Part shown: one piece after another, positions 1-64,000 of the stretch
How the letters are laid out: each line of letters opens with the position of its first letter
How positions within the stretch are numbered: position 1 is the stretch's first letter
Assembly: GCA_018780035.1 (NCBI GenBank)
Contig: JADMKE010000007.1
Coordinates: forward strand, 1 to 64,000
Direction of reading: 5' to 3'
Source of the DNA: Candidatus Sericytochromatia bacterium
GTDB taxonomy: Bacteria; Cyanobacteriota; Sericytochromatia; UBA7694
DNA: 64,000 nucleotides
The notes under the pieces: model-generated
What the model saw: only the letters and a program-made list of their open reading frames with translations
Databases searched by the model: none
What the model was told of the DNA's origin: nothing
Program-made: the position numbers and the translations under genes

Positions 1-241
1 CTTTAATAATTATACTACGCTATTACTCGTTTTCAGGTTTTCCTACAGACTCGTTTGCCGCGCTCCTGACGGACATTTTTCTTCAAGCTGAAATCCGCTC
101 TATGACTCGCTTTTTACCTCTAGCACCGTCAGGTGTCCGGCCAACCATGCAGATATCTTGCGACCGAAGGGAGTCAAGATGATCTGCCTCGTTGTAATGC
201 TCTGTTCAGTTTTTCATTTTAAGCCATATTGTTTTTTGCTT

Positions 242-3200
242 TTAAATTGAATTTATTTTCTCAACTATTTTTGCTGACTCCGTTAATGCAACTATAATTT
301 TTTGAAAGTGCAGAACATCATCAAAGTCAAGATTCGAACCTTTTCTATCTTTTAGCCATTTTTGAGCAGGTTTGTAACCACCTATTTGAAATTCCCATGC
401 AATTAGAGGAACTTGATCAAAATATTGTTCTTCATTAATCCATACTTTACCTAATTTATTGATGCTGTCACACAAATCCCAATTAATAACTGAATTTACT
501 TTATTACTACCACCAACAGGATAGCTTGTTATAAATTCTTCTACTATTGATGCATTTAATAAATGAGCTTGACGTAATTCATTTCCTAAATTCACCAAAA
601 ACAAAAAACTATTTTTATCCTTTGGATAAGGAATACGCGGAAAATCAATTTCTAAAAACTCTTTATATACTTCTCTATACTTTTTCGAATAACACATAGC
701 ATAGATATAATCTAAGATATCAATTGGTGCATAAGTATTTTTTGTGTTTTCTTTTTCATTGGAAAACGTTAAATTTATTTTTTTCGATAACTTTTTTATA
801 ATATCTTCATTAAGGTTTGGAGTTCTTTTGATTTTATTTTCATTATTTTCATCATTTTCATCAGTAATATCTGAATAAGTATATAGTGGAAAAATATTTG
901 CATTATCAAGAGTTGATATGATGCATTTATCAACAATTTTTTGTGTCAGATATGGAGTAACAAAATCTTTTTTTCTTGATCGTCTTACAAAACTTATAGC
1001 AATATTGTTATGAAAAAAATGTTTCATAAACTCGAATCTAGCACGTGCCAACAGATTGCTATCATAGTTTAAATATCGTTTATCAAAAGTTCTGTATTCG
1101 ACTTCTTGAACATGTTTGTCACCATATTTTTCAATAAGAATATTTTTATTTATATGAACATATTCTTTATCATTTCCAGTTGTAATTCCCATATTATTTT
1201 CAATGAATAATTCATTAACAGAAAATCCTTTATTATAAGTACTTTCTAAATCAAAATCTTTTTGAACCATAAAATATGATGGAGGGCTATTAGTCAACTG
1301 AGAAAATGGGATTGTATTCAAAGAATTTTCAAGTAAAAATTTATATTTAGATTCTCTTTTACCATAAAGGTCATAATGAAATACTTTTCCAAGCTCATTT
1401 GATTTTTTCTTACCTGTTTTAATAAAAATATTAATTGACACACCTTGTTGAATATCAAAAACATTTTCATCTACACTTCCATCTGGCGACGTTTCTTTTT
1501 TCTTACTATTTCCATGCAAATCTATAGTGTAGATTTTGTCGAATGTCTTTAACAAGCTCCATCTTACACCTCGAAATGTTGGGTTATCTAAAAAACCGTG
1601 TGGATTAATAAATGCGAGTAAACCAAATCCATTTTTTTCAATCAAATGTTGGCCTAATCTTAAGAATTTAACGTAATCATCGTTAATCCATTTTGGGTTG
1701 CGCTCGTTTAGCCTTTCTATTCCCCCAGGCTCTTTCTTATAATCTTCCATAAGATTCATAATCCAATCGCCTTTATTTGAACTTTCACCATTATATGGAG
1801 GATTACCAATAACGCACATTACGGGTGTATCACGTTTGATATAATTGGCCTCATTTGCTTCACTACTTAACCAATTTGCAAACAATGTTCCTGTATCTGG
1901 ATGATGTTCTTCTAAGCTATTTGTTAGATACACTCTTGTTCTTTGTAATTTTGAAGGTTTAAATCCACTCTCTTTAAGAAGTAAATCTAATTGTAAATGA
2001 GCCATAGCATAGCTTGCCATTAATAGCTCAAAGCCATTTAACCTTGGAAGTAAATGACTTTCAACATATCCACTCCAAATACCTTCTTGCCCTTTAAATT
2101 TTTTATGAATATATTTTATTACTTCAGCCAAAAAAGTACCTGTTCCAGTAGCTGGATCTAGGATTTGTACTTTATGTACTTCTTTTTCTACAATTTTGAA
2201 TCCTGTTTTTGAACGTTTATCGATGGTTTGAGAATTAACATTTATTTTTGTAGTTGCAGTATCTAATAAACCTTTGGGTATATCAAACTCAGATTTAAGA
2301 ATATCGTCAACAGCACGTACAATGAATTGAACTACTGGAGCAGGTGTGTACCAAACTCCGCGAGATTTTCTCAGTTTTGGATCATATTCAGCTAGAAAAG
2401 TTTCATAAAAATGGATAATTGGATCTTCCATTTTTGTTTTTTGACCATAATTTTTAAGTATTTCTTCTACATTACAGGCTAAAAATATTTCTGTGAGACT
2501 GTCAACAATCCATTTTATCCTGTCATCAATGTCTGGGCCTATTATGTAACCAAAAAGCTTTCTTAAAAATGGGTTTGATTTTGGTATTAATTCAGATGCT
2601 TCTTGTCTGCTAAATGTTGCTAAATCAGGGTCATGTAAACGAGCGGCAAACATACCATATGCAATTGTTTGTGCATATACATCCGCAAATTCTTTTGGTG
2701 TAATATCATGTATTAATACATTTTTAAAAGCAATCATTTGATCTTTTAATGTGCTGTCTTCTAGATTGTCTTCATCACTGGTTAATGCCTTTTCGATTAC
2801 GTCTGAAAGCAATCGAGATTTTCCCGCCATCATTTGAGCAAGTTTTTGAGGGCTTTTTATTGTCTGTCCAATAAATGAGCAAAAATCTTTAATTATATTG
2901 TTAAAGGTATTAAAATTTTGTGGTATTGGTTTAATACTGTTTCCATTTAGCTCTGCTATTGAAATTCTTGTTATAAGCTGTCCATCTCTATACAAATAAA
3001 AATCTAAATAATCAGTAAAAATTATATTGCTTAATGATGCTTTATAACGGTCAAATTGTTCTTTATTTCCTGTTTTCTTTCTACCTTCAAGATCTTTATC
3101 GCCTATATTCTTTGCTTCAATAAATCCAATTGGAATATCTTTACTAGTTAAGATATAGTCTGGGGCACCGCAAGATTGCCTTTTAGGTTCATTAGTCGCA

Positions 3201-3319
3201 CTAATATTTGGAACTATACTTTCAATTAGTTGTTGTAAATCCCCCCGAAAAGTGTGCTCTGTTGAATTACCTAATTTATAACGTTGGTTAATATTTTTGA
3301 TGTATTGATCAACTTCCAT
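242..3319 (-). CDS. Type IIG/ISP-like restriction-modification enzyme (N-terminal PD-(D/E)XK-like nuclease fused to N6-adenine DNA methyltransferase)
   Basis: 1025 aa ORF; motif I DPATGTGTFL, motif IV GNPPYNGES, N-terminal PDYILTSKDIPIGFIEAK matching PD..(E)xK; AT-rich. Confidence 0.88.
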   Translation of the reverse strand: MEVDQYIKNINQRYKLGNSTEHTFRGDLQQLIESIVPNISATNEPKRQSCGAPDYILTSKDIPIGFIEAKNIGDKDLEGRKKTGNKEQFDRYKASLSNIIFTDYLDFYLYRDGQLITRISIAELNGNSIKPIPQNFNTFNNIIKDFCSFIGQTIKSPQKLAQMMAGKSRLLSDVIEKALTSDEDNLEDSTLKDQMIAFKNVLIHDITPKEFADVYAQTIAYGMFAARLHDPDLATFSRQEASELIPKSNPFLRKLFGYIIGPDIDDRIKWIVDSLTEIFLACNVEEILKNYGQKTKMEDPIIHFYETFLAEYDPKLRKSRGVWYTPAPVVQFIVRAVDDILKSEFDIPKGLLDTATTKINVNSQTIDKRSKTGFKIVEKEVHKVQILDPATGTGTFLAEVIKYIHKKFKGQEGIWSGYVESHLLPRLNGFELLMASYAMAHLQLDLLLKESGFKPSKLQRTRVYLTNSLEEHHPDTGTLFANWLSSEANEANYIKRDTPVMCVIGNPPYNGESSNKGDWIMNLMEDYKKEPGGIERLNERNPKWINDDYVKFLRLGQHLIEKNGFGLLAFINPHGFLDNPTFRGVRWSLLKTFDKIYTIDLHGNSKKKETSPDGSVDENVFDIQQGVSINIFIKTGKKKSNELGKVFHYDLYGKRESKYKFLLENSLNTIPFSQLTNSPPSYFMVQKDFDLESTYNKGFSVNELFIENNMGITTGNDKEYVHINKNILIEKYGDKHVQEVEYRTFDKRYLNYDSNLLARARFEFMKHFFHNNIAISFVRRSRKKDFVTPYLTQKIVDKCIISTLDNANIFPLYTYSDITDENDENNENKIKRTPNLNEDIIKKLSKKINLTFSNEKENTKNTYAPIDILDYIYAMCYSKKYREVYKEFLEIDFPRIPYPKDKNSFLFLVNLGNELRQAHLLNASIVEEFITSYPVGGSNKVNSVINWDLCDSINKLGKVWINEEQYFDQVPLIAWEFQIGGYKPAQKWLKDRKGSNLDFDDVLHFQKIIVALTESAKIVEKINSI

Positions 3320-3501
3320 TAGTGCTCCAATTTTTTTATATTTAAATCAAATCTATTATATAGTGTCCTGCGAAGTCAGGACGACGGCTGGGTTGTAATG
3401 CGCGCACTGGTAAGTTAAACTTATGACTAATAGTTAAACTTTGAGTATTCAAAATGGCTAATTTGCTTGTATACAATTCGTGCGCGTCGTTACAACTACT
3501 T

Positions 3502-3721
3502 ATTATCCTGATCAGGATAATTCCAAATCTAACCCCTCCCCCAAAACCGCCTTCCCTTCATTTTTTCCCCTTACTTCCGACTATCATGCAAAAGCGCAAG
3601 ATAGCCTGACAGGATAACACCCGTAAAATGTGAAATAGCCTGTCAGGATAACACGCAGATTTGCAGCTTAGCCTGACAGCAGATCCTGCCAAAAATCAGG
3701 ATAGCCAGATCTGGATAACAC
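3502..3721. repeat. Cluster of short palindromic repeats (CCTGATCAGG / CCTGWCAGGATAACAC type)
   Basis: ATTATCCTGATCAGGATAAT (3502-3521, perfect 20-bp palindrome), ATAGCCTGACAGGATAACAC (3601-3620), ATAGCCTGTCAGGATAACAC (3635-3654), TTAGCCTGACAG (3669-3680), ATAGCCAGATCTGGATAACAC (3701-3721). Confidence 0.8.
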
Positions 3722-3981
3722 CACCCCAGCCCCAAACAGACCCATCATAGTAAAAAAATGAATACAGTTCAAGTCTTGACAAATTCACCCACATTCACCC
3801 CTCAAAATTCACAATTCACCCACAAAGTGTACTCAAAATGTCACATTTCAATTCCAAACACTGCATATCCCCTTCAAATCCGCTCCCCATGTGATTCTTT
3901 TCAGAAACAGCCCAGACAAATGCTGTTATCTGCCCCAAAGCGGGTAAAATAAGAAGCAGAAACGCAAACAGGAGGCCCTGC

Positions 3982-4374
3982 ATGAACCCCCTCTTTGAAA
4001 AGTATTTTGCGCTGATAGAGTCCTTTTGCACCAACCCGGCTGACTTTGAGACCGTTTTGCACCCCGAATTTACGCAAACAGAATACCCCAACGCCATTAC
4101 GCCGCGCACCGCCGTCAATGGCTTGCTCGATGTGGTGGCTGGGGCCGTGCGGGGCAAGGCCTTGCTCAGCAGCCAGAAGATCGACGTGCTCAACCTGATT
4201 GAGCAGGGTGATCAGGTCGTGATCGAGGCCCATTGGCAGGGCATTGTGGAGCACCCCAAGGGACCCTTTCGCACAGGGCAGGTGATCGAGGCCTGGCTCT
4301 GCATGGTCTTTGTGCTCAAAGACGGCAAAATCTGGCAGCAGCGCAATTACGACTGTTATCCCAGTTTCAGTTGA
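3982..4374 (+). CDS. SnoaL/NTF2-like domain protein
   Basis: 130 aa; cone-like NTF2 fold pattern (FCTNPADFETVLHPEFTQTEYPNA...VIEAHWQG...WLCMVFVLKDGKIWQQRNYDCY). Confidence 0.7.
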   Translation: MNPLFEKYFALIESFCTNPADFETVLHPEFTQTEYPNAITPRTAVNGLLDVVAGAVRGKALLSSQKIDVLNLIEQGDQVVIEAHWQGIVEHPKGPFRTGQVIEAWLCMVFVLKDGKIWQQRNYDCYPSFS

Positions 4375-4383
4375 ACCCGCGTT

Positions 4384-5100
4384 TTAGGCAAAACGTGCAG
4401 CCAGGGCTGCGTCAATCTCTGTCTTGAGCGAGGACAGCTTTTTTGCTTTGAGCTTCCAGACCGGGGCCAGCAGGCCTTCGAGCAAAAGCACAGCCGTGCT
4501 GCGCTCACGCAGCAGATAGCAGATCAGGTAGTTTTCAGAATAGTCCAAATACCCTTGGCCCCAGCGGATAAGCCATTCTTCAGCCCTGCTGCGCAAACCC
4601 GCGCGGGCAGACAGAATGGCCCCACAGGCTGAGGCCTGAAAATAATTGTAGCCAAGGGCCTTTTCCGTGGCGAAAAAATGGGTCAAGGCCGCCAAGGCCG
4701 CTTCAGGATCACTTTCAGCCAGCAAAATGCCTTTGACCCGCAGTTGGTTGCCATGCAAGGCCTGCCAGTCTTGGTCTTGAAACTGGCTCAAAAAGCTCTC
4801 CGACCACTGATTGCCAAACAGTCTGAGCCAGGTATCTTTTTCGATCTCAGCGATAGTTTTGCGCTGAAAGGGCACAGAGAAAGGGTCTTGACCTTGGAGC
4901 TGCCAGATCAGGTCAAAGGCCCCATGGTAAAGCGCGCCGTCTTCCAGGGCGGGCCAGGCATAGCCCCAGAGGGTCTGCAAAAGGGTTTCGGCTTCAGACA
5001 AATACCCTGCAGCCGCCCAGAAACAGGCCTCTTCAAGCAAGGAGATATACAGTGCTTCAAGTGGGTCTTTGTGAATCCGATTCAGCAGGCGTTTACTCAT
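4384..5100 (-). CDS. Hypothetical protein
   Basis: Long ORF; likely start at MSKRLLNRIHKDP rather than the upstream Met. Confidence 0.6.
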   Translation of the reverse strand: MSKRLLNRIHKDPLEALYISLLEEACFWAAAGYLSEAETLLQTLWGYAWPALEDGALYHGAFDLIWQLQGQDPFSVPFQRKTIAEIEKDTWLRLFGNQWSESFLSQFQDQDWQALHGNQLRVKGILLAESDPEAALAALTHFFATEKALGYNYFQASACGAILSARAGLRSRAEEWLIRWGQGYLDYSENYLICYLLRERSTAVLLLEGLLAPVWKLKAKKLSSLKTEIDAALAARFA

Positions 5101-5279
5101 GAAAGATACCCCGGCCTCTCTTTTTTCTGGCATTATTCTTTTTAACACAATGTGGATACCTTTGTGGACATGGCCCTTGTAAGCATGGCTAGCGGCCAAG
5201 TTTGGCTCTGCCAAACTCGCGGGCCGCAATCAAGTGGTGGTAAGCTGAGTTAAAGCTCGAATCGAAAGGGAACCCGCTT

Positions 5280-5870
5280 ATGTCTATGCGCCACCTGCTC
5301 TGTCTCTCTTTGCTCTTGGGCAGTGCCTCCTTTGCCCCAGCCTCCGCTTCTGCTGCCACAGACGTCTTTTCCCCCGGCTGGGAGCAAATGCGCCAAGACT
5401 ACGCCGAACGGGCCCTGATTCACAGATTTTATACAGCCTTTCAAAAGGGGGATGGGGCCACCATGGCTGCCTGTTACCATGCTGATGCCAGCTTCAGCGA
5501 TCCGATCTTTGGCCCACTCAAAGGCAAAGAAATTGGTGCCATGTGGCAAATGCTGCTTGAGATCAGCCAGGGCCAGCTCAAAATTGAATACGATCAGGTT
5601 GATGTCAAAGCCGGTCAGGGCAAGGCCCATTGGGATGCCGCTTACCACTTCTCGGCCACGGGTCTGCCCGTCTTCAATCACATTGATGCCCAATTCACCT
5701 TTAAAGACGGCCTGATCTACACCCACAACGACCACTTTGATCTTCACCGCTGGAGCAGCCAGGCCCTGGGACTGCCGGGCTTTTTATTCGGCCAGACGCC
5801 GTTTTTGCAAGAGGCCATGCGCAAACAGGTCAAAGCCCGCTTGAACGAATGGATCAAGGCCCATCCCTGA
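5280..5870 (+). CDS. Exported SnoaL/NTF2-like domain protein
   Basis: Signal peptide MSMRHLLCLSLLLGSASFAPASASA, then NTF2-like FYTAFQKGDGATMAACYHADASFSDPIFGPLKG. Confidence 0.7.
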   Translation: MSMRHLLCLSLLLGSASFAPASASAATDVFSPGWEQMRQDYAERALIHRFYTAFQKGDGATMAACYHADASFSDPIFGPLKGKEIGAMWQMLLEISQGQLKIEYDQVDVKAGQGKAHWDAAYHFSATGLPVFNHIDAQFTFKDGLIYTHNDHFDLHRWSSQALGLPGFLFGQTPFLQEAMRKQVKARLNEWIKAHP

Positions 5871-5910
5871 GCTGAATCCCGACCAACTCACCCTCTGGCA
5901 GCAGGGCCTG

Positions 5911-6228
5911 GTGGAATTCAACCAAGGGGCATTTTTTGAGGCCCACGAAAGCCTCGAAGATCTCTGGCGCAGCGACCTCACTCCCGCCCTCAAGACCGGG
6001 ATCCAGGGCCTGATTCAGGTGGCCGTGGCCTGTGTTCATCTGCAGCGCGGCAATGAAAAAGGCGCGCGGGGTGTCTTGGCTCGGGCCCTGAAGAATTTAC
6101 AGGCCGGAGAACTGCCCCAAGGCCAGCCCCAGCCCCTGCTCACAGCCCTCTGCGTTTGGCAAACTTGGCTTGGACAGGCCCCCGCAGAGCGGGGAGCAGC
6201 GCCGCCCTGGCCGCAATTTTTGCTTTAA
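5911..6228 (+). CDS. DUF309 family protein
   Basis: GTG start; EFNQGAFFEAHESLEDLWR...KTGIQGLIQVAVACVHLQRGNEKGA typical of DUF309. Confidence 0.75.
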   Translation: MEFNQGAFFEAHESLEDLWRSDLTPALKTGIQGLIQVAVACVHLQRGNEKGARGVLARALKNLQAGELPQGQPQPLLTALCVWQTWLGQAPAERGAAPPWPQFLL

Positions 6229-6315
6229 ACAGGGCAGACAAAAAAGAAGTGCAAACAATCCCAAAACATGAAATACTAAAAAGCATCAGCTCTGCGAACA
6301 CCGAGGAGACAGGCC

Positions 6316-6912
6316 ATGTTAACTGCCGAACTCAAATTGACCGACTCGCTTTTTGACGAAGTTGAAGCCAAATTGGAGGGCCTGGTCACGGCCTACCGCA
6401 CCACCGAATTGCCCAAAGCATCGTTGGATCCGGGGGTCTTAAAACAGCTCAACAAAGACCAGACCTTTCTCAAAAAGACCTGCGACAGCTTGCGCGCACA
6501 GTTGAGCCAATTGGATATCTCCCACCAACACGAAACCACCCGTTTGCACCTCAATTTTGATCTGTTGCTGCAGCGGTTGGCCCATTTTGACGAGGCCCTG
6601 CGCATTTCAGAGGTGATCAAAGCGCTGAATAACCGGCTCAAAGATGAAATTGCCGAGATCCGTGAGGCCAGCATCGCTCTGAGCAAGCAGATCCTGCCTT
6701 ATAACCTGCCCAAATTTGAAGCGGGGCTGGAAATGTTTATGGACCGCTGTGATCAGGTCGCCGACCAGCTCGATGCCCTGGAGAACCAAAGCCAAGATAT
6801 TACGCCGCTGATGCCTTTGTATGAGCAGTGGATGTTTCTGGTCGAACAATTTGGTGAGATTCTCGACGAGCGCACCGAGATTCTCTGCCCCAAAGAGGTT
6901 CAACCCGCATGA
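6316..6912 (+). CDS. Hypothetical coiled-coil protein
   Basis: 198 aa ORF, compatible spacing with the downstream ORF (4-bp overlap). Confidence 0.6.
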   Translation: MLTAELKLTDSLFDEVEAKLEGLVTAYRTTELPKASLDPGVLKQLNKDQTFLKKTCDSLRAQLSQLDISHQHETTRLHLNFDLLLQRLAHFDEALRISEVIKALNNRLKDEIAEIREASIALSKQILPYNLPKFEAGLEMFMDRCDQVADQLDALENQSQDITPLMPLYEQWMFLVEQFGEILDERTEILCPKEVQPA

Positions 6913-7280
6913 AAACCGTCCCCAAACCCACGCCCATTCTGTCCCTGTTGCTGGGCCTCAGCCTCTGGGGTTGCACGGCCACAGCCAGTGGCAATTGGAG
7001 CTTTTTTCAGGGTCTCAAGCTCAGCAGCGGCAGTGCCTCCAGCCGGGTTGCCAATGGCCGAATCCAGATCAACTGGGAGCGCACCTCAGAAAACCAAGTC
7101 AAAGTCACAGGCAATTTGGACTTTGATCTCGACAAGGTCTATTTGCGCCTGATGCGCAACCAGGGAATGGTCCACCAAGAGATTGTTAAACCCGACGCCG
7201 AGCGCAAATTTTCGGCGGTTTTGCCCGATCCCCAATTTGCCGATCATCTCTGTGTCGAAACAGATTGTTTTGACATATGA
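6909..7280 (+). CDS. Hypothetical lipoprotein
   Basis: N-terminal lipobox-like LLLGLSLWGC; overlaps neighbours by 4 bp on each side. Confidence 0.6.
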   Translation: MKTVPKPTPILSLLLGLSLWGCTATASGNWSFFQGLKLSSGSASSRVANGRIQINWERTSENQVKVTGNLDFDLDKVYLRLMRNQGMVHQEIVKPDAERKFSAVLPDPQFADHLCVETDCFDI

Positions 7281-8767
7281 GCAAGCCCCCCACGCCGCCG
7301 ACCATCTGTTCGCGTTGCAGCAAACGCCTGGGGCCCCAGGTTGTGCGCGCTGTGGGCAAACAGTTTCACCCGGCCTGTTTTGTCTGCGACAGCTGCAAAA
7401 AGCCGCTCGAAAAGAGCTTTGTGCCGCGGGGCGAGCGCCTCTACCACGGGGAGTGCCACGACAAACTCTTTACTCCCAAATGCAGTGAATGTGGTTTGCC
7501 GATTCAAGGCCCGTATACCAAAGACGAGCGGGGCCGCTACCACACCGACTGTTACCGCCAATTGCACAATCTCGTCTGCAGCCTCTGCCAGGGAGCGATT
7601 GAAGGCAGCTATCTCTACGATGGCTGGGGCCAAAAAGCCCACCCCGAACACGATCAGCACCCCACCGGCCAATGCCATGTCTGCGCCCGCCTGATGTCTC
7701 CAGCGGCGACCACGGGCAGCAAGGTGCTCAGTGATGGCCGCCTGCTCTGCAGCTTTTGCCACAGCGCTGAGATCCACGACTTTAAACAGATTCAGGCTGC
7801 CAAATTGGATGTGATCGCCCAAATGCAGGCCGTGGGCTTTGACTATATCCCCGACTATATCCAGGTCAAACTCGACGAAGACCAGCAATTGGTCAACCAG
7901 CGTTTGCGGGCCTCGGCCACGGGCAATATTCACGGCTATACCCGCACGGCCCAGCGCAATATTCCCGGCTATGGCCTGATTCTCGAACATGGCATTCACG
8001 TGCTCAGCGGCCTGCCCAAGGTGGCCTTTAAAGGCGTTTTGGCCCACGAACTTTTGCACGTCTGGATCAACGAGCGGCCGCTCAAACACCTCAGCCACGA
8101 ACAGGTTGAGGGCTTCTGCAATTTGGGCAGCGCCTTGATCTGCCAAAATGCCCTCAAAAACGAAGGCGATGAATTGGCCCGCGTGCTGCTGCAGCGCATG
8201 GACGAAGACCCCGACCCCGCTTATGGCCATGGCTACCGCGCCATGGCCTGGCGTCTGGAACAAATGGGCTGGCCTGCCCTGCTGCAGGCTTTGCAAAACC
8301 CCGACATTCCCCTGCCCGAGCCCGAGGCCAGTGTTACCCAGCCCCGTGCCAAACAGGCCCTTTTGCCCCCAGAGCCCGCTCCCTTTGGCTCCGCTCAGGG
8401 AGCGAATCGGGGAGCGAATCAAGAAACGAACCCCAAAACCATGAGCAGCGCCGAAAAACTGGCCGAGATCAAAGCCAAACTCGACCAACAGCGCATGCAA
8501 AACAAACCCGCAGCAGCCACACCAAGTCCATCCCCCGCGGCCCCCCGCTCCCTGAGTCCCCTGAGCCGTCTGTCGAGCGAAGGGAGCGAAGGGAGCAAAC
8601 CAGACGTAGATCCCGAAGTGGCAAGAAAAATCCGCGAGCGCTTTGCCCAAAAAGGCAGCCCCAAAGCCAATATTCAAGCCCAGAAACCAGCACAAAAACC
8701 AGGCCAGAAACCCGGTGCTGGCCCCAGCGGCAAATTGGGCAAGCTCAAAAAACCGGGCAAAAGTTGA
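7277..8767 (+). CDS. LIM-domain zinc protein with DA1-like metallopeptidase domain
   Basis: Tandem LIM-type CxxC...HxxCFxCxxC...HxxC motifs; HELLHVW zinc-peptidase motif followed by HEQVEGFCNL; proline-rich tail. Confidence 0.8.
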   Translation: MSKPPTPPTICSRCSKRLGPQVVRAVGKQFHPACFVCDSCKKPLEKSFVPRGERLYHGECHDKLFTPKCSECGLPIQGPYTKDERGRYHTDCYRQLHNLVCSLCQGAIEGSYLYDGWGQKAHPEHDQHPTGQCHVCARLMSPAATTGSKVLSDGRLLCSFCHSAEIHDFKQIQAAKLDVIAQMQAVGFDYIPDYIQVKLDEDQQLVNQRLRASATGNIHGYTRTAQRNIPGYGLILEHGIHVLSGLPKVAFKGVLAHELLHVWINERPLKHLSHEQVEGFCNLGSALICQNALKNEGDELARVLLQRMDEDPDPAYGHGYRAMAWRLEQMGWPALLQALQNPDIPLPEPEASVTQPRAKQALLPPEPAPFGSAQGANRGANQETNPKTMSSAEKLAEIKAKLDQQRMQNKPAAATPSPSPAAPRSLSPLSRLSSEGSEGSKPDVDPEVARKIRERFAQKGSPKANIQAQKPAQKPGQKPGAGPSGKLGKLKKPGKS

Positions 8768-10005
8768 AGCGCGTCGTCTTGTCCAGACCGAATCTGTTTA
8801 TGTCTCTGGTTCTGGTTCTGTTTCTGATGGCGGCTCTGAACCTCTCGCCCGCCCAGGCTCAAACTCAGGTTCCCGCCAAAATGAACTTCTGGAAAACCCA
8901 GCGCAAAGGGGCCAATTGTTTTAATCTGAGGCCCGAGATGGCCTGGTTTCAAGCGGCCAAAGCCCAGCGACTGGGCTGGGTCCGTTTGGCGTACGACAAA
9001 TGGCAAGGCCAGGAGCGCGACTTTTTGCTGGGCAATGCCGACCAGTTTCAACATCTTCAGCCCCAGGATCTGGCCCAGCTCAAACGGGTACTTGATATGG
9101 CCCAGCAGGCCGGCGTCAAAGTGGTGATTAGCCCCTTGAGCCTGCCCGGCGCCCGCTGGCGGCAAAACAACAACGACCAAGCAGATCTCAGGCTCTGGCA
9201 GAACAAAGCCTATTGGCAACAAGCGGCGCTGTTTTGGCAAGAACTGGCTTTGGCCCTCAAAGATCACCCGGCGGTGGTGGGGTATAACCTGATCAACGAA
9301 CCCACGCCCGAAATGGGCACGGGACTCCCAGAGCAAGGCCCGGCCCAGCGCTATCTCGATTGGTATGCCCGCTACCGGGGCAGCTCCCATGACTTACCCG
9401 CCTTTTACCAAACCCTGATCACAGCCATCCGGCAGGTGGATCCAGAGACACCCATTCTGCTGGATGCGGGTTGGTACGCCCAGCCCGCCGCCTTTGTCCA
9501 TTGGCAACGCCTGTCAGATCCCAACCTGCTCTACGCCTTTCACATGTACGAGCCTTATGCCTTTACCAATCTTGCCAATTTTAAAGCAGGCCAGCCCTAC
9601 CGCTATCCCGGCATGATCCCCCTGGAAAAAGAGCCCATCAACTGGAATGCAGCCGCTCTCAAACGCCATTTAAAGCCGTTTTTAGACTGGGCCCGCCTGC
9701 AAAAATTGGCTCCCCACCAAATTGTGGCTTCAGAATTTGGCTGTTACCGCCGCAACCCAGGATGTGCACAGTATTTGCAGGATCTGATCCAACTTTGGAA
9801 CCAAGAGCGCTTTCACTGGGCTTTTTATTCTTTTCGCGAAGATGAATGGGATGGCTATGATTACGAAGTGGGTACAGGCCCACTGCCTGCCAGCTATTGG
9901 GAAGCCCTGGATCGGGGAGAACATCCCTCCCCACCACGCAAACCCAATCCGCTCTTTGAGGTTCTGGCCAAGGAGTTTCGGGGCCCCTCAACGCGGCCCG
10001 ACTAA
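8764..10005 (+). CDS. Glycoside hydrolase family 5-like (cellulase-type) protein, exported
   Basis: Signal peptide; YNLINEPTPEMG acid/base motif; FHMYEPYAF; VASEFGCYRR nucleophile region. Confidence 0.85.
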   Translation: MKRVVLSRPNLFMSLVLVLFLMAALNLSPAQAQTQVPAKMNFWKTQRKGANCFNLRPEMAWFQAAKAQRLGWVRLAYDKWQGQERDFLLGNADQFQHLQPQDLAQLKRVLDMAQQAGVKVVISPLSLPGARWRQNNNDQADLRLWQNKAYWQQAALFWQELALALKDHPAVVGYNLINEPTPEMGTGLPEQGPAQRYLDWYARYRGSSHDLPAFYQTLITAIRQVDPETPILLDAGWYAQPAAFVHWQRLSDPNLLYAFHMYEPYAFTNLANFKAGQPYRYPGMIPLEKEPINWNAAALKRHLKPFLDWARLQKLAPHQIVASEFGCYRRNPGCAQYLQDLIQLWNQERFHWAFYSFREDEWDGYDYEVGTGPLPASYWEALDRGEHPSPPRKPNPLFEVLAKEFRGPSTRPD

Positions 10006-10017
10006 AAAAAACATATG

Positions 10018-10056
10018 AAAAAACCCGGCAGACAATAGGGGGGGGCGTCCGCCGGG
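10018..10056 (-). terminator. Intrinsic terminator of the large ncRNA
   Basis: Minus strand CCCGGCGGAC ... GTCTGCCGGG followed by TTTTTT. Confidence 0.9.
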
Positions 10057-10795
10057 TCAGGCCTTCAAGGATACCCTTGAGGGCACAAGCCTTGAAAACC
10101 AAACAAATTACTGCATCGCTGTCCTTCTTGAAGTCTTCGTTTCAGCCAGGCAACTTTCCTTTTCAGGTGCCTCAACCACTTTCAGCGTTTCTCCCTCACC
10201 TTGCGGCAAGAGCACTCTTAGCGGCCTGTATCTGACATCCACTATCCCACATTGCTGCGAGATCCTTCTACAAGGTTTCTGCGCCGCTACAGGGTGTTCT
10301 CCCCTGTCGGCGTGTGTGCGAACAAACCTTTCGGCTCCTTCGCACCTTGGCGCTCCTGGCCTTTTTCAGGCCTTCAACGCTTTGCACTCCGACAGAATCC
10401 TTTGCCTTTCGGCCAGTGACCCTCATGCGGTTACACCTTCAGGGTTTTGCACTTAACGGTTATCTGCCACTGTCACCAGCGCCTGCCGCTCTTGTCTTTT
10501 CTCCATTGCTGGCTGAGACTTCAGCGGTTTATGCCAACCGTTGCGTGTGTTGGGCGAACCCAACCTTGACCCTCTTGGGCGTTTATCCTTCCAGGGAATT
10601 CCCCTCTCAACCAGCGGCCACCTGCTTCCAGGTCGCTCCCGTTTTGCTGTTTCGACAACTTGACGGTTTTGTTCCGATTGAGAGTTGGCTTGCTCAAAGT
10701 GTTTTCACACCCGCTGCCGCCCCTCTGAGGCTTCTTGGCCCGGGTTCTCACCGGGTCCGTTTGCGACGCTTCTTCGATTGTTTTCCGAAGCTCGT
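10018..10795 (-). ncRNA. Large structured noncoding RNA candidate (~780 nt)
   Basis: Minus-strand promoter TTGACA-N17-TATTAT upstream, intrinsic terminator downstream, at least 11 local hairpins, no credible ORF. Confidence 0.8.
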
Positions 10796-10801
10796 ATATT
10801 C

Positions 10802-10830
10802 ATAATAAGACTTCTGGTTAAAAATGTCAA
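10802..10830 (-). promoter_or_regulatory. Near-consensus sigma70 promoter of the large ncRNA
   Basis: Minus strand TTGACA (10830-10825), 17-nt spacer, TATTAT (10807-10802). Confidence 0.85.
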
Positions 10831-11012
10831 GAGTAGGCTAAAAAGAATTTAAGAAAAACTAAAAAATCTTTAAAAGTAGGATAAAAACAGAACCGACTTG
10901 CCTTCTCAGAAGGCCATGTTAAACTGAATCACGGCTGATGGGTTGCACCAGGATCATTGCTGCTGGCCACCTGCGAAGCCAAATTATTCGATCTAAAAAG
11001 GAAATTTGATTC

Positions 11013-11390
11013 ATGTCTAAATTGATGATTCTCGGCAGCGCACTGCTGGCCCTCTCCCTGACCGCTTGTGGCCCCAACCCCGCTGGCAGTGGTACCACCA
11101 CCGGTAATGGAACAACAACAGGTAACGGCACCACCACAGGCACTGGAACGGCGACAGGGAGCAGCACAAGTGTGGCTGCAATCATTAGCACCAAAGCGAG
11201 TTATATCGCATTTTTAAACTGTGTCAAAGAAAAATACACAAAACCCGAAGACAAAGCCAGTGTTGAAGCCGCTATTACCAATCTCAACAGTGTTCCAGAT
11301 TCAACCTGGGCGATTTTCTCTGCAACTTTGAGTGCCAGTGTTCAAGCCAGTTATGGTGCTCAATTAACAGCCTGTGGCTCTGTAAAATAA
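11013..11390 (+). CDS. Hypothetical lipoprotein with GTTTGN linker
   Basis: Lipobox LSLTAC; low-complexity GSGTTTGNGTTTGNGTTTGTGTATG; C-terminal domain paralogous to the next gene. Confidence 0.7.
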   Translation: MSKLMILGSALLALSLTACGPNPAGSGTTTGNGTTTGNGTTTGTGTATGSSTSVAAIISTKASYIAFLNCVKEKYTKPEDKASVEAAITNLNSVPDSTWAIFSATLSASVQASYGAQLTACGSVK

Positions 11391-11403
11391 TCAAAGCCAT
11401 TTA

Positions 11404-11452
11404 AACCCCTCACAATTTGATGATTATTATTCAGAGAGTGAGGGGTTCTTTT
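11404..11452 (+). terminator. Intrinsic terminator
   Basis: AACCCCTCAC ... GTGAGGGGTT followed by CTTTT. Confidence 0.75.
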
Positions 11453-11485
11453 GTGTTCCAGGAAATAAGACTTGGAGTCGCAGTC

Positions 11486-11980
11486 ATGTACTCACTTTTG
11501 AAGCGTTATAGATTTGGCTATTGCAGTTTATTTGTTTTCACAGCCTGTTCTTTTACTGCCGCGCCGACGCTTCCAACGGCTCAACCTTCAGCCTCCCCCT
11601 CACGGCCCCCCACATCTCTCTCTTCCAGCCAAATTGAGCCTTTGGCCTTAAGCCAAAAAGAGATTGAACTACGTACAAGCAAAGTGCTTGATACCAAAGC
11701 CAGTTATATCGCCTTCTTAAACTGTGCCAAAGACAAAAGTGAAATCAGTGCCGAAGCCAAAACTGCAATTGAGATTCAAATCATGTCCTTGAACTTAATA
11801 CCGGACAGCGTCTGGTCTGCCATTTCAGCCAATTACAGCGGCTCTCTCCAGAGCAGCTACGCAGCTACGCAGCTGCTCTGGCCTCTTGCAGCACCGCAAA
11901 ATAACCTAAAGATGCTTCCGCACCGCCTGGGCCACGGTCTCGCCCTTCCAAACATAGGGATTGAGCAAATCACCCGGTGA
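11486..11980 (+). pseudogene. Paralog of 11013 lipoprotein with a C-terminal frameshift from an 8-bp tandem duplication
   Basis: TKASYIAFLNC.K and PDS.W..IS motifs shared with the neighbour; removing one GCAGCTAC copy restores ...SSYAAALASCSTAK* (stop at 11902-11904). Confidence 0.65.
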
Positions 11981-12781
11981 GGGAATGAAGGTCGAGCCGC
12001 TGTTGGCCAGCATCACATCAAAATTGGTGGCGTTGCGGCTCCAGCCATAGACCTCGGAGCCCAGCACGTCTTCCCATTTTTCTTCTTTTTGGGTCGTTTG
12101 ACAGGCCTGGAAATACGTCATTTTGAGTTTTTTGCTGACTTCAGCTTTGTTCAGGTCTTCGGGCCCGAGCCAGCCATGCTCTTCGTAGGTCGCCAGATCG
12201 CCTTCGCCACCGTGGCCGAGATAGACCATGCCTGCGGTATTGGGGTTGTAAAAAGCGGCTTTCATGTCTTCGCTGGTGGCCGTATTGTCGATCACGACCG
12301 TATAACCTTTGGCGCGCAGCAGGGCCATTTCATCCTGTTGCAGGGCCTTGTTGGGCGCTCCCATGATCGGGTCAATCAGGGTGGATTTCCAGCCCTTGTC
12401 GGAATTGCCCAGGGCCCGCATAAAATACACCACTTCGCCTTTGTCTTTGCCAATCGGGGCCTGCAGATATTGGCCGCCTTGCACACTCGCGCCATCATCG
12501 CCGACAAAATCCACCACACCCGCGGCTTTGCCCGAGGCATTGAGGGCAAACGACTCACCCAGATTTAAATCGTCGAAATACGCGCCATCATCAATTTTAT
12601 ACGCAGCAAAGCGACCATCGGCCTGTTGCACAATCGCGCCCTGAGAACCGGATTTGACAATTGCTTTTTGGGCGTCAAGGCGGTTGGTATAGCTGCCGCC
12701 AATTTGGCCTTGAGCGGTGATCGAGGCCTCACCCATTGTACTTTTCCAAGTTCCCAAACGCGTACCAGTGGCAATAGGCAT
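11906..12781 (-). CDS. Clan CD (caspase/CHAT-like) cysteine peptidase candidate
   Basis: His motif MVYLGHGGEGDL followed by Cys motif MTYFQACQTT; start probably MPIATGTRLG. Confidence 0.6.
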   Translation of the reverse strand: MPIATGTRLGTWKSTMGEASITAQGQIGGSYTNRLDAQKAIVKSGSQGAIVQQADGRFAAYKIDDGAYFDDLNLGESFALNASGKAAGVVDFVGDDGASVQGGQYLQAPIGKDKGEVVYFMRALGNSDKGWKSTLIDPIMGAPNKALQQDEMALLRAKGYTVVIDNTATSEDMKAAFYNPNTAGMVYLGHGGEGDLATYEEHGWLGPEDLNKAEVSKKLKMTYFQACQTTQKEEKWEDVLGSEVYGWSRNATNFDVMLANSGSTFIPSPGDLLNPYVWKGETVAQAVRKHL

Positions 12782-13114
12782 AAAAATACCAACCTTTTTT
12801 AAATATTCACTTTTTTTTAGGGGATTTATTTTGAATCTAGAAGAATCATTTGGATTCTTTCGATAAGGTATTATCGTCAGAAAGTGCCCATAAGCTGTGT
12901 GATTGCCTTGCGATTTAGACAAAATTTAGCATGAGCTTAATTGCCAAAACCAGAAAAAGACTTTCTCTGTTGATTGGCAAGGCTTTCAGCCTTTTTGCCC
13001 AAGTTATATCTTTGTTGGGGTGAACTTAGCTCAGGCTTAATACTTTTAGCGGTAGCCCCCTGCACAGGGCTGGGGTACAATGGCTGCAGATCGTGCTCCC
13101 AAAGGAGACCCTGC

Positions 13115-13411
13115 ATGAATCCAATTCAAACCCTGCGCCTAACAGGACTGCTCGAAGGCCTGTCTTATCTGTTTTTGCTCGGCATTGCCATGCCGCTCAA
13201 GTACCTCGCTCACCAACCCCTGGCCGTGCAAATTGGGGGCTGGTTTCACGGTCTGTTTTTTGTGCTCTTCTGCTTTGCCCTGTTGCGGGCCAAGCTCAGC
13301 TACAAATGGTCGTTCTTTCAGTCAGGATTGGCATTTTCTGCCGCCTGGATACCCTTTGGCACCTTTGTGCTGGATCGCAAACTCAAGCAGATTGAAACAC
13401 CAGGAGATTAG
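13115..13411 (+). CDS. DUF3817-like integral membrane protein
   Basis: LRLTGLLEGLSYLFLLGIAMPLKY pattern; three hydrophobic segments; RBS AAAGGAG upstream of ATG 13115. Confidence 0.75.
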   Translation: MNPIQTLRLTGLLEGLSYLFLLGIAMPLKYLAHQPLAVQIGGWFHGLFFVLFCFALLRAKLSYKWSFFQSGLAFSAAWIPFGTFVLDRKLKQIETPGD

Positions 13412-13414
13412 CCT

Positions 13415-14479
13415 ATGCAGCAGAGCATGGACATGTTCGAAATTCTGCTCTATTCCGAAGCGGGCGCGGGTGAGGTCTTTAGCACGCACCCGCTGGCCAT
13501 TCCAGGCCTCGAAGGCGAGCGTCCGCTGACCCTCTACTTGCCCCCAGACTACCTGCTCAACCCCGAAAAGACCTACCCCGTGGCCTATTTTTTTGATGGC
13601 CAAAACCTCTACGAAGGCCAGGACAGCGGCCCGCCGGGCTGGAATTTGCACAACATACTCGATCAGCGCTTTGCACAAGGCCTGGAAGTGCCAATTGCAG
13701 TGGGCATTCACCACGGGCTCAACCGCGACGAAGAACTCTGCCCTTGGCCTGCCGAAAAAGGCCAAACCCCACGCGGTGACGCCCTGCTGCAATGGCTGGT
13801 CGAAGACTTACATCCCCAATTGGTGGAACAATTGCAAATCGACGACCGGCCCGAAATGCGGCTGGTGGGTGGCGCCTCGTTGGGAGGGCTCTTGGCGCTT
13901 TATGCCGGTTTCAGCTATAGCGATTTCTTTGGCAAGGTCATGTCCATGTCCCCTTCGCTTTGGGTCGGCAATGGCGCCATCTACGACTATATCGCCGAGG
14001 CCGCATTTTTACACAACCTGGATTTTCTCAAATTGTATATCGACTGCGGGGCGCTCGAAGACGACGATGATCCCGAAGCCTGGAGTGAAGAATACTGGGA
14101 GGAACCCGCAGACGACGACAATGTTGACGACAATGTTGACGACAATGTTGACGACAATGTTGACGAAACCATTTCCACCCAAACCAAGTTGGCGGCCGCC
14201 ATCTCTGTTCCCAATCAGGCGGCCAGCGACGACGATGCCAACGAAGACAACGACGAAGACAATGAAGACGAAGACGAGGACGATGAAGAGTGGGACACCG
14301 ACCCGCTCGAAGATGCCGAATACCTGGTCGAAATCCTCGAAGCCAAAGGTTTTGAAGACGGCGAGCACTTTCTCTGGGTGCCCGATCCCGAAGGCGAACA
14401 CAACGAATGGCATTGGAGCAAACGCCTGCCTTTGGCTTTGGCCTGGCTTTTTGAAGACGACACCTCACTGTTAAACTAG
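13415..14479 (+). CDS. Putative esterase (alpha/beta hydrolase, enterochelin-esterase-like) with acidic repeat insert
   Basis: YPVAYFFDGQNLYEG; nucleophile elbow GGASLGG; acidic DDNV repeat insert before the C-terminal region. Confidence 0.8.
   Translation: MQQSMDMFEILLYSEAGAGEVFSTHPLAIPGLEGERPLTLYLPPDYLLNPEKTYPVAYFFDGQNLYEGQDSGPPGWNLHNILDQRFAQGLEVPIAVGIHHGLNRDEELCPWPAEKGQTPRGDALLQWLVEDLHPQLVEQLQIDDRPEMRLVGGASLGGLLALYAGFSYSDFFGKVMSMSPSLWVGNGAIYDYIAEAAFLHNLDFLKLYIDCGALEDDDDPEAWSEEYWEEPADDDNVDDNVDDNVDDNVDETISTQTKLAAAISVPNQAASDDDANEDNDEDNEDEDEDDEEWDTDPLEDAEYLVEILEAKGFEDGEHFLWVPDPEGEHNEWHWSKRLPLALAWLFEDDTSLLN
14114..14161 (+). repeat. 12-bp tandem repeat GACGACAATGTT x4 inside the esterase gene
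   Basis: Four identical consecutive 12-mers encoding (DDNV)4. Confidence 0.95.
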
Positions 14480-14511
14480 AGCATCTTGTTCTCCAAGGAA
14501 GCCTTTTACAT

Positions 14512-14595
14512 ATGGAATTTGCGACACCGATCTTGATTGTTTTGGCTGCAGTGGCCCTGTTTTTGGCGCTATTTAGTCGCAGTGTAAATAAATAG
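14512..14595 (+). CDS. Short single-TM protein candidate (27 aa)
   Basis: ATG..TAG encoding MEFATPILIVLAAVALFLALFSRSVNK; AAGGA upstream; not in the supplied ORF list because it is too short. Confidence 0.5.
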   Translation: MEFATPILIVLAAVALFLALFSRSVNK

Positions 14596-14603
14596 CGCTT
14601 GTT

Positions 14604-16025
14604 TTAGGCGCGAATGAGGATCCGGCCCCAACAGGCATCCACAGGCAAAGGCGGGCAGGTGGGCCCCAGCTCAAAGCTTTGGCCCGGGTGTAAGAGATCG
14701 TGATACAGACCCGGCGGGATGCCCGCTGACAGTGGCAAGGCCACAGCCTGATCGGCCATATTCACGGCCACAACCAAGTCTTGACGGCCCTGAAGCGCAA
14801 AGGCCAATTGCTCCGAGCGCACACACAGAGGCAAATACACCCCCTGAAAGGATTCGCGGTGGGTTTTGCGCAACTGAATCAGGCGCTGAAAATCCTGCCA
14901 GAGAGGGGATGTTTGGGCCTGCTGCCACGCACTTTGTACCGACAGCGCCGGGCGCAACGGGGCATCGTCGCCCCCGCGTTTTTCCCCCAAAAGGCCCCAT
15001 TCACTGCCAGCATAAAGCGCGGGAATGCCGGGCATGCTCATCAGCAGCAGTGATAGCGGCGCAAGGTGACGTTTGTCTTTAAGCAGGCTGGCCACGCGGT
15101 TGACGTCGTGGTTGTCGGCAAAATTATACAGCGGTTTTTCACGGCAGAGGCCCCCGGCCCCAAAGAGCCGTTCCAGGGCATGGGACAGTTCAAAGTAGTT
15201 TTTGTCGTTGTGGGCCGAGTGGAGCGCTTTATAGCCTTCGTAATTGGTGACCGAATCGAGCAAGCCGGGTTCCAGAAAGGAGCGATAACCACCGTGAATC
15301 ACCTCACCCAGCAGCCAAAAACCGGGTTTAATACGCTGGCAATGGGCTGCCAGGGCCTTTAAAAAATCCGGTTCCAGGGCATAAGCCACATCCAGACGCA
15401 GGCCGTCGATTTCAAAGACGCGGATCCAGCTCGAAATGGCATCAAAGAGATAAGCCTGCACTTCTGGGTTGCGCAAATTGAGCTTGACCAACTCGCTGTG
15501 GCCTTCCCAGCAGGCATAGCCAAAGGCATCCCCCTGGCATGAGTGGCGGTTAAAATCCAGCTCAAACCAGCCTGTGTAGCGCGAATGTCTGCCATTTTGG
15601 CACACATCAGCAAAGGCGAAAAAATCCCGGCCCACATGGTGAAAGACCCCATCGAGCAAGACCTGAATCCCTGCGGCGTGTAAGTCTGAGATCAGGGTTT
15701 GCAGATCGGGGTTCTGGCCCAGGCGGCGATCCAGTTGAAAATAGTCCACAGTATCGTAACCATGGCTCATGGATTCGAAGACCGGCCCCAAATACAGGGC
15801 CTCAATCCCCAATTTTTGCCAATAGGGCACCCATTCCCGCAATTGGGCCAAACGCGGGACCGGGGTGGCATGGGGCGTGTTCTGGGGCGGTGCGCCACAG
15901 AGCCCGAGGGGATAGACATGGTAAAAACAGGCGGGTTGAAAGGGCTTGGGGTCTTGAGAGTTGAGTGAGCGAAAAACCGGCTGAAGAGCCGATTGAGACT
16001 GAATCTGAGTGGCTGTAAAAGACAT
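14604..16025 (-). CDS. GH13 alpha-amylase family protein
   Basis: GLRLDVAYAL, LLGEVIHGGY, FADNHDVNRVAS match GH13 conserved regions. Confidence 0.9.
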   Translation of the reverse strand: MSFTATQIQSQSALQPVFRSLNSQDPKPFQPACFYHVYPLGLCGAPPQNTPHATPVPRLAQLREWVPYWQKLGIEALYLGPVFESMSHGYDTVDYFQLDRRLGQNPDLQTLISDLHAAGIQVLLDGVFHHVGRDFFAFADVCQNGRHSRYTGWFELDFNRHSCQGDAFGYACWEGHSELVKLNLRNPEVQAYLFDAISSWIRVFEIDGLRLDVAYALEPDFLKALAAHCQRIKPGFWLLGEVIHGGYRSFLEPGLLDSVTNYEGYKALHSAHNDKNYFELSHALERLFGAGGLCREKPLYNFADNHDVNRVASLLKDKRHLAPLSLLLMSMPGIPALYAGSEWGLLGEKRGGDDAPLRPALSVQSAWQQAQTSPLWQDFQRLIQLRKTHRESFQGVYLPLCVRSEQLAFALQGRQDLVVAVNMADQAVALPLSAGIPPGLYHDLLHPGQSFELGPTCPPLPVDACWGRILIRA

Positions 16026-16069
16026 AAAAGAGACTCCTTGAGAGATGTTTAGAAATACAAAGTCATTTT

Positions 16070-16091
16070 CTATACCTACCGTTTGGTATAG
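16070..16091. promoter_or_regulatory. Putative TetR operator upstream of the GH13 gene
   Basis: CTATACC-TACCGTTT-GGTATAG; shares TACCGWTTGGTATAG with the tetR operator. Confidence 0.65.
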
Positions 16092-16114
16092 TTCTGTGAA
16101 AAAAATTTAAAAGC

Positions 16115-16717
16115 TTACAAAACGTAGATGCCGTACATATAGTGTTTGACCAATTGGTGGATCTCCTGGCCCGAAAAGCTGACGCCAGTGCGAGCGACAT
16201 CGCGCTTTAACAGCGCCAGGGCCTGGTGATTTAAGCTGCCGGTTAAACTGCTGGCCAAAAAGACCTCATGGCCGCGCAGATTGCCGTGTTGGGGCACCGC
16301 CTGTATAAACAGTGTTTCGAGCAGATTTTGCAATTGCAAACGAAAGGGCTGAATCAAAGGTTCGGTTTCGTGTTCGGCGGGCAGGTAATTCATCGAGAGC
16401 ATCAGGTAAAAAAAGTCGGGCTCGGCCTGGGCACTCTCGAAATAGGCCGCGGCCACCTGCTCCAAACTGGCGATCAGATCACCCTGGTAATCTGCTGCGC
16501 GCTCTAAGCGGGCGAGAAAAGCTGGGCTATAGGTCGCCAGAATGGCGCTGAGCAGGCCCTGTTTATGGCCAAAATAGTGGTAAAGCGTGGGTTTGCTCAG
16601 GCCTGCCGCAGTCACGATCTCCTGCACACCCACAGAGCTAAAGCCCCGCCGGGCAAAAAGCGAGAGCGCTGTTTGCAAGAGAATTTGGCGATTGTCTGAG
16701 TTGGATGATTTTGTCAT
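16115..16717 (-). CDS. TetR/AcrR family transcriptional regulator
   Basis: N-terminal HTH RRGFSSVGVQEIVTAAGLSKPTLYHYFGHKQGLL. Confidence 0.93.
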   Translation of the reverse strand: MTKSSNSDNRQILLQTALSLFARRGFSSVGVQEIVTAAGLSKPTLYHYFGHKQGLLSAILATYSPAFLARLERAADYQGDLIASLEQVAAAYFESAQAEPDFFYLMLSMNYLPAEHETEPLIQPFRLQLQNLLETLFIQAVPQHGNLRGHEVFLASSLTGSLNHQALALLKRDVARTGVSFSGQEIHQLVKHYMYGIYVL

Positions 16718-16723
16718 GAATTC

Positions 16724-16747
16724 ATTCTATACCGATTGGTATAGAAT
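16724..16747. promoter_or_regulatory. Putative TetR autoregulatory operator
   Basis: Perfect inverted repeat ATTCTATACC-GATT-GGTATAGAAT immediately upstream of the TetR start. Confidence 0.8.
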
Positions 16748-16802
16748 GGCAAGTCAGATCTGCAAAATTCCCACAAGACCCAGACAAAACCCAGACAAAA
16801 CC

Positions 16803-17708
16803 TTATGTGCGACACTGCTCTGCCGCAAACACCAAGGCTGAAATATGCTGGGCCAGGGTCGGCCACACAGCTTTCGGCAGATTGTGGCCCATGCCATCGA
16901 GCAGCAGCAACTGTGCGCCGGGAATGGCTTCAGAGGTTGCCCGGCCACCGCTGGGATCACAAAGGGTATCCGCCAGCCCATGAATCACCAGGGTAGGAAC
17001 AGTCAATTGCTTCAATTTTTCGCTGCGATCCCCCGATGCCAACGAAGCAATGGCCTGCCTGGTGACGGCCACGACATCATGATCTCTGTCCCAGGCCAAG
17101 CCCGCAACCCTTGAAAGCTCCTCTTCAGAGGAAGGGTAGCGTGGAGAGCCCACCAGAGCGGAAGTCCTCAAGGCGCGTTGTATGGCCTCCTCGCGGGTAT
17201 TCACCGGCGGCCCCCCAAAAACCGAGCGCATGGTTTCGGGGTGAACCTGGCCAACGCCCGCTTGGCCCGTTGTAGACATCATTGAGGTTAAAGACAAAAT
17301 GCGCTCAGGATATTCAAGTGCAATGGTTTGCGCAATCGCCCCGCCCATCGATGCCCCCACAAGGTGCCCGTGTTGAATACCCAAGTGATCCATCAGGCCC
17401 ATCGTGTCTGCGGCCATCTGTGAGAGGGTGTATGAAACCGATGAGAAGTCACCTTGCATCGCTCCCAGAAAGTCTGGGGCTGGGGCGTGCACCATATGGC
17501 TTGAATGCCCTGAATCGCGGTTGTCGAAGCAGACAAGCGACAGTTCCTTTTCGATCAGCGCATCGAGAAACCCCTGTGGCCAATGAATCATCTGGGCGGA
17601 AATCCCCATAATCAGGATCAGCGGGGGGTGATCTGGGTTGCCCCCTTGGGCATAGGCCAGGTCAATTTGATCAGGCCCAATGGCTTTGGCGATTTTTTCT
17701 GTCAACAT
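16803..17708 (-). CDS. Alpha/beta hydrolase
   Basis: LILIMGISAQMIHWPQGF, FDNRDSGHS, VGASMGGAIAQ, LVIHGLADTL. Confidence 0.88.
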   Translation of the reverse strand: MLTEKIAKAIGPDQIDLAYAQGGNPDHPPLILIMGISAQMIHWPQGFLDALIEKELSLVCFDNRDSGHSSHMVHAPAPDFLGAMQGDFSSVSYTLSQMAADTMGLMDHLGIQHGHLVGASMGGAIAQTIALEYPERILSLTSMMSTTGQAGVGQVHPETMRSVFGGPPVNTREEAIQRALRTSALVGSPRYPSSEEELSRVAGLAWDRDHDVVAVTRQAIASLASGDRSEKLKQLTVPTLVIHGLADTLCDPSGGRATSEAIPGAQLLLLDGMGHNLPKAVWPTLAQHISALVFAAEQCRT

Positions 17709-17710
17709 AG

Positions 17711-18385
17711 TTATCTTCCTTTCTGATATACCTTGAGAGCGGAGTCAAGAAAGGCAAACAATGGCGGATCCCAGCCATAAAACTGCTGCGGGGGAGCGTG
17801 GCGCCGCAGGTCTGCCAGTGCTGCCAAAACCGTTTCGTCCCCGCCGGCGAATTGATGGAGGGCGGCGACAATTTTTTCAATCACGGCTTGGGTTTGCTCG
17901 GAATCGGGGCGGCCTGTGTGCATGCAGGTTTTCAGTGCCTGCCCCAGGGAGCGCCATTGTGCTTCCAGTTGGGGCTCTGGGGGGGTGGACTTTTGGGCAA
18001 TATACCGTTCAATGCGAGACAACGCAGCAATCACGTCAATCAAAGCATCTGCCTCAAGGCCCTGCGCAATCAGGGGTTGAAGCTGCTCTAAATTCCGCTG
18101 CAATTGAGAGAGCCGGGCCATCTCGTCTTTGGTTTTCTGGAGCAGATGGGCCAGAATGGGCCCCAAGGCATCCGGGGCCTGCTCCAGGGTCGAGCGAATC
18201 TCTTCCAGAGACAGACCGAGATCTTTTAAAGCCAGAATTTTGAGCAATTGCTGGAGATCGTTTGAATCATAAAAACGGTGGTTGGAAACCGATCTGTCTG
18301 GGGCCAATAAACCCATTTGTTCATAATGATGCAGGGCCCGGACGGTTAAGCCTGTACGCTGTGCAAGTTCACCAATGCGCCACAT
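17711..18385 (-). CDS. MerR family transcriptional regulator
   Basis: MWRIGELAQRTGLTVRALHHYEQMGLLAPDRS. Confidence 0.93.
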   Translation of the reverse strand: MWRIGELAQRTGLTVRALHHYEQMGLLAPDRSVSNHRFYDSNDLQQLLKILALKDLGLSLEEIRSTLEQAPDALGPILAHLLQKTKDEMARLSQLQRNLEQLQPLIAQGLEADALIDVIAALSRIERYIAQKSTPPEPQLEAQWRSLGQALKTCMHTGRPDSEQTQAVIEKIVAALHQFAGGDETVLAALADLRRHAPPQQFYGWDPPLFAFLDSALKVYQKGR

Positions 18386-18437
18386 TCAGCTCTCCTGTCT
18401 GTTTCATTTTTGCTTTCGGCTGTTCAATCATCCTCTT

Positions 18438-18468
18438 ACTTTACAACCTAACGTTACGTCAGGTGCAA
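18438..18468 (-). promoter_or_regulatory. MerR-type promoter/operator with 19-bp spacer
   Basis: Minus strand TTGCAC-N19-TAAAGT with dyad ACCTGACGTAACGTTAGGT in the spacer. Confidence 0.75.
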
Positions 18469-18535
18469 GCCAAAAGTTTTGAACCCCCCAAGAAACCAGA
18501 GGACAGCAGGGCTACCTCAGCCCCAGAAAGGGGAA

Positions 18536-19138
18536 TCAGAGCAGTTTAAAAATGCCTTTAAGGGCCGTGCGGATCTTCTTTTCGGCATCTGCAGGCAAGA
18601 GCCAAACCTTGTCAGAACTGTCCCAGCGCGCGCCCTCAATTTTTTTGATCAGGCGGATGCTCTTGGGATCGTAAGGCACCCCCAGCGCCACGCAGCCCTC
18701 TTGTTTGTCGAAGGTCACACGCGGGTGTTCAAAATCTGTCGCCAGACTCTCCAAGACCGTATCCACCATTTCGAGCCGCATTTCTGCGCGGGCCTCAGCT
18801 TTGGCGGCTTCGCGCCGGAAAAATTCGCGCAGGCCCTCGACGGTATCGCGCACGGCGTAGAGATTGCGTGGCGTAATCGGCAAAGACCAGGATTTGTCGG
18901 AAGGGTGGTATTGGGAGCCCTCAATCTGTTTGATCGAAGCAATGGCTGTTTTGTGGTACGGAAACGTCAGACCGATGTCTGTGTCACTCAGGGTCACGCA
19001 GACCTCGTCGGTATCTCCTTCAAGTGGGGCCAGAACCAGGGCAAGCAGATCCGGTGAGAGTTTCTCGGCCTCTGGCACGGCAGGTGTTTCTGCTTCTGAT
19101 TCAGACAATTCCGGGACCAAGACATATGGGCTCAACAT
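18536..19138 (-). CDS. Hypothetical protein with two HARP-like repeats
   Basis: FPYHKTAIASIKQIEGSQYHPSDKSWSLPI and VPYDPKSIRLIKKIEGARWDSSDKVWLLPA. Confidence 0.65.
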   Translation of the reverse strand: MLSPYVLVPELSESEAETPAVPEAEKLSPDLLALVLAPLEGDTDEVCVTLSDTDIGLTFPYHKTAIASIKQIEGSQYHPSDKSWSLPITPRNLYAVRDTVEGLREFFRREAAKAEARAEMRLEMVDTVLESLATDFEHPRVTFDKQEGCVALGVPYDPKSIRLIKKIEGARWDSSDKVWLLPADAEKKIRTALKGIFKLL

Positions 19139-19222
19139 AAAACAAGCGCCTCGTTTGTACAAATATATACATATTGTATCACAATGTATTCATTCACACA
19201 AAGAGCAGCAACAAATGCCAAC

Positions 19223-20041
19223 CTAAGCGGCCCGGAGCTGGTTGACCCGCTCCATAAAAGCCGCAGTGCGATCATAATCGACCCCGTTTTGCCATTGGCC
19301 CAAGGTCTTCAAATCCGAGCCCACGATCAAAGCATCGGCCAAGGGCAAATAATCGTGTACATTTGCCCGGCTCACCCCCGAGCCCACCAGCACGGGTAAA
19401 TCCACGCCGGCTTTGACAGCCTTGATCTCTGCCAGATCGGCCGTTTTGCCTGTGGCGCTGCCGGTCAGAATCAGTCCATCACTGCGAAAAAAGGACGCGG
19501 CCTGGGCTGTTTCGACAATATCCACATCTTGGGTTATCGCATGGGAGCTGTGTTTCTTTTTGATATCTGTCAGAACCAAAATGTGCTGGGCCTCAATCTG
19601 CCGCCGGTAGCGCAGAAGTTCACCAGCACAGGCCATCATCGGGCCCTCGTCTGCCACATGGGCAAAGACAAAACCTTCAGCGCGAATAAATTGCATGCCA
19701 GCAGAGGCTGCCACCGCCAGCGCGGCCTGATTGGCCCCCGCCAGAATCTGAATGCCACAGGGCACAGTTCCACAGCGCTGCTTGACGGCATGGGCCACAA
19801 TGCTCATTTGCGCTACAATTTCGGGCCCCACCTCGCGGTTGAGATAGGGCAAATCGTGCATATTTTCAATCATCAGGGCATCGACTCCTGCGCGCAAATA
19901 GAGATCCGCCTCTGCCAGGGCTGCATCCAAAACCACAGCTGCTGGCCCCTGATACGCAGGGGTGCCCATCAAGGGCAAAAGGTGAATCATGGCAATCACA
20001 GGCTTGGGGGTGGTAAAAACCGTATCAAAACGAGACATCAT
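19223..20041 (-). CDS. BtpA/SgcQ family protein
   Basis: KPVIAMIHLLPLMGTPAY...DALMIENMHDLPY...GLILTGSATG...VLVGSGVS...ALIVGSDLK. Confidence 0.85.
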   Translation of the reverse strand: MMSRFDTVFTTPKPVIAMIHLLPLMGTPAYQGPAAVVLDAALAEADLYLRAGVDALMIENMHDLPYLNREVGPEIVAQMSIVAHAVKQRCGTVPCGIQILAGANQAALAVAASAGMQFIRAEGFVFAHVADEGPMMACAGELLRYRRQIEAQHILVLTDIKKKHSSHAITQDVDIVETAQAASFFRSDGLILTGSATGKTADLAEIKAVKAGVDLPVLVGSGVSRANVHDYLPLADALIVGSDLKTLGQWQNGVDYDRTAAFMERVNQLRAA

Positions 20042-20703
20042 CGTTCAACCTCTTCGCATTGTTTAAAAAACGGCGCAGCCAAATCGCGGTTGTCGAGCAC
20101 AACGTGGGCCCAGCGCCAGGGCTCGCAGCGCTGCAGATACATCTGTTGTCCCTGGACATAACGCCGCTGGCCGGGGGCTTCGGGGTCGGGGTCACTGCCA
20201 TCACGTTGGGCCAGACGGGCCACAGAAACGGAAAAAGGCACGTCCAAAAACAGCGAAAAATCCCAATAGCAGCGCAATTCAGGCCTGTGCAAAAAAATGC
20301 CGTCCAAGAGCAAAACTGCGCCCGCTTGGGCCTGCTGCCAAGGCAAATCCAGATGCTGATCCAAACGGTGATCAAAAACCGCCGGGCGGTAAGCCAAATT
20401 GCCCCCTGGCGAAAGCGGATCGAGCAGATTGGCTTTTAATTGGGAATAGTCATACGAGTCCTTAAAAAAGCCCTGGGGTGAATCTTTGCCCTGCCGGTAG
20501 CGCACAGCACGGGGATGGTGAAAACCATCCACCGAAGCGCGGATCACCGGCACTCCCTGAGCCAGCAAACGCGCTTCCAATTCATGGGCCAGTGTGGTCT
20601 TGCCCGCCCCATCCACCCCATCGATGGCCACCCGCAACACAGGAGCCGGTTGAAGCCGGCTTATCTGGGTTGCCAATTGTGCCAACACCATTGAGCGCGA
20701 CAC
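20038..20703 (-). CDS. Uridine kinase-like P-loop protein
   Basis: Walker A AIDGVDGAGKTTLA; SVDGFHHPRAVRYRQG; GTG start with AAAGGG upstream. Confidence 0.8.
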   Translation of the reverse strand: MSRSMVLAQLATQISRLQPAPVLRVAIDGVDGAGKTTLAHELEARLLAQGVPVIRASVDGFHHPRAVRYRQGKDSPQGFFKDSYDYSQLKANLLDPLSPGGNLAYRPAVFDHRLDQHLDLPWQQAQAGAVLLLDGIFLHRPELRCYWDFSLFLDVPFSVSVARLAQRDGSDPDPEAPGQRRYVQGQQMYLQRCEPWRWAHVVLDNRDLAAPFFKQCEEVER

Positions 20704-20705
20704 GT

Positions 20706-21671
20706 TTAGCCCTTTTCTCTTGAGAGAACAGCATCCCGCAGTGCAAAGAACTGGCTGCGGTGGGCTTCGATCTGTGCTGGCTGACAGCTGAGACAGCGCC
20801 AAGGTTTGCCTTTGCCCGTTAACATCACCATCGTCGTTGACTGTTTACAGGTTTTGCACAAAATGCCCTGATAAGCTTCACTGACAGGCTCAAACAAATC
20901 ACAGTCCACCTCGGGCAAAAGCGCAGCCAAACGGGCGATTTCTTCCATTTCAAACTGATTGGAAAGCAACAGATACTTCAATTCTGGCAACTCTGTCAGG
21001 GCGTCTAAGCTGGGTTCTTCCAAAATGAGGGTCGTCAACATCAGGCGTTTAAGCTGTTTGAGCGCAGCCAGCGGAGCCAGACTTTTGATTTTGACTTTTT
21101 TTAAACTGTTGCGCTGACCCGTAATGCTCAGCGACGCCAGAGCGGTCAAGGGCTCTAGAAAACGCAAATCGTAGACAGCAGGGTTGTTTTCAATCTCCAG
21201 ATCCACCAGGGTCGTCAACTGGCTCAAAACACCGATGGGCTCCGCAGAAGGCGCACTGCCCAGATGCAAATACCTGAGCTTTTTTAATTGCAAAAGCGGT
21301 TCCAAAGAGCGCAGCGCCCCCCATTTGATATACAGGCCTTCCAAATGGGGCATCTGACAGGCCGCCTCAAACAGCGCTTGGGTCACTTTGGTCTGAAACC
21401 AGAGCGTTTTCACCGAATCACAGCTGGGCAGCTTTTCAGACCAAGCGGCCACCCACTTCTTTTGCTGAGACGCAGACGCATTCGTTTGGGTACAGGCCAA
21501 AGACAAACGCTCACCGCCTTCAAAATCTGCAGGGTCTTGATGCGAAGGCGGTGGAAAATTCAAAGCCGGGCGATGAACCCAATAGCTTTGCCAGGGATGG
21601 ATCTCCAGGCTGCGCGCGGCTATCTCGGCTTTGAATCCCTGCAGAAAGTCTTGCAGAACGCCTTCACTCAT
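20706..21671 (-). CDS. Leucine-rich-repeat-like protein with C-terminal zinc ribbon
   Basis: Repeated L..L..L.L segments; CKTC...CLSC. Confidence 0.65.
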   Translation of the reverse strand: MSEGVLQDFLQGFKAEIAARSLEIHPWQSYWVHRPALNFPPPSHQDPADFEGGERLSLACTQTNASASQQKKWVAAWSEKLPSCDSVKTLWFQTKVTQALFEAACQMPHLEGLYIKWGALRSLEPLLQLKKLRYLHLGSAPSAEPIGVLSQLTTLVDLEIENNPAVYDLRFLEPLTALASLSITGQRNSLKKVKIKSLAPLAALKQLKRLMLTTLILEEPSLDALTELPELKYLLLSNQFEMEEIARLAALLPEVDCDLFEPVSEAYQGILCKTCKQSTTMVMLTGKGKPWRCLSCQPAQIEAHRSQFFALRDAVLSREKG

Positions 21672-23848
21672 TGAGGCCCATTGAGGCCCAAGACCTTCAA
21701 AAAGAAGGCATATTTAAACGCCACCTCTTTGAGATAATCGTAGCGGCCTGATGCGCCTGCATGTCCGGCACTCATATTGGTGTGCAACATCAGCAGGTTT
21801 TGGTCGGTTTTGGTGGCGCGCAGTTTGGCGACAAATTTGGCAGGCTCCCAATACTTCACGCGGGGGTCGTTGAGACCTGCCAGCACGAGCATATTCGGGT
21901 AGTTTTTGGCGGCAATATTGTCGTAAGGCGAGTAGGTCTTGATATAGTCGTAATACTCTTTTTGATTGGGATTTCCCCATTCGTCGTATTCGATCACGGT
22001 CAAAGGCAAACTCGGATCGAGCATGGTGCTCAGGGCATCGACAAAAGGCACATCGGCGATCACGCCCTGAAAGAGATCTGGGCGCAAATTGGTGACGGCC
22101 CCCATCAGCAGGCCACCGGCACTGCCACCTTCGATCACCAGCTTTTGGGGTGAGGTAAAGCCGTTTTTGATCAGGGCCTCGGCACTGGCAACAAAATCGC
22201 TAAAGGTATTGCGTTTATTGAGTAATTTACCATTGAGGTACCACTCACGGCCCAGGTCTTCACCGCCGCGAATATGGGCCAGGGCGTAGACAAAGCCGCG
22301 TTCGAGCAGGGCAATTCGGTTGGCATCAAAATCTGTGTCGGTGCTGGAGCCATAGGCCCCATAGCTGTAAAGCAGGGTCGGGTTCGTGCCCGTTTTTTTG
22401 AGTCCACGTTTGTAGATCAGCGAGACCGGCACACGCACGCCGTCGGGGGCTGTGGCGTAGATCCGCTCAGTCACATAGCGGCCCGCATCATACCCCGGCA
22501 CCGGGGATTGTTTTTTCAGGGCCAATTCCTGGGTATTCAGGTCAATCTCAAAGACCGAAGGGGGAGTCAACATCGAGGAATAGCCCACACGCAGCAGATT
22601 GCCATCGTGGTCCTGTTCAGCAGCGGGCCAAAGCGAAAAAAGGTGTTCAGGAAAGCGCAGGGTCATCTGTTTGTCGGTCAGCAGGTGTTTGACCCGCACC
22701 TCTTGACGGGCATCGGTACGGTAGATCAGCGCGGCCCAACTGTCAAAGACCTTGACCGATTCCAGCTTGGCCCCCTTTTGTTCGGGCACAAAATCTTTCC
22801 ATTGGCTGCGAGCAGGATTGGCTATCGGGGCCTGTTTGAGGCTGAAATTGAGCGCACCATCATTGCTGTGAATCAGAAAACGCGGACCGCTGTCCTCGAC
22901 ATGGTATTCCAGACCTTCGATCCGGGGCTGAATCATCACGGGGGTGCTGTCCGGCTGATTCGCAGGGATATAGCGGCATTCAGTGGTGGTCAGGCTCTCG
23001 ATCTGGAGGATTAAATATTTGCCACTGGCGGTTTTGCCAATGTTCACGTTATAGCGTTCATCGGGCTCTTCAAAGACCAACGTGTCTTTGGCGGCCTCTG
23101 TGCCCAAGCGGTGGCGGTAAAGGCGGTAGGGCCGATTGGCCGAGTCGATCACGTTATAAAAGAGGGTTTGACTGTCAGCGGCCCACTCGACGGTGTAATA
23201 GGTATTGGGAATTTTTTCAGCCAGCAACTGGCCTGTCTGCAAATCTTTGACCATCAGGGTAAAGGCCTCTGCACCCGTGGTATCGAGTGAATAGGCCAAA
23301 TAATGCTGATCGGGGCTCACCTCATAAATACCCAGGGCCATAAAATCCTGGCCTTTGGCCTCGGCATTGAGATCGAGCAAAACCTCTTCGGGGCCCTTCA
23401 TGCTGCCTTTGCGCCGGCAATAAACCGGGTAATTCTGACCCGCATCAATGCGCGAATAATAAAAATAATCGCCCTTTTTGCGCGGCACACTCTGGTCTTT
23501 TTCAACCATGCGGCCCACCATCTCTTTGTAAAGGGATTTTTGCAAAGGCAGGGTATCTGCCATCTGGGCTTCGGTATAGCTGTTTTCGGCCTGCAGGTAG
23601 TTTAAAACACGGGGGTCTTCAGGGTAATTGCGCAGCCAGAAATAGGGATCTTCGCGGTTATCACCGTGCAAGCTGAGGGTTTTGGACTGAAGTGGGGCCT
23701 GCGGAGGCATGCGCGTTTCCGCTGCCTGAGCGGGAAAGGGAGACAAAGTCATGATGAAAACTCCTGTGAGAAAAGTAGAACGGAGCAGGTGCAGGGTCGG
23801 GGCCAAGGGCTGAAACCGGTTATTTTTCCGCATCAGATTGATCCTCAA
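21668..23848 (-). CDS. ptrB: S9 family peptidase (oligopeptidase B-like)
   Basis: DPYFWLRNYPEDPRVLNYLQAEN N-terminus; catalytic GGSAGGLLMG; AGLNDPRV; exported N-terminus. Confidence 0.88.
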   Translation of the reverse strand: MRINLMRKNNRFQPLAPTLHLLRSTFLTGVFIMTLSPFPAQAAETRMPPQAPLQSKTLSLHGDNREDPYFWLRNYPEDPRVLNYLQAENSYTEAQMADTLPLQKSLYKEMVGRMVEKDQSVPRKKGDYFYYSRIDAGQNYPVYCRRKGSMKGPEEVLLDLNAEAKGQDFMALGIYEVSPDQHYLAYSLDTTGAEAFTLMVKDLQTGQLLAEKIPNTYYTVEWAADSQTLFYNVIDSANRPYRLYRHRLGTEAAKDTLVFEEPDERYNVNIGKTASGKYLILQIESLTTTECRYIPANQPDSTPVMIQPRIEGLEYHVEDSGPRFLIHSNDGALNFSLKQAPIANPARSQWKDFVPEQKGAKLESVKVFDSWAALIYRTDARQEVRVKHLLTDKQMTLRFPEHLFSLWPAAEQDHDGNLLRVGYSSMLTPPSVFEIDLNTQELALKKQSPVPGYDAGRYVTERIYATAPDGVRVPVSLIYKRGLKKTGTNPTLLYSYGAYGSSTDTDFDANRIALLERGFVYALAHIRGGEDLGREWYLNGKLLNKRNTFSDFVASAEALIKNGFTSPQKLVIEGGSAGGLLMGAVTNLRPDLFQGVIADVPFVDALSTMLDPSLPLTVIEYDEWGNPNQKEYYDYIKTYSPYDNIAAKNYPNMLVLAGLNDPRVKYWEPAKFVAKLRATKTDQNLLMLHTNMSAGHAGASGRYDYLKEVAFKYAFFLKVLGLNGPQ

Positions 23849-24064
23849 ATTGATTTTTTTTCAGTGAACCACAAAAATTGGCCCGATCACAACTGTGGGC
23901 ATCCCAGACAAGGCCCAAAATAGATTGATGATTCTTTCTTGACGAATGGGCGGATCCTTGGCTATGCTTATAATTGACGCGGTGTGTACAAAGATCTTCA
24001 ACCCCTTTTTTGCGCTTGTCACACAGCTACTTGCAAACGAACTCGCGATTTGAAAGGTAATACC

Positions 24065-25801
24065 ATGTCTGAAAAAACTGGATTTCTCCGCAACCTCTTC
24101 CTCGGCGATGTGATTGAAGAAGTTATTTTTCCCTTCCCCCGCATGAAAGCCGAAGAGCAGGAAACCATTGAGATGATTTCTGCCAGCATCAAGGCCTTTG
24201 GCAAAAAAGTCAACCAGGACAAGATCGACAAAGACGAAAAACTGCCGCCTGAGCTGCTGGAAGAAATGAAAGAATTGGGCCTTTTCGGCCTGATCATTCC
24301 CGAAGAGTATGATGGCATTGGCCTGAGCGTCTCTGGTTATGCCCGCGTACTCGAAGATCTGGCTGTGCTTGGCAGTGCTGTGGCCGCCACCGCTGGGGGC
24401 CACCAGAGCATTGGCATGAAAGGCCTGCTCTTGAGCGGCAACGATGCCCAGAAAAAGAAATACCTTTCCAAATTGGCCAGTGGCGAAATGATTGCCGCCT
24501 TTTGTTTGACCGAGCCCAATTCCGGCTCTGATGCCGCCAGCATCCGTACCCGCGCTGTCTTGAGCGAAGACGGCAGCCACTACATCCTCAACGGCGAAAA
24601 ACAATTTATCACCAACGGTGGTTTTGCTGATTTTTACACCGTCTTTGCCCAAACCAGCATTGAAGAACAGGGCGTCAAACAGGACAAAATCACCGCCTTT
24701 ATTGTCACCCGCGATCTCGGCGGCGTGAGCAGCGGCCCCGAAGAGCAGAAAATGGGCTGGAAAGGTTCCTCCACCACCATGGTCTTCTTCGAAGATGTCA
24801 AAGTGCCTGTCGAAAATGTGATTGGTGAACCCGGCAAAGGCTTTAAAGTTGCCATGGAAATCCTCAACAATGGCCGTTTAAGCACCTCCACCGCCTCCTT
24901 TGGTGTGGCCAAATTGCTGATCGATATGAGCATTAAATACGCCAGTGAGCGCAAACAATTTGGCAAACACATTGGCCAATTCGACATCATCAAAGAGAAA
25001 ATCGCCAATATGTCGATGCTGGCTTATGGCATGCAGTGCCTGGGTTATATGACCGCGGGCATTGTCGATCGCGGTGTGACCGATTATTCGATCGAAGCGG
25101 CCGTCGCCAAGGTTTTCAGCACCGAGTCACTCTGGAAAATCTGCGACGAAGCCATGCAGATCCACGGCGGCATGGGTTATATGCGCGAATTGCCGATCGA
25201 ACGCTTTATGCGCGATGCCCGTCTCGGTTTGATTATTGAAGGCACCAGCGAAATCTCCCGTGCCATGATTGCCCTCGAAGGCCTCAAAACCCTGGGCAAA
25301 TTCTTGAAAAAAGCCGGTCTGCGCGGCTATGCCCAAAAGGCCTTTACCCCCGCCAAAATGACCAAGGCCCATCCGATTTTCAGCAAAGAAGTCAACCTCT
25401 TCTGCAAAGGGGTCGACAAACTGAGCGCCTACGCCATGCAATTGCTGCGGGTCTACAAAAAAGACGTGATCCTGCTGCAATTGCACCAAAAGCGTATTGC
25501 CGAAGCCGTGATGGATCTCTACGTCATGGCCGCAATGTTGTCGCGCACCACGGCCCTGCTTGAAGCGGGCAAAAGCAAAGAAGAGGCCAAAACCGAGATC
25601 TACATGACCCGTTCTTTCTGCCGCATGGCCTTTGAGCGGATCGAAAAGAACATGGATCAATTTGATCTCAACCACGACCATTACCTCGGACGTCTGGCCG
25701 ACACCCTCTACGAAGATGGCGAGTTCGCTCCCAAAATCTTTGATCTGGGCAGCTTAGAAGATATGCCGGCCGCCAAAGAATTGGCCACCGCCACTCCCTA
25801 A
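24065..25801 (+). CDS. Acyl-CoA dehydrogenase family protein
   Basis: FCLTEPNSGSDAASIRT; QIHGGMGYMRELPIERFMRDAR; LIIEGTSEI. Confidence 0.92.
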   Translation: MSEKTGFLRNLFLGDVIEEVIFPFPRMKAEEQETIEMISASIKAFGKKVNQDKIDKDEKLPPELLEEMKELGLFGLIIPEEYDGIGLSVSGYARVLEDLAVLGSAVAATAGGHQSIGMKGLLLSGNDAQKKKYLSKLASGEMIAAFCLTEPNSGSDAASIRTRAVLSEDGSHYILNGEKQFITNGGFADFYTVFAQTSIEEQGVKQDKITAFIVTRDLGGVSSGPEEQKMGWKGSSTTMVFFEDVKVPVENVIGEPGKGFKVAMEILNNGRLSTSTASFGVAKLLIDMSIKYASERKQFGKHIGQFDIIKEKIANMSMLAYGMQCLGYMTAGIVDRGVTDYSIEAAVAKVFSTESLWKICDEAMQIHGGMGYMRELPIERFMRDARLGLIIEGTSEISRAMIALEGLKTLGKFLKKAGLRGYAQKAFTPAKMTKAHPIFSKEVNLFCKGVDKLSAYAMQLLRVYKKDVILLQLHQKRIAEAVMDLYVMAAMLSRTTALLEAGKSKEEAKTEIYMTRSFCRMAFERIEKNMDQFDLNHDHYLGRLADTLYEDGEFAPKIFDLGSLEDMPAAKELATATP

Positions 25802-25816
25802 GCCTGAATGACTCAC

Positions 25817-25850
25817 AAGGCCCGATCTGGCGATATCAGATCGGGCCTTT
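25817..25850 (+). terminator. Intrinsic terminator
   Basis: AAGGCCCGATCTG ... CAGATCGGGCCTT, 13-bp perfect arms, then T. Confidence 0.75.
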
Positions 25851-25864
25851 GTTATGATGAAGAG

Positions 25865-26671
25865 ATGTCTAGCTATCCACACCATCAGATCTTGATCCAA
25901 AAATTGCTCACCCAGATCCAGCCGGATCCACGTTATCTGGGTTTGGCGGCAGGGGGTTCCTGGTCTGAAAAACGCCTCGATCAGTGGTCCGATCTGGACC
26001 TGATTCTGTTCTGTGAGCCCCAGAGCCTGCCTGCACTGCTGGCCACGCGGGTGTCACTGGCGGCCCAATTGGGTGTTTTGCTTGAGAGTTTTAGTGGTCA
26101 ACACCTCGGGGATGAACGCCTGTTGATCTGCCTCTTTGGGGACCCCTTGATGCAGGTGGGTTTAAAATGGATCGCTTTGCCCGATTATGTGCAGCGGGTC
26201 GAAGATCCCGAATTGCTCTGGGAGCGGGATTCACAAGTTTCTCAACTCTTGGCAGAGACAACCGGGGCCTATCCTCGCCCGGATCTGGCCTGGATCGAAG
26301 CGCGTTTTTGGGTTTGGGTTCATCATGGCATCCTCAAACTGGGCCGAGGAGAACTGCTCGAACTGGCAGATCATTTGGGCTATTTGCGCAATCAGATACT
26401 CGGCCCGCTCTTGTTGATGCAATACGGCCATCCGCCCCGGCGGGTCCGGCGGGTGGAAACAGACTTGCCGCCCGAAGCCTTGGGTCGGCTTTTGCAGACC
26501 TTGGCAAAACATGATCGCGAGGCCCAAGCCGAGGCCCTGCTGGCTGCAATAAGCCTCTACCGCGATTTGCGCGCGTTTCACGGCTTGCCTGTCCAAGCCT
26601 GGAACCGACGGGCCGAAAAAGCTGTGATGGAATTTTTCGAGGCCGTTCGCGGAAATAGGCCTGTGTTATAA
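25865..26671 (+). CDS. Nucleotidyltransferase-domain protein
   Basis: GGSWSEKRLDQWSDLDLILFCE (GS..DxD). Confidence 0.7.
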   Translation: MSSYPHHQILIQKLLTQIQPDPRYLGLAAGGSWSEKRLDQWSDLDLILFCEPQSLPALLATRVSLAAQLGVLLESFSGQHLGDERLLICLFGDPLMQVGLKWIALPDYVQRVEDPELLWERDSQVSQLLAETTGAYPRPDLAWIEARFWVWVHHGILKLGRGELLELADHLGYLRNQILGPLLLMQYGHPPRRVRRVETDLPPEALGRLLQTLAKHDREAQAEALLAAISLYRDLRAFHGLPVQAWNRRAEKAVMEFFEAVRGNRPVL

Positions 26672-26705
26672 TTGCCGGAGACTTCTGAAATAACGCGAAA
26701 TAGAT

Positions 26706-27083
26706 ATGTATAATAACAAAACCAAATCCAAAGCCCTTTTGAGTGATGCTGATGTGGCAGCACATCTTGAGGCGCTTGTTGAATTACTTGAAGAGAAAAA
26801 AGCGATTGATCTGGCCAGTTTAGATCTGCGCCAGCGCTCGACCGTTGCTGATTATTTTGTGGTGGGTGGCGCCAACTCCCGTCCCCACGGCCAGGCGCTG
26901 GTGGGAACGGTACACCAATATGCCAAAGAGAAAGATTTGCAAGTTTACAGCCTCGAAGGCCAGGGTGATGGCACCTGGATCTTGATCGACCTGGGCTTTC
27001 TGGTGGTGCACATCATGCAAGAAGAGGAACGCCGTTTTTACAATTTAGAAGAGTTGTGGAGCCATGCAGAAGCAAGCCATTAA
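26706..27083 (+). CDS. rsfS: Ribosome silencing factor
   Basis: AIDLASLDLRQRSTVADYFVVGGANSRPHGQAL...GTWILIDLGFLVVHIMQEEERRFYNLEELW. Confidence 0.92.
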   Translation: MYNNKTKSKALLSDADVAAHLEALVELLEEKKAIDLASLDLRQRSTVADYFVVGGANSRPHGQALVGTVHQYAKEKDLQVYSLEGQGDGTWILIDLGFLVVHIMQEEERRFYNLEELWSHAEASH

Positions 27084-27543
27084 AGCCGGTTTGAAACGTG
27101 CCAACCAACAGGGGATGACCATTTATGAAATCCTAACGGTGTGTATTATTATTTCTGTGCTGGTCATGATTGCTGTGCCCAATTTTATTGCCAATAAAGA
27201 TCGGGCCAACGACTCTCAAATCGAAAGTAACGCACGTACCCTGCGAATTATGCTTGAAACCTATAAAGTCGATCACAAGCTCTATCCTGAAGATCTGCGC
27301 ACTTTGGGCTACGAAGCCACCAAAGAAAAATACAACAAAGCCATGACCAATCCCTACAGCCAAGCCAGTGGCGAAGTTGAAAGTGGCAAATGGGCGATTG
27401 ACTATGTCGGCCCGACCGGCCCAGCGGGTATGGTCACTTATCAGCCTTTGGCTGGGGGCGATAAGTATTATATTTTTGGCTATGCCAAAGATGGCTCTTT
27501 TCATAAAAAGAGCGGTAAAATTTTCACCATGAGCAACGGCTAA
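27064..27543 (+). CDS. Type IV pilin-like / pseudopilin protein
   Basis: Prepilin-type N-terminus NQQGMTIYEILTVCIIISVLVMIAVPNF. Confidence 0.8.
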   Translation: MQKQAIKAGLKRANQQGMTIYEILTVCIIISVLVMIAVPNFIANKDRANDSQIESNARTLRIMLETYKVDHKLYPEDLRTLGYEATKEKYNKAMTNPYSQASGEVESGKWAIDYVGPTGPAGMVTYQPLAGGDKYYIFGYAKDGSFHKKSGKIFTMSNG

Positions 27544-27572
27544 ACGCAACGGCTAAACGCAATGGCTAAACA
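27534..27572 (+). repeat. 13-bp tandem triplication over the pilin stop codon
   Basis: CAACGGCTAAACG CAACGGCTAAACG CAATGGCTAAACA. Confidence 0.9.
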
Positions 27573-27594
27573 AAGACAATAAGGGAAAACAGAG

Positions 27595-28143
27595 ATGGCA
27601 GAACGCAGCTACCGCCGCACCCAGTATTTTGTCAAACCGGATTTACAAACCAAATACGCCTTTATGTTTGTACTGGCCATTGGGGTGGGTCTCAATTTGG
27701 GGGTTATTCTGGCGCTATTGGCTCCGATGCTCAAAAATGACTCACCGGTTTTTCCTTTACTCTATTTGCTCTTGGCCCTCTCGTTTGTGGTACTCGTAGC
27801 GGGCATTAGCATTCTCTTTACCCACAAAATCGCCGGGCCGATCTTCAAGATCGAGCGCAGTTTTCGCCAGATCATCGACGAAAAAGATCTGAGCTTGCGT
27901 GTCTTTTTGCGCACCGATGACGAATTGCAGGAATTGGCTGAAGAGATCAACCGCTTGCTGGAACACTTCCGCAACAGCCTCTTGCTCGAAAACCAAAAAA
28001 GTGACGCCATTTTGGCGAAACTTGACTATGTGCTGGCCAATCTGGAGGGCGAAAATGCCCTGCCCGCAACGGAGATCCAAGAGCGTTTGGCCGATCTACG
28101 CCAAAAACTCGAGGATACGGGCCTAAAATACAAGCTCAGGTAG
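27595..28143 (+). CDS. HAMP-domain membrane protein
   Basis: Two TM segments followed by HKIAGPIFKIERSFRQIIDEKDLSLRVFLRTDDELQELAEEINRLLE. Confidence 0.8.
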   Translation: MAERSYRRTQYFVKPDLQTKYAFMFVLAIGVGLNLGVILALLAPMLKNDSPVFPLLYLLLALSFVVLVAGISILFTHKIAGPIFKIERSFRQIIDEKDLSLRVFLRTDDELQELAEEINRLLEHFRNSLLLENQKSDAILAKLDYVLANLEGENALPATEIQERLADLRQKLEDTGLKYKLR

Positions 28144-28188
28144 TCAGATCCCAATCCCGTACAAAACTGGATTTATTTTTCTAAACCC

Positions 28189-28217
28189 TTGTCAAGGCAC
28201 TCGTTTTCCTATAAATT
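28189..28217 (+). promoter_or_regulatory. Putative distal str-operon promoter P1
   Basis: TTGTCA (28189) with TAAATT/TATAAA 15-17 nt downstream. Confidence 0.45.
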
Positions 28218-28347
28218 AGGAAGTCTTGGGGACTTCATGGAATGACTCCGGTAAAAATGGGGTGCTTTTTGACCGCTCGGTCTGAGATGTAACTCACATC
28301 TGACTCATATCTGGTTCAGATTTTTCCCGCAAAGCCGCTGAATATGG

Positions 28348-28376
28348 TAGACATCGCCCCAATCTATTGCTATACT
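28348..28376 (+). promoter_or_regulatory. Putative proximal str-operon promoter P2
   Basis: TAGACA-N17-TATACT. Confidence 0.6.
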
Positions 28377-28455
28377 TTGTTTCCTGAAATACCATTTTCA
28401 TTATTCCGATTTATCCTGAATTTAAAGCTTGTAAACCAGTTGAGGAGGGATTCTC

Positions 28456-28854
28456 TTGCCTACGATCAATCAGTTAATCCGGAAACCTAGAAAAGCCGTG
28501 ACTTATAAATCCAAGTCACCCGCTTTGAAACAATGCCCTCAGCGCAGAGGGGTTTGTACCCGTGTTTTTACCATGACACCTAAAAAACCGAACTCCGCCC
28601 TGCGCAAAGTGGCCCGTGTTCGTCTGACCAGCAAAATTGAAGTAACCGCTTATATTCCTGGTATTGGCCACAACCTGCAGGAGCACTCTGTTGTGCTGAT
28701 CCGCGGCGGCCGTGTCAAAGACTTGCCCGGTGTGCGTTACCACGTGGTTCGCGGCACCCTGGATACAGGTGGTGCCGTCAACAGAGCCCAGGGACGCTCC
28801 AAATATGGCGCTAAACCGCCCAAGAAATCCAAAACAGTAGCGAAGAAAAAGTAG
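28456..28854 (+). CDS. rpsL: 30S ribosomal protein S12
   Basis: TTG start after [22 protein letters not shown]...[15 protein letters not shown]. Confidence 0.98.
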
Positions 28855-28869
28855 TGAAAAGGTGATCCT

Positions 28870-29340
28870 ATGCCCAGAAGAGCGAAAATCAAAAAGCGGA
28901 TTCCAGCACCAGATGCAGTGTACCGCAGTGAAATTCTTTCTAAATTTGTCAATTGCATGATGATGCGCGGCAAAAAGACCGTGGCTGAAAACATTGTATA
29001 CAAAGCCCTCGGTCGTGCCGAAGAAAAACTGAAAAAACCTGGCATTGAAATCTTCGAACAGGCACTGAAAAACGTGCGTCCGGTGATCGAAGTGAAACCC
29101 CGCCGTGTCGGCGGCGCTACCTATCAGGTTCCTGTTGAAGTGTCCGACGAGCGCGGTATCGCTCTGGCGCTGCGCTGGGTCATCAAACACGCCCGCGCCC
29201 GCAATGGCAAATCCATGATCGAACAGCTGTCGTCTGAACTCACGGATGCCTATAACAATACCGGAGCCAGTGTCAAGAAGCGCGAAGACACACATAAAAT
29301 GGCCGATGCCAACCGTGCTTTCGCGCATTACCGCTATTAA
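28870..29340 (+). CDS. rpsG: 30S ribosomal protein S7
   Basis: MPRRAKIKKR...KFVNCMMMRGKKTVAE. Confidence 0.98.
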   Translation: MPRRAKIKKRIPAPDAVYRSEILSKFVNCMMMRGKKTVAENIVYKALGRAEEKLKKPGIEIFEQALKNVRPVIEVKPRRVGGATYQVPVEVSDERGIALALRWVIKHARARNGKSMIEQLSSELTDAYNNTGASVKKREDTHKMADANRAFAHYRY

Positions 29341-29352
29341 AGGATACAGATT

Positions 29353-31452
29353 ATGTCTAGGAAAGTAAAAATTGAAACCGTCCGCAATATCGGCATTGTT
29401 GCCCATATTGACGCCGGTAAGACCACCACGACCGAGCGCATTCTGTACTACACCGGCATGGTTCACAAGATCGGTGAAGTACACGACGGCACCGCCGTGA
29501 CTGACTACATGGTACAAGAGCGCGAACGTGGGATCACCATCACCTCTGCAGCCATTACCTCCGAATGGAAAAACCACCGGATCAATATCATTGATACCCC
29601 TGGTCACGTGGACTTCACTGTTGAAGTAGAACGCTCTTTGCGTGTACTTGATGGCATGGTCGGCGTCATTTGCGCAGTGGCGGGTGTACAGCCCCAGTCA
29701 GAAACCGTCTGGCGCCAAGCCAACCGTTATAAAGTTCCCCGTATTGCTTTTGTCAACAAAATGGACCGCCCCGGTGCCAACTTCGTGCGTGCCTTCGAAA
29801 AAGTGCGCGAGCGTTTGAATGACCGTGCGATTCCCGCCCAATTGCCCATCTTCCAAAACGAAGAGTTCTTTGGCATCATCGATTTGATTACCGAAAAAGC
29901 CTACGGTTATTTTGATGATCTCGGCGAAGATATCCGTGAGATTCCCATCCCCGATGATATGCTCAAAGACGTGGAAAAATACCGCGAAGAGTTGATCGAA
30001 GCCGCCTCCGAAATGGATGACGAGCTGATCAACAAATACCTCGAAGGTGAAGCCATCGGCATTGATGAACTCAAAGCAGCCATCCGCAAATCCGTCATTG
30101 CGACGAAGATGACCCCGGTTTTCTGTGGCACCGCCTTTAAAAACAAAGGGGTTCAGCTCTTGTTGGACGCCGTTCTGGATTATCTGCCTTCTCCAAGCGA
30201 TGTAGCGCCCGTGAGAGATATGTCCAAAGAAGACGAAGAAGTTTTGCTCTACCCCAAAGATGACGAACCCTTCTCAGCCTTGGCCTTTAAGATCATCACA
30301 GATCCCTTTATTGGCAAATTGACCTTTATCCGTTGCTATTCTGGCACCCTGGAAAAAGGCAGCTATGTCTATAACTCCACCAAAGGCAATAAAGAGCGTA
30401 TCTCCCGTCTGGTTCAGATGCGAGCCGATCAGCGTCTCGAAATCGATGCCGTTTATGCCGGCGATTTGGCCGCTGCAATTGGTCTGCGCAACACCACCAC
30501 CGGTGACACCCTCTGTACTGAAGACAAACCTGTGATTCTGGAGAGCATGGTCTTCCCCGAACCCGTGGTTTCTGTGGCCGTTGAGCCCAAAACCCAAGCC
30601 GACCGCGACAAGCTCTCTGCAGCTCTGGGCCGTCTGGCTGAAGAAGATCCCACTTTCCGCGTTAAAGTGGACCATGAAACCGGCGAAACGATTATTTCCG
30701 GCATGGGTGAATTGCACCTCGAAATTATCGCTGACCGTCTGGTTCGCGAATTCAACGTCGGCTGTAACGTTGGTAAACCTCAGATTTCTTACCGCGAAAC
30801 CATTCGCAGCAAAATTGAAAATGAGACCAAGTTTATCAAACAATCCGGCGGTCGCGGTCAATATGCACATATCCGTGTTCGTATGGAACCCCTTCCCGCT
30901 GATTCAGATGAGTCGTTTGTCTTCGTCAGTGAAGTCGTCGGGGGTGTTATTCCCAAAGAGTACATTCCTGCCGTTGAAGGTGGCATGCGTGATGCCATGA
31001 CCTCAGGCGTCGTTGCTGGTTTCCCTGCAATTGGCATCAAAGTGACCCTGTACGATGGTTCTTATCACGAAGTTGACTCTTCGGATATGGCCTTCCGGAT
31101 CGCTGGTTCAATGGGCTTCAAAGAATCTATGCGCAAAGCCAACCCCTATCTGTTGGAACCCCGCATGAGCCTCGAAGTCATTGTGCCCGAAAATAATATG
31201 GGTGACGTCATGGGCGACCTTCAAGGCCGTCGTCGTGGCGAACTCAAGAGCATGGAAGCCGAAGATGGTGGCCTCCAGAAAATTCATGCATCTGTTCCCT
31301 TGGCCGAAATGTTCGGCTACGCAACCGATGTACGGTCCATGACACAAGGCCGTGGGACCTTCAGTATGGAGTTCTCACACTATGCCGAAGTACCTAAGAA
31401 CGTGGCCGAAGCCGTAGTGTATCAATCCGGCGCTGCTAAAGCAAAGGCATAG
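29353..31452 (+). CDS. fusA: Elongation factor G
   Basis: [19 protein letters not shown]; 699 aa. Confidence 0.99.
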
Positions 31453-31465
31453 ATATGCTATAGAC

Positions 31466-31505
31466 ACTTGGCCTAAGATTGATTAAAATTGATCTTAGGC
31501 CAAGT
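31466..31505 (+). promoter_or_regulatory. Long perfect hairpin in the fusA-tuf intergenic region
   Basis: ACTTGGCCTAAGAT - 12 nt - ATCTTAGGCCAAGT; no U-tract. Confidence 0.8.
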
Positions 31506-31556
31506 TAAATATAAGTTAACCCAATCAAAATTATATTGTGACCTAGGAGATTCAGT

Positions 31557-32789
31557 ATGGCGAGAGAAAAATTTGAACGTAATAAACCGCACGTCAATAT
31601 CGGCACAATTGGCCACGTTGACCACGGTAAAACAACCCTGACTGCAGCGATTACCATGACACTGGCAGCAGCCGGTGGTGGTCTGGCCCGTGGCTATGAC
31701 CAAATCGACAATGCCCCCGAAGAAAAAGCCCGTGGTATTACCATTAATACCAGCCACGTGGAATATGAAACCACCAAACGGCACTATGCTCACGTGGACT
31801 GCCCTGGCCACGCTGACTACATCAAGAACATGATTACTGGTGCAGCTCAGATGGACGGCGCTATCTTGGTTGTGTCCGCAGCTGACGGCCCCATGCCCCA
31901 GACCCGCGAACATATCCTCTTGGCCCGCCAGGTAGGCGTTCCCAGCATGGTTTGCTTCCTCAACAAGATCGACCAGGTAGATGACCCTGAGCTGATCGAG
32001 TTGGTTGAAATGGAACTGCGCGAACTGTTGACCGAATATGACTTCCCCGGCGATGATATCCCCATTGTAGCTGGTTCTGGCTTTAAAGCCATGGAAGCCA
32101 TGACTGGCAACCCCAAAACCCAACGCGGTGAAAACGAATGGGTCGACAAAGTCTGGGCCCTGATGGACGCCGTTGATTCTTACATTCCCGATCCCGCCCG
32201 TGACGTCGACAAACCCCTGCTGATGGCAGTGGAAGATGTCTTCACCATCACTGGTCGTGGTACCGTGGCAACTGGCCGTATCGAACGCGGTCGCTGCAAA
32301 GTCGGTGAAGAAGTTGAAATCGTCGGTCTCGGCGATACCCGTAAAACAGTTGTAACTGGTGTGGAAATGTTCCGCAAAACCCTGGACGAAGGTCTGGCCG
32401 GTGACAACGTGGGTATCCTGATGCGCGGTATCAGCAAAGATGACGTGGAGCGCGGCCAGGTTGTTGCTAAACCCGGTTCAATCAAGCCCCACAATCACTT
32501 CAATGCACAGGTATACGTCTTGAAGAAAGAGGAAGGTGGCCGTCACACCCCCTTCTTCCCTGGCTATCGTCCTCAGTTCTATGTCCGTACCACCGACGTA
32601 ACCGGCGAGTGCAAACTCCCCGAAGGCGTAGAAATGGTCATGCCTGGCGACAATATCGGAATGGTAGTTGTCCTGCAGAAGCCGGTCGCTATCGAAGAAG
32701 GGATGCGTTTCGCGATTCGTGAAGGTGGCCGTACGGTCGGTTCAGGCGTCGTAAGCAAAATCCTGGAAGACATTAAAGAAGAAGAATAA
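31557..32789 (+). CDS. tuf: Elongation factor Tu
   Basis: [18 protein letters not shown]...; 410 aa. Confidence 0.99.
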
Positions 32790-32800
32790 GGATTGTTAGT

Positions 32801-33109
32801 ATGGCTGGTCAAAAAATCAGAATTAGGTTAAAGTCCTACGATCATCGTTTGCTGGATGAGTCCGCTCGTCGTATTGTGGACACAGCTCGCCGTACCGACG
32901 CCAAGGTGGTAGGTCCGGTCCCGCTGCCGATTCGCAAGCACATTTTTTGTGTGCTGCGCTCTCCACATGTGGATAAAAAATCTCGGGAACATTTCGAGAT
33001 TCGCACCCACAAGCGCTTGCTGGATATTCTGGAACCCTCCACGAAGACGGTTGATGCGCTGATGCACATGGACCTGCCTGCTGGCGTCGATATTGAAGTA
33101 AAGCTGTAG
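32801..33109 (+). CDS. rpsJ: 30S ribosomal protein S10
   Basis: [28 protein letters not shown]. Confidence 0.98.
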
Positions 33110-33155
33110 TCCAGACTACAGTTGCAAAAGAAGAAAGTAAGGAGACATAACCCCG

Positions 33156-33800
33156 ATGAGTTCTACTGTAGGACTTATAGGTACCAAACTGGGGATGACA
33201 CATGTCTTCGATGAAACGGGAAACAGTGTGCCGGTTACGGTTATCCAAGCCGGCCCCTGTCCGATCGTCCAGATCAAAAAGCCGGATACCGATGGGTATT
33301 CGGCTTTGCAAGTCGGATTTTCGCCTGTTCCGAAGCACCGTGTGAATAAACCACAGCAAGGTCATTTTAAAAAAGCGGGTGTCCATACAACTCGACGCCT
33401 GGTTGAATTCCGCCTCCAAAGCATTGAAGGTTTTGAAGTTGGCAGCGAGCTGACCGTTGGTCAGTTTGAAGCCGGTCAATCCGTCAACGTTCAAGGCCGC
33501 CAGATTGGCAAGGGCTTTATGGGTGCCACCAAACGCCACCACTTCGGTCGTGGTCCGATGAGTCACGGTTCTAAATCGCACCGCATCCCCGGTTCGATTG
33601 GTGCCGGTACCACCCCTGGCCGTGTTTACAAAGGTGTCAAAATGTCTGGTCGCAAACCCAATAAGGTCACGACTGTCAAACATATTGAAATCGTCAAAGT
33701 AGACGCCGAACGCAATCTGTTGCTGGTCAAAGGTTCGATCCCCGGTTCGACCGGAGCCCAGGTTAAAATTGTACCCGTTAAATTAGGAGGACAGCCCTGA
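33156..33800 (+). CDS. rplC: 50S ribosomal protein L3
   Basis: [30 protein letters not shown]. Confidence 0.98.
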
Positions 33801-34411
33801 TGTCAGCACTTAAAAAGTATGATGGTCAAGGATTTGGCAGTATTGAAGCCACAGATCTGCTCTGGGGCGCTGAGCCCAATACCGATCTGATGCACATGGC
33901 TGCTGTCCGCCAGTTGAACAATGCCCGTGTAGGCACTGCCTGCACCAAAACCCGCATGGAAGTTGCCGGCGGCGGTAGAAAACCCTGGAAACAAAAAGGC
34001 ACAGGCCGCGCACGCGCTGGCAGCCGTACCTCGTCAATTTGGCGTGGGGGCGGTGTCTCTTTTGGTCCCAAACCCCGCAGCTTTGCAACCAGCCTGAACC
34101 GTAAAATGGCGGCCCGTGCATTGAGTTCAGCCCTGTCTGCCCAGCGTGAACAGGTCGTGGTCGTCGCTGATTCTCTTTTGAATCTGAACAAAACCGCTGA
34201 ATTCAACGCCCTGCTCGGCAAAATGGGTCTGGCTGATCAGAAAGTCTTGGTGGTGGCCGATTACAATGAAGCCCTCCACCGCGTAACCCGCAACCTCCGT
34301 CAGGTGTCTGTGGTGAGCCCCAAAAACGTCGGTGTGGTCGATGTGCTTGATCATCAAGCCCTCGTGATCGCTGAAGGCTCACTGCCATTACTCGAAGGAA
34401 GGTTTGTCTAA
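33800..34411 (+). CDS. rplD: 50S ribosomal protein L4
   Basis: GGRKPWKQKGTGRARAGSRTSSIWRGGGVSFGPKPR. Confidence 0.98.
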   Translation: MSALKKYDGQGFGSIEATDLLWGAEPNTDLMHMAAVRQLNNARVGTACTKTRMEVAGGGRKPWKQKGTGRARAGSRTSSIWRGGGVSFGPKPRSFATSLNRKMAARALSSALSAQREQVVVVADSLLNLNKTAEFNALLGKMGLADQKVLVVADYNEALHRVTRNLRQVSVVSPKNVGVVDVLDHQALVIAEGSLPLLEGRFV

Positions 34412-34689
34412 TGGATCCTTATACAATTGTGAAGTATCCCCTGATCACTGAAAAATCCACCCTTTTGGGTGCGGACAATCAGTACGTCTTTGAAGTGGAT
34501 ACCAAAGCCAATAAAGTTGAGATTGCCAAAGCTGTTGCAACCATTTTTAAAGTGGAAGTCGACAAGGTGCGCACCCTCAATGTGAAGCCGGAGCAACGGG
34601 CCTTTGGGAGCCGTGCACGCAAGCGGAAACTCCGCAAAAAAGCAATTGTGACCCTCAAAGCCGGTCACAAAATTGATCTCGCTATTTAA
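34411..34689 (+). CDS. rplW: 50S ribosomal protein L23
   Basis: IVKYPLITEKSTLLGADNQYVFEVD. Confidence 0.97.
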   Translation: MDPYTIVKYPLITEKSTLLGADNQYVFEVDTKANKVEIAKAVATIFKVEVDKVRTLNVKPEQRAFGSRARKRKLRKKAIVTLKAGHKIDLAI

Positions 34690-34706
34690 GAAAGTGGTGA
34701 AACACT

Positions 34707-35543
34707 ATGGGTATTCGAGTTTTAAAACCAACAACCGCCGGCCAACGCAATATGAGTCGGCTTACATATGAGGAAATCACGACCTCTACGCCCGAAAAAT
34801 CACTGCTGGCACCCCTGAAGAAAACAGGTGGACGCAACAATACCGGACGGATTACATCCCGTTTCCGGGGAGGCGGCCACAAACGTCACTACCGTTTGAT
34901 TGATTTTAAGCGCAACAAAGAGAATGTACCAGCCAAAGTGGCAACGATCGAATACGATCCCAACCGCACGGCCAATATTGCTCTGCTTCACTATGCAGAT
35001 GGTGAAAAGCGCTATATCCTGGCCCCCCAGGGTCTGCAAGTCGGTGATGAAATTTTAGCTGGTGAAGGGGCCGATATTAAACCCGGTCACGCCATGCAGC
35101 TGAAAGATATTCCTCTGGGTACAGTGATTCATAACGTGGAACTCCAGCCCGGTCGGGGCGGACAGTTGGCCCGTGCGGCCGGCACCTCTGCTCAGCTCGT
35201 GGCCAAGGACGGTGAATACGTTCAAGTCAAGCTGCCTTCTGGTGAAGTGCGTATGGTTTCCAGAAATTGCCGGGCCACCATTGGTGCTCTGGGCAATGCG
35301 GATTTCAAAAACGTTTCGATTGGTAAAGCCGGTCGCAAACGTCACATGGGCCGTCGGCCTCATAACCGCGGCGTGGTAATGAACCCCTGCGATCACCCCC
35401 ATGGTGGTGGTGAAGGCAAAGCTCCCGTTGGGGGCAAGGCACAGACTCCTTGGGGTCAGCCTGCAATGGGTTTCCGTACCCGCAAGAAAAAACCGAGCGA
35501 CCGCTTCATTACTCAGAAGCGCGTTAGCCGCAATGCACGATAA
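34707..35543 (+). CDS. rplB: 50S ribosomal protein L2
   Basis: [36 protein letters not shown]. Confidence 0.99.
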
Positions 35544-35558
35544 AGGAGACAGCGACGA

Positions 35559-35837
35559 ATGAGCCGTTCTGTAAAAAAGGGACCTTTTATTCAAGAAAAG
35601 CTGCTCAAGAAAATTGAGCGCATGAATGATAAAAACGAGAAGCGCGTAATTAAAACCTGGTCCCGCGCATCCACCATTACACCGGATATGATCGGACACA
35701 CCATTGCCGTCTACAATGGCCGCAAACATGTGCCCATCTTTGTGACTGAGAACATGGTCGACTATCGCCTGGGTGAGTTCGTTCCCACCCGTATGTTCCG
35801 TGGCCACGCCGGTGAAAAAACCGTATCACGCCGATAG
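35559..35837 (+). CDS. rpsS: 30S ribosomal protein S19
   Basis: [19 protein letters not shown]. Confidence 0.98.
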
Positions 35838-35852
35838 AATGAGGAACATACC

Positions 35853-36203
35853 GTGAGTAACCCAGTAAAAGTCAAGGCTATAGCCAAGAATGTCAGCATG
35901 TCACCCTTCAAGCTGAGACGGGTGATGAATCTGGTCCGGGGAATGAATGGCTTAGATGCATTGGACCACCTCAAGTTCATGCCCCACAAAGCCGCCCGTA
36001 TCATCGAAAAGGTTCTCCACTCTGCGCTTTCAAACGCAGAAAACAACAATATGTTGGATGTGGAAGAGCTCTATGTGGTCGAAGCATTTGTAGATGGTGG
36101 CCGTACGCTGCGCCGGGTTCAACCCCGTGCCCAGGGTCGCGCTTACCAGATCAAAAAACGCTCCAGCCACGTCACCATCGCCGTTGGGCCGAAGAAGAAG
36201 TAA
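35853..36203 (+). CDS. rplV: 50S ribosomal protein L22
   Basis: KAIAKNVSMSPFKLRRVMNLVRG; GRAYQIKKRSSHVTI. Confidence 0.98.
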   Translation: MSNPVKVKAIAKNVSMSPFKLRRVMNLVRGMNGLDALDHLKFMPHKAARIIEKVLHSALSNAENNNMLDVEELYVVEAFVDGGRTLRRVQPRAQGRAYQIKKRSSHVTIAVGPKKK

Positions 36204-36212
36204 GGAGACAAT

Positions 36213-36881
36213 ATGGGCCAGAAAGTACACCCAATCGGATTTCGGTTGGGCATTACCAAAAATTGGAAAAGCCGTTGGTTTTCCCCCAAGAACTATCCCG
36301 ATCTGATCCAAGAAGATCGCCGTATTCGTGAGATTGTCAAAAAACAGCTGTCTGCCGCAGGCATTGCTGATATTGAAGTTGAACGTAAATCGAACCAAGT
36401 TGAAGTCACCATTCAAACCGCTAAACCGGGTATGGTTGTCGGTCGCGGTGGCAAAAACATCGAGGAACTGCGTCAGAAACTCTTCCAGGAACTGAACAAA
36501 AAAGTTCAGATGAACGTGCAAGAAGTGAAGTCTGTTGAAACCAACGCCCAGCTGATCGCTGAAGCAGCCGCTCAACAGCTCGAAAAACGCGTGGCGTTTC
36601 GCCGCGTGATGAAGCAGTCCATGACCCGCGCCATGAATTCCGGTGCCCAAGGCATCAAGATCATGATCGCTGGCCGTCTCGGTGGAGCAGATATTGCCCG
36701 TACCGAATGGTTGCGCGAAGGCCGGATTCCGTTGCACACCCTGCGTGCAGATATCGATTATGGCTTCTTTGAAGCCAAGACCGTTTTTGGCATTATCGGT
36801 ATCAAAGTATGGGTCTACAACGGCGAAAAGCTGAGAGAAAAAGAGTCGAAAAAAGAGGTCCCCTCCAATGCTAATGCCTAA
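36213..36881 (+). CDS. rpsC: 30S ribosomal protein S3
   Basis: [23 protein letters not shown]. Confidence 0.98.
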
Positions 36882-37320
36882 ACGTACTAAGTACAGAAAG
36901 CAGATGCGGGGCCGCATGAAGGGCAAGGAAACCCGTGGTACGACTGTCGCCTTTGGCGAATTCGGACTGCAAGGTCTGGAGCCTGCCTGGATTACCGCCC
37001 GCCAAATTGAGGCTGCCCGTCGTGCCATGACCCGTTCTGTCCGTCGTGGCGGGAAAGTGCATATCCGCGTTTTCCCCGACAAGCCAATCACAGCAAAACC
37101 CGCCGAAACCCGCATGGGTAGCGGTAAAGGTTCACCTGAGTATTGGGTAGCCGTTGTCAAACCCGGTCGTGTTTTATTTGAACTCGCTGGGGTTCCCGAA
37201 GAAGTAGCCCGCAAGGCTATGCGTTTGGCCAGTGCCAAATTGCCAATCAAGACCCGCTTTGTCAGTCGCGCTGAACAAGAAGCAGCTGCCACTGAAACCG
37301 CGGAAGGAGGCGAAGAATAA
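36874..37320 (+). CDS. rplP: 50S ribosomal protein L16
   Basis: [22 protein letters not shown]. Confidence 0.98.
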
Positions 37321-37321
37321 G

Positions 37322-37543
37322 ATGTCTAAGCAAGAAATCAGTCGTTTGCGCGAACTTTCCCAGCAGGAATTGCTGGATGAGCGTCAGGAAGCCAAACAGG
37401 AACTTTTTAATCTGAAGTTCCAGTGGATGGCGACACGTCAGCTTTCCAACACCGCCCGTCTGCGTCTGTTACGGCAAAAAGTTGCCCGTATCAACACCCT
37501 GTTACGGGAACGTGAATTGGAAGGAGAAGAAGTCAATGCCTAA
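37322..37543 (+). CDS. rpmC: 50S ribosomal protein L29
   Basis: [33 protein letters not shown]-type pattern. Confidence 0.95.
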
Positions 37544-37784
37544 ACGTGTACTGACCGGCAAGGTCGTCAGTGACAAAATGCAAAAAACCCGTGTGGCCGA
37601 AATCGAACGTTTCCCCACACACCCGATCTACAAAAAGGTTCAATCCCGCAGAAAGCGCTACAAGTTCCATGATGAACAAGAGCTCTCTAAAGCTGGTGAT
37701 CTGGTCCGCATTGTGGAGTGCCGCCCCATGAGCCGTGACAAACACTTCCGTCTTTTGGAAGTTGTTGAGTCCGGATTGGATTAA
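37536..37784 (+). CDS. rpsQ: 30S ribosomal protein S17
   Basis: [42 protein letters not shown]. Confidence 0.97.
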
Positions 37785-37797
37785 TAAGGAGTTAGTT

Positions 37798-38166
37798 ATG
37801 ATTCAGCAAGAAAGTCGTCTCGCTGTGGCTGACAACACCGGCGCAAAAGAACTGCTCTGCATCACCGTGCTCGGCAGCTCTGGCCGTCGTTACGCTCATG
37901 TGGGTGACACCATTGTCGCCGTCGTCAAAGAAGCCACTCCCAATATGCCTGTCAAAAAAAGCCAGGTTGTCAAAGCCGTTATCGTGCGTACCAAGCACCA
38001 GATCCATCGCAAAGATGGTTCGCGTATTCGCTTTGATGAAAATGCCGCCGTGATTGTCAACAATGATGGCAATCCGATTGGTACCCGTGTTTTTGGTCCT
38101 GTGGCCCGTGAACTTCGGGAAAAGAACTATATGAAAATTGTCTCACTTGCCCCGGAGGTTCTTTAA
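37798..38166 (+). CDS. rplN: 50S ribosomal protein L14
   Basis: [22 protein letters not shown]. Confidence 0.98.
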
Positions 38167-38168
38167 AT

Positions 38169-38525
38169 ATGGCATCCAATAAAACTGATAAAGAGTACCG
38201 TCGTCTGACGATTAAAAAAGGCGATCAGGTGGTTGTTATTTCCGGTCGCGATGCAGATCGTGGTAAGGTAGGTAAGGTTCTGCGCGTTCTGCCCAAAACC
38301 GACCGTGTTGTTGTAGAAGGTGTTGGCATGGTGACCCGTCACCAAAAGCCCACTATGCAAGGCCAAAAGGGCTCTCTTGTTAGAAAAGAAGCCCCGATCC
38401 AACGCTCCCGCGTAATGCTCTATGATGCAAGCCTGAAAAAAGGCGTGCGGACCGGTAGCAAAACTCTGGAAAACGGCCAAAAAGTCCGTGTCTCTCAAAA
38501 ATCGGGCGAAACGCTCGACAATTAA
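38169..38525 (+). CDS. rplX: 50S ribosomal protein L24
   Basis: IKKGDQVVVISGRDADRGKVGKVLRVLP. Confidence 0.97.
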   Translation: MASNKTDKEYRRLTIKKGDQVVVISGRDADRGKVGKVLRVLPKTDRVVVEGVGMVTRHQKPTMQGQKGSLVRKEAPIQRSRVMLYDASLKKGVRTGSKTLENGQKVRVSQKSGETLDN

Positions 38526-38558
38526 TTAATTTAAAATATGTTGAAGGAGTAGCTAAGT

Positions 38559-39113
38559 ATGGTTGCAGAAGCAAAACCAAGACTTAAGCAGTTCTACCGC
38601 GAGCAAGTGGTTCCCAAGCTCAAAGACGAGTTTCAGTACACCAACGTTATGGACGTGCCCAAACTTGACAAAATCGTGGTCAGTATCGGTTTGGGTGAAT
38701 ATATTCTCAATCACAAAGCCCTGGAATTTGCCCAGACAGATTTGGCCACCATCACCGGTCAAAAACCGATTGTGGTCAAAGCAAAAAAATCCATTGCCAA
38801 CTTCAAACTGCGCCAGGGCATGCCCATCGGTTTGAAAGTCACCCTGCGTGGTGATCGTATGTATGAATTCCTGGATCGCCTCGTCTCCCTGGCTCTGCCC
38901 CGGATTCGTGACTTCCGCGGAGTTTCCAACAAAGCTTTCGATCAACGTGGCAATTACACCATTGGTCTTAAAGAACAGCTGATCTTCCCCGAAATCAGCT
39001 ACGACAAGGTCGACAAAGTGCGCGGTATGAACATCACCTTCGTAACCACTGCTCAAAACGACCAAGAAGCTCACGCTCTGCTCAAACATTTTGGAATGCC
39101 GTTTCGGAAGTAG
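38559..39113 (+). CDS. rplE: 50S ribosomal protein L5
   Basis: [35 protein letters not shown]. Confidence 0.98.
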
Positions 39114-39122
39114 GAGACAATT

Positions 39123-39308
39123 ATGGCAAAAACATCAATGATTGAAAAATCCAAGCGCCCCGCAAAATACAAGGTGCGTCAACACAACCGTTGCCGTACC
39201 TGTGGCCGCCCCAAAGCCTATTATCGCTATTTTGGCCTCTGCCGCATTTGCTTGCGCGAAAATGCTCACAAGGGTGTACTGCCCGGTGTGAAGAAGTCCA
39301 GTTGGTAA
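39123..39308 (+). CDS. rpsN: 30S ribosomal protein S14 (zinc-binding short form)
   Basis: 61 aa; [20 protein letters not shown]. Confidence 0.98.
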
Positions 39309-39321
39309 GAGGAGAAATAGT

Positions 39322-39714
39322 ATGGTTACAGATCCTATCAGTGATATGCTTACCCGGGTCCGCAATGCTCTGATGCTGCGCAAAGACTCTGTGGAAGTAC
39401 CGCATTCCAAAATCAAAAAAGAAGTGTCACGGGTTTTAAAAGAAAACGGTTATATCACCGATTTCTTCGAAGTCAGTGATGACAAATTCAAGAAAATCAA
39501 ATTGGTTCTCAAGTACCACGATGGCCGCTCCGTCATTCAGGGCCTCAAACGCGTCAGCACCCCCGGTCGCCGCGTGTATGTTGGAACCCAAGAAGTACCG
39601 CGCGTGATGGGCGGAATGGGCGTGGCTGTGGTCTCTACCTCCCGTGGCATTCTTACCGGTCACCAGGCCCGTCGTCTCAAAGTCGGCGGCGAATTACTGT
39701 GTTATGTATGGTAG
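39322..39714 (+). CDS. rpsH: 30S ribosomal protein S8
   Basis: DPISDMLTRVRNALMLRKDSVEVPHSKIK. Confidence 0.98.
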   Translation: MVTDPISDMLTRVRNALMLRKDSVEVPHSKIKKEVSRVLKENGYITDFFEVSDDKFKKIKLVLKYHDGRSVIQGLKRVSTPGRRVYVGTQEVPRVMGGMGVAVVSTSRGILTGHQARRLKVGGELLCYVW

Positions 39715-39723
39715 GTAAAAGCA

Positions 39724-40260
39724 ATGTCTCGAATTGGTAAAAAACCCATTACACTGGCCAAAGCCACCGTTGAAGTCAGTGGCAATACCGTCAAGGTCAA
39801 AGGCCCCAAAGGCGAACTGTCTCAGGATATCCGTGATGAAGTCTCGATCGAAGTCCTCGATGGTGTCTTGCACGTCAACCGCAAAAACGACAGCAAACAG
39901 GCCCGTGCCCTGCATGGTCTCTATCGCTCTCTGCTGGCCAATATGGTAGAAGGCGTGAACAACGGCTTCTCCAAATCCCTCGAAATGATCGGGGTCGGTT
40001 ATAAAGCCGCCCTCAAAGGAACCAGCCTGGTTTTGAACGTAGGCTATTCCCACCCTGTGGAGATTGAAGCGCCTCCCGGCATCGTGCTCGAAACAGAAGG
40101 CCCCACCCGTATCCATGTCAAAGGCATTGATAAGGGCGAGGTCGGTAATGTCGCTGCCAAAATCCGCGCTGTGCGCAAACCCGAGCCTTATAAAGGCAAA
40201 GGGATCCGGTATGTGGGCGAAGTCGTCCGCAGAAAAGCCGGCAAATCAGGTAAGAAGTAG
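39724..40260 (+). CDS. rplF: 50S ribosomal protein L6
   Basis: MSRIGKKPITLAKATVEVSGNTVKVKGPKGEL. Confidence 0.98.
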   Translation: MSRIGKKPITLAKATVEVSGNTVKVKGPKGELSQDIRDEVSIEVLDGVLHVNRKNDSKQARALHGLYRSLLANMVEGVNNGFSKSLEMIGVGYKAALKGTSLVLNVGYSHPVEIEAPPGIVLETEGPTRIHVKGIDKGEVGNVAAKIRAVRKPEPYKGKGIRYVGEVVRRKAGKSGKK

Positions 40261-40276
40261 TCGGAGGCCATAAAAA

Positions 40277-40642
40277 ATGAGTATTGAAACACGTCGTGCT
40301 GAGCGCAAGCGCCGGCACGTTCGTTCCCGTAAAAACCTCAGCGGTACCGCTGAACGTCCCCGTCTGGCCGTATTCCGCAGCCATCAGCATATTTACGCTC
40401 AGATTATCAACGATGAGCAAGGCCATACCCTGGCTGCAGCTTCTTCCGTTGAGCCCGAAGTCAAAAAAGAAGCTGAATACTTTGGCAATATTGATGGTGC
40501 CAAAGTCATCGGTGCCCGGATTGCTAAAAAAGCCTTGGAACAGGGAATCACCCAGGTGGTTTTTGACCGCGGTGGCAATAAGTACCATGGCCGTGTTGCG
40601 GCTCTGGCTGATGCTGCCCGTGAAAACGGTCTGAGTTTCTAA
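40277..40642 (+). CDS. rplR: 50S ribosomal protein L18
   Basis: [31 protein letters not shown]. Confidence 0.98.
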
Positions 40643-40664
40643 GGAATTGAGAGGAAATTAGAAC

Positions 40665-41180
40665 GTGGTCAAAAAACAAAACGAAACCGATTCCCAGTGG
40701 ACTGAAAAAGTCGTCCAGGTCCGCCGTGTGACCAAAGTAGTCAAAGGCGGAAAACGCCTTAGTTTCCGAGTTATCACCATTGTGGGTGATGGCGAAGGCA
40801 AAGTTGGTGTAGGTGTTGGCAAATCTGCAGACGTCGTAGGTGCCATTCAAAAAGGCATGTCCGACGCCCGTAAAAATCTGATTGATGTGCCCATCGTCGA
40901 AACAACGATCCCTCATCCGGTAACATCTCGCTTTGGCTCTGCCAGCGTGCTGGTTAAACCGGCCCGTCAAGGTACCGGTGTTATTGCCGGTGGTGCGGTG
41001 CGCATTGTACTTGAAGCTGCAGGCATCAAAAATGCCACAGCCAAGTGCTTGGGTTCCAAATCCCCCTTGAACAATGCCCGTGCTGCGGTTCAGGCTCTGC
41101 AAGAACTCCGCACCATTGAGCAGATTTCCGAATCCCGTGGCTTGAGTGCAAAAGAAGTACTCCGCGGCCGCCCAGTCTGA
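40665..41180 (+). CDS. rpsE: 30S ribosomal protein S5
   Basis: [40 protein letters not shown] start. Confidence 0.98.
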
Positions 41181-41198
41181 TAAAAAGGAATTTTTGAC

Positions 41199-41642
41199 AT
41201 GAAACTGCAGGATTTATCTCGCAATACAAAACGCGCCAAACGCAAACGCGTTGGCCGTGGTATGGGTTCGGGTATGGGTAAAACCGCTACCCGTGGCCAC
41301 CGTGGTCAAGGCCAGCGCTCAGGCCCCGAGAAAAAAGCCGGTTTTGAAGGCGGCCAGATGCCCCTTTATCGCCGTCTGCCCAAGAAAAAACACTTTGTGA
41401 TCCCCTACCGTTCAAACTGGGCGATCATCAATGTGGGTGCCCTCAACAGGCTCTTTGAAGCCGGTTCAACCGTTGACTTCGCAGCTCTGGCCGCGAAAAG
41501 CGTGATTGATCACCGTGCTGACGGTGTCCGCATCTTGGGTCACGGTGAACTGACCGTTGCCTTGAATATTACAGCCAGCTACGTCACTCCTTCTGCCAAG
41601 GAAAAGATCGAAGCTGCAGGTGGTTCCATTCAGCTCGTATGA
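41199..41642 (+). CDS. rplO: 50S ribosomal protein L15
   Basis: KRKRVGRGMGSGMGKTATRGHRGQGQRSG. Confidence 0.98.
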   Translation: MKLQDLSRNTKRAKRKRVGRGMGSGMGKTATRGHRGQGQRSGPEKKAGFEGGQMPLYRRLPKKKHFVIPYRSNWAIINVGALNRLFEAGSTVDFAALAAKSVIDHRADGVRILGHGELTVALNITASYVTPSAKEKIEAAGGSIQLV

Positions 41643-42946
41643 AACGAGAACAAGCTTTACGCCCGGAAGTCCTCATGGAAATGTGGCAGGCTTCCGGGCT
41701 TAAATTTAAGATCTTTTTTACCCTGGGGATGATTTTCCTGGTAAGGTTTGGCGTTCAGATTCCCGTCAGCGGGCTGGACGCCAATATTATTGCCAATCTC
41801 TTCCGCCAGGGTAGTTTGCTTCAATTTGTGGACCTCTTCGCAGGGGGCGCCTTGGCCAAGTTTTCAGTTCTGGCCATGGGCATTTTGCCGTATATCAACG
41901 CCTCGATTATTATGCAGTTGATGGGTACGGTCATACCCAAGCTAGAGGAATTACAAAAGGAAGGCGGAGAGGCCGGGCGAAGGCAGATCGCTCAGTTTAC
42001 CCGCGTCCTGACGATTATTCTCGGTTCCGTTCAAGCCGTGGGGATGTCGGTCTGGCTCTGGCGCAGTGGTGCCGTTCCCAGCCATCCCGCCACCGGCAGT
42101 ATGCCGCTTTTGTTCATTATCAATACCACGGTCTTGCTGGTTGCAGGCACGGTTTTGGTGATGTGGATCGGCGAAATGATGACCGAATATGGCATTGGCA
42201 ATGGTGCCTCGCTCTTGATTTTTATCGGGATCGTTGCAGCCATTCCCCAATACATCCAAAACACGGTTGAATTGGTCAATCAGGGAGCCTCAAACTGGTT
42301 TTCTGTGGGAATACTGGTGGCCTCTTATCTGGCACTGCTGGTCCTGATTGTCTACGCCTCTGAAGGGGCCCGCAAAATCCCTGTGCAGTCGGCGAAAAAA
42401 CAGGTAGGCAACCGCATGTACGGTGGCCGTGGTACCTATTTGCCATTCCGCATTACCCAGGGTGGCGTTATGCCGGTCATTTTCGCCTCGTCGGTGCTGC
42501 TCTTTCCAGCCACGATTCAACAATTTGCACCCAATGCAAAAGTCTTGAAAACCATTACGGATTTTCTCACGCAACAGCCAGGGTATGGCATTTTCTTTAC
42601 CTCGCTGATCTTTTTCTTCGCCTTTTTCTACGCTTCGCTGGTGCTCAATCCCCAGGAAATTGCCAATAACCTCAAGCGCTACGGCAGCTATATTCCGGGC
42701 TACCGTCCGGGCCGCCCAACCGCTGAGTATCTCGACATGGTTCTGAAACGGATCACGTTTTGTGGCGCAATCTTCTTGGCTTTGATCGTGGTTTTCCCCA
42801 TGCTCATGGTTGAAATTACCGGTGTCACCACACTGCAACGGGTGGGCAGTACCGCGATTCTGATCATGGTGGGCGTTGCCATTGACCTCTTTAATCAATT
42901 GCAAACCCATCTCTTAGCAAGACAGTATGAAGGATTTACCACATGA
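41639..42946 (+). CDS. secY: Protein translocase subunit SecY
   Basis: Ten hydrophobic segments; GILPYINASIIMQLM; NPQEIANNLKRYGSYIPGYRPG. Confidence 0.98.
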   Translation: MKREQALRPEVLMEMWQASGLKFKIFFTLGMIFLVRFGVQIPVSGLDANIIANLFRQGSLLQFVDLFAGGALAKFSVLAMGILPYINASIIMQLMGTVIPKLEELQKEGGEAGRRQIAQFTRVLTIILGSVQAVGMSVWLWRSGAVPSHPATGSMPLLFIINTTVLLVAGTVLVMWIGEMMTEYGIGNGASLLIFIGIVAAIPQYIQNTVELVNQGASNWFSVGILVASYLALLVLIVYASEGARKIPVQSAKKQVGNRMYGGRGTYLPFRITQGGVMPVIFASSVLLFPATIQQFAPNAKVLKTITDFLTQQPGYGIFFTSLIFFFAFFYASLVLNPQEIANNLKRYGSYIPGYRPGRPTAEYLDMVLKRITFCGAIFLALIVVFPMLMVEITGVTTLQRVGSTAILIMVGVAIDLFNQLQTHLLARQYEGFTT

Positions 42947-43593
42947 GTAACGGTATTCATCTGATTTTCCTCGGGGCTCCCGGTGCCGGCAAAGGCACCC
43001 AGGCCCACGTTATTGCAGAACAGTATCAGGCAGCCCACGTCTCAACTGGGGATATTTTACGCCAAGCGGCCCGTGAAGGCACTGAAATGGGGCTCAAAGC
43101 CAAGACCTTTATGGACTCGGGACATTTGGTTCCCGATGAAGTGATTATTGGTTTGATTCGCGAGCGTTTGACCCATGCGGATTTCCCCAAAAACTGGATC
43201 ATGGACGGGTTTCCCCGTACTTTGGCCCAGGCTCAGGCTCTGGATCAATTGCTCGCAGAAATTGGCCAGGATCTGACTGCGGTGCTGAATATTGACGTGC
43301 CACTCGATCTGCTGATGGATCGCCTGACTTTGCGCAGAACCTGCCGCAAAACGGGCAAGATCTTCAATTTGAAGTTCAATCCACCTGAAGATCCGAGTCT
43401 CTACGATCTCTACCAACGGGACGACGATACACCCGAAGCGGTTGAAAAACGCCTCAAGGTCTATCAAGAGCAAACCCAACCGCTGATTGCCTATTATGAT
43501 AAAACCGGCAAACTGGCAGATATCCAGGGCGATCTCGAAGTCACCCAGGTGACGGAAGCCATTCAGGAAGTCGTCAATCAGCGCAATCGCTGA
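42943..43593 (+). CDS. adk: Adenylate kinase
   Basis: LGAPGAGKGTQAHVIAEQY; WIMDGFPRTLAQA. Confidence 0.97.
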   Translation: MSNGIHLIFLGAPGAGKGTQAHVIAEQYQAAHVSTGDILRQAAREGTEMGLKAKTFMDSGHLVPDEVIIGLIRERLTHADFPKNWIMDGFPRTLAQAQALDQLLAEIGQDLTAVLNIDVPLDLLMDRLTLRRTCRKTGKIFNLKFNPPEDPSLYDLYQRDDDTPEAVEKRLKVYQEQTQPLIAYYDKTGKLADIQGDLEVTQVTEAIQEVVNQRNR

Positions 43594-43609
43594 AAACACG
43601 TCATCGTTT

Positions 43610-43639
43610 AAGCCCTCCTAATGTAAGGAGGGCTTTTTT
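43610..43639 (+). terminator. Intrinsic terminator closing the ribosomal protein superoperon
   Basis: AAGCCCTCCT-AATGTA-AGGAGGGCTT followed by TTTT. Confidence 0.9.
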
Positions 43640-43717
43640 CTTTGTCCAAGGTCATTGTTTGGCGGCATTTCAACTGCTAAACTCAATCTCATCAACTGTC
43701 AAAGGAAGCCCCAAGCC

Positions 43718-44329
43718 ATGAAAAAATCCACCTTGAAAAAAGCCGTTTTATTTGGCTTACCCACCCTGTTAACAACAGCATTGCTCAGCGCAAAACCGGT
43801 CGAGGCCTCTTCGATGCCCAAAGCTGACGCCAACCGCTCATCTTTTGCCTTTGGCATTGGTCCCAGTGCCGCCCTCGATCTGGAGCTGTTTCCCAGAACC
43901 ACGCTGGGCGTTTCAGCAGGCCTGCCCTTTCTGGTCAATGGCTGGACCGACCTCAGCAGCCGCTACGATGTGCGCCTGATGACAAATCTCTTTCACGAGC
44001 ACCACTATTACCACGACGGAGGATTTTCCCTAAGTTTGATCCTGGGGGTCTGGGGCGATGCCAATTTTCGCGATCTGACTGTTTCGCGTTGGTTGGGGAT
44101 TGAAATTGGGGTGGCCATGGCCTACCGTTTTAATGAACATCTGACCGCCCGTTTAAATCTGGTTCCGGGATATAACTTTTTTAACGGCAATCTCAACCAA
44201 TTGGTCTTCCAAAACTTTTTTCCACCAGCCGCAGGAGCTGAGGTCGCTTGGCATATCAGCCCCAATTTAGAGGCCACACTTGGTTATAACGGCCAAGGAG
44301 ATATTCTCGGCTTCCGTTTCCGGATCTAA
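43718..44329 (+). CDS. Exported hypothetical protein, beta-barrel-like
   Basis: Signal peptide; alternating hydrophobic strands (FAFGIGPSAALDLELFP...LEATLGYNGQGDILGFRFRI). Confidence 0.6.
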   Translation: MKKSTLKKAVLFGLPTLLTTALLSAKPVEASSMPKADANRSSFAFGIGPSAALDLELFPRTTLGVSAGLPFLVNGWTDLSSRYDVRLMTNLFHEHHYYHDGGFSLSLILGVWGDANFRDLTVSRWLGIEIGVAMAYRFNEHLTARLNLVPGYNFFNGNLNQLVFQNFFPPAAGAEVAWHISPNLEATLGYNGQGDILGFRFRI

Positions 44330-44523
44330 GCGAAATCAAATCTTTACAGTCTGTTTACCTTGGCATTACCTTTTAGCGCTAAATGCTCACCCAGGGCCAA
44401 CAATTTTGGGGCGATAAACCGTAAAAATTTAGCCTGAATTGGGATCAGGACGCCCAGCACAGCTTGTAAAGCTATTTTTAAGTGCTATAATTAAAATACT
44501 CTTTTTATATGGGTAAGTAACAC

Positions 44524-45669
44524 GTGAAAAACAAAATTGCAAATTCGGTTCTGAGTACTGTACTGGCAACAGTGACTGTTTCTCTGCTGGCTGCCTGTGG
44601 AACCCCACAGACGGTTTCGACCGCCAGCACCGTCAATACCTCTTCTCTGCAGACCGCCGCAACAGCAACTCTGGCTCCAATTGAAGTTCAGAGTATTCCT
44701 GGCTATGCGATCAAACCCTCTTTGGGTAGCGCCAGCGTCACCGGGCAATTAAAAATTCCCGCCAATCTGATTCTCTCTGATACAGATCTGAGTTCGATCA
44801 CCGCTCCGCCCCAAGGCATTACTGCACCGCCCCAAGGCATTACCGCTCCCCCGCAAGGGATCACGGCACCGCCCCAGGGTATTACCGCTCCGCCCCTTGG
44901 CCTGCTTCCTGCCCAGTCGATTTTCGGTATTCGTTCCGTCAAATCATCGGGTCTCGCTGCCGGATTCTGGGCTGAGTTTTTCCGCGATAATTTTAAGCTG
45001 GTCGTACCCGAACTCGGACAACAGGCCTTCGTAAACAGCACGGTTCTTCAGTACATCAACGGTCAACCTTATTTTGTGGCCAGCTATGTGCTGCCCAAAG
45101 TCAGCCCCAATCAAACCTATACAGTAGAAGCCAAACATCCGCTCATGAGCTTGCGCTCAACCCTGAGCACGGGTGAAGCGGGCCAAACTGCAGCGTCTGA
45201 TTTGGACTTGGGTTCAACTGCCGTCGATCTGGTCAAAAAAGCCGCTCAGACCCGCAATAAAAAGGTCAATTTGGCTTACCTCAACCAGAGTATGAAAGAA
45301 CTGGAAAATATTTCCAGTGCCCTGCAAAAGCGCTACAAAGGCAGTATCAGCGAAGCTGAATTGCAAAAAGTGGTCAATAGCTATGTAGACAGCATCCCCG
45401 CTTACTCTGAGCCCACTTCGATTCGCGTCGAAGGCGAGCGCCAGCTGAAAGTGAAAAAGGGAGCCACCTTACAGCTTTCCGCCACCACCTTATTCGCCAA
45501 TCAGCAAAAGACCCAAGCTGTTCACTGGCGCACCCAACAGGGAGACGTGGTAAACGTCCTGGCTGATGGAACCATTCTCGGTGTTAAATCCGGTTCTTCT
45601 GTTTTGGAAGCCATCTCTGTTGACAATCCGGCCCTGAAAGATCAGATTCGGATTGACGTCATCAATTAA
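44524..45669 (+). CDS. Lipoprotein with ITAPPQG heptapeptide repeats and C-terminal Big2-like domain
   Basis: Lipobox SLLAAC; five ITAPPxG repeats; VKKGATLQLSATTLFANQQ...VHWRTQQGDVVNVLADGTILGVKSGSSVLEA. Confidence 0.75.
   Translation: MKNKIANSVLSTVLATVTVSLLAACGTPQTVSTASTVNTSSLQTAATATLAPIEVQSIPGYAIKPSLGSASVTGQLKIPANLILSDTDLSSITAPPQGITAPPQGITAPPQGITAPPQGITAPPLGLLPAQSIFGIRSVKSSGLAAGFWAEFFRDNFKLVVPELGQQAFVNSTVLQYINGQPYFVASYVLPKVSPNQTYTVEAKHPLMSLRSTLSTGEAGQTAASDLDLGSTAVDLVKKAAQTRNKKVNLAYLNQSMKELENISSALQKRYKGSISEAELQKVVNSYVDSIPAYSEPTSIRVEGERQLKVKKGATLQLSATTLFANQQKTQAVHWRTQQGDVVNVLADGTILGVKSGSSVLEAISVDNPALKDQIRIDVIN
44797..44901 (+). repeat. 21-bp tandem repeat x5
   Basis: ATCACCGCTCCGCCCCAAGGC-type units encoding ITAPPQG. 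Confidence 0.95.
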
Positions 45670-45681
45670 ATTTCTCGTTCT

Positions 45682-46983
45682 GTGAAATTTGAGTTTAAAA
45701 GATTAAGGCGAGCCCCTGTGCTCGCCTTGAGCTTTTTGTCTTTTTCTTGTAATCCCCCCAACAGCCCCCCGATCGAACCTCCCGTGGTTAAATTGGGGGT
45801 TGCGGTGCCTTTGACGGGTTCCTTGGCAGCCAGGGGCCCCTCTCGGCGCAAAGCGGCTGAATTGGCAGCAGAACACCTCAATCAAGTCGGGGGTGTCGAT
45901 AGCAAACAAATCAAACTCTTCCATGTCGACTCCGCCACCAGCGGGCCAATTGCCGCTCAGCGGGTACGCGAGATGTTTGTTCAAAACCCGGATATCCAGG
46001 CCTTAATTGGCCCATCTGGCAGCCAAGAGAGCCGCGATGTGCTGACCGTGATGAAAGAAAAACAAAAACCGATGATCTCCCCAGCTTCAACCTCTGCTCT
46101 GTTTTCAAGCATTGATGATGGCGGTTATTTCTTTCGCACAGTGCCCTCAGACGCTTTTCAGGGCCAAATCCTGGCCGCCAAAATCCGCGAATTTGGCTTT
46201 AAAAAAGTCGCCACCCTCTATGTCGACAATACCTATGGTCAATCCCTAAATGACGTGCTCAAAGCTGATTTAGACAAACACCAGGTTCAGGTTCTGGCCC
46301 AGATCAAATACCCCGAAGCAGTCAAACCCGATTATGATGCTGAGATCAAACAATTATTGAACCAATCCGTAGATGCCGTCTGCTTTATTGGCTATCCTGG
46401 TGAGGCCCCCGGCATCTTTAATGCCTGGCTCAAAAGCGGCTTGGTACCTCAGCTCAAGTGGTTTTTTTCCGATGGTCTCAAAGCCGCTGAAATTGTACAA
46501 GGGGTCAGCAGCCCCGAAAAGCTCGACACCTCACTGGGAGCCATTCCCGCCTCTTCCTCACAAATGGCTGACGCTCAATTTTTTCAAGAGGCCTATATCC
46601 AACGCTATGGCGATTTTCCGGTCTCTTATGCCGCCAATACCTATGACGCCTTGATTTTATCCGCCCTGGCCCTGCAGCGCACCCGTTTTTCCCAGACCCA
46701 AGACCTGCGCCAAGCCATTCGCGAGGTGGCCAGTCCACCTGGCACCCAAATCCGCCCGGGCAAAGAAGGGCTCAAACAGGCCCTACAACTCTTGGCCAAA
46801 GGCGAAGATATCGACTACCAGGGTGTCTCTGGCGATCTGAATATGGACGAAGTCGGTGATGTGCGCAATGATTATGAGATCTGGACGCTCAAAAACGGCT
46901 TTATTTTAAGGGTCGAAACCTTCTCCATTGCCGGTCTCGATGACAAAAAAGCGGGGGCTCTGTCAGAGCCCCCCAAAGCCTAG
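45682..46983 (+). CDS. Periplasmic-binding lipoprotein, branched-chain amino acid (LivK)-like
   Basis: VKLGVAVPLTGSLAARGPSRRKAAELAAEHLNQVGG...PLIGPSGSQ-type pattern; lipobox-like LSFSC. Confidence 0.85.
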   Translation: MKFEFKRLRRAPVLALSFLSFSCNPPNSPPIEPPVVKLGVAVPLTGSLAARGPSRRKAAELAAEHLNQVGGVDSKQIKLFHVDSATSGPIAAQRVREMFVQNPDIQALIGPSGSQESRDVLTVMKEKQKPMISPASTSALFSSIDDGGYFFRTVPSDAFQGQILAAKIREFGFKKVATLYVDNTYGQSLNDVLKADLDKHQVQVLAQIKYPEAVKPDYDAEIKQLLNQSVDAVCFIGYPGEAPGIFNAWLKSGLVPQLKWFFSDGLKAAEIVQGVSSPEKLDTSLGAIPASSSQMADAQFFQEAYIQRYGDFPVSYAANTYDALILSALALQRTRFSQTQDLRQAIREVASPPGTQIRPGKEGLKQALQLLAKGEDIDYQGVSGDLNMDEVGDVRNDYEIWTLKNGFILRVETFSIAGLDDKKAGALSEPPKA

Positions 46984-46995
46984 CTTAGACTCAGC

Positions 46996-47034
46996 GGTCT
47001 TATTTGACGGCTTTATGTGACGGTCTTATGTGAC
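46996..47034. repeat. 13-bp tandem triplication at the 3' end of the GGDEF gene
   Basis: GGTCTTATTTGAC GGCTTTATGTGAC GGTCTTATGTGAC. Confidence 0.85.
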
Positions 47035-49740
47035 TGAGGTCATTTGACCGGGATGGTATTTGGAAATCCCTTGGCTGTCCCAATGAATATGAATACAATT
47101 GCGTCCTGAGCCCTTACATTTATACAGGGCATCATCCGCCCGGCGCACCAGGTCTTCGGATTTGAGATCGCGGGGGGTGTATTGCGCCACGCCAATACTG
47201 GTGGTGATCTGACGAATCGGATTGCCTTCGAGATCATAGAGCTGCATCGACTCCACCACTTTGCGAATTTTCTCGGCGGCAATCGCCGCTTGGTCCGCTT
47301 TGGTATCGGGCAAAATCACAACCATCTCTTCGCCACCGTAGCGCACGGGCATGTCTGTGCGGCGCACCGTTTTGGCCAGCACCTGACCAAAACTCGCCAA
47401 GACCTGATCGCCCACTTGGTGGCCATAGGTATCGTTGAAGCTCTTAAAATGGTCAATGTCCATCAGCAGAATCGAGAAAGGTTTGTCGGGGTTGCGCTGA
47501 CAGCGTTGGAATTCTTTCATCAACAATTCATCAAAATAGCGGCGGTTATACAGGCCTGTGAGCTTGTCAAAATTGGCCTGGCGGTGCAATTTGGTCACAT
47601 CTGTCAGCACCATAACGACCCCAGTGACCTCGGCCCGTTTATCGATAACCGGCGTAAGCGAGAGGTGGTAAACCCCCCACTCGGTTGTGACTTGCACTTC
47701 TTTTTGCTTGCGCCGAAAAACAGTGGTCTGCCAAATATCCTGCCATTGCTGAGACTGCATATTAAACACCCGGCCCAGCAATTGGATAATATTGGCATGG
47801 GTCAGATTGAGATCTTCTGACAGGCGCAGGGTATGCACAAAATTTTCATTGTAAAAATTGATCTCACCCAATTGGTTGCAGACCACCACCGGATTGGTCG
47901 TGCTTTGCAAAACGGTTTGGAAAAACAGGGCATCGTCCTGGGTTTGTTTACGCAATTGGCGCAGGGCCTCAATTTTTTCCTCTACCCCCGGAATCAGGTC
48001 GCGGGCAGGGCCCTCTTTGGCAAAGGTCTGGGTCAAGGCTGTCGTGGCTGCATTGTGGATATTTTCCAAAAGCTGCCCAGAGAGATCATCCATCTCTAAT
48101 TTGACGGGATAAAAGATCTCAAAGATGCCAATCAACTGGCGGTGGGGATCAAAGAAAGGCAAAAGTACAAATTGACTATCTTTGAGCTGACCGTAGCGCC
48201 GCTTAAAGTCGAGATGCGTGGTATAAGCCTCTTTAAGGGAATCGGGCAGACGCTGAAAATCCAGCGGGACGGCCCGCACCGGCACTTCTTGGGGAGACAG
48301 AGCCTGATAATAAGGCGGTAGGTGCTCATACCGGGTGGGCAGGTCCTTTTCATCCAATTCTTCGTCTGAATCGCCCTGACCGTCTTCGGTGTATTTGCCA
48401 TCGCGGCTTTTGACCTCGCGCAGAACCATTTGCTTTTTATCGCTGTTGTACTCGCGGTAACAGACCCAGGCCGCTTGACTGATATACAAAAGCGCTGTCA
48501 GGGTATGTTCAATTTTTTGATTAAAATTCTGCTTGGGGGTCTTGCGCTGATCTTCTTGAATGCCTTGAATCTGTTCGTTCAACGCCAAATTGGAGCGCAC
48601 CGAGATCATGATCGTGACCCCGGCTCCCATCATAATGCTGAAACAGAAAACGGGCACAATATCGATCAAAAGATGCGCCACGTTAAACAACAAGAAACCC
48701 ATCAAAAGCGAAAAAACAGACAGACCCGTCAAAATAGCCCATTGGTGGGAGATCGCAAATCGCGGCAAAAACAAGCCCGCACTGGCCCCGATCAAGAGCA
48801 GAACGATAATTATCACCATCGGACTGGCATGGTACAGGGGCTTTTTGTCGATCAAACTCTGGATCAGATGGGCCTGAATTTCAATCCCGTACATGGGTTT
48901 GCTGGCCTGATCGCCAAAAGGGCTTGTGGTGACATCCCCAAGCGTCGGGGAATAGACCCCAATCAAGACCACTTTGTCTTTAAAATTGATCTTGGCATTG
49001 CCTGACACGGCATCGGCAAACGAGACCATCGGGAAAAAGCCCGGTGGCCCCTGGTAATGCAGCCGAATCAGATCGCTCTCCAGGGGAAAACGGCTGTGTT
49101 TGCCCAAGAGCATTTGCCCTTCCTGAATCTGGATATCTGAAGCCTCCAGGCCAAGGTAGAGCCGGGCCAATTCCAGCCCCATGGGAAAAATCACCTGGCG
49201 GGGCACCGCTTTTTGGTTGATCGCCTGGGCTTCAATAAAATGGGTGGTGTCTCCGGGATAAGAAGAGACATTGCCCAGGGCGTAAATCAGCTCCTGCAAT
49301 TTGGGCATGGGGGCGTTGGTATTGCCATTGGAATAATCGTAGAAAAAGGGCATCACCACATTTTTACTTTTGGCCACGGCATCAAAGAGCTGTTGGTCGA
49401 CTTTGGGATCTTTATTGGGCGAGCCAAAGAGAATATTAAAGCCTACCGCTTTGGCGCCTTGCTCTGAAAGCATATTCAAAAACTTGGCATATTCTGTGCG
49501 GGCAATCGGATAACCCATTTTGGCAGTTGTGGCATCATCAAGGCCCACCAAAACGATATCTGGATGGGGCTTGGCATTGATAAACCGGGTTTTGAAATAA
49601 GAGTCTTGGATCGTGCTCTCCAGCCCCTGCATGCCGCCACCGAGATAGGCACTGATCAGCAAAAGGGCAAACAAAACCCCCATCATACTGACAAAGACCG
49701 GGGTATTTTTTAGAAAAACGCTTTTAAATTGCTGCTTCAC
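47026..49740 (-). CDS. CHASE2-PAS-GGDEF diguanylate cyclase
   Basis: N-terminal CHASE2-type region with TM segments; PAS-like middle; LTGLYNRRYFDELL and RYGGEEMVVILP. Confidence 0.9.
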   Translation of the reverse strand: MKQQFKSVFLKNTPVFVSMMGVLFALLLISAYLGGGMQGLESTIQDSYFKTRFINAKPHPDIVLVGLDDATTAKMGYPIARTEYAKFLNMLSEQGAKAVGFNILFGSPNKDPKVDQQLFDAVAKSKNVVMPFFYDYSNGNTNAPMPKLQELIYALGNVSSYPGDTTHFIEAQAINQKAVPRQVIFPMGLELARLYLGLEASDIQIQEGQMLLGKHSRFPLESDLIRLHYQGPPGFFPMVSFADAVSGNAKINFKDKVVLIGVYSPTLGDVTTSPFGDQASKPMYGIEIQAHLIQSLIDKKPLYHASPMVIIIVLLLIGASAGLFLPRFAISHQWAILTGLSVFSLLMGFLLFNVAHLLIDIVPVFCFSIMMGAGVTIMISVRSNLALNEQIQGIQEDQRKTPKQNFNQKIEHTLTALLYISQAAWVCYREYNSDKKQMVLREVKSRDGKYTEDGQGDSDEELDEKDLPTRYEHLPPYYQALSPQEVPVRAVPLDFQRLPDSLKEAYTTHLDFKRRYGQLKDSQFVLLPFFDPHRQLIGIFEIFYPVKLEMDDLSGQLLENIHNAATTALTQTFAKEGPARDLIPGVEEKIEALRQLRKQTQDDALFFQTVLQSTTNPVVVCNQLGEINFYNENFVHTLRLSEDLNLTHANIIQLLGRVFNMQSQQWQDIWQTTVFRRKQKEVQVTTEWGVYHLSLTPVIDKRAEVTGVVMVLTDVTKLHRQANFDKLTGLYNRRYFDELLMKEFQRCQRNPDKPFSILLMDIDHFKSFNDTYGHQVGDQVLASFGQVLAKTVRRTDMPVRYGGEEMVVILPDTKADQAAIAAEKIRKVVESMQLYDLEGNPIRQITTSIGVAQYTPRDLKSEDLVRRADDALYKCKGSGRNCIHIHWDSQGISKYHPGQMTSVT

Positions 49741-49903
49741 GATTGCTTACGTTGTCCCATTTTTGATCCAATGATTCACTCTCTTCGGTTCTATTAGTTT
49801 AACCCAAAACCCCGAGTATACCAAGCTCAGACCTTCAGAAGGCTTGGTCTCTCTTAAAAGAATCAGGCATAATGAATATATCATCAAACAAAGGATCTTG
49901 AAC

Positions 49904-50404
49904 GTGTTACGCAAATTTACATTTGCCCTGCTCATCAGCTTGGCTTTGCCCGCCCTGGCCTTGGCCAAACAGAGTTTTATTCCCGGTCAAAGCGTGGCCC
50001 AAGTCAATCTGGGCACCCCAGATAAAACCGGCATTCAGCAATTGAGCAAAACCCTGGGCCAAAAACCGGCAGTCAGTGGCAAAGACACAGAGTATGAAGG
50101 TCAAACCGTCTATTATTATTATTTTGGCAAAAAAGATCCCGCCAACCAGAATTACGCCCTGCAGGTCTACAGCGATGTCAAACACAAAATCTTTATCTTT
50201 GAAATCAACAGCCCCGAGTTTGCCACCCCCGAAGGCATTCATGTCGGTTCTAGCGAAGCAGAGTTGGTCAAAGCCTACGGCAATAAATTAAAAAAACTAC
50301 AGCGCGGCGCAATCTACCTCAAATACAGCTTGGGGGGCCGCAAAGGCACCGACTTTTATGTTAAAAATCAAAAAGTCAGCCAAATTTTGGTCCGCGATTA
50401 TTAA
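49904..50404 (+). CDS. Exported hypothetical protein
   Basis: GTG start, signal peptide LRKFTFALLISLALPALALA. Confidence 0.6.
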   Translation: MLRKFTFALLISLALPALALAKQSFIPGQSVAQVNLGTPDKTGIQQLSKTLGQKPAVSGKDTEYEGQTVYYYYFGKKDPANQNYALQVYSDVKHKIFIFEINSPEFATPEGIHVGSSEAELVKAYGNKLKKLQRGAIYLKYSLGGRKGTDFYVKNQKVSQILVRDY

Positions 50405-50445
50405 TACCCTCATTCATACGGGGGCTCTAAAGGGAGGATAGAATC

Positions 50446-51282
50446 TTGAAAAAATGGTTTTTAAGCTTGGGTCTGCTGATTGTGAGTCTGCCTGCCCAGG
50501 CAATTTCGCTGGAACAGGATTTTCAACTCTCACCGATCAGTTCGCCCAAAACCAACAGTGTTGAATTGCAATGGTCCCAAGCAGAAGAAGCAGATCAGGG
50601 GTTGGAATTGCCTTTTGTCTCACTTTCAGACAGGCAAGTACTGACCGATCTCAAAGGCACCTGGATTTCACTTCTGTCTTCAACCCGGCCCAAAGCCACC
50701 GTTTCATTAAATCTCGAACTCAATGGGCGTTCGGTTTACCAAAACAGTTTAAACACGTCAAAAGGACTCAGCTTACCTTCGATCCCACTCAAACCAGGCA
50801 AAAATGAGCTGACGCTAACCCTGGATGACACAGGCTCTCAACCCCAGACCCAAAAATTCACCCTTTACAATCTGGGCCCCCCACCCGGCCCCACTTTTGC
50901 GCTGGTGGACAAATACAATTTTACCCTTTACTATGTCCAGGATCAGATCCTCAAAAAGATTTATCCCATAGCCACAGGACGCCCCCGTACCCCCACCCCT
51001 TTGGGTCTGTTTATCATGGCCCGCAAAGAGGTCATGCCTTATGCCAATACCGGTTGGGGCGTGCGACGGATGTTGATCTATACCCCAGCAGAATACGCGC
51101 GCGGACATTGGGCGGGCTACGCGGTGCATGGCACCAACAATCCCGCCAGCATTGGCACGGAGGCCTCACATGGCTGTGTGCGCATGTTCAACCAAGACGT
51201 GACGGAGCTATCGCAAATGATGCCCCTGCAAACCCCTGTCTTGATTCGCGAGCAATTGCCTTTTTATATCGAGAAGCTCTAA
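50446..51282 (+). CDS. L,D-transpeptidase (YkuD family)
   Basis: YAVHGTNNPASIGTEASHGCVRMFNQDV. Confidence 0.93.
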   Translation: MKKWFLSLGLLIVSLPAQAISLEQDFQLSPISSPKTNSVELQWSQAEEADQGLELPFVSLSDRQVLTDLKGTWISLLSSTRPKATVSLNLELNGRSVYQNSLNTSKGLSLPSIPLKPGKNELTLTLDDTGSQPQTQKFTLYNLGPPPGPTFALVDKYNFTLYYVQDQILKKIYPIATGRPRTPTPLGLFIMARKEVMPYANTGWGVRRMLIYTPAEYARGHWAGYAVHGTNNPASIGTEASHGCVRMFNQDVTELSQMMPLQTPVLIREQLPFYIEKL

Positions 51283-51306
51283 ATTTAAAGCTTTAAACCA
51301 CGCGGG

Positions 51307-52398
51307 CTAAGCCATCACCGTGTCATCTTGCTGGGTTAACTCTTCGAGTTTGGCCTGCTGGTCAGCGGTGATCATGGCATCGATCAACTCGTGTACATCG
51401 CCATTGAGAATCTCTGGCAATTTGTACAGGGTCAATTTAATCCGGTGGTCGGTCACGCGGCCCTCAGGGAAGTTATAGGTGCGAATGCGTTCACTGCGGT
51501 CGCCGCTGCCCACCTGGGATTTGCGCGCGTCTGCGCGTTCATCGTGTTGGGCCTGGGTCAGACGATCCAACATTTTGGTTTTGAGCATAATCATTGCCTT
51601 CATGCGGTTCTGCAATTGTGAGCGCTCTTCTTGGCAGGCCACAACAATCCCAGTTGGCACGTGGGTGATCCGCACAGCCGTCTCAACCTTGTTCACGTTC
51701 TGGCCCCCGGCGCCCCCTGAACGGAAGGTGTCCATCTGCAAATCGGCTGGGTTGATCTCGATATCGATATCTTCGGCTTCAGCCATCACGGCCACAGTCG
51801 CAGCTGAAGTGTGAATCCGGCCAGAGGCTTCGGTATCGGGCACACGCTGCACGCGGTGTACCCCCGATTCATATTTGAGATAGCTGTATACGCTGTCCCC
51901 TTCGATCGACATCACCGCTTCTTTGATCCCGTTGAGACCGGTTTCGTTGACCGAAAGCAGGGTGGTTTTCCATTTTTTGGACTCGGCAAAGCGGGTATAC
52001 ATGCGCACCAGATCGGCGGCAAAGAGGGCTGCTTCTTCGCCCCCTGTACCAGCCCGCACTTCAAGCAGGATATTTTTTTCATCGTTGGGATCTTTGGGCA
52101 AAAGCAGCAATTGCAAATGTTTTTCCAATTTGACTTGGCGCTCAGACAACTCAGCCAATTCAGCTTGAATCAATTCCCGCATATCCGGGTCTTGTTCTTC
52201 GCGCACCATTTCCTGGGTATTGGCCAAATCCTGGCTGACCTTTTCCAGCTCGTGGTAAATGCCAACTTTTTCTTCCAGCTCCGCGTGGGCTTTGGCATAT
52301 TTGCGAAAGCGCTCCTGATCGCGAATCACATCAGGATCTGACAAAAGCTCTGTCAGTTCCTGATGCTTGTGGACAATGGCTTCAAACGGGGCGATCAC
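51307..52398 (-). CDS. prfA: Peptide chain release factor 1
   Basis: [44 protein letters not shown]. Confidence 0.97.
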
Positions 52399-52997
52399 GA
52401 TTTCAGCGATTCAGACATTTCTTGAATCAGCGAAAGGGCTTTGGCCACAGAGGCTTTCATATCAGAAACGCGCTGACTTTCCTGACGGATTTCGTCAACC
52501 AATTGATTCAAGGTAGCCAAATTAAAATCATCAGCACCTTGAGAGACAGAACTGCTTTCGGGCTCTGAATAGCTCTCTTCAGCCACAACCACGGCTTCAG
52601 CAACCGCTTCTTCTTCAGATTCATCAAAAGCAGGGTAAACATCCAGTTCTTCTTCGACCAGCTCGGTTTCTTCAACCAACTCGGGTTCGTCGGCATAAGC
52701 GACTTCGCCAGCGGGCTCATCGGCCGACGCCACTTCTGAGTCGGAGTAGTCCATTTCAGCGGCCTCTTCGGCAGCCGCTTCTTCAGTTGCTTCAGCCACA
52801 AATTCAGTAGGCTCCTCATCGGTGGGAAACATATTGTCGAGTTCAGCATCCAGAGATGCAACATCAGCCGACGCATCAGCCATGATCTCTATTGGCTCAT
52901 CGGTGGGGAACATACCGTCCAAGGCTTCATCCAGAGAAGGATCAGTGTGTGTGTTCATTTCTTCGTCTTCCCAGACTTGGGTTTCGGAATCGCTCAT
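52395..52997 (-). CDS. Acidic low-complexity hypothetical protein
   Basis: [13 protein letters not shown]...; two MFPTDE motifs; 4-bp overlap with prfA. Confidence 0.65.
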
Positions 52998-53195
52998 GGG
53001 GTTATTTCTCTCTTCCCGAATTTGGTGGAATTGTTTATGAAAGACTCTATGAAAAACTATTATAGCATAGCATATTCCACTGCCAAGCAAGTCAGAATGA
53101 GCTTCAGAGCCTCTGCAAGGAATCTTTTTTCTTGTGTCCCCATGTTATAATCTTGCTGATTCTTAGCATCCCACCCTTCTCAGGCAAAACAGGCA

Positions 53196-53810
53196 ATGGC
53201 GACTGAAAGCAATCGCGAAGACTACCTCACACACCTGGCTCAGATTTGCAGCAATTGCACCCGCTGTGAATTGCACCGTGGCCGCACCCGCAGTGTTTTT
53301 TCCGACGGCAATCCCCATGCCCGACTGATGATCGTGGGTGAGGGCCCCGGCCAAAACGAAGACGAAATCGGGGTGCCTTTTGTGGGCAAAGCTGGGCAAT
53401 TGCTCACCCGCATGTTAAACGCGGTGGGCTTTGATCGCCAGCAAGACACGTATATCGCCAATGTGGTCAAATGCCGTCCGCCCGGCAACCGTACACCCAC
53501 ACAGGCCGAAATGGCCGCCTGTTTTCCCTATTTAAAACGGCAGATCCAAGCGGTGCAGCCCCTGATCTTGGTTTTAACCGGCGCAACGGCTGTGAAAGGC
53601 GTTCTCGCCGATCCGCGCCCCATCAGCCGCATACGCGGCGAGTGGATTTTGCGGCAGAATATTTGGTGCATGGCCACCTTTCATCCTTCTTATCTCTTGC
53701 GCAACGAATCGAAAGAAAAGGGGTCGCCCAAATGGCTGGCCTGGCAAGATTTCAAGGAAATCCGACGCAAATATGAAGAATTGACACACCTCTCGTCCCC
53801 GACACAGTGA
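53196..53810 (+). CDS. Type-4 (Fe-S) uracil-DNA glycosylase
   Basis: CSNCTRCELHRGRT...GEGPGQNEDEIGVPFVGKAGQLL...NVVKCRPPGNRTP. Confidence 0.93.
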   Translation: MATESNREDYLTHLAQICSNCTRCELHRGRTRSVFSDGNPHARLMIVGEGPGQNEDEIGVPFVGKAGQLLTRMLNAVGFDRQQDTYIANVVKCRPPGNRTPTQAEMAACFPYLKRQIQAVQPLILVLTGATAVKGVLADPRPISRIRGEWILRQNIWCMATFHPSYLLRNESKEKGSPKWLAWQDFKEIRRKYEELTHLSSPTQ

Positions 53811-54047
53811 TTCAGTCAGGCCATTCAAGTGAGCCAATCTAGCCGCAAAAAACCGCACAGTTAGGATGTTCTTTTCTTCTGGTCGCAGCCGGGAGATTGT
53901 GTTAAAATTCCCTGGCATGAGTAAGAATACGCCTTATTTATGGCCTTGAACTTCAAGCAGAATCTTGCAAGAATCTTGCATAAGAACCCAATTGAATCAA
54001 CGCTTACTCAGAAGATTTTCATCAAGCAAAACAAAAGGAGAACGGTT

Positions 54048-55040
54048 GTGCAGCCTGCCTTAGCAACAGAACATCCACCAGCGACCAACGAGCACAGCTC
54101 CACGGAGCACAGCAGCACGTCCACCATGGAACACAGCTCCTCCTCCAGCACGGAGCACAACAGCGCATCCACCACGGAACACAGCGCAAGCTCCAGCACG
54201 GAGCATTCCAGTACCACCCCCTCTGAGCACACACTCACGGCAGAGCGTTCGGTAACTGAACACAGCACAGAACACAGCAGCGACAGCCATGCCGCAGCCG
54301 GTGGCGAACATGCAGCCCCAGGTTCAACCTACCATCCCCCCGGCCATTTTAATCTGCAAGTGGGGGGTGTTAAAGTCCACTTCGACACCCTTTTGGGCAG
54401 TTGGTTGGTCATGGCCTTTATTATCACTTTGGCCTTTACCGCCACCCGCCAACTCAGCAAGAAACCCGCCAAAAAGCAGGTCTTTTTTGAATCCCTCGTT
54501 GATTTGGCCCATGGCATTGTCAAAGCACAGGTCAGCAAAGAGACCTTCCGCTATGTCCCCTTGATCGGTACGATCTTTTTATTCGTACTCTGCTGCAATT
54601 GGATGGGGCTTTTGCCCTGGCGTGTACTCGAATTAATGGGCACACCCCATGGTTTTGAAATTGCCTCCCCCACCAACGACGTCAATACCAACGGCGCTCT
54701 GGCGATCATCTCCGTGGCCTCTTATTGGTATTTTGGCATCCGCAAAAAGGGTCTGGCCCACTTCAAACACTATTTTCAGCCGATGTGGTTCCTCTTCCCC
54801 CTGAATATGATGGAAGATATCACCCGTCCGCTTTCCTTGACCTTCCGTTTGTTCGGCAATATTATCGGTGGCGAAATCGTGATGGGCATCTTGCTCTTCT
54901 TGACAGCTCCGCTGATTATTACCGGTGTGGTGGTACTGCCCATGATCGCCATGGAGGTCTTGGTCGGTTTTATCCAGGCCTTCATCTTCTCGATGTTGAC
55001 TGCCTCTTATATTGGGGCTGTGGTCGCAGAACACCATTAA
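54048..55040 (+). CDS. atpB: F0F1 ATP synthase subunit a with His/Ser/Glu-rich N-terminal extension
   Basis: LSLTFRLFGNIIGGEIV; GFIQAFIFSMLTASYIG; GTG start with AAAAGGAG upstream. Confidence 0.92.
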   Translation: MQPALATEHPPATNEHSSTEHSSTSTMEHSSSSSTEHNSASTTEHSASSSTEHSSTTPSEHTLTAERSVTEHSTEHSSDSHAAAGGEHAAPGSTYHPPGHFNLQVGGVKVHFDTLLGSWLVMAFIITLAFTATRQLSKKPAKKQVFFESLVDLAHGIVKAQVSKETFRYVPLIGTIFLFVLCCNWMGLLPWRVLELMGTPHGFEIASPTNDVNTNGALAIISVASYWYFGIRKKGLAHFKHYFQPMWFLFPLNMMEDITRPLSLTFRLFGNIIGGEIVMGILLFLTAPLIITGVVVLPMIAMEVLVGFIQAFIFSMLTASYIGAVVAEHH

Positions 55041-55062
55041 ACGCTGAGTCTATTTTATTAGA

Positions 55063-55103
55063 AGCGGAAGGCTTTTTCTCCAAAAAGTCTTCCGCTTTTT
55101 TTT
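55063..55103 (+). terminator. Intrinsic terminator after atpB
   Basis: AGCGGAAG...CTTCCGCT with long T-tract. Confidence 0.85.
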
Positions 55104-55310
55104 AGAACATTTTTTTAGAACAAAATTGGCGCTCTGGATGCACGAGTGATAATGGCTCAAGTTGAATCAGCACCTAATAATCGCCTAACAATCGCCCAGA
55201 TCAAATCACAGTCTCAAAACTCGGGAATTTAAAAAACTAAGCTTTTTTTAAATTCAGATAGAAAATTCCCTTGACACTTCAAATTGGATCGTTCATCATG
55301 AATACATGTA

Positions 55311-55337
55311 TCAGCACTCTATGTGAGTGAGTGCTAA
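55311..55337 (+). promoter_or_regulatory. CIRCE element (HrcA operator)
   Basis: TCAGCACTC-N9-GAGTGCTAA (consensus TTAGCACTC-N9-GAGTGCTAA). Confidence 0.95.
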
Positions 55338-55451
55338 ACATAAACAACAAACAATCGTATCCTAAGTAGACTGATGCAAAGCGCCGTTGATGCGCAAAAG
55401 CTTTAAAAGATACTTTAGAATATGCCAAATTTTATGGAGGTCCTAGACATC

Positions 55452-55751
55452 ATGGCAAAGACATTTTTGAAGCCCCTGGGCGACCGGGTGGTTGTAAAAG
55501 TAGTTGAAGGTGAAGATAAAACCAGCGGTGGCATTTTGCTGCCCCAAACCGCCAAAGAAAAACCCCAGGAAGCCGAAGTGCTGGCTGTGGGTCCCGGCAA
55601 GATGCTGGAAGATGGCAAACGCTCTTCGATGGAAGTGCGTGAAGGTGATCGCGTGATCTTTGCCAAATACGGCGGAACCGAAGTGAAATCCCAAGGCGAA
55701 GAACTTCTGATTATTTCAGAAAAAGACATTCTCGCCATCGTTGAAAGATAA
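55452..55751 (+). CDS. groES: Co-chaperonin GroES
   Basis: [44 protein letters not shown]. Confidence 0.98.
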
Positions 55752-57428
<1,677 letters not shown>

Positions 57429-57462
57429 GCCTCACGGCTCACTGACGTTCACCTAAAAATTC

Positions 57463-57487
57463 CAAAGGGGCCTCCGGGCCCCTTTTC
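57463..57487 (+). terminator. Intrinsic terminator after groEL
   Basis: AAAGGGGCC-TCC-GGGCCCCTTTT. Confidence 0.85.
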
Positions 57488-57505
57488 CTTTGGTACAATT
57501 TGCCT

Positions 57506-58807
57506 ATGCAACTGCTTCGTTTGATGCAAAACTATTTCCCCCCTCCCGTTCTGGATTTGCTCCAGCAGACGGGACAGGCTGCTGCCGATTTAAATCTCAA
57601 GGTCTACCTGATCGGCGGCAGCATCCGCGATCTGCTCTTGCCCCACCGCGCGTTTGATTGGGACATCGATCTGGTGGTTGAAAACCAGGGAGAGGAAGCT
57701 CGCGCAGAAGCCCTGGCGCGCGAATTACAGAGCCGCTTGGGCGGTCAATTGCAGGTCTTTAAACAATACGGCACCGCAAAATTGGGCAAATTCAAACCCG
57801 ACGAGCGACTTCAGTTGGACATTGCCACGGCCCGAACGGAGAGTTATGCCTATCCAGGAGCCAATCCCGAAGTGGCTTTCAGCGATTTACACGCCGATCT
57901 CGACCGCCGCGACTTTAGTGTCAACGCCTTGGCAATTGCCCTTTTGCCAGACAACTTTGGCCAATTGATCGATTATTTTGAGGGCTATCACGACTTGCAA
58001 CACCGCCACTTGCGCACCCTGCACCCAGATAAGTTTCGCGAAGATCCTGTCCGCGCTTGGCGGGCCTGTCGCCTCGAACAGGCGCTGGATTTTCAGATCG
58101 AAAGCGAGACGGCTGAGCTGATTGCAGACACAATGAAAAGCGGTCTTTTTGATGGTTTCTGCTCAGCCCGGATCCGGGTTGAATTGCGCAAAGTACTGAG
58201 TTTTGACGACCCGATTCCCTGTCTTTTGCGTTTGTCCGAGCTGGGGGTTTTGCGCTGCCTGGATCCCCATTTGAAACTGAATGAGACACTGCTGGACGCC
58301 TTGAACCGTCTGGAACAGTGGCAGCCCTGGTTTGCAGAGGCCCACGATGCCTGGGCAGCGCCCCTTTGCCTCTTGCTCGAAGCGGTCCCGCTAGAAAAAC
58401 GCCCAGCCCTGTTGCCCAAACTGGAGTTGAATCAACACCAACTGCGCTCCTGGTTGGCCTTTGAACAAAAAAGCCAGACTTATTTACAAAATGACTGGTC
58501 GAAAATGCCCCCCAGTGCCATTTATGCCGCGCTCAAAGCCATTCCCGATCTGACGCTTTGGCTCTGGCTGGCACGTTATCCAGAGAGCCCACTGGCGCTT
58601 ACGATTGAACGCTATTGGTTGGAGTGGCGCAACCTCAAACCTTTTTTAACGGGCCATGAACTCAAACAATGGCTCAAACCTGGCCCACACATGCGGGCCC
58701 TTTTAAACGAATTGCTGCGGGCCCGACTCGACGGTGAAACCCACAGCCATGACGACGAAATGACCCTGGCTCAAAAACTGATCCAGCAAAGACAAGAGGT
58801 ACTATGA
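57506..58807 (+). CDS. cca: CCA tRNA nucleotidyltransferase / poly(A) polymerase family
   Basis: LIGGSIRDLLLPHRAFDWDIDLVVE; RRDFSVNALAIAL. Confidence 0.9.
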   Translation: MQLLRLMQNYFPPPVLDLLQQTGQAAADLNLKVYLIGGSIRDLLLPHRAFDWDIDLVVENQGEEARAEALARELQSRLGGQLQVFKQYGTAKLGKFKPDERLQLDIATARTESYAYPGANPEVAFSDLHADLDRRDFSVNALAIALLPDNFGQLIDYFEGYHDLQHRHLRTLHPDKFREDPVRAWRACRLEQALDFQIESETAELIADTMKSGLFDGFCSARIRVELRKVLSFDDPIPCLLRLSELGVLRCLDPHLKLNETLLDALNRLEQWQPWFAEAHDAWAAPLCLLLEAVPLEKRPALLPKLELNQHQLRSWLAFEQKSQTYLQNDWSKMPPSAIYAALKAIPDLTLWLWLARYPESPLALTIERYWLEWRNLKPFLTGHELKQWLKPGPHMRALLNELLRARLDGETHSHDDEMTLAQKLIQQRQEVL

Positions 58808-59436
58808 TCTTTCGCTCAAACCCATTGGATCTGTTGATCCTGATTCCCCTCTTTATTATTTCGATCACCATGCATGAGGCCGCTCATGCTTATGCGGCTT
58901 ATGCTTTTGGCGACGATACGGCCGCAAAAGAGGGACGTTTAACCCTGAACCCTTTGGCCCATTTGGATCCTTTGGGAGCCATTATGGTGCTGCTGGTTGG
59001 TTTTGGCTGGGCCAAACCGGTACCTGTAGATCCGCGCAATTTACGCAACCCCAATTGGCAGATGCCTGCAGTCGCTGCGGCTGGACCTTTGGCCAATCTA
59101 TTTTTGGCGATACTCAGTATTGTTTTGCTGATTCTCAGCACCCACACTGGCCAAAGCTTTTTTGCTGAGCCCCTCTTTCTCTCTGCCTCGTTAAATTTGC
59201 TGCTGATGCTGTTTAATCTGGTGCCTTTGCCCCCCTTAGACGGCGCAGGCATTTTAAGGGGTTTTTTACCCCGGCCATGGCAGTTTAAACTTGATGAACT
59301 CGGTGCTTATGGGCCTGTGATTCTGATCGTTTTGGTCTTTGTACCCGGCGTCAAAGAGGTCTTTTTTGGAACCCTCTATGGTATGGCCAAATTTATTTTT
59401 GAATTTTTGATGGGCATTTTTGCCTTCTTGGGCTAA
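58804..59436 (+). CDS. Site-2 protease (M50) family membrane metalloprotease
   Basis: MHEAAHAYAAYAFGDDTAAKEGRLTLNPLAHLDPLG; NLVPLPPLDGAGIL. Confidence 0.93.
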   Translation: MIFRSNPLDLLILIPLFIISITMHEAAHAYAAYAFGDDTAAKEGRLTLNPLAHLDPLGAIMVLLVGFGWAKPVPVDPRNLRNPNWQMPAVAAAGPLANLFLAILSIVLLILSTHTGQSFFAEPLFLSASLNLLLMLFNLVPLPPLDGAGILRGFLPRPWQFKLDELGAYGPVILIVLVFVPGVKEVFFGTLYGMAKFIFEFLMGIFAFLG

Positions 59437-59503
59437 ACAAATTAAAAAGCCGACCATACTGTAGAAGCAATAGGATCGGCTTTTGTCAGGATCGGAGTCG
59501 CCC

Positions 59504-60175
59504 TTAACAACCAGGGCGAACGACCTTCCCAAAATCTGGTTCTCCAGCTTTGGTAATTTTGGCTGCGCCATCTGGAAAGAGTTGGTATTCTCCCTTTTTT
59601 AAAATGCGCGGCGTTTTATCTGGGCGCGGGTAATTCCAACTGCCGTCGGCTTTGATATCAAATTTACAAGCTGTCTGGGCATTGGCGGCAGGTGTGGGAG
59701 AGGCGTTGATAACGGAGGTCGTCGCAGTCCCTGTATTGCAGGCGGGAGCCTTGATAATGGCGCCCACATCCGGTTCTCCAGCCTTGGTAATTTTGGCAGA
59801 ACCATCCTGAAAAAGCTGGTAATCACCTGTTTTTAGAATGCGGGGGGTTTTATCTGGGCGCGGGAAATCCCAAGAGCCATCAGCCTGGATATTCAGCTTG
59901 CCACAGCTGGCTGTGGACGTTCCACTGGGATTGGCCGTTGGCGCAGGGGAACCGGTGTGTGCCGCTGACGCCTGGGTTGATGCCGTGGCCGGAGAGGCAG
60001 ATGCCCCTACCTGTTGAATAATAGTGGTATTGTTCACCACCTGTGGGGCAGTATTGGTGGTTTGATTCACCACATTTTTAGGACCATTTGTAGTGGTATT
60101 GTCACAGGCCCCGAGTAACAAGCTCAAGCCCAAAAACAATCCCAATGAGTAACGCTGGTTCATCACTTTTTTCAT
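59504..60175 (-). CDS. Lipoprotein with internal ~55-aa duplication
   Basis: Lipobox LLLGAC; two copies of (A/K)DGSW.(F/Y)PRPDKTPRILK.G(D/E)YQLF.DG.AKITKAGEPD.G. Confidence 0.7.
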   Translation of the reverse strand: MKKVMNQRYSLGLFLGLSLLLGACDNTTTNGPKNVVNQTTNTAPQVVNNTTIIQQVGASASPATASTQASAAHTGSPAPTANPSGTSTASCGKLNIQADGSWDFPRPDKTPRILKTGDYQLFQDGSAKITKAGEPDVGAIIKAPACNTGTATTSVINASPTPAANAQTACKFDIKADGSWNYPRPDKTPRILKKGEYQLFPDGAAKITKAGEPDFGKVVRPGC

Positions 60176-60356
60176 ACTATTTCCTCATAGAATTCCAGTC
60201 GGTTCAAAACAAACAATCGGTATTGTAGGAAAAACAAAAGAATTGGACAATAGACCCCGATCACAGTTGGGCCCAAAAAGGAGCCCATTTTGAGATTTAC
60301 TTTGCTCTGAATTTAAGATATGATTAAAACAAATCGATTTTTTTGTGATGGTTAGC

Positions 60357-61856
60357 ATGAATCTGATCAAATCCAAACGTCTTGCTGCGGTTTTTCAGCT
60401 GATAACCGCCTCTCTCTTTGTGTTTTCTTGTCAAACGCTTGTACCCCAGCCTCAGAACCAAGCTCCTGCTGCTGTTTCGCGTTTAAACGCAACGGCTGTG
60501 CGCCCAACCCCCAATCAATTTATGTGGGGTGTTTCGTCAGCAGGTTATCAGGCCGAAGGCAATGAGACCAACAGCCAATGGTATTTTTGGGAGCAGGCTG
60601 GCAAAACCAAACACCGCAGCGGCAAAGCTGTGGATTTTTACAATCGCTATGAAGAAGATATTCTGCTCGCCAAACAAATGGGTGTCAATTCTTTCCGCAT
60701 GAGTGTGGAGTGGAGCCGGGTGGAGCCCCAACCTGGGGTTTTTGACGAAGCCCAAATCGCCCATTACCGCAAAATCGTACAAACTGTGCGCAAACATGGC
60801 ATGGAGCCATTGGTGACCCTGGTGCATTTTACCTATCCCCAATGGCTTGATATCGACAGTGATCGCGATGGTTTGAGAAGCTGGGAAGACCCCGACAGCA
60901 TTGATGCCTATCTGCGTTATACCGATAAAGTAGCGCGCGCCCTCAGCAGCGACGTGCGCTATTGGATCACCTTCAACGAGCCCAATATCTGGCTGCCCAT
61001 TGCCCACCTCTTTGGAAAAACCCCACCTGGCACCCGCTCGCCATTGGGCTTTCTGCGCTCTGGTTGGAATGTCTTAAAAGCCCATGCCCGCGCCTATGAT
61101 CGCCTTCATGGCATCAACCCCCAGGCCATGGTCTCCTCAAATATTTTTCAATTCCAATACAATCCCTTTGCCAAGAGTCCCAAATCGTTTGCCGCCTCTC
61201 CCGAAGCCATGAACACCCGCACAATTGAAGCTTTTGCTGACAGCGATTGGTTTATGGACGGCCTCAAAAGCGGAGAATATGCCTACGGCATTCACGCCCA
61301 ACAATTGTTTAAACCCTCTCACTATGCCAGCGAGGCATCGGCCCGCAACAATGGAACAGTCGCGCTCTTGGGCCGTTTTGACTATGTTGCCTTTGACTAT
61401 TATTACCGTTTTACCAAATTGGAACAGGTCATGAATGCCCATGAAACCTGGCGGATGCCGATTTATCCTGAAGGCCTTTACAATGTGCTGATGGATTATC
61501 ACCGCCGCTTTAACAAACCGATTGTGATTGCCGAAAACGGCATTGGGCTCTTTCAAAACAAGCCCCGCGCCGATGGCTGGAAACGGGCAGATCATATTGT
61601 GCATCATGTCTATCACATGCAGCGGGCGATGCAAGACGGCGCCAAAGTGATCGGCTATTATCATTGGTCAATCACCGACAATTACGAGTGGGGCGACTTC
61701 GACTCCGCCTTCGGACTCTATCGCGTCGACGCCCTCAACGATCCCAGCCTGACACGCATTCCCACAGATGGGGTCGAGGCCTATCGTTCGGTGATTGCAG
61801 CAAAAGGGGCCACCCCGCTGCTGCAGCAGAAATACCCAGGTCCAGTCAATCGCTAG
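60357..61856 (+). CDS. Glycoside hydrolase family 1 (beta-glucosidase-like), putative lipoprotein
   Basis: FMWGVSSAGYQAEG; ITFNEPNIW; IVIAENGIG; N-terminal FVFSC lipobox-like. Confidence 0.88.
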   Translation: MNLIKSKRLAAVFQLITASLFVFSCQTLVPQPQNQAPAAVSRLNATAVRPTPNQFMWGVSSAGYQAEGNETNSQWYFWEQAGKTKHRSGKAVDFYNRYEEDILLAKQMGVNSFRMSVEWSRVEPQPGVFDEAQIAHYRKIVQTVRKHGMEPLVTLVHFTYPQWLDIDSDRDGLRSWEDPDSIDAYLRYTDKVARALSSDVRYWITFNEPNIWLPIAHLFGKTPPGTRSPLGFLRSGWNVLKAHARAYDRLHGINPQAMVSSNIFQFQYNPFAKSPKSFAASPEAMNTRTIEAFADSDWFMDGLKSGEYAYGIHAQQLFKPSHYASEASARNNGTVALLGRFDYVAFDYYYRFTKLEQVMNAHETWRMPIYPEGLYNVLMDYHRRFNKPIVIAENGIGLFQNKPRADGWKRADHIVHHVYHMQRAMQDGAKVIGYYHWSITDNYEWGDFDSAFGLYRVDALNDPSLTRIPTDGVEAYRSVIAAKGATPLLQQKYPGPVNR

Positions 61857-61923
61857 GCCTTTGATATAGCACTTAAAATAATCAGCAATACACAGTAGCA
61901 AAGAAATAGAAAGATTATCATTT

Positions 61924-62358
61924 ATGGGTTTTGTTCAAGAATTTAAAGAGTTTGCCATGAAAGGCAATGTCATTGATCTCGCCGTAGGCGTGATCATCGG
62001 TGGGGCCTTTGGCAAAATCACAAATTCAGTGGTGGCTGACGTCTTTATGCCTCCCTTGGGATTGCTGACCGGTGGCGTCAATTTTACGGATATCAAAATC
62101 CCGCTCAAAGCGGCGGTAACCGATGCAGCAGGCAAAGTCACCGCTCAGGCCGTGACGATCAATATTGGCACTTTTTTACAAACAGTGTTTGACTTCACCT
62201 TGATGGCCCTGGCAGTCTTTGTGATGATCAAATTATTAAATAATCTCAAGAAAAAAGAAGAAGCCAAACCAGCAGCTCCAGCCGCCCCACCGGAGCCCAG
62301 CAAAGAAGAGATTTTGTTAACAGAGATCCGCGACGCTCTGCGGGCAAGCTTAAAATAG
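61924..62358 (+). CDS. mscL: Large-conductance mechanosensitive channel
   Basis: [44 protein letters not shown]. Confidence 0.97.
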
Positions 62359-62537
62359 CATCTCCAGGTCTAAAATCTGGCATCAGCCGGCAGGGAGCAC
62401 TCTCTGCTGGCTTTCTGCTTTTTGATCAATATCAATCAATTGGGGGCAGAAACAGCCCCCGTTGAGAAGCCCCAGACCTCAAGATAGTAAAAGCCCCGTC
62501 TTTAGTCAAAGACCAGGCAATCGCTGAGGAGAAATCT

Positions 62538-63917
62538 ATGTGCCCCATTGTATCTGGCTATTCTGAGTCTTTGGTCAATCGAAACAGCTCTGTTTCAGAT
62601 GCCGCCAAAGGTCTGCGTTCTGGCAGTATCGCCAGAGCTGGGCAAAGCTGGAGTTCAATTGAAACACAGGCCCCTCCCCAGGCCGGCCCAGAATCCACAA
62701 CACTCCCCGAACTCCCCCTCTCCCCCGAAACAGCTGAGCTGGCATTTGATTCGGATTTAGGGGGACAGTGGCAAGGAACAGGGAGGGAACAAGCAGATTT
62801 TCAACCTTCTCAGCTCGCTTTTGGGCTGCGCGAAAAAAATCAGCGTTTTGAATTCAGTCAAAGCCTCAAACAGGATTTAAAAAGTGCTTCAGCAACCATC
62901 CCTGAGCACGGGAAATCTGGCGAGAGAAGCTATACAGCGGGTCATCTGAGTCTGGCATCCACAGCCCAAATCAAAGATGAACTCGGCAAAGAATGGCTGG
63001 TCTTGGAACAGAGTTTCAGTGCATCGGACAGTGGAGAGCAAGCGCGTTCGGGATTGGCCCGTTACCAAGCCACACAGGCCCTTCAGGTTGCGGGGGGTTG
63101 GTCAAGCAACCCAACCAACCAAAGTCGTAGCTTGGGAGTGGCGTATCAGCCCTCAACAGAAGAAGCACCCGATCCGCTTTCACTCTCAGTGCTCACCACA
63201 CAGACCGAGACAGCAGAGCACAAAACAGTGGCCCAAAACCTGCATTTGCAATACGACCAAAGCCATTTGACTTATGCCCATGAGCGCAGCAAGCCCCTTC
63301 AAACAATGGCAGGGTCAATAGCCCCCCAAACCATGCAAGAGCTTGGGATAGGCAGCACAATTCAAACGCTCTCTTTCGGCCTCAATCAACGGGAGACCAT
63401 CGCTGAATTTTTCAATCTGGATGCAGAGACGGGATTTCTCAATTGGCAGCTCAACGAAAGCAGCCAAATCCAGCTCAATCACAGCCGTGAAGTACTCAGC
63501 GAAGGCAGTCTTCCGGCGACAGTCAGCGAGTCGAATCAAATCACACTCAAACACAGTTTTGACCCAGAAACCAGCGGGGAATTGAGCTATCTGAACAAAC
63601 CCCAAGTATCAGAACTCTTTTCAGGAAAATGGAGCGATAGCCAATGGGAAGGCGCCTTCGAGCGCGAGCGCAATCACAAAGATCCAAGTTTAAACCAAAC
63701 CCGTTACCAACTCAGTTACGCCACTCAAAGTCTGCAAGAACAGCCCCTGGCAATGGAATGCCGCGTTTCACTCTTAGAACGGTCAAATGGGAAAGAATGG
63801 GATGGGAACCTGCGTCTCTATGGAACAGATCTTAAAGAATCTGCTTTTGAGGCCAGCTTGAACGTGGGTTCAAACACACCACCCACACTCAAGATCAACT
63901 ACAACCAGGACTTTTAG
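62538..63917 (+). CDS. Hypothetical protein
   Basis: 459 aa ORF with AGGAG upstream; no recognised domain. Confidence 0.6.
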   Translation: MCPIVSGYSESLVNRNSSVSDAAKGLRSGSIARAGQSWSSIETQAPPQAGPESTTLPELPLSPETAELAFDSDLGGQWQGTGREQADFQPSQLAFGLREKNQRFEFSQSLKQDLKSASATIPEHGKSGERSYTAGHLSLASTAQIKDELGKEWLVLEQSFSASDSGEQARSGLARYQATQALQVAGGWSSNPTNQSRSLGVAYQPSTEEAPDPLSLSVLTTQTETAEHKTVAQNLHLQYDQSHLTYAHERSKPLQTMAGSIAPQTMQELGIGSTIQTLSFGLNQRETIAEFFNLDAETGFLNWQLNESSQIQLNHSREVLSEGSLPATVSESNQITLKHSFDPETSGELSYLNKPQVSELFSGKWSDSQWEGAFERERNHKDPSLNQTRYQLSYATQSLQEQPLAMECRVSLLERSNGKEWDGNLRLYGTDLKESAFEASLNVGSNTPPTLKINYNQDF

Positions 63918-64000
63918 CCTGCAAACGAAATAATCTGGCTGATCCCTTTACCGGCTGCACGGCGGTTGTCCATGGCCGTTTGCAATTCTGCGGCTGTGCG
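63914..64000 (-). CDS. 3' end of a truncated gene (C-terminus ...AELQTAMDNRRAAGKGISQIISFAG)
   Basis: Open minus-strand frame from window edge to TAA overlapping the stop of the convergent gene. Confidence 0.45.
   Translation of the reverse strand, partial: RTAAELQTAMDNRRAAGKGISQIISFAG

Follow-up and report, generated by a model that had tools for sequence, protein, structure and literature searches.

A gene on the forward strand (7277-8767) of the window, the whole 64,000-nucleotide stretch of DNA that we analysed, encodes a probable zinc-dependent peptidase equipped with LIM modules, a bacterial relative of plant DA1. The open reading frame starts with ATG and specifies 496 amino acids beginning with MSKPPTPPTICSRC; a signal peptide is not visible in the translation. 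All sequence motifs quoted in a first-pass annotation made from the DNA letters were found in this frame, and the identity proposed there, LIM domains fused to a DA1-like peptidase, was borne out by Pfam, as both families clear their cut-offs: LIM (PF00412) at residues 11-64 with an E-value of 5.9e-13 and 49.3 bits against a cut-off of 22.9, and DA1-like (PF12315) with 2.8e-11 and 43.7 bits against a cut-off of 25, the best stretch being residues 239-283. No unrelated family was assigned to the C-terminal half, where PF12315 was detected by Pfam in all 21 homologues scanned from the class, and NCBIfam holds no model for the protein.

The consecutive LIM zinc fingers claimed for the N-terminal part were recovered in altered form, since one canonical LIM domain is present and the others are a half-LIM and a LIM-like module, not three full LIM domains. 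The canonical domain (residues 11-64, 7307-7468, forward strand as for all features of this gene) carries two sets of zinc ligands, C11, C14, H31, C34 and C37, C40, H58, C61, and its structural matches are the LIM domains of PINCH and Lhx3, with E-values from 5.7e-07 to 1.9e-06. The half-LIM, recognised from sequence and alignment, has one four-ligand zinc site, C69-x2-C72 ... H89-x2-C92 (7481-7552). The LIM-like two-zinc module (residues 101-161, 7577-7759; ligands C101, C104, H122, H125 and C133, C136, C158, C161) directly abuts the DA1-like peptidase domain (residues 162-345, 7760-8311), which was delimited by PF12315 and the AlphaFold model. Within the latter lie HELLH, the predicted zinc-binding and catalytic motif (residues 257-261, 8045-8059), E278, the predicted third zinc ligand according to its invariance and a spacing as in the plant motif (8108-8110), and the C-terminal family motif YGHGYR (YGxGxR, residues 316-321, 8222-8239). 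The remainder (8312-8764) is a mostly disordered tail of low pLDDT with helices at residues 391-408 and 446-457 and the basic end KLGKLKKPGKS; a tail of the same kind is kept in five of five window-type orthologues aligned, and its basic end is conserved.

Alignment of 21 Sericytochromatia homologues showed the eight ligands of the LIM-like module, H257-E258-H261, E278-G279 and, in the YGxGxR motif, Y316, G317, G319 and R321 to be invariant in every sequence. The catalytic segment likewise keeps its H, E, L, H, W, E and G invariant in 73 homologues from many phyla. These were gathered with an HExxH-type pattern, which makes the invariance of H/E/H partly a product of the collection; this applies less to the E and G further downstream. 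Comparison with the same-genus orthologue gave pN 0.207 and pS 0.696 for the whole gene and pN 0.162 and pS 0.695 for the core, with pS near saturation, values that indicate purifying selection on the gene. Chance similarity was therefore rejected, because the ligands of the LIM-like module and the catalytic residues are invariant across the 21 homologues and selection maintains the gene.

The full-length model is confident over residues 11-360 (pLDDT above 80, mostly above 90) and has low pLDDT in the tail. Modelled alone (residues 161-350), the peptidase domain reached a mean pLDDT of 94.2 and a pTM of 0.91, with the HExxH helix followed by a helix bearing E. This model and zincin neighbours of high probability would fit the expected zinc-peptidase fold, but none of the structural neighbours found by Foldseek has an E-value <= 0.001. 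The most sensible PDB neighbour is the M9 gluzincin collagenase 8jt1 (probability 0.93, E 0.096, TMq 0.49); matches to YopH rank at the top of the PDB search but have low probability and a TM near 0.2. Viral neighbours of high probability include SprT-like, IrrE and phage peptidases, all zincins, again with E above 0.001. SprT, IrrE and M9 collagenase bear a weak fold likeness to the domain, whereas they lack LIM modules and have no sequence family match with it. Searching solved structures by sequence retrieved LIM proteins almost exclusively, and a solved DA1 structure was not found among them. We read the modelled domain as a zincin fold without a close solved relative.

In plants, DA1 regulates how large organs and seeds become, and ubiquitin activates it. 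Arabidopsis DA1/DAR proteins (PF12315) share with the window protein a LIM domain, a LIM-like module in front of the peptidase domain and HExxH, and the likeness to plant DA1 asserted in the first-pass annotation stands for the LIM and peptidase core. The plant motif is HEMMH-X15-EE (PMC5322733), and the HELLH-X16-E278 of the window protein matches its second E, while the first corresponds to V277. In contrast to the plant protein, the window protein has an extra half-LIM and a basic disordered tail, lacks the UIMs (no match to the UIM family in a Pfam scan at E <= 1) and gives no sign of ubiquitin control. The “ubiquitin-activated” half of the comparison consequently fails to carry over. The families of ubiquitin (PF00240) and E2 (PF00179) had no Pfam match in the protein's own genome and none in the control genomes either; with the UIM absent and neither family detected, in searches run without a positive control, control by ubiquitin is unlikely and ubiquitin is probably not the trigger of the peptidase.

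Dong et al. 2017 (PMC5322733), with reference to Burroughs et al. 2011, call the DA1-like domain ancient and conserved and describe bacterial proteins, from Roseiflexus, that resemble DA1, including its LIM-like zinc-binding motifs. Bacterial LIM/DA1-like proteins were already known before the window protein; the clade structure, the conserved tail and the gene context in Bacteroidales are added here. Compared by description, the Roseiflexus proteins have the LIM-like zinc ligands of DA1 in common with the window protein, which differs in belonging to a separate xEGFCNLGS-type clade and in its C-terminal tail. A broad bacterial family that has the LIM-like and peptidase core of DA1 but apparently does without ubiquitin provides a simpler setting in which to study the control of a peptidase by a LIM-like module.

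Our preferred reading, which we consider likely, is that the window protein is a cytoplasmic DA1-like zinc endopeptidase that is recruited through its LIM modules, gated by its LIM-like module and docked by its basic tail, with a trigger that is probably other than ubiquitin. H257 and H261 of HELLH together with E278 would hold the catalytic zinc and E258 would activate water; the AEMMA mutant of plant DA1 no longer cleaves (PMC5322733). The LIM, half-LIM and LIM-like modules may serve to bind partners or protein substrates, and a second docking element could be provided by the conserved basic tail. That the LIM-like module abutting the catalytic domain may gate peptidase activity is favoured by analogy with plant DA1(C274Y), in which replacing a LIM-like cysteine leads to loss of activity (PMC5322733). 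The cytoplasmic location is suggested because a signal peptide is not visible, while one is seen in many homologues of other clades. The domains, invariant residues, selection and distribution were observed directly, and catalysis, location, LIM-mediated recruitment and gating and the role of the tail are inferred; our literature search found no biochemistry for the clade of the window protein.

Could the protein be mainly a LIM scaffold with an inactive peptidase domain? LIM domains are protein-binding modules, and V277, standing where the plant EE pair has its first E, would suit such a role. However, this position is variable throughout the family, so the replaced E is unlikely to be a ligand, whereas H257, E258, H261 and E278 do not vary among the 73 homologues and purifying selection acts on the core, which makes a mainly scaffolding role very improbable. 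Action on the cell envelope, in company with the operon neighbours or with peptidoglycan synthases, is likewise improbable to us. The start of the LIM-DA1 gene overlaps (ATGA) the stop of a small lipoprotein-like gene of 123 aa (6909-7280, forward), which is itself overlapped by a gene for a 198-aa coiled-coil protein (6316-6912, forward), and a glycosyl hydrolase family 5 gene (8764-10005, forward; PF00150, E 1.5e-21) lies downstream. Moreover, a PBP1A-type gene is directly upstream of the homologues at loci L068, L071 and L077, and signal peptides occur on many homologues of other clades. Against this, the window protein itself has no visible signal peptide and the homologues with a PBP1A-type neighbour fall in another clade. 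The order coiled-coil, lipoprotein-like, LIM-DA1 is kept in the same-genus genome G001, with about 0.66 kb between the last two genes, but the hydrolase gene does not adjoin the orthologue there, and in the other genomes of family f1 the three-gene order is not kept and neither the lipoprotein-like nor the hydrolase gene was found at the respective loci. In its own genome the coiled-coil gene belongs to a set of 22 related stretches, mostly parts of ORFs of 300-350 aa, and the one relative scanned had no Pfam match. A short ORF-like stretch at 10314-10805 (forward) recurs several times near the orthologous locus of G001 (L015 596-946, 4638-5120 and 4940-5245), which suggests a dispersed repeat.

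A different gene context was observed in Bacteroidales, where 9 of 11 genomes have LIM-DA1 next to genes for VWA, PP2C_2 and protein kinase, arranged in two orientations (loci L088, L092, L096, L097, L099, L100, L104, L109 and L110; the L092 contig ends before the kinase). In six of these nine genomes, no PP2C_2 other than this neighbour was found. To our knowledge, which stems from a limited literature search, this link has no earlier report. It raises the idea that the peptidase is the output of a phosphorylation-controlled VWA-PP2C-kinase stress module of the TerY type, and the genome of the window does contain a row of kinase, PP2C, VWA, VWA, TerD and TerD genes (L136, contig C14 of G000, 5597-11432, minus strand). 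Nevertheless, this cluster is on another contig than LIM-DA1, which has no adjoining VWA, PP2C or kinase gene in the window; neither TerD nor a match to the C14-type PP2C was found in the four other f1 genomes, all carrying a window-type LIM-DA1; and the TerD-bearing genomes of families f2 and f3 are without DA1-like genes. Since the peptidase gene occurs with neither TerD nor that PP2C in those four f1 genomes, the link does not hold throughout the lineage of the window and its extension to it was rejected, so that we hold the module reading to be improbable for this protein. Also unlikely is a history in which the LIM-DA1 proteins of the clade that holds the window protein were originally effectors of kinase/phosphatase modules, their LIM modules reading phosphorylation instead of ubiquitin, and the Sericytochromatia copies later came under other control. 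In Bacteroidales, a group with culturable members, these neighbourhoods point to a concrete and testable candidate regulator. For the window protein, the LIM-recruited zinc endopeptidase remains our preferred reading.

Of 18 genomes of the class Sericytochromatia, 14 contain DA1-like genes, whereas the 41 genomes sampled elsewhere in the phylum yielded none. A contig scan with the window protein sequence alone gave no match, whereas an alignment-based scan retrieved relatives from Zixibacteria, Ignavibacteria, Chloroflexota, Bacteroidales, Neomarinimicrobiota, Spirochaetota and others; no relative was found in the viral contigs searched. LIM-bearing DA1-like proteins are hence patchy but widespread in bacteria, as the relatives span many phyla. 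A quick tree of 88 sequences resolved at least three clades: a Chloroflexota/Pseudomonadota group; Zixibacteria and Ignavibacteria with other Sericytochromatia sequences, many of them with signal peptides; and a clade with support of 99 and the motif xEGFCNLGS, which unites the window protein, its paralogue, Bacteroidales and Neomarinimicrobiota. A topology with every Sericytochromatia sequence in a single clade was rejected on this quick tree (p-AU 0.0099). By these sequences the clade of the window protein differs from that of the other Sericytochromatia members sampled, and either ancient paralogy or horizontal transfer could account for the split. Eukaryotic contamination was rejected, as the window contains SecY, EF-G, chaperonin and other ordinary bacterial genes and orthologues are present in four related genomes.

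A second LIM-DA1 gene is located on contig C1 of the same genome and a partial copy on C49; the two share 702 bp at 99.4% identity (L027 12781-13482 and L028 6299-7000), the partial copy being either a recent duplication or an assembly artefact. A defence role for the window protein was dropped, since it has no PADLOC match. Elsewhere in the window, a 1025-aa protein (242-3319, reverse strand) matches the type IIG restriction-methyltransferase model PDLC03610 with 1098 bits.

Follow-up and report, generated by a model that had tools for sequence, protein, structure and literature searches.

A multicopy structured RNA gene in one family of Candidatus Sericytochromatia and its possible role as a trans-acting scaffold

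The RNA gene, its transcription signals and its distribution

The window analyzed was a stretch of 64,000 nt (positions 1 to 64,000, forward strand, of contig JADMKE010000007.1) from a Candidatus Sericytochromatia bacterium. A large RNA gene on the minus strand was found to lie wholly in the intergenic region between a plus-strand gene of glycoside hydrolase family 5 (GH5; 8764-10005) and a small lipoprotein-like gene (plus strand, from 11013). The latter is one of two adjacent paralogous small lipoprotein-like genes (11013-11390 and 11417-11980), related to a gene beside the RNA copy in a second genome, G001. On the other side, the plus-strand gene at 7277-8767 encodes a bacterial protein that combines a LIM domain (PF00412) with a DA1-like peptidase segment (PF12315) and is conserved in G001. 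Farther away, an acidic tract of DDNV repeats was observed at approximately 14010-14230, inside an esterase-family gene (13415-14479). The RNA gene and its predicted signals were as follows.

10018-10795, minus strand: large structured noncoding RNA (homologs, consensus fold, covariation)
10831-10863, minus strand: AT-rich upstream (UP-like) segment (block common to recent copies)
10802-10830, minus strand: promoter, with TTGACA (10830-10825), a 17-nt spacer and TATTAT (10807-10802)
10018-10056, minus strand: terminator stem CCCGGCGGAC/GUCUGCCGGG followed by UUUUUU (sequence and comparison of copies)

All strings quoted in the initial annotation were found on the minus strand at their places, including the terminator stem with its U-tract. 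The promoter reported there, of sigma-70 type, proved to be the single promoter-like site between 9900 and 11000 (one found against 0.4 expected), and the start that it implied, near 10795, agrees with the conserved 5′ end of the RNA, which begins at 10795. TTGAC was kept 35–37 nt upstream of this end in all 20 full-length copies of the gene (see below), and homology among recent paralogs begins sharply about 68 nt upstream of it. A U-rich terminator was present at the 3′ end of 19 of these copies; the remaining one, in genome G002, runs straight into a HIT-domain-like gene, and a HIT-domain gene is also located downstream of one copy in genome G004. The GC-rich stem at 10056-10018 is an extra terminator of the clade to which the window copy belongs, the U-tract of other copies following directly after the closing helix P1; it was overlooked by the terminator scanner because its loop exceeds 8 nt. 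As judged from these signals, positions 10795-10018 constitute an independent RNA gene that has a promoter and a terminator of its own, a predicted transcription unit.

Homolog searches, which the initial annotation had proposed, detected approximately 27 diverged copies. They are spread over several metagenome contigs and all five genomes that could be searched within one family of Candidatus Sericytochromatia. The gene is about 700–900 nt long across the family, with a mean pairwise identity of 63% (minimum 53%). The window genome, G000 (6.47 Mb, 64 contigs), carries about 11 copies, ten full-length and one apparently split between contig ends, plus fragments. Among the other genomes, G001 has at least five or six copies, G004 seven, G002 several at contig edges, and G003 at least one. 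Outside the family, 14 further class members yielded no copy, nor, with stricter filters, did the rest of 401 genomes sampled from the phylum. A pattern scan of the whole GTDB revealed true copies only in Sericytochromatia, the remaining matches failing a profile check; because this pattern matches no more than about half of the copies known, distant relatives could escape it. Viral contigs scanned with two patterns contained no true copy. The hosts are non-photosynthetic relatives of cyanobacteria, and the multicopy gene marks one Sericytochromatia family.

Consensus fold and tandem modules

The 784-nt minus strand was predicted to fold at -313 kcal/mol (z = -7.8 versus dinucleotide shuffles; antisense strand, z = -3.6). 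The RNAalifold consensus comprised approximately 190–195 pairs and rests on a sequence-based MAFFT alignment, which leaves it uncertain in some helices at the periphery (the M4 stem and the tips of H1). In the alignment of 20 sequences, 91.8% of cells were paired and 135 of 195 pairs showed double changes, a level reached in 0 of 500 shuffles. With a tree-preserving null, implemented by ourselves in the spirit of R-scape, all 14 pairs at E ≤ 0.05 and 22 of 23 at E ≤ 1 fell within the structure. A structure derived from 13 copies, mainly from G000 and G001, predicted the held-out copies from other genera (G002 and G004), with 85.6% of cells paired compared to 43–55% when partners were slid. The elements of the fold were as follows.

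10765-10795, minus strand: closing helix P1, 5′ strand, ACGAGCUUCGG / AUCGAA / GCGUC; partner 10085-10117 (covariation, helices 1–4)
10085-10117, minus strand: closing helix P1, 3′ strand (consensus helices and covariation)
10737-10758, minus strand: hairpin P2 (covariation, helix 5)
10586-10731, minus strand: module M1, consisting of an outer helix with the loop motif, hairpin H1, a stem, an inner hairpin and hairpin H2 (covariance-model matches)
10435-10579, minus strand: module M2, source of model R1 (covariance-model matches)
10284-10430, minus strand: module M3, source of model R2 (covariance-model matches)
10123-10275, minus strand: fourth arm M4, of equal helix topology with the loop motif inverted (sequence homology to M1–M3 weakly supported)

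In the consensus model, the 5′ end of the RNA is paired with the 3′ end in P1 (10795-10785/10095-10085), where compensatory changes are present; this long-range helix is predicted to enclose a multi-way junction presenting a small hairpin and four large arms. Most hairpins of the initial annotation, those at 10739-10755, 10646-10659, 10620-10633, 10549-10564, 10404-10413 and 10358-10372, were upheld by comparison of homologs, and the one at 10699-10710 falls in a variable hairpin tip. Others do not correspond to conserved pairing. The strands assigned to the hairpins at 10525-10540 and 10512-10525 and to the 11-bp stem at 10282-10312 pair elsewhere (10541-10535/10462-10456, 10527-10523/10490-10486 and 10397-10385/10314-10302), and the CUUCG/CGAAG hairpin at 10772-10790 competes with the end-joining helix. 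Because the module strands are repetitive, pairing of the 3′ strand of one module with the 5′ strand of the next was conceivable; compensatory changes favored pairing within modules. A search for pseudoknots gave no clear additional covarying helix.

Two called ORFs, one of 163 aa on the plus strand and one of 76 aa on the minus strand, lie across the RNA and could point to a decayed protein gene, or the hairpins to chance pairing in a purine-rich intergenic region. The folding z-score, the homologs and the covariation refute such an artefact. Furthermore, the antisense 163-aa frame was only 52% identical in protein to that of the closest relative, compared to 75% in DNA, and the frame shifts between them. 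Long antisense frames are unsurprising, as stop codons are scarce opposite a purine-rich RNA. These ORFs, already regarded as artefacts in the initial annotation, showed no protein-like conservation, and an artefactual or coding origin of the signal can practically be dismissed.

Covariance models revealed that the arms are repeated. When a model of M2 was run over the loci, M1 and M3 were matched full-length, consecutively and on the same strand in nearly every copy (E mostly 1e-10 to 1e-3), with almost no match outside the RNA; a model of M3 matched M1 (about 1e-13 to 1e-7) and M2 (1e-12 to 1e-3). These E-values are rough because model calibration was short. Covariation persisted when the modules were pooled. 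At the level of sequence and covariance models, M1 to M3 are demonstrably homologous tandem duplicates of one five-helix module of about 150 nt. A tree of modules separated M1, M2 and M3, with M1 and M2 each monophyletic (support 0.98–0.99; 0.99 for M1 and for M2) and M3 at a support of only 0.12, and this separation makes it very likely that the duplications predate the divergence of the RNA copies. The helix order of M4 is as in M1–M3 (outer helix, hairpin, stem, inner hairpin, hairpin) and its scores were marginal (E 0.01–0.08); M4 is likely homologous to the other three.

The outer and inner helices offer eight equivalent positions for a 3 × 3 internal loop, 5′-CARGA-3′/5′-UGRAG-3′, flanked by C-G and A-U pairs. 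Seven of these positions are occupied, and in M4 the loop is flipped. With seven occurrences per molecule, a strong promoter and a high copy number, such a motif could bind and sequester a regulatory RNA-binding protein, in the way that CsrB acts on CsrA and 6S RNA on RNA polymerase, and CsrA is encoded in all five RNA-bearing genomes. However, CsrA is also encoded in relatives without the RNA (18 of 19 genomes of the class), and GGA, the CsrA motif, was not enriched as in a CsrB-type RNA (observed/expected 1.01). In addition, constraint extends beyond the motif to the whole architecture, and no partner was identified. A role as protein sponge is considered unlikely.

Genomic positions, dispersal and gene neighbors

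Some copies occupy stable positions. The window copy and its G001 counterpart lie at an equivalent place with identical neighbors and share 75% identity, the copy on contig C56 of G000 matches the position of that on C70 of G001, and copies in G002 and G004 have flanking genes in common across genera. The genomic location of some copies is thus stable between species and genera. Others are of recent origin: the G000 copies C53a, C53b, C31 and C29 share a single block with sharp boundaries that starts at about -68 and extends to the terminator (87–98% identity), with unrelated flanks, which fits either dispersal of a unit or gene conversion among paralogs. Contigs C31 and C29 (L035 and L036) end inside RNA copies with compatible orientations, which suggests that assembly broke up an array in which several copies and fragments lie on the same strand.

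The number of copies in one genome and the recent block with unrelated flanks are also what would be expected of a small non-autonomous selfish element spreading in the chromosome, the structure serving its own propagation. Sequences of this kind form a category of mobile or repeat candidates, marked by multiple copies (PMC11109978), and the likeness extends to a varied orientation to neighboring genes. Truncated copies (3′ fragments), degenerate fragments, copies at contig ends and the dispersal itself are in line with it, nucleases and restriction-like genes are located close to some copies, and the second RNA copy of G001 (L039:8480-9265), just upstream of a gene shared with the window (at 6316), has no counterpart at window positions 6230-6310. 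The RNA encodes no protein, and neither by eye nor among neighbors was a linked transposase, terminal inverted repeat or target duplication seen. In contrast to such candidates, its own promoter, terminator and fold of about 750 nt, under selection, have been retained at only 53–75% identity, and some orthologous positions are stable; gene conversion among paralogs would likewise yield identical genes with different flanks. Mobility as the reason for the existence of the RNA is rated rather unlikely, slightly below the sponge; these two are the principal alternatives to the scaffold reading.

No family was common across loci among 30 flanking proteins scanned, except at orthologous positions; at the loci examined there was no fixed protein neighbor, and the neighbors were ordinary chromosomal genes. 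The absence of a fixed neighbor, together with that of a coding signal, argues for an RNA acting in trans.

Comparison with known large RNAs and possible function

At the gathering level, Rfam gave no match in the window or in nine paralog regions. A permissive search (E ≤ 10, three copies) yielded chance matches only, with no GOLLD, ROOL or OLE, so that no family matched any tested copy. Group I and II introns, RNase P RNA, tmRNA and HEARO likewise had no Rfam match, and ARAGORN found neither tmRNA nor tRNA in the window. No account of the RNA was found in the literature search, which mostly lay outside subscription journals. With homologs, strong covariation (including on held-out genera) and no Rfam match, the initial proposal of a new large structured noncoding RNA unrelated to known classes is supported, and a new RNA family with a conserved structure is almost certain.

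The size of the RNA, its many invariant unpaired purines and its closed multi-arm fold resemble those of large ribozymes, and an RNA enzyme of unknown chemistry might be considered. But no Rfam ribozyme, including the introns and RNase P, was matched, RNase P RNA is encoded by a separate single gene in the same genome (G000:C32), there is no long invariant catalytic core, and the gene is multicopy with no linked substrate gene. A catalytic role appears very improbable.

The likeness to GOLLD, ROOL and OLE that was pointed out initially holds for size and ornateness, and fails for context, copy number and architecture. GOLLD is often longer than 800 nt, ornate, of unknown function and without an obligatory protein partner; it occurs in phages and prophages, frequently close to tRNA islands, and assembles into a nanocage (PMC12286853). 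The Sericytochromatia RNA shares its size, ornateness and apparent lack of an obligatory protein partner, but is chromosomal and multicopy, is absent from the scanned viral contigs and is built of tandem homologous modules. ROOL (659 nt in the solved example) has its own transcription unit, is possibly abundant and has no known protein partner; it is associated with phages and tRNA islands, and its assemblies consist of identical subunits (PMC12286853, PMC5643018). The present RNA is similarly large and possibly abundant, with its own predicted transcription unit and no known protein partner, whereas it links three homologous modules covalently within a single chain. The phage or tRNA-island setting of both classes was not found here: the window has no tRNA, no scanned viral contig carried a true copy, and the neighbors are chromosomal. 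OLE, a highly structured bacterial RNA of about 600 nt, occurs in Gram-positive extremophiles and anaerobes and forms a ribonucleoprotein with Oap proteins (PMC9723947, PMC12286853); the Sericytochromatia RNA is likewise large, bacterial and highly structured, and no protein family recurred beside its copies.

The closed ends, the repeated packing-type loops and the conserved unpaired purines suggest a compact or self-associating particle made in quantity and acting in trans. The same is suggested by the absence of any linked gene and by GOLLD, ROOL and OLE, which form RNA-only assemblies (PMC12286853). In the mechanism proposed, strong promoters and many copies would keep the RNA at a high level; its recurring modules and loop motifs would pack together within the molecule and probably between molecules, yielding a rigid multivalent particle; and this particle would serve as a trans-acting scaffold, cage or hub, a role also presumed for GOLLD, ROOL and OLE, and not as an mRNA or a regulator in cis. 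Association between molecules is inferred from the repeat architecture and by analogy. A trans-acting structural or scaffold role is the likeliest of the functions considered, at somewhat less than even probability. The tandem copies of one folding module and the lack of a catalogued match make the RNA of about 700–900 nt a strong candidate for a cellular machine or scaffold of a new kind. The account as a whole, a new multicopy structured RNA family with a presumed trans-acting multivalent scaffold function, appears reasonably probable. More tentatively than the scaffold role itself, the module duplicates and seven loop motifs may represent a covalently concatenated, pseudo-symmetric RNA that assembles, alone or as an oligomer, into an abundant lineage-specific cellular particle, a new kind of RNA machine.

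Very few bacterial RNAs reach this size and degree of structure, and the folds solved were surprising. The secondary structure of the Sericytochromatia RNA is already well constrained, and the duplication of modules within it lets the evolution of giant RNAs be viewed directly. It also bears on whether a symmetry that ROOL and GOLLD obtain by oligomerization can be built within one chain instead.

A minor observation concerns a palindromic insert of about 50 nt, with a CAGTCGTTGGTGACGCAAGGAACCTTACGAATGAGGA core (-19 kcal/mol), which is present in two RNA copies at a different site in each (G000:C53:2523-2559 and G000:C31:10886-10922). A similar insert was seen in G004:C226. It also occurs within a transposase-like frame in G001, where it is in frame (51 nt by eye), and within a nuclease-like frame in G003 (L133 and L135, each at about position 1500), recalling Rickettsia palindromic elements.
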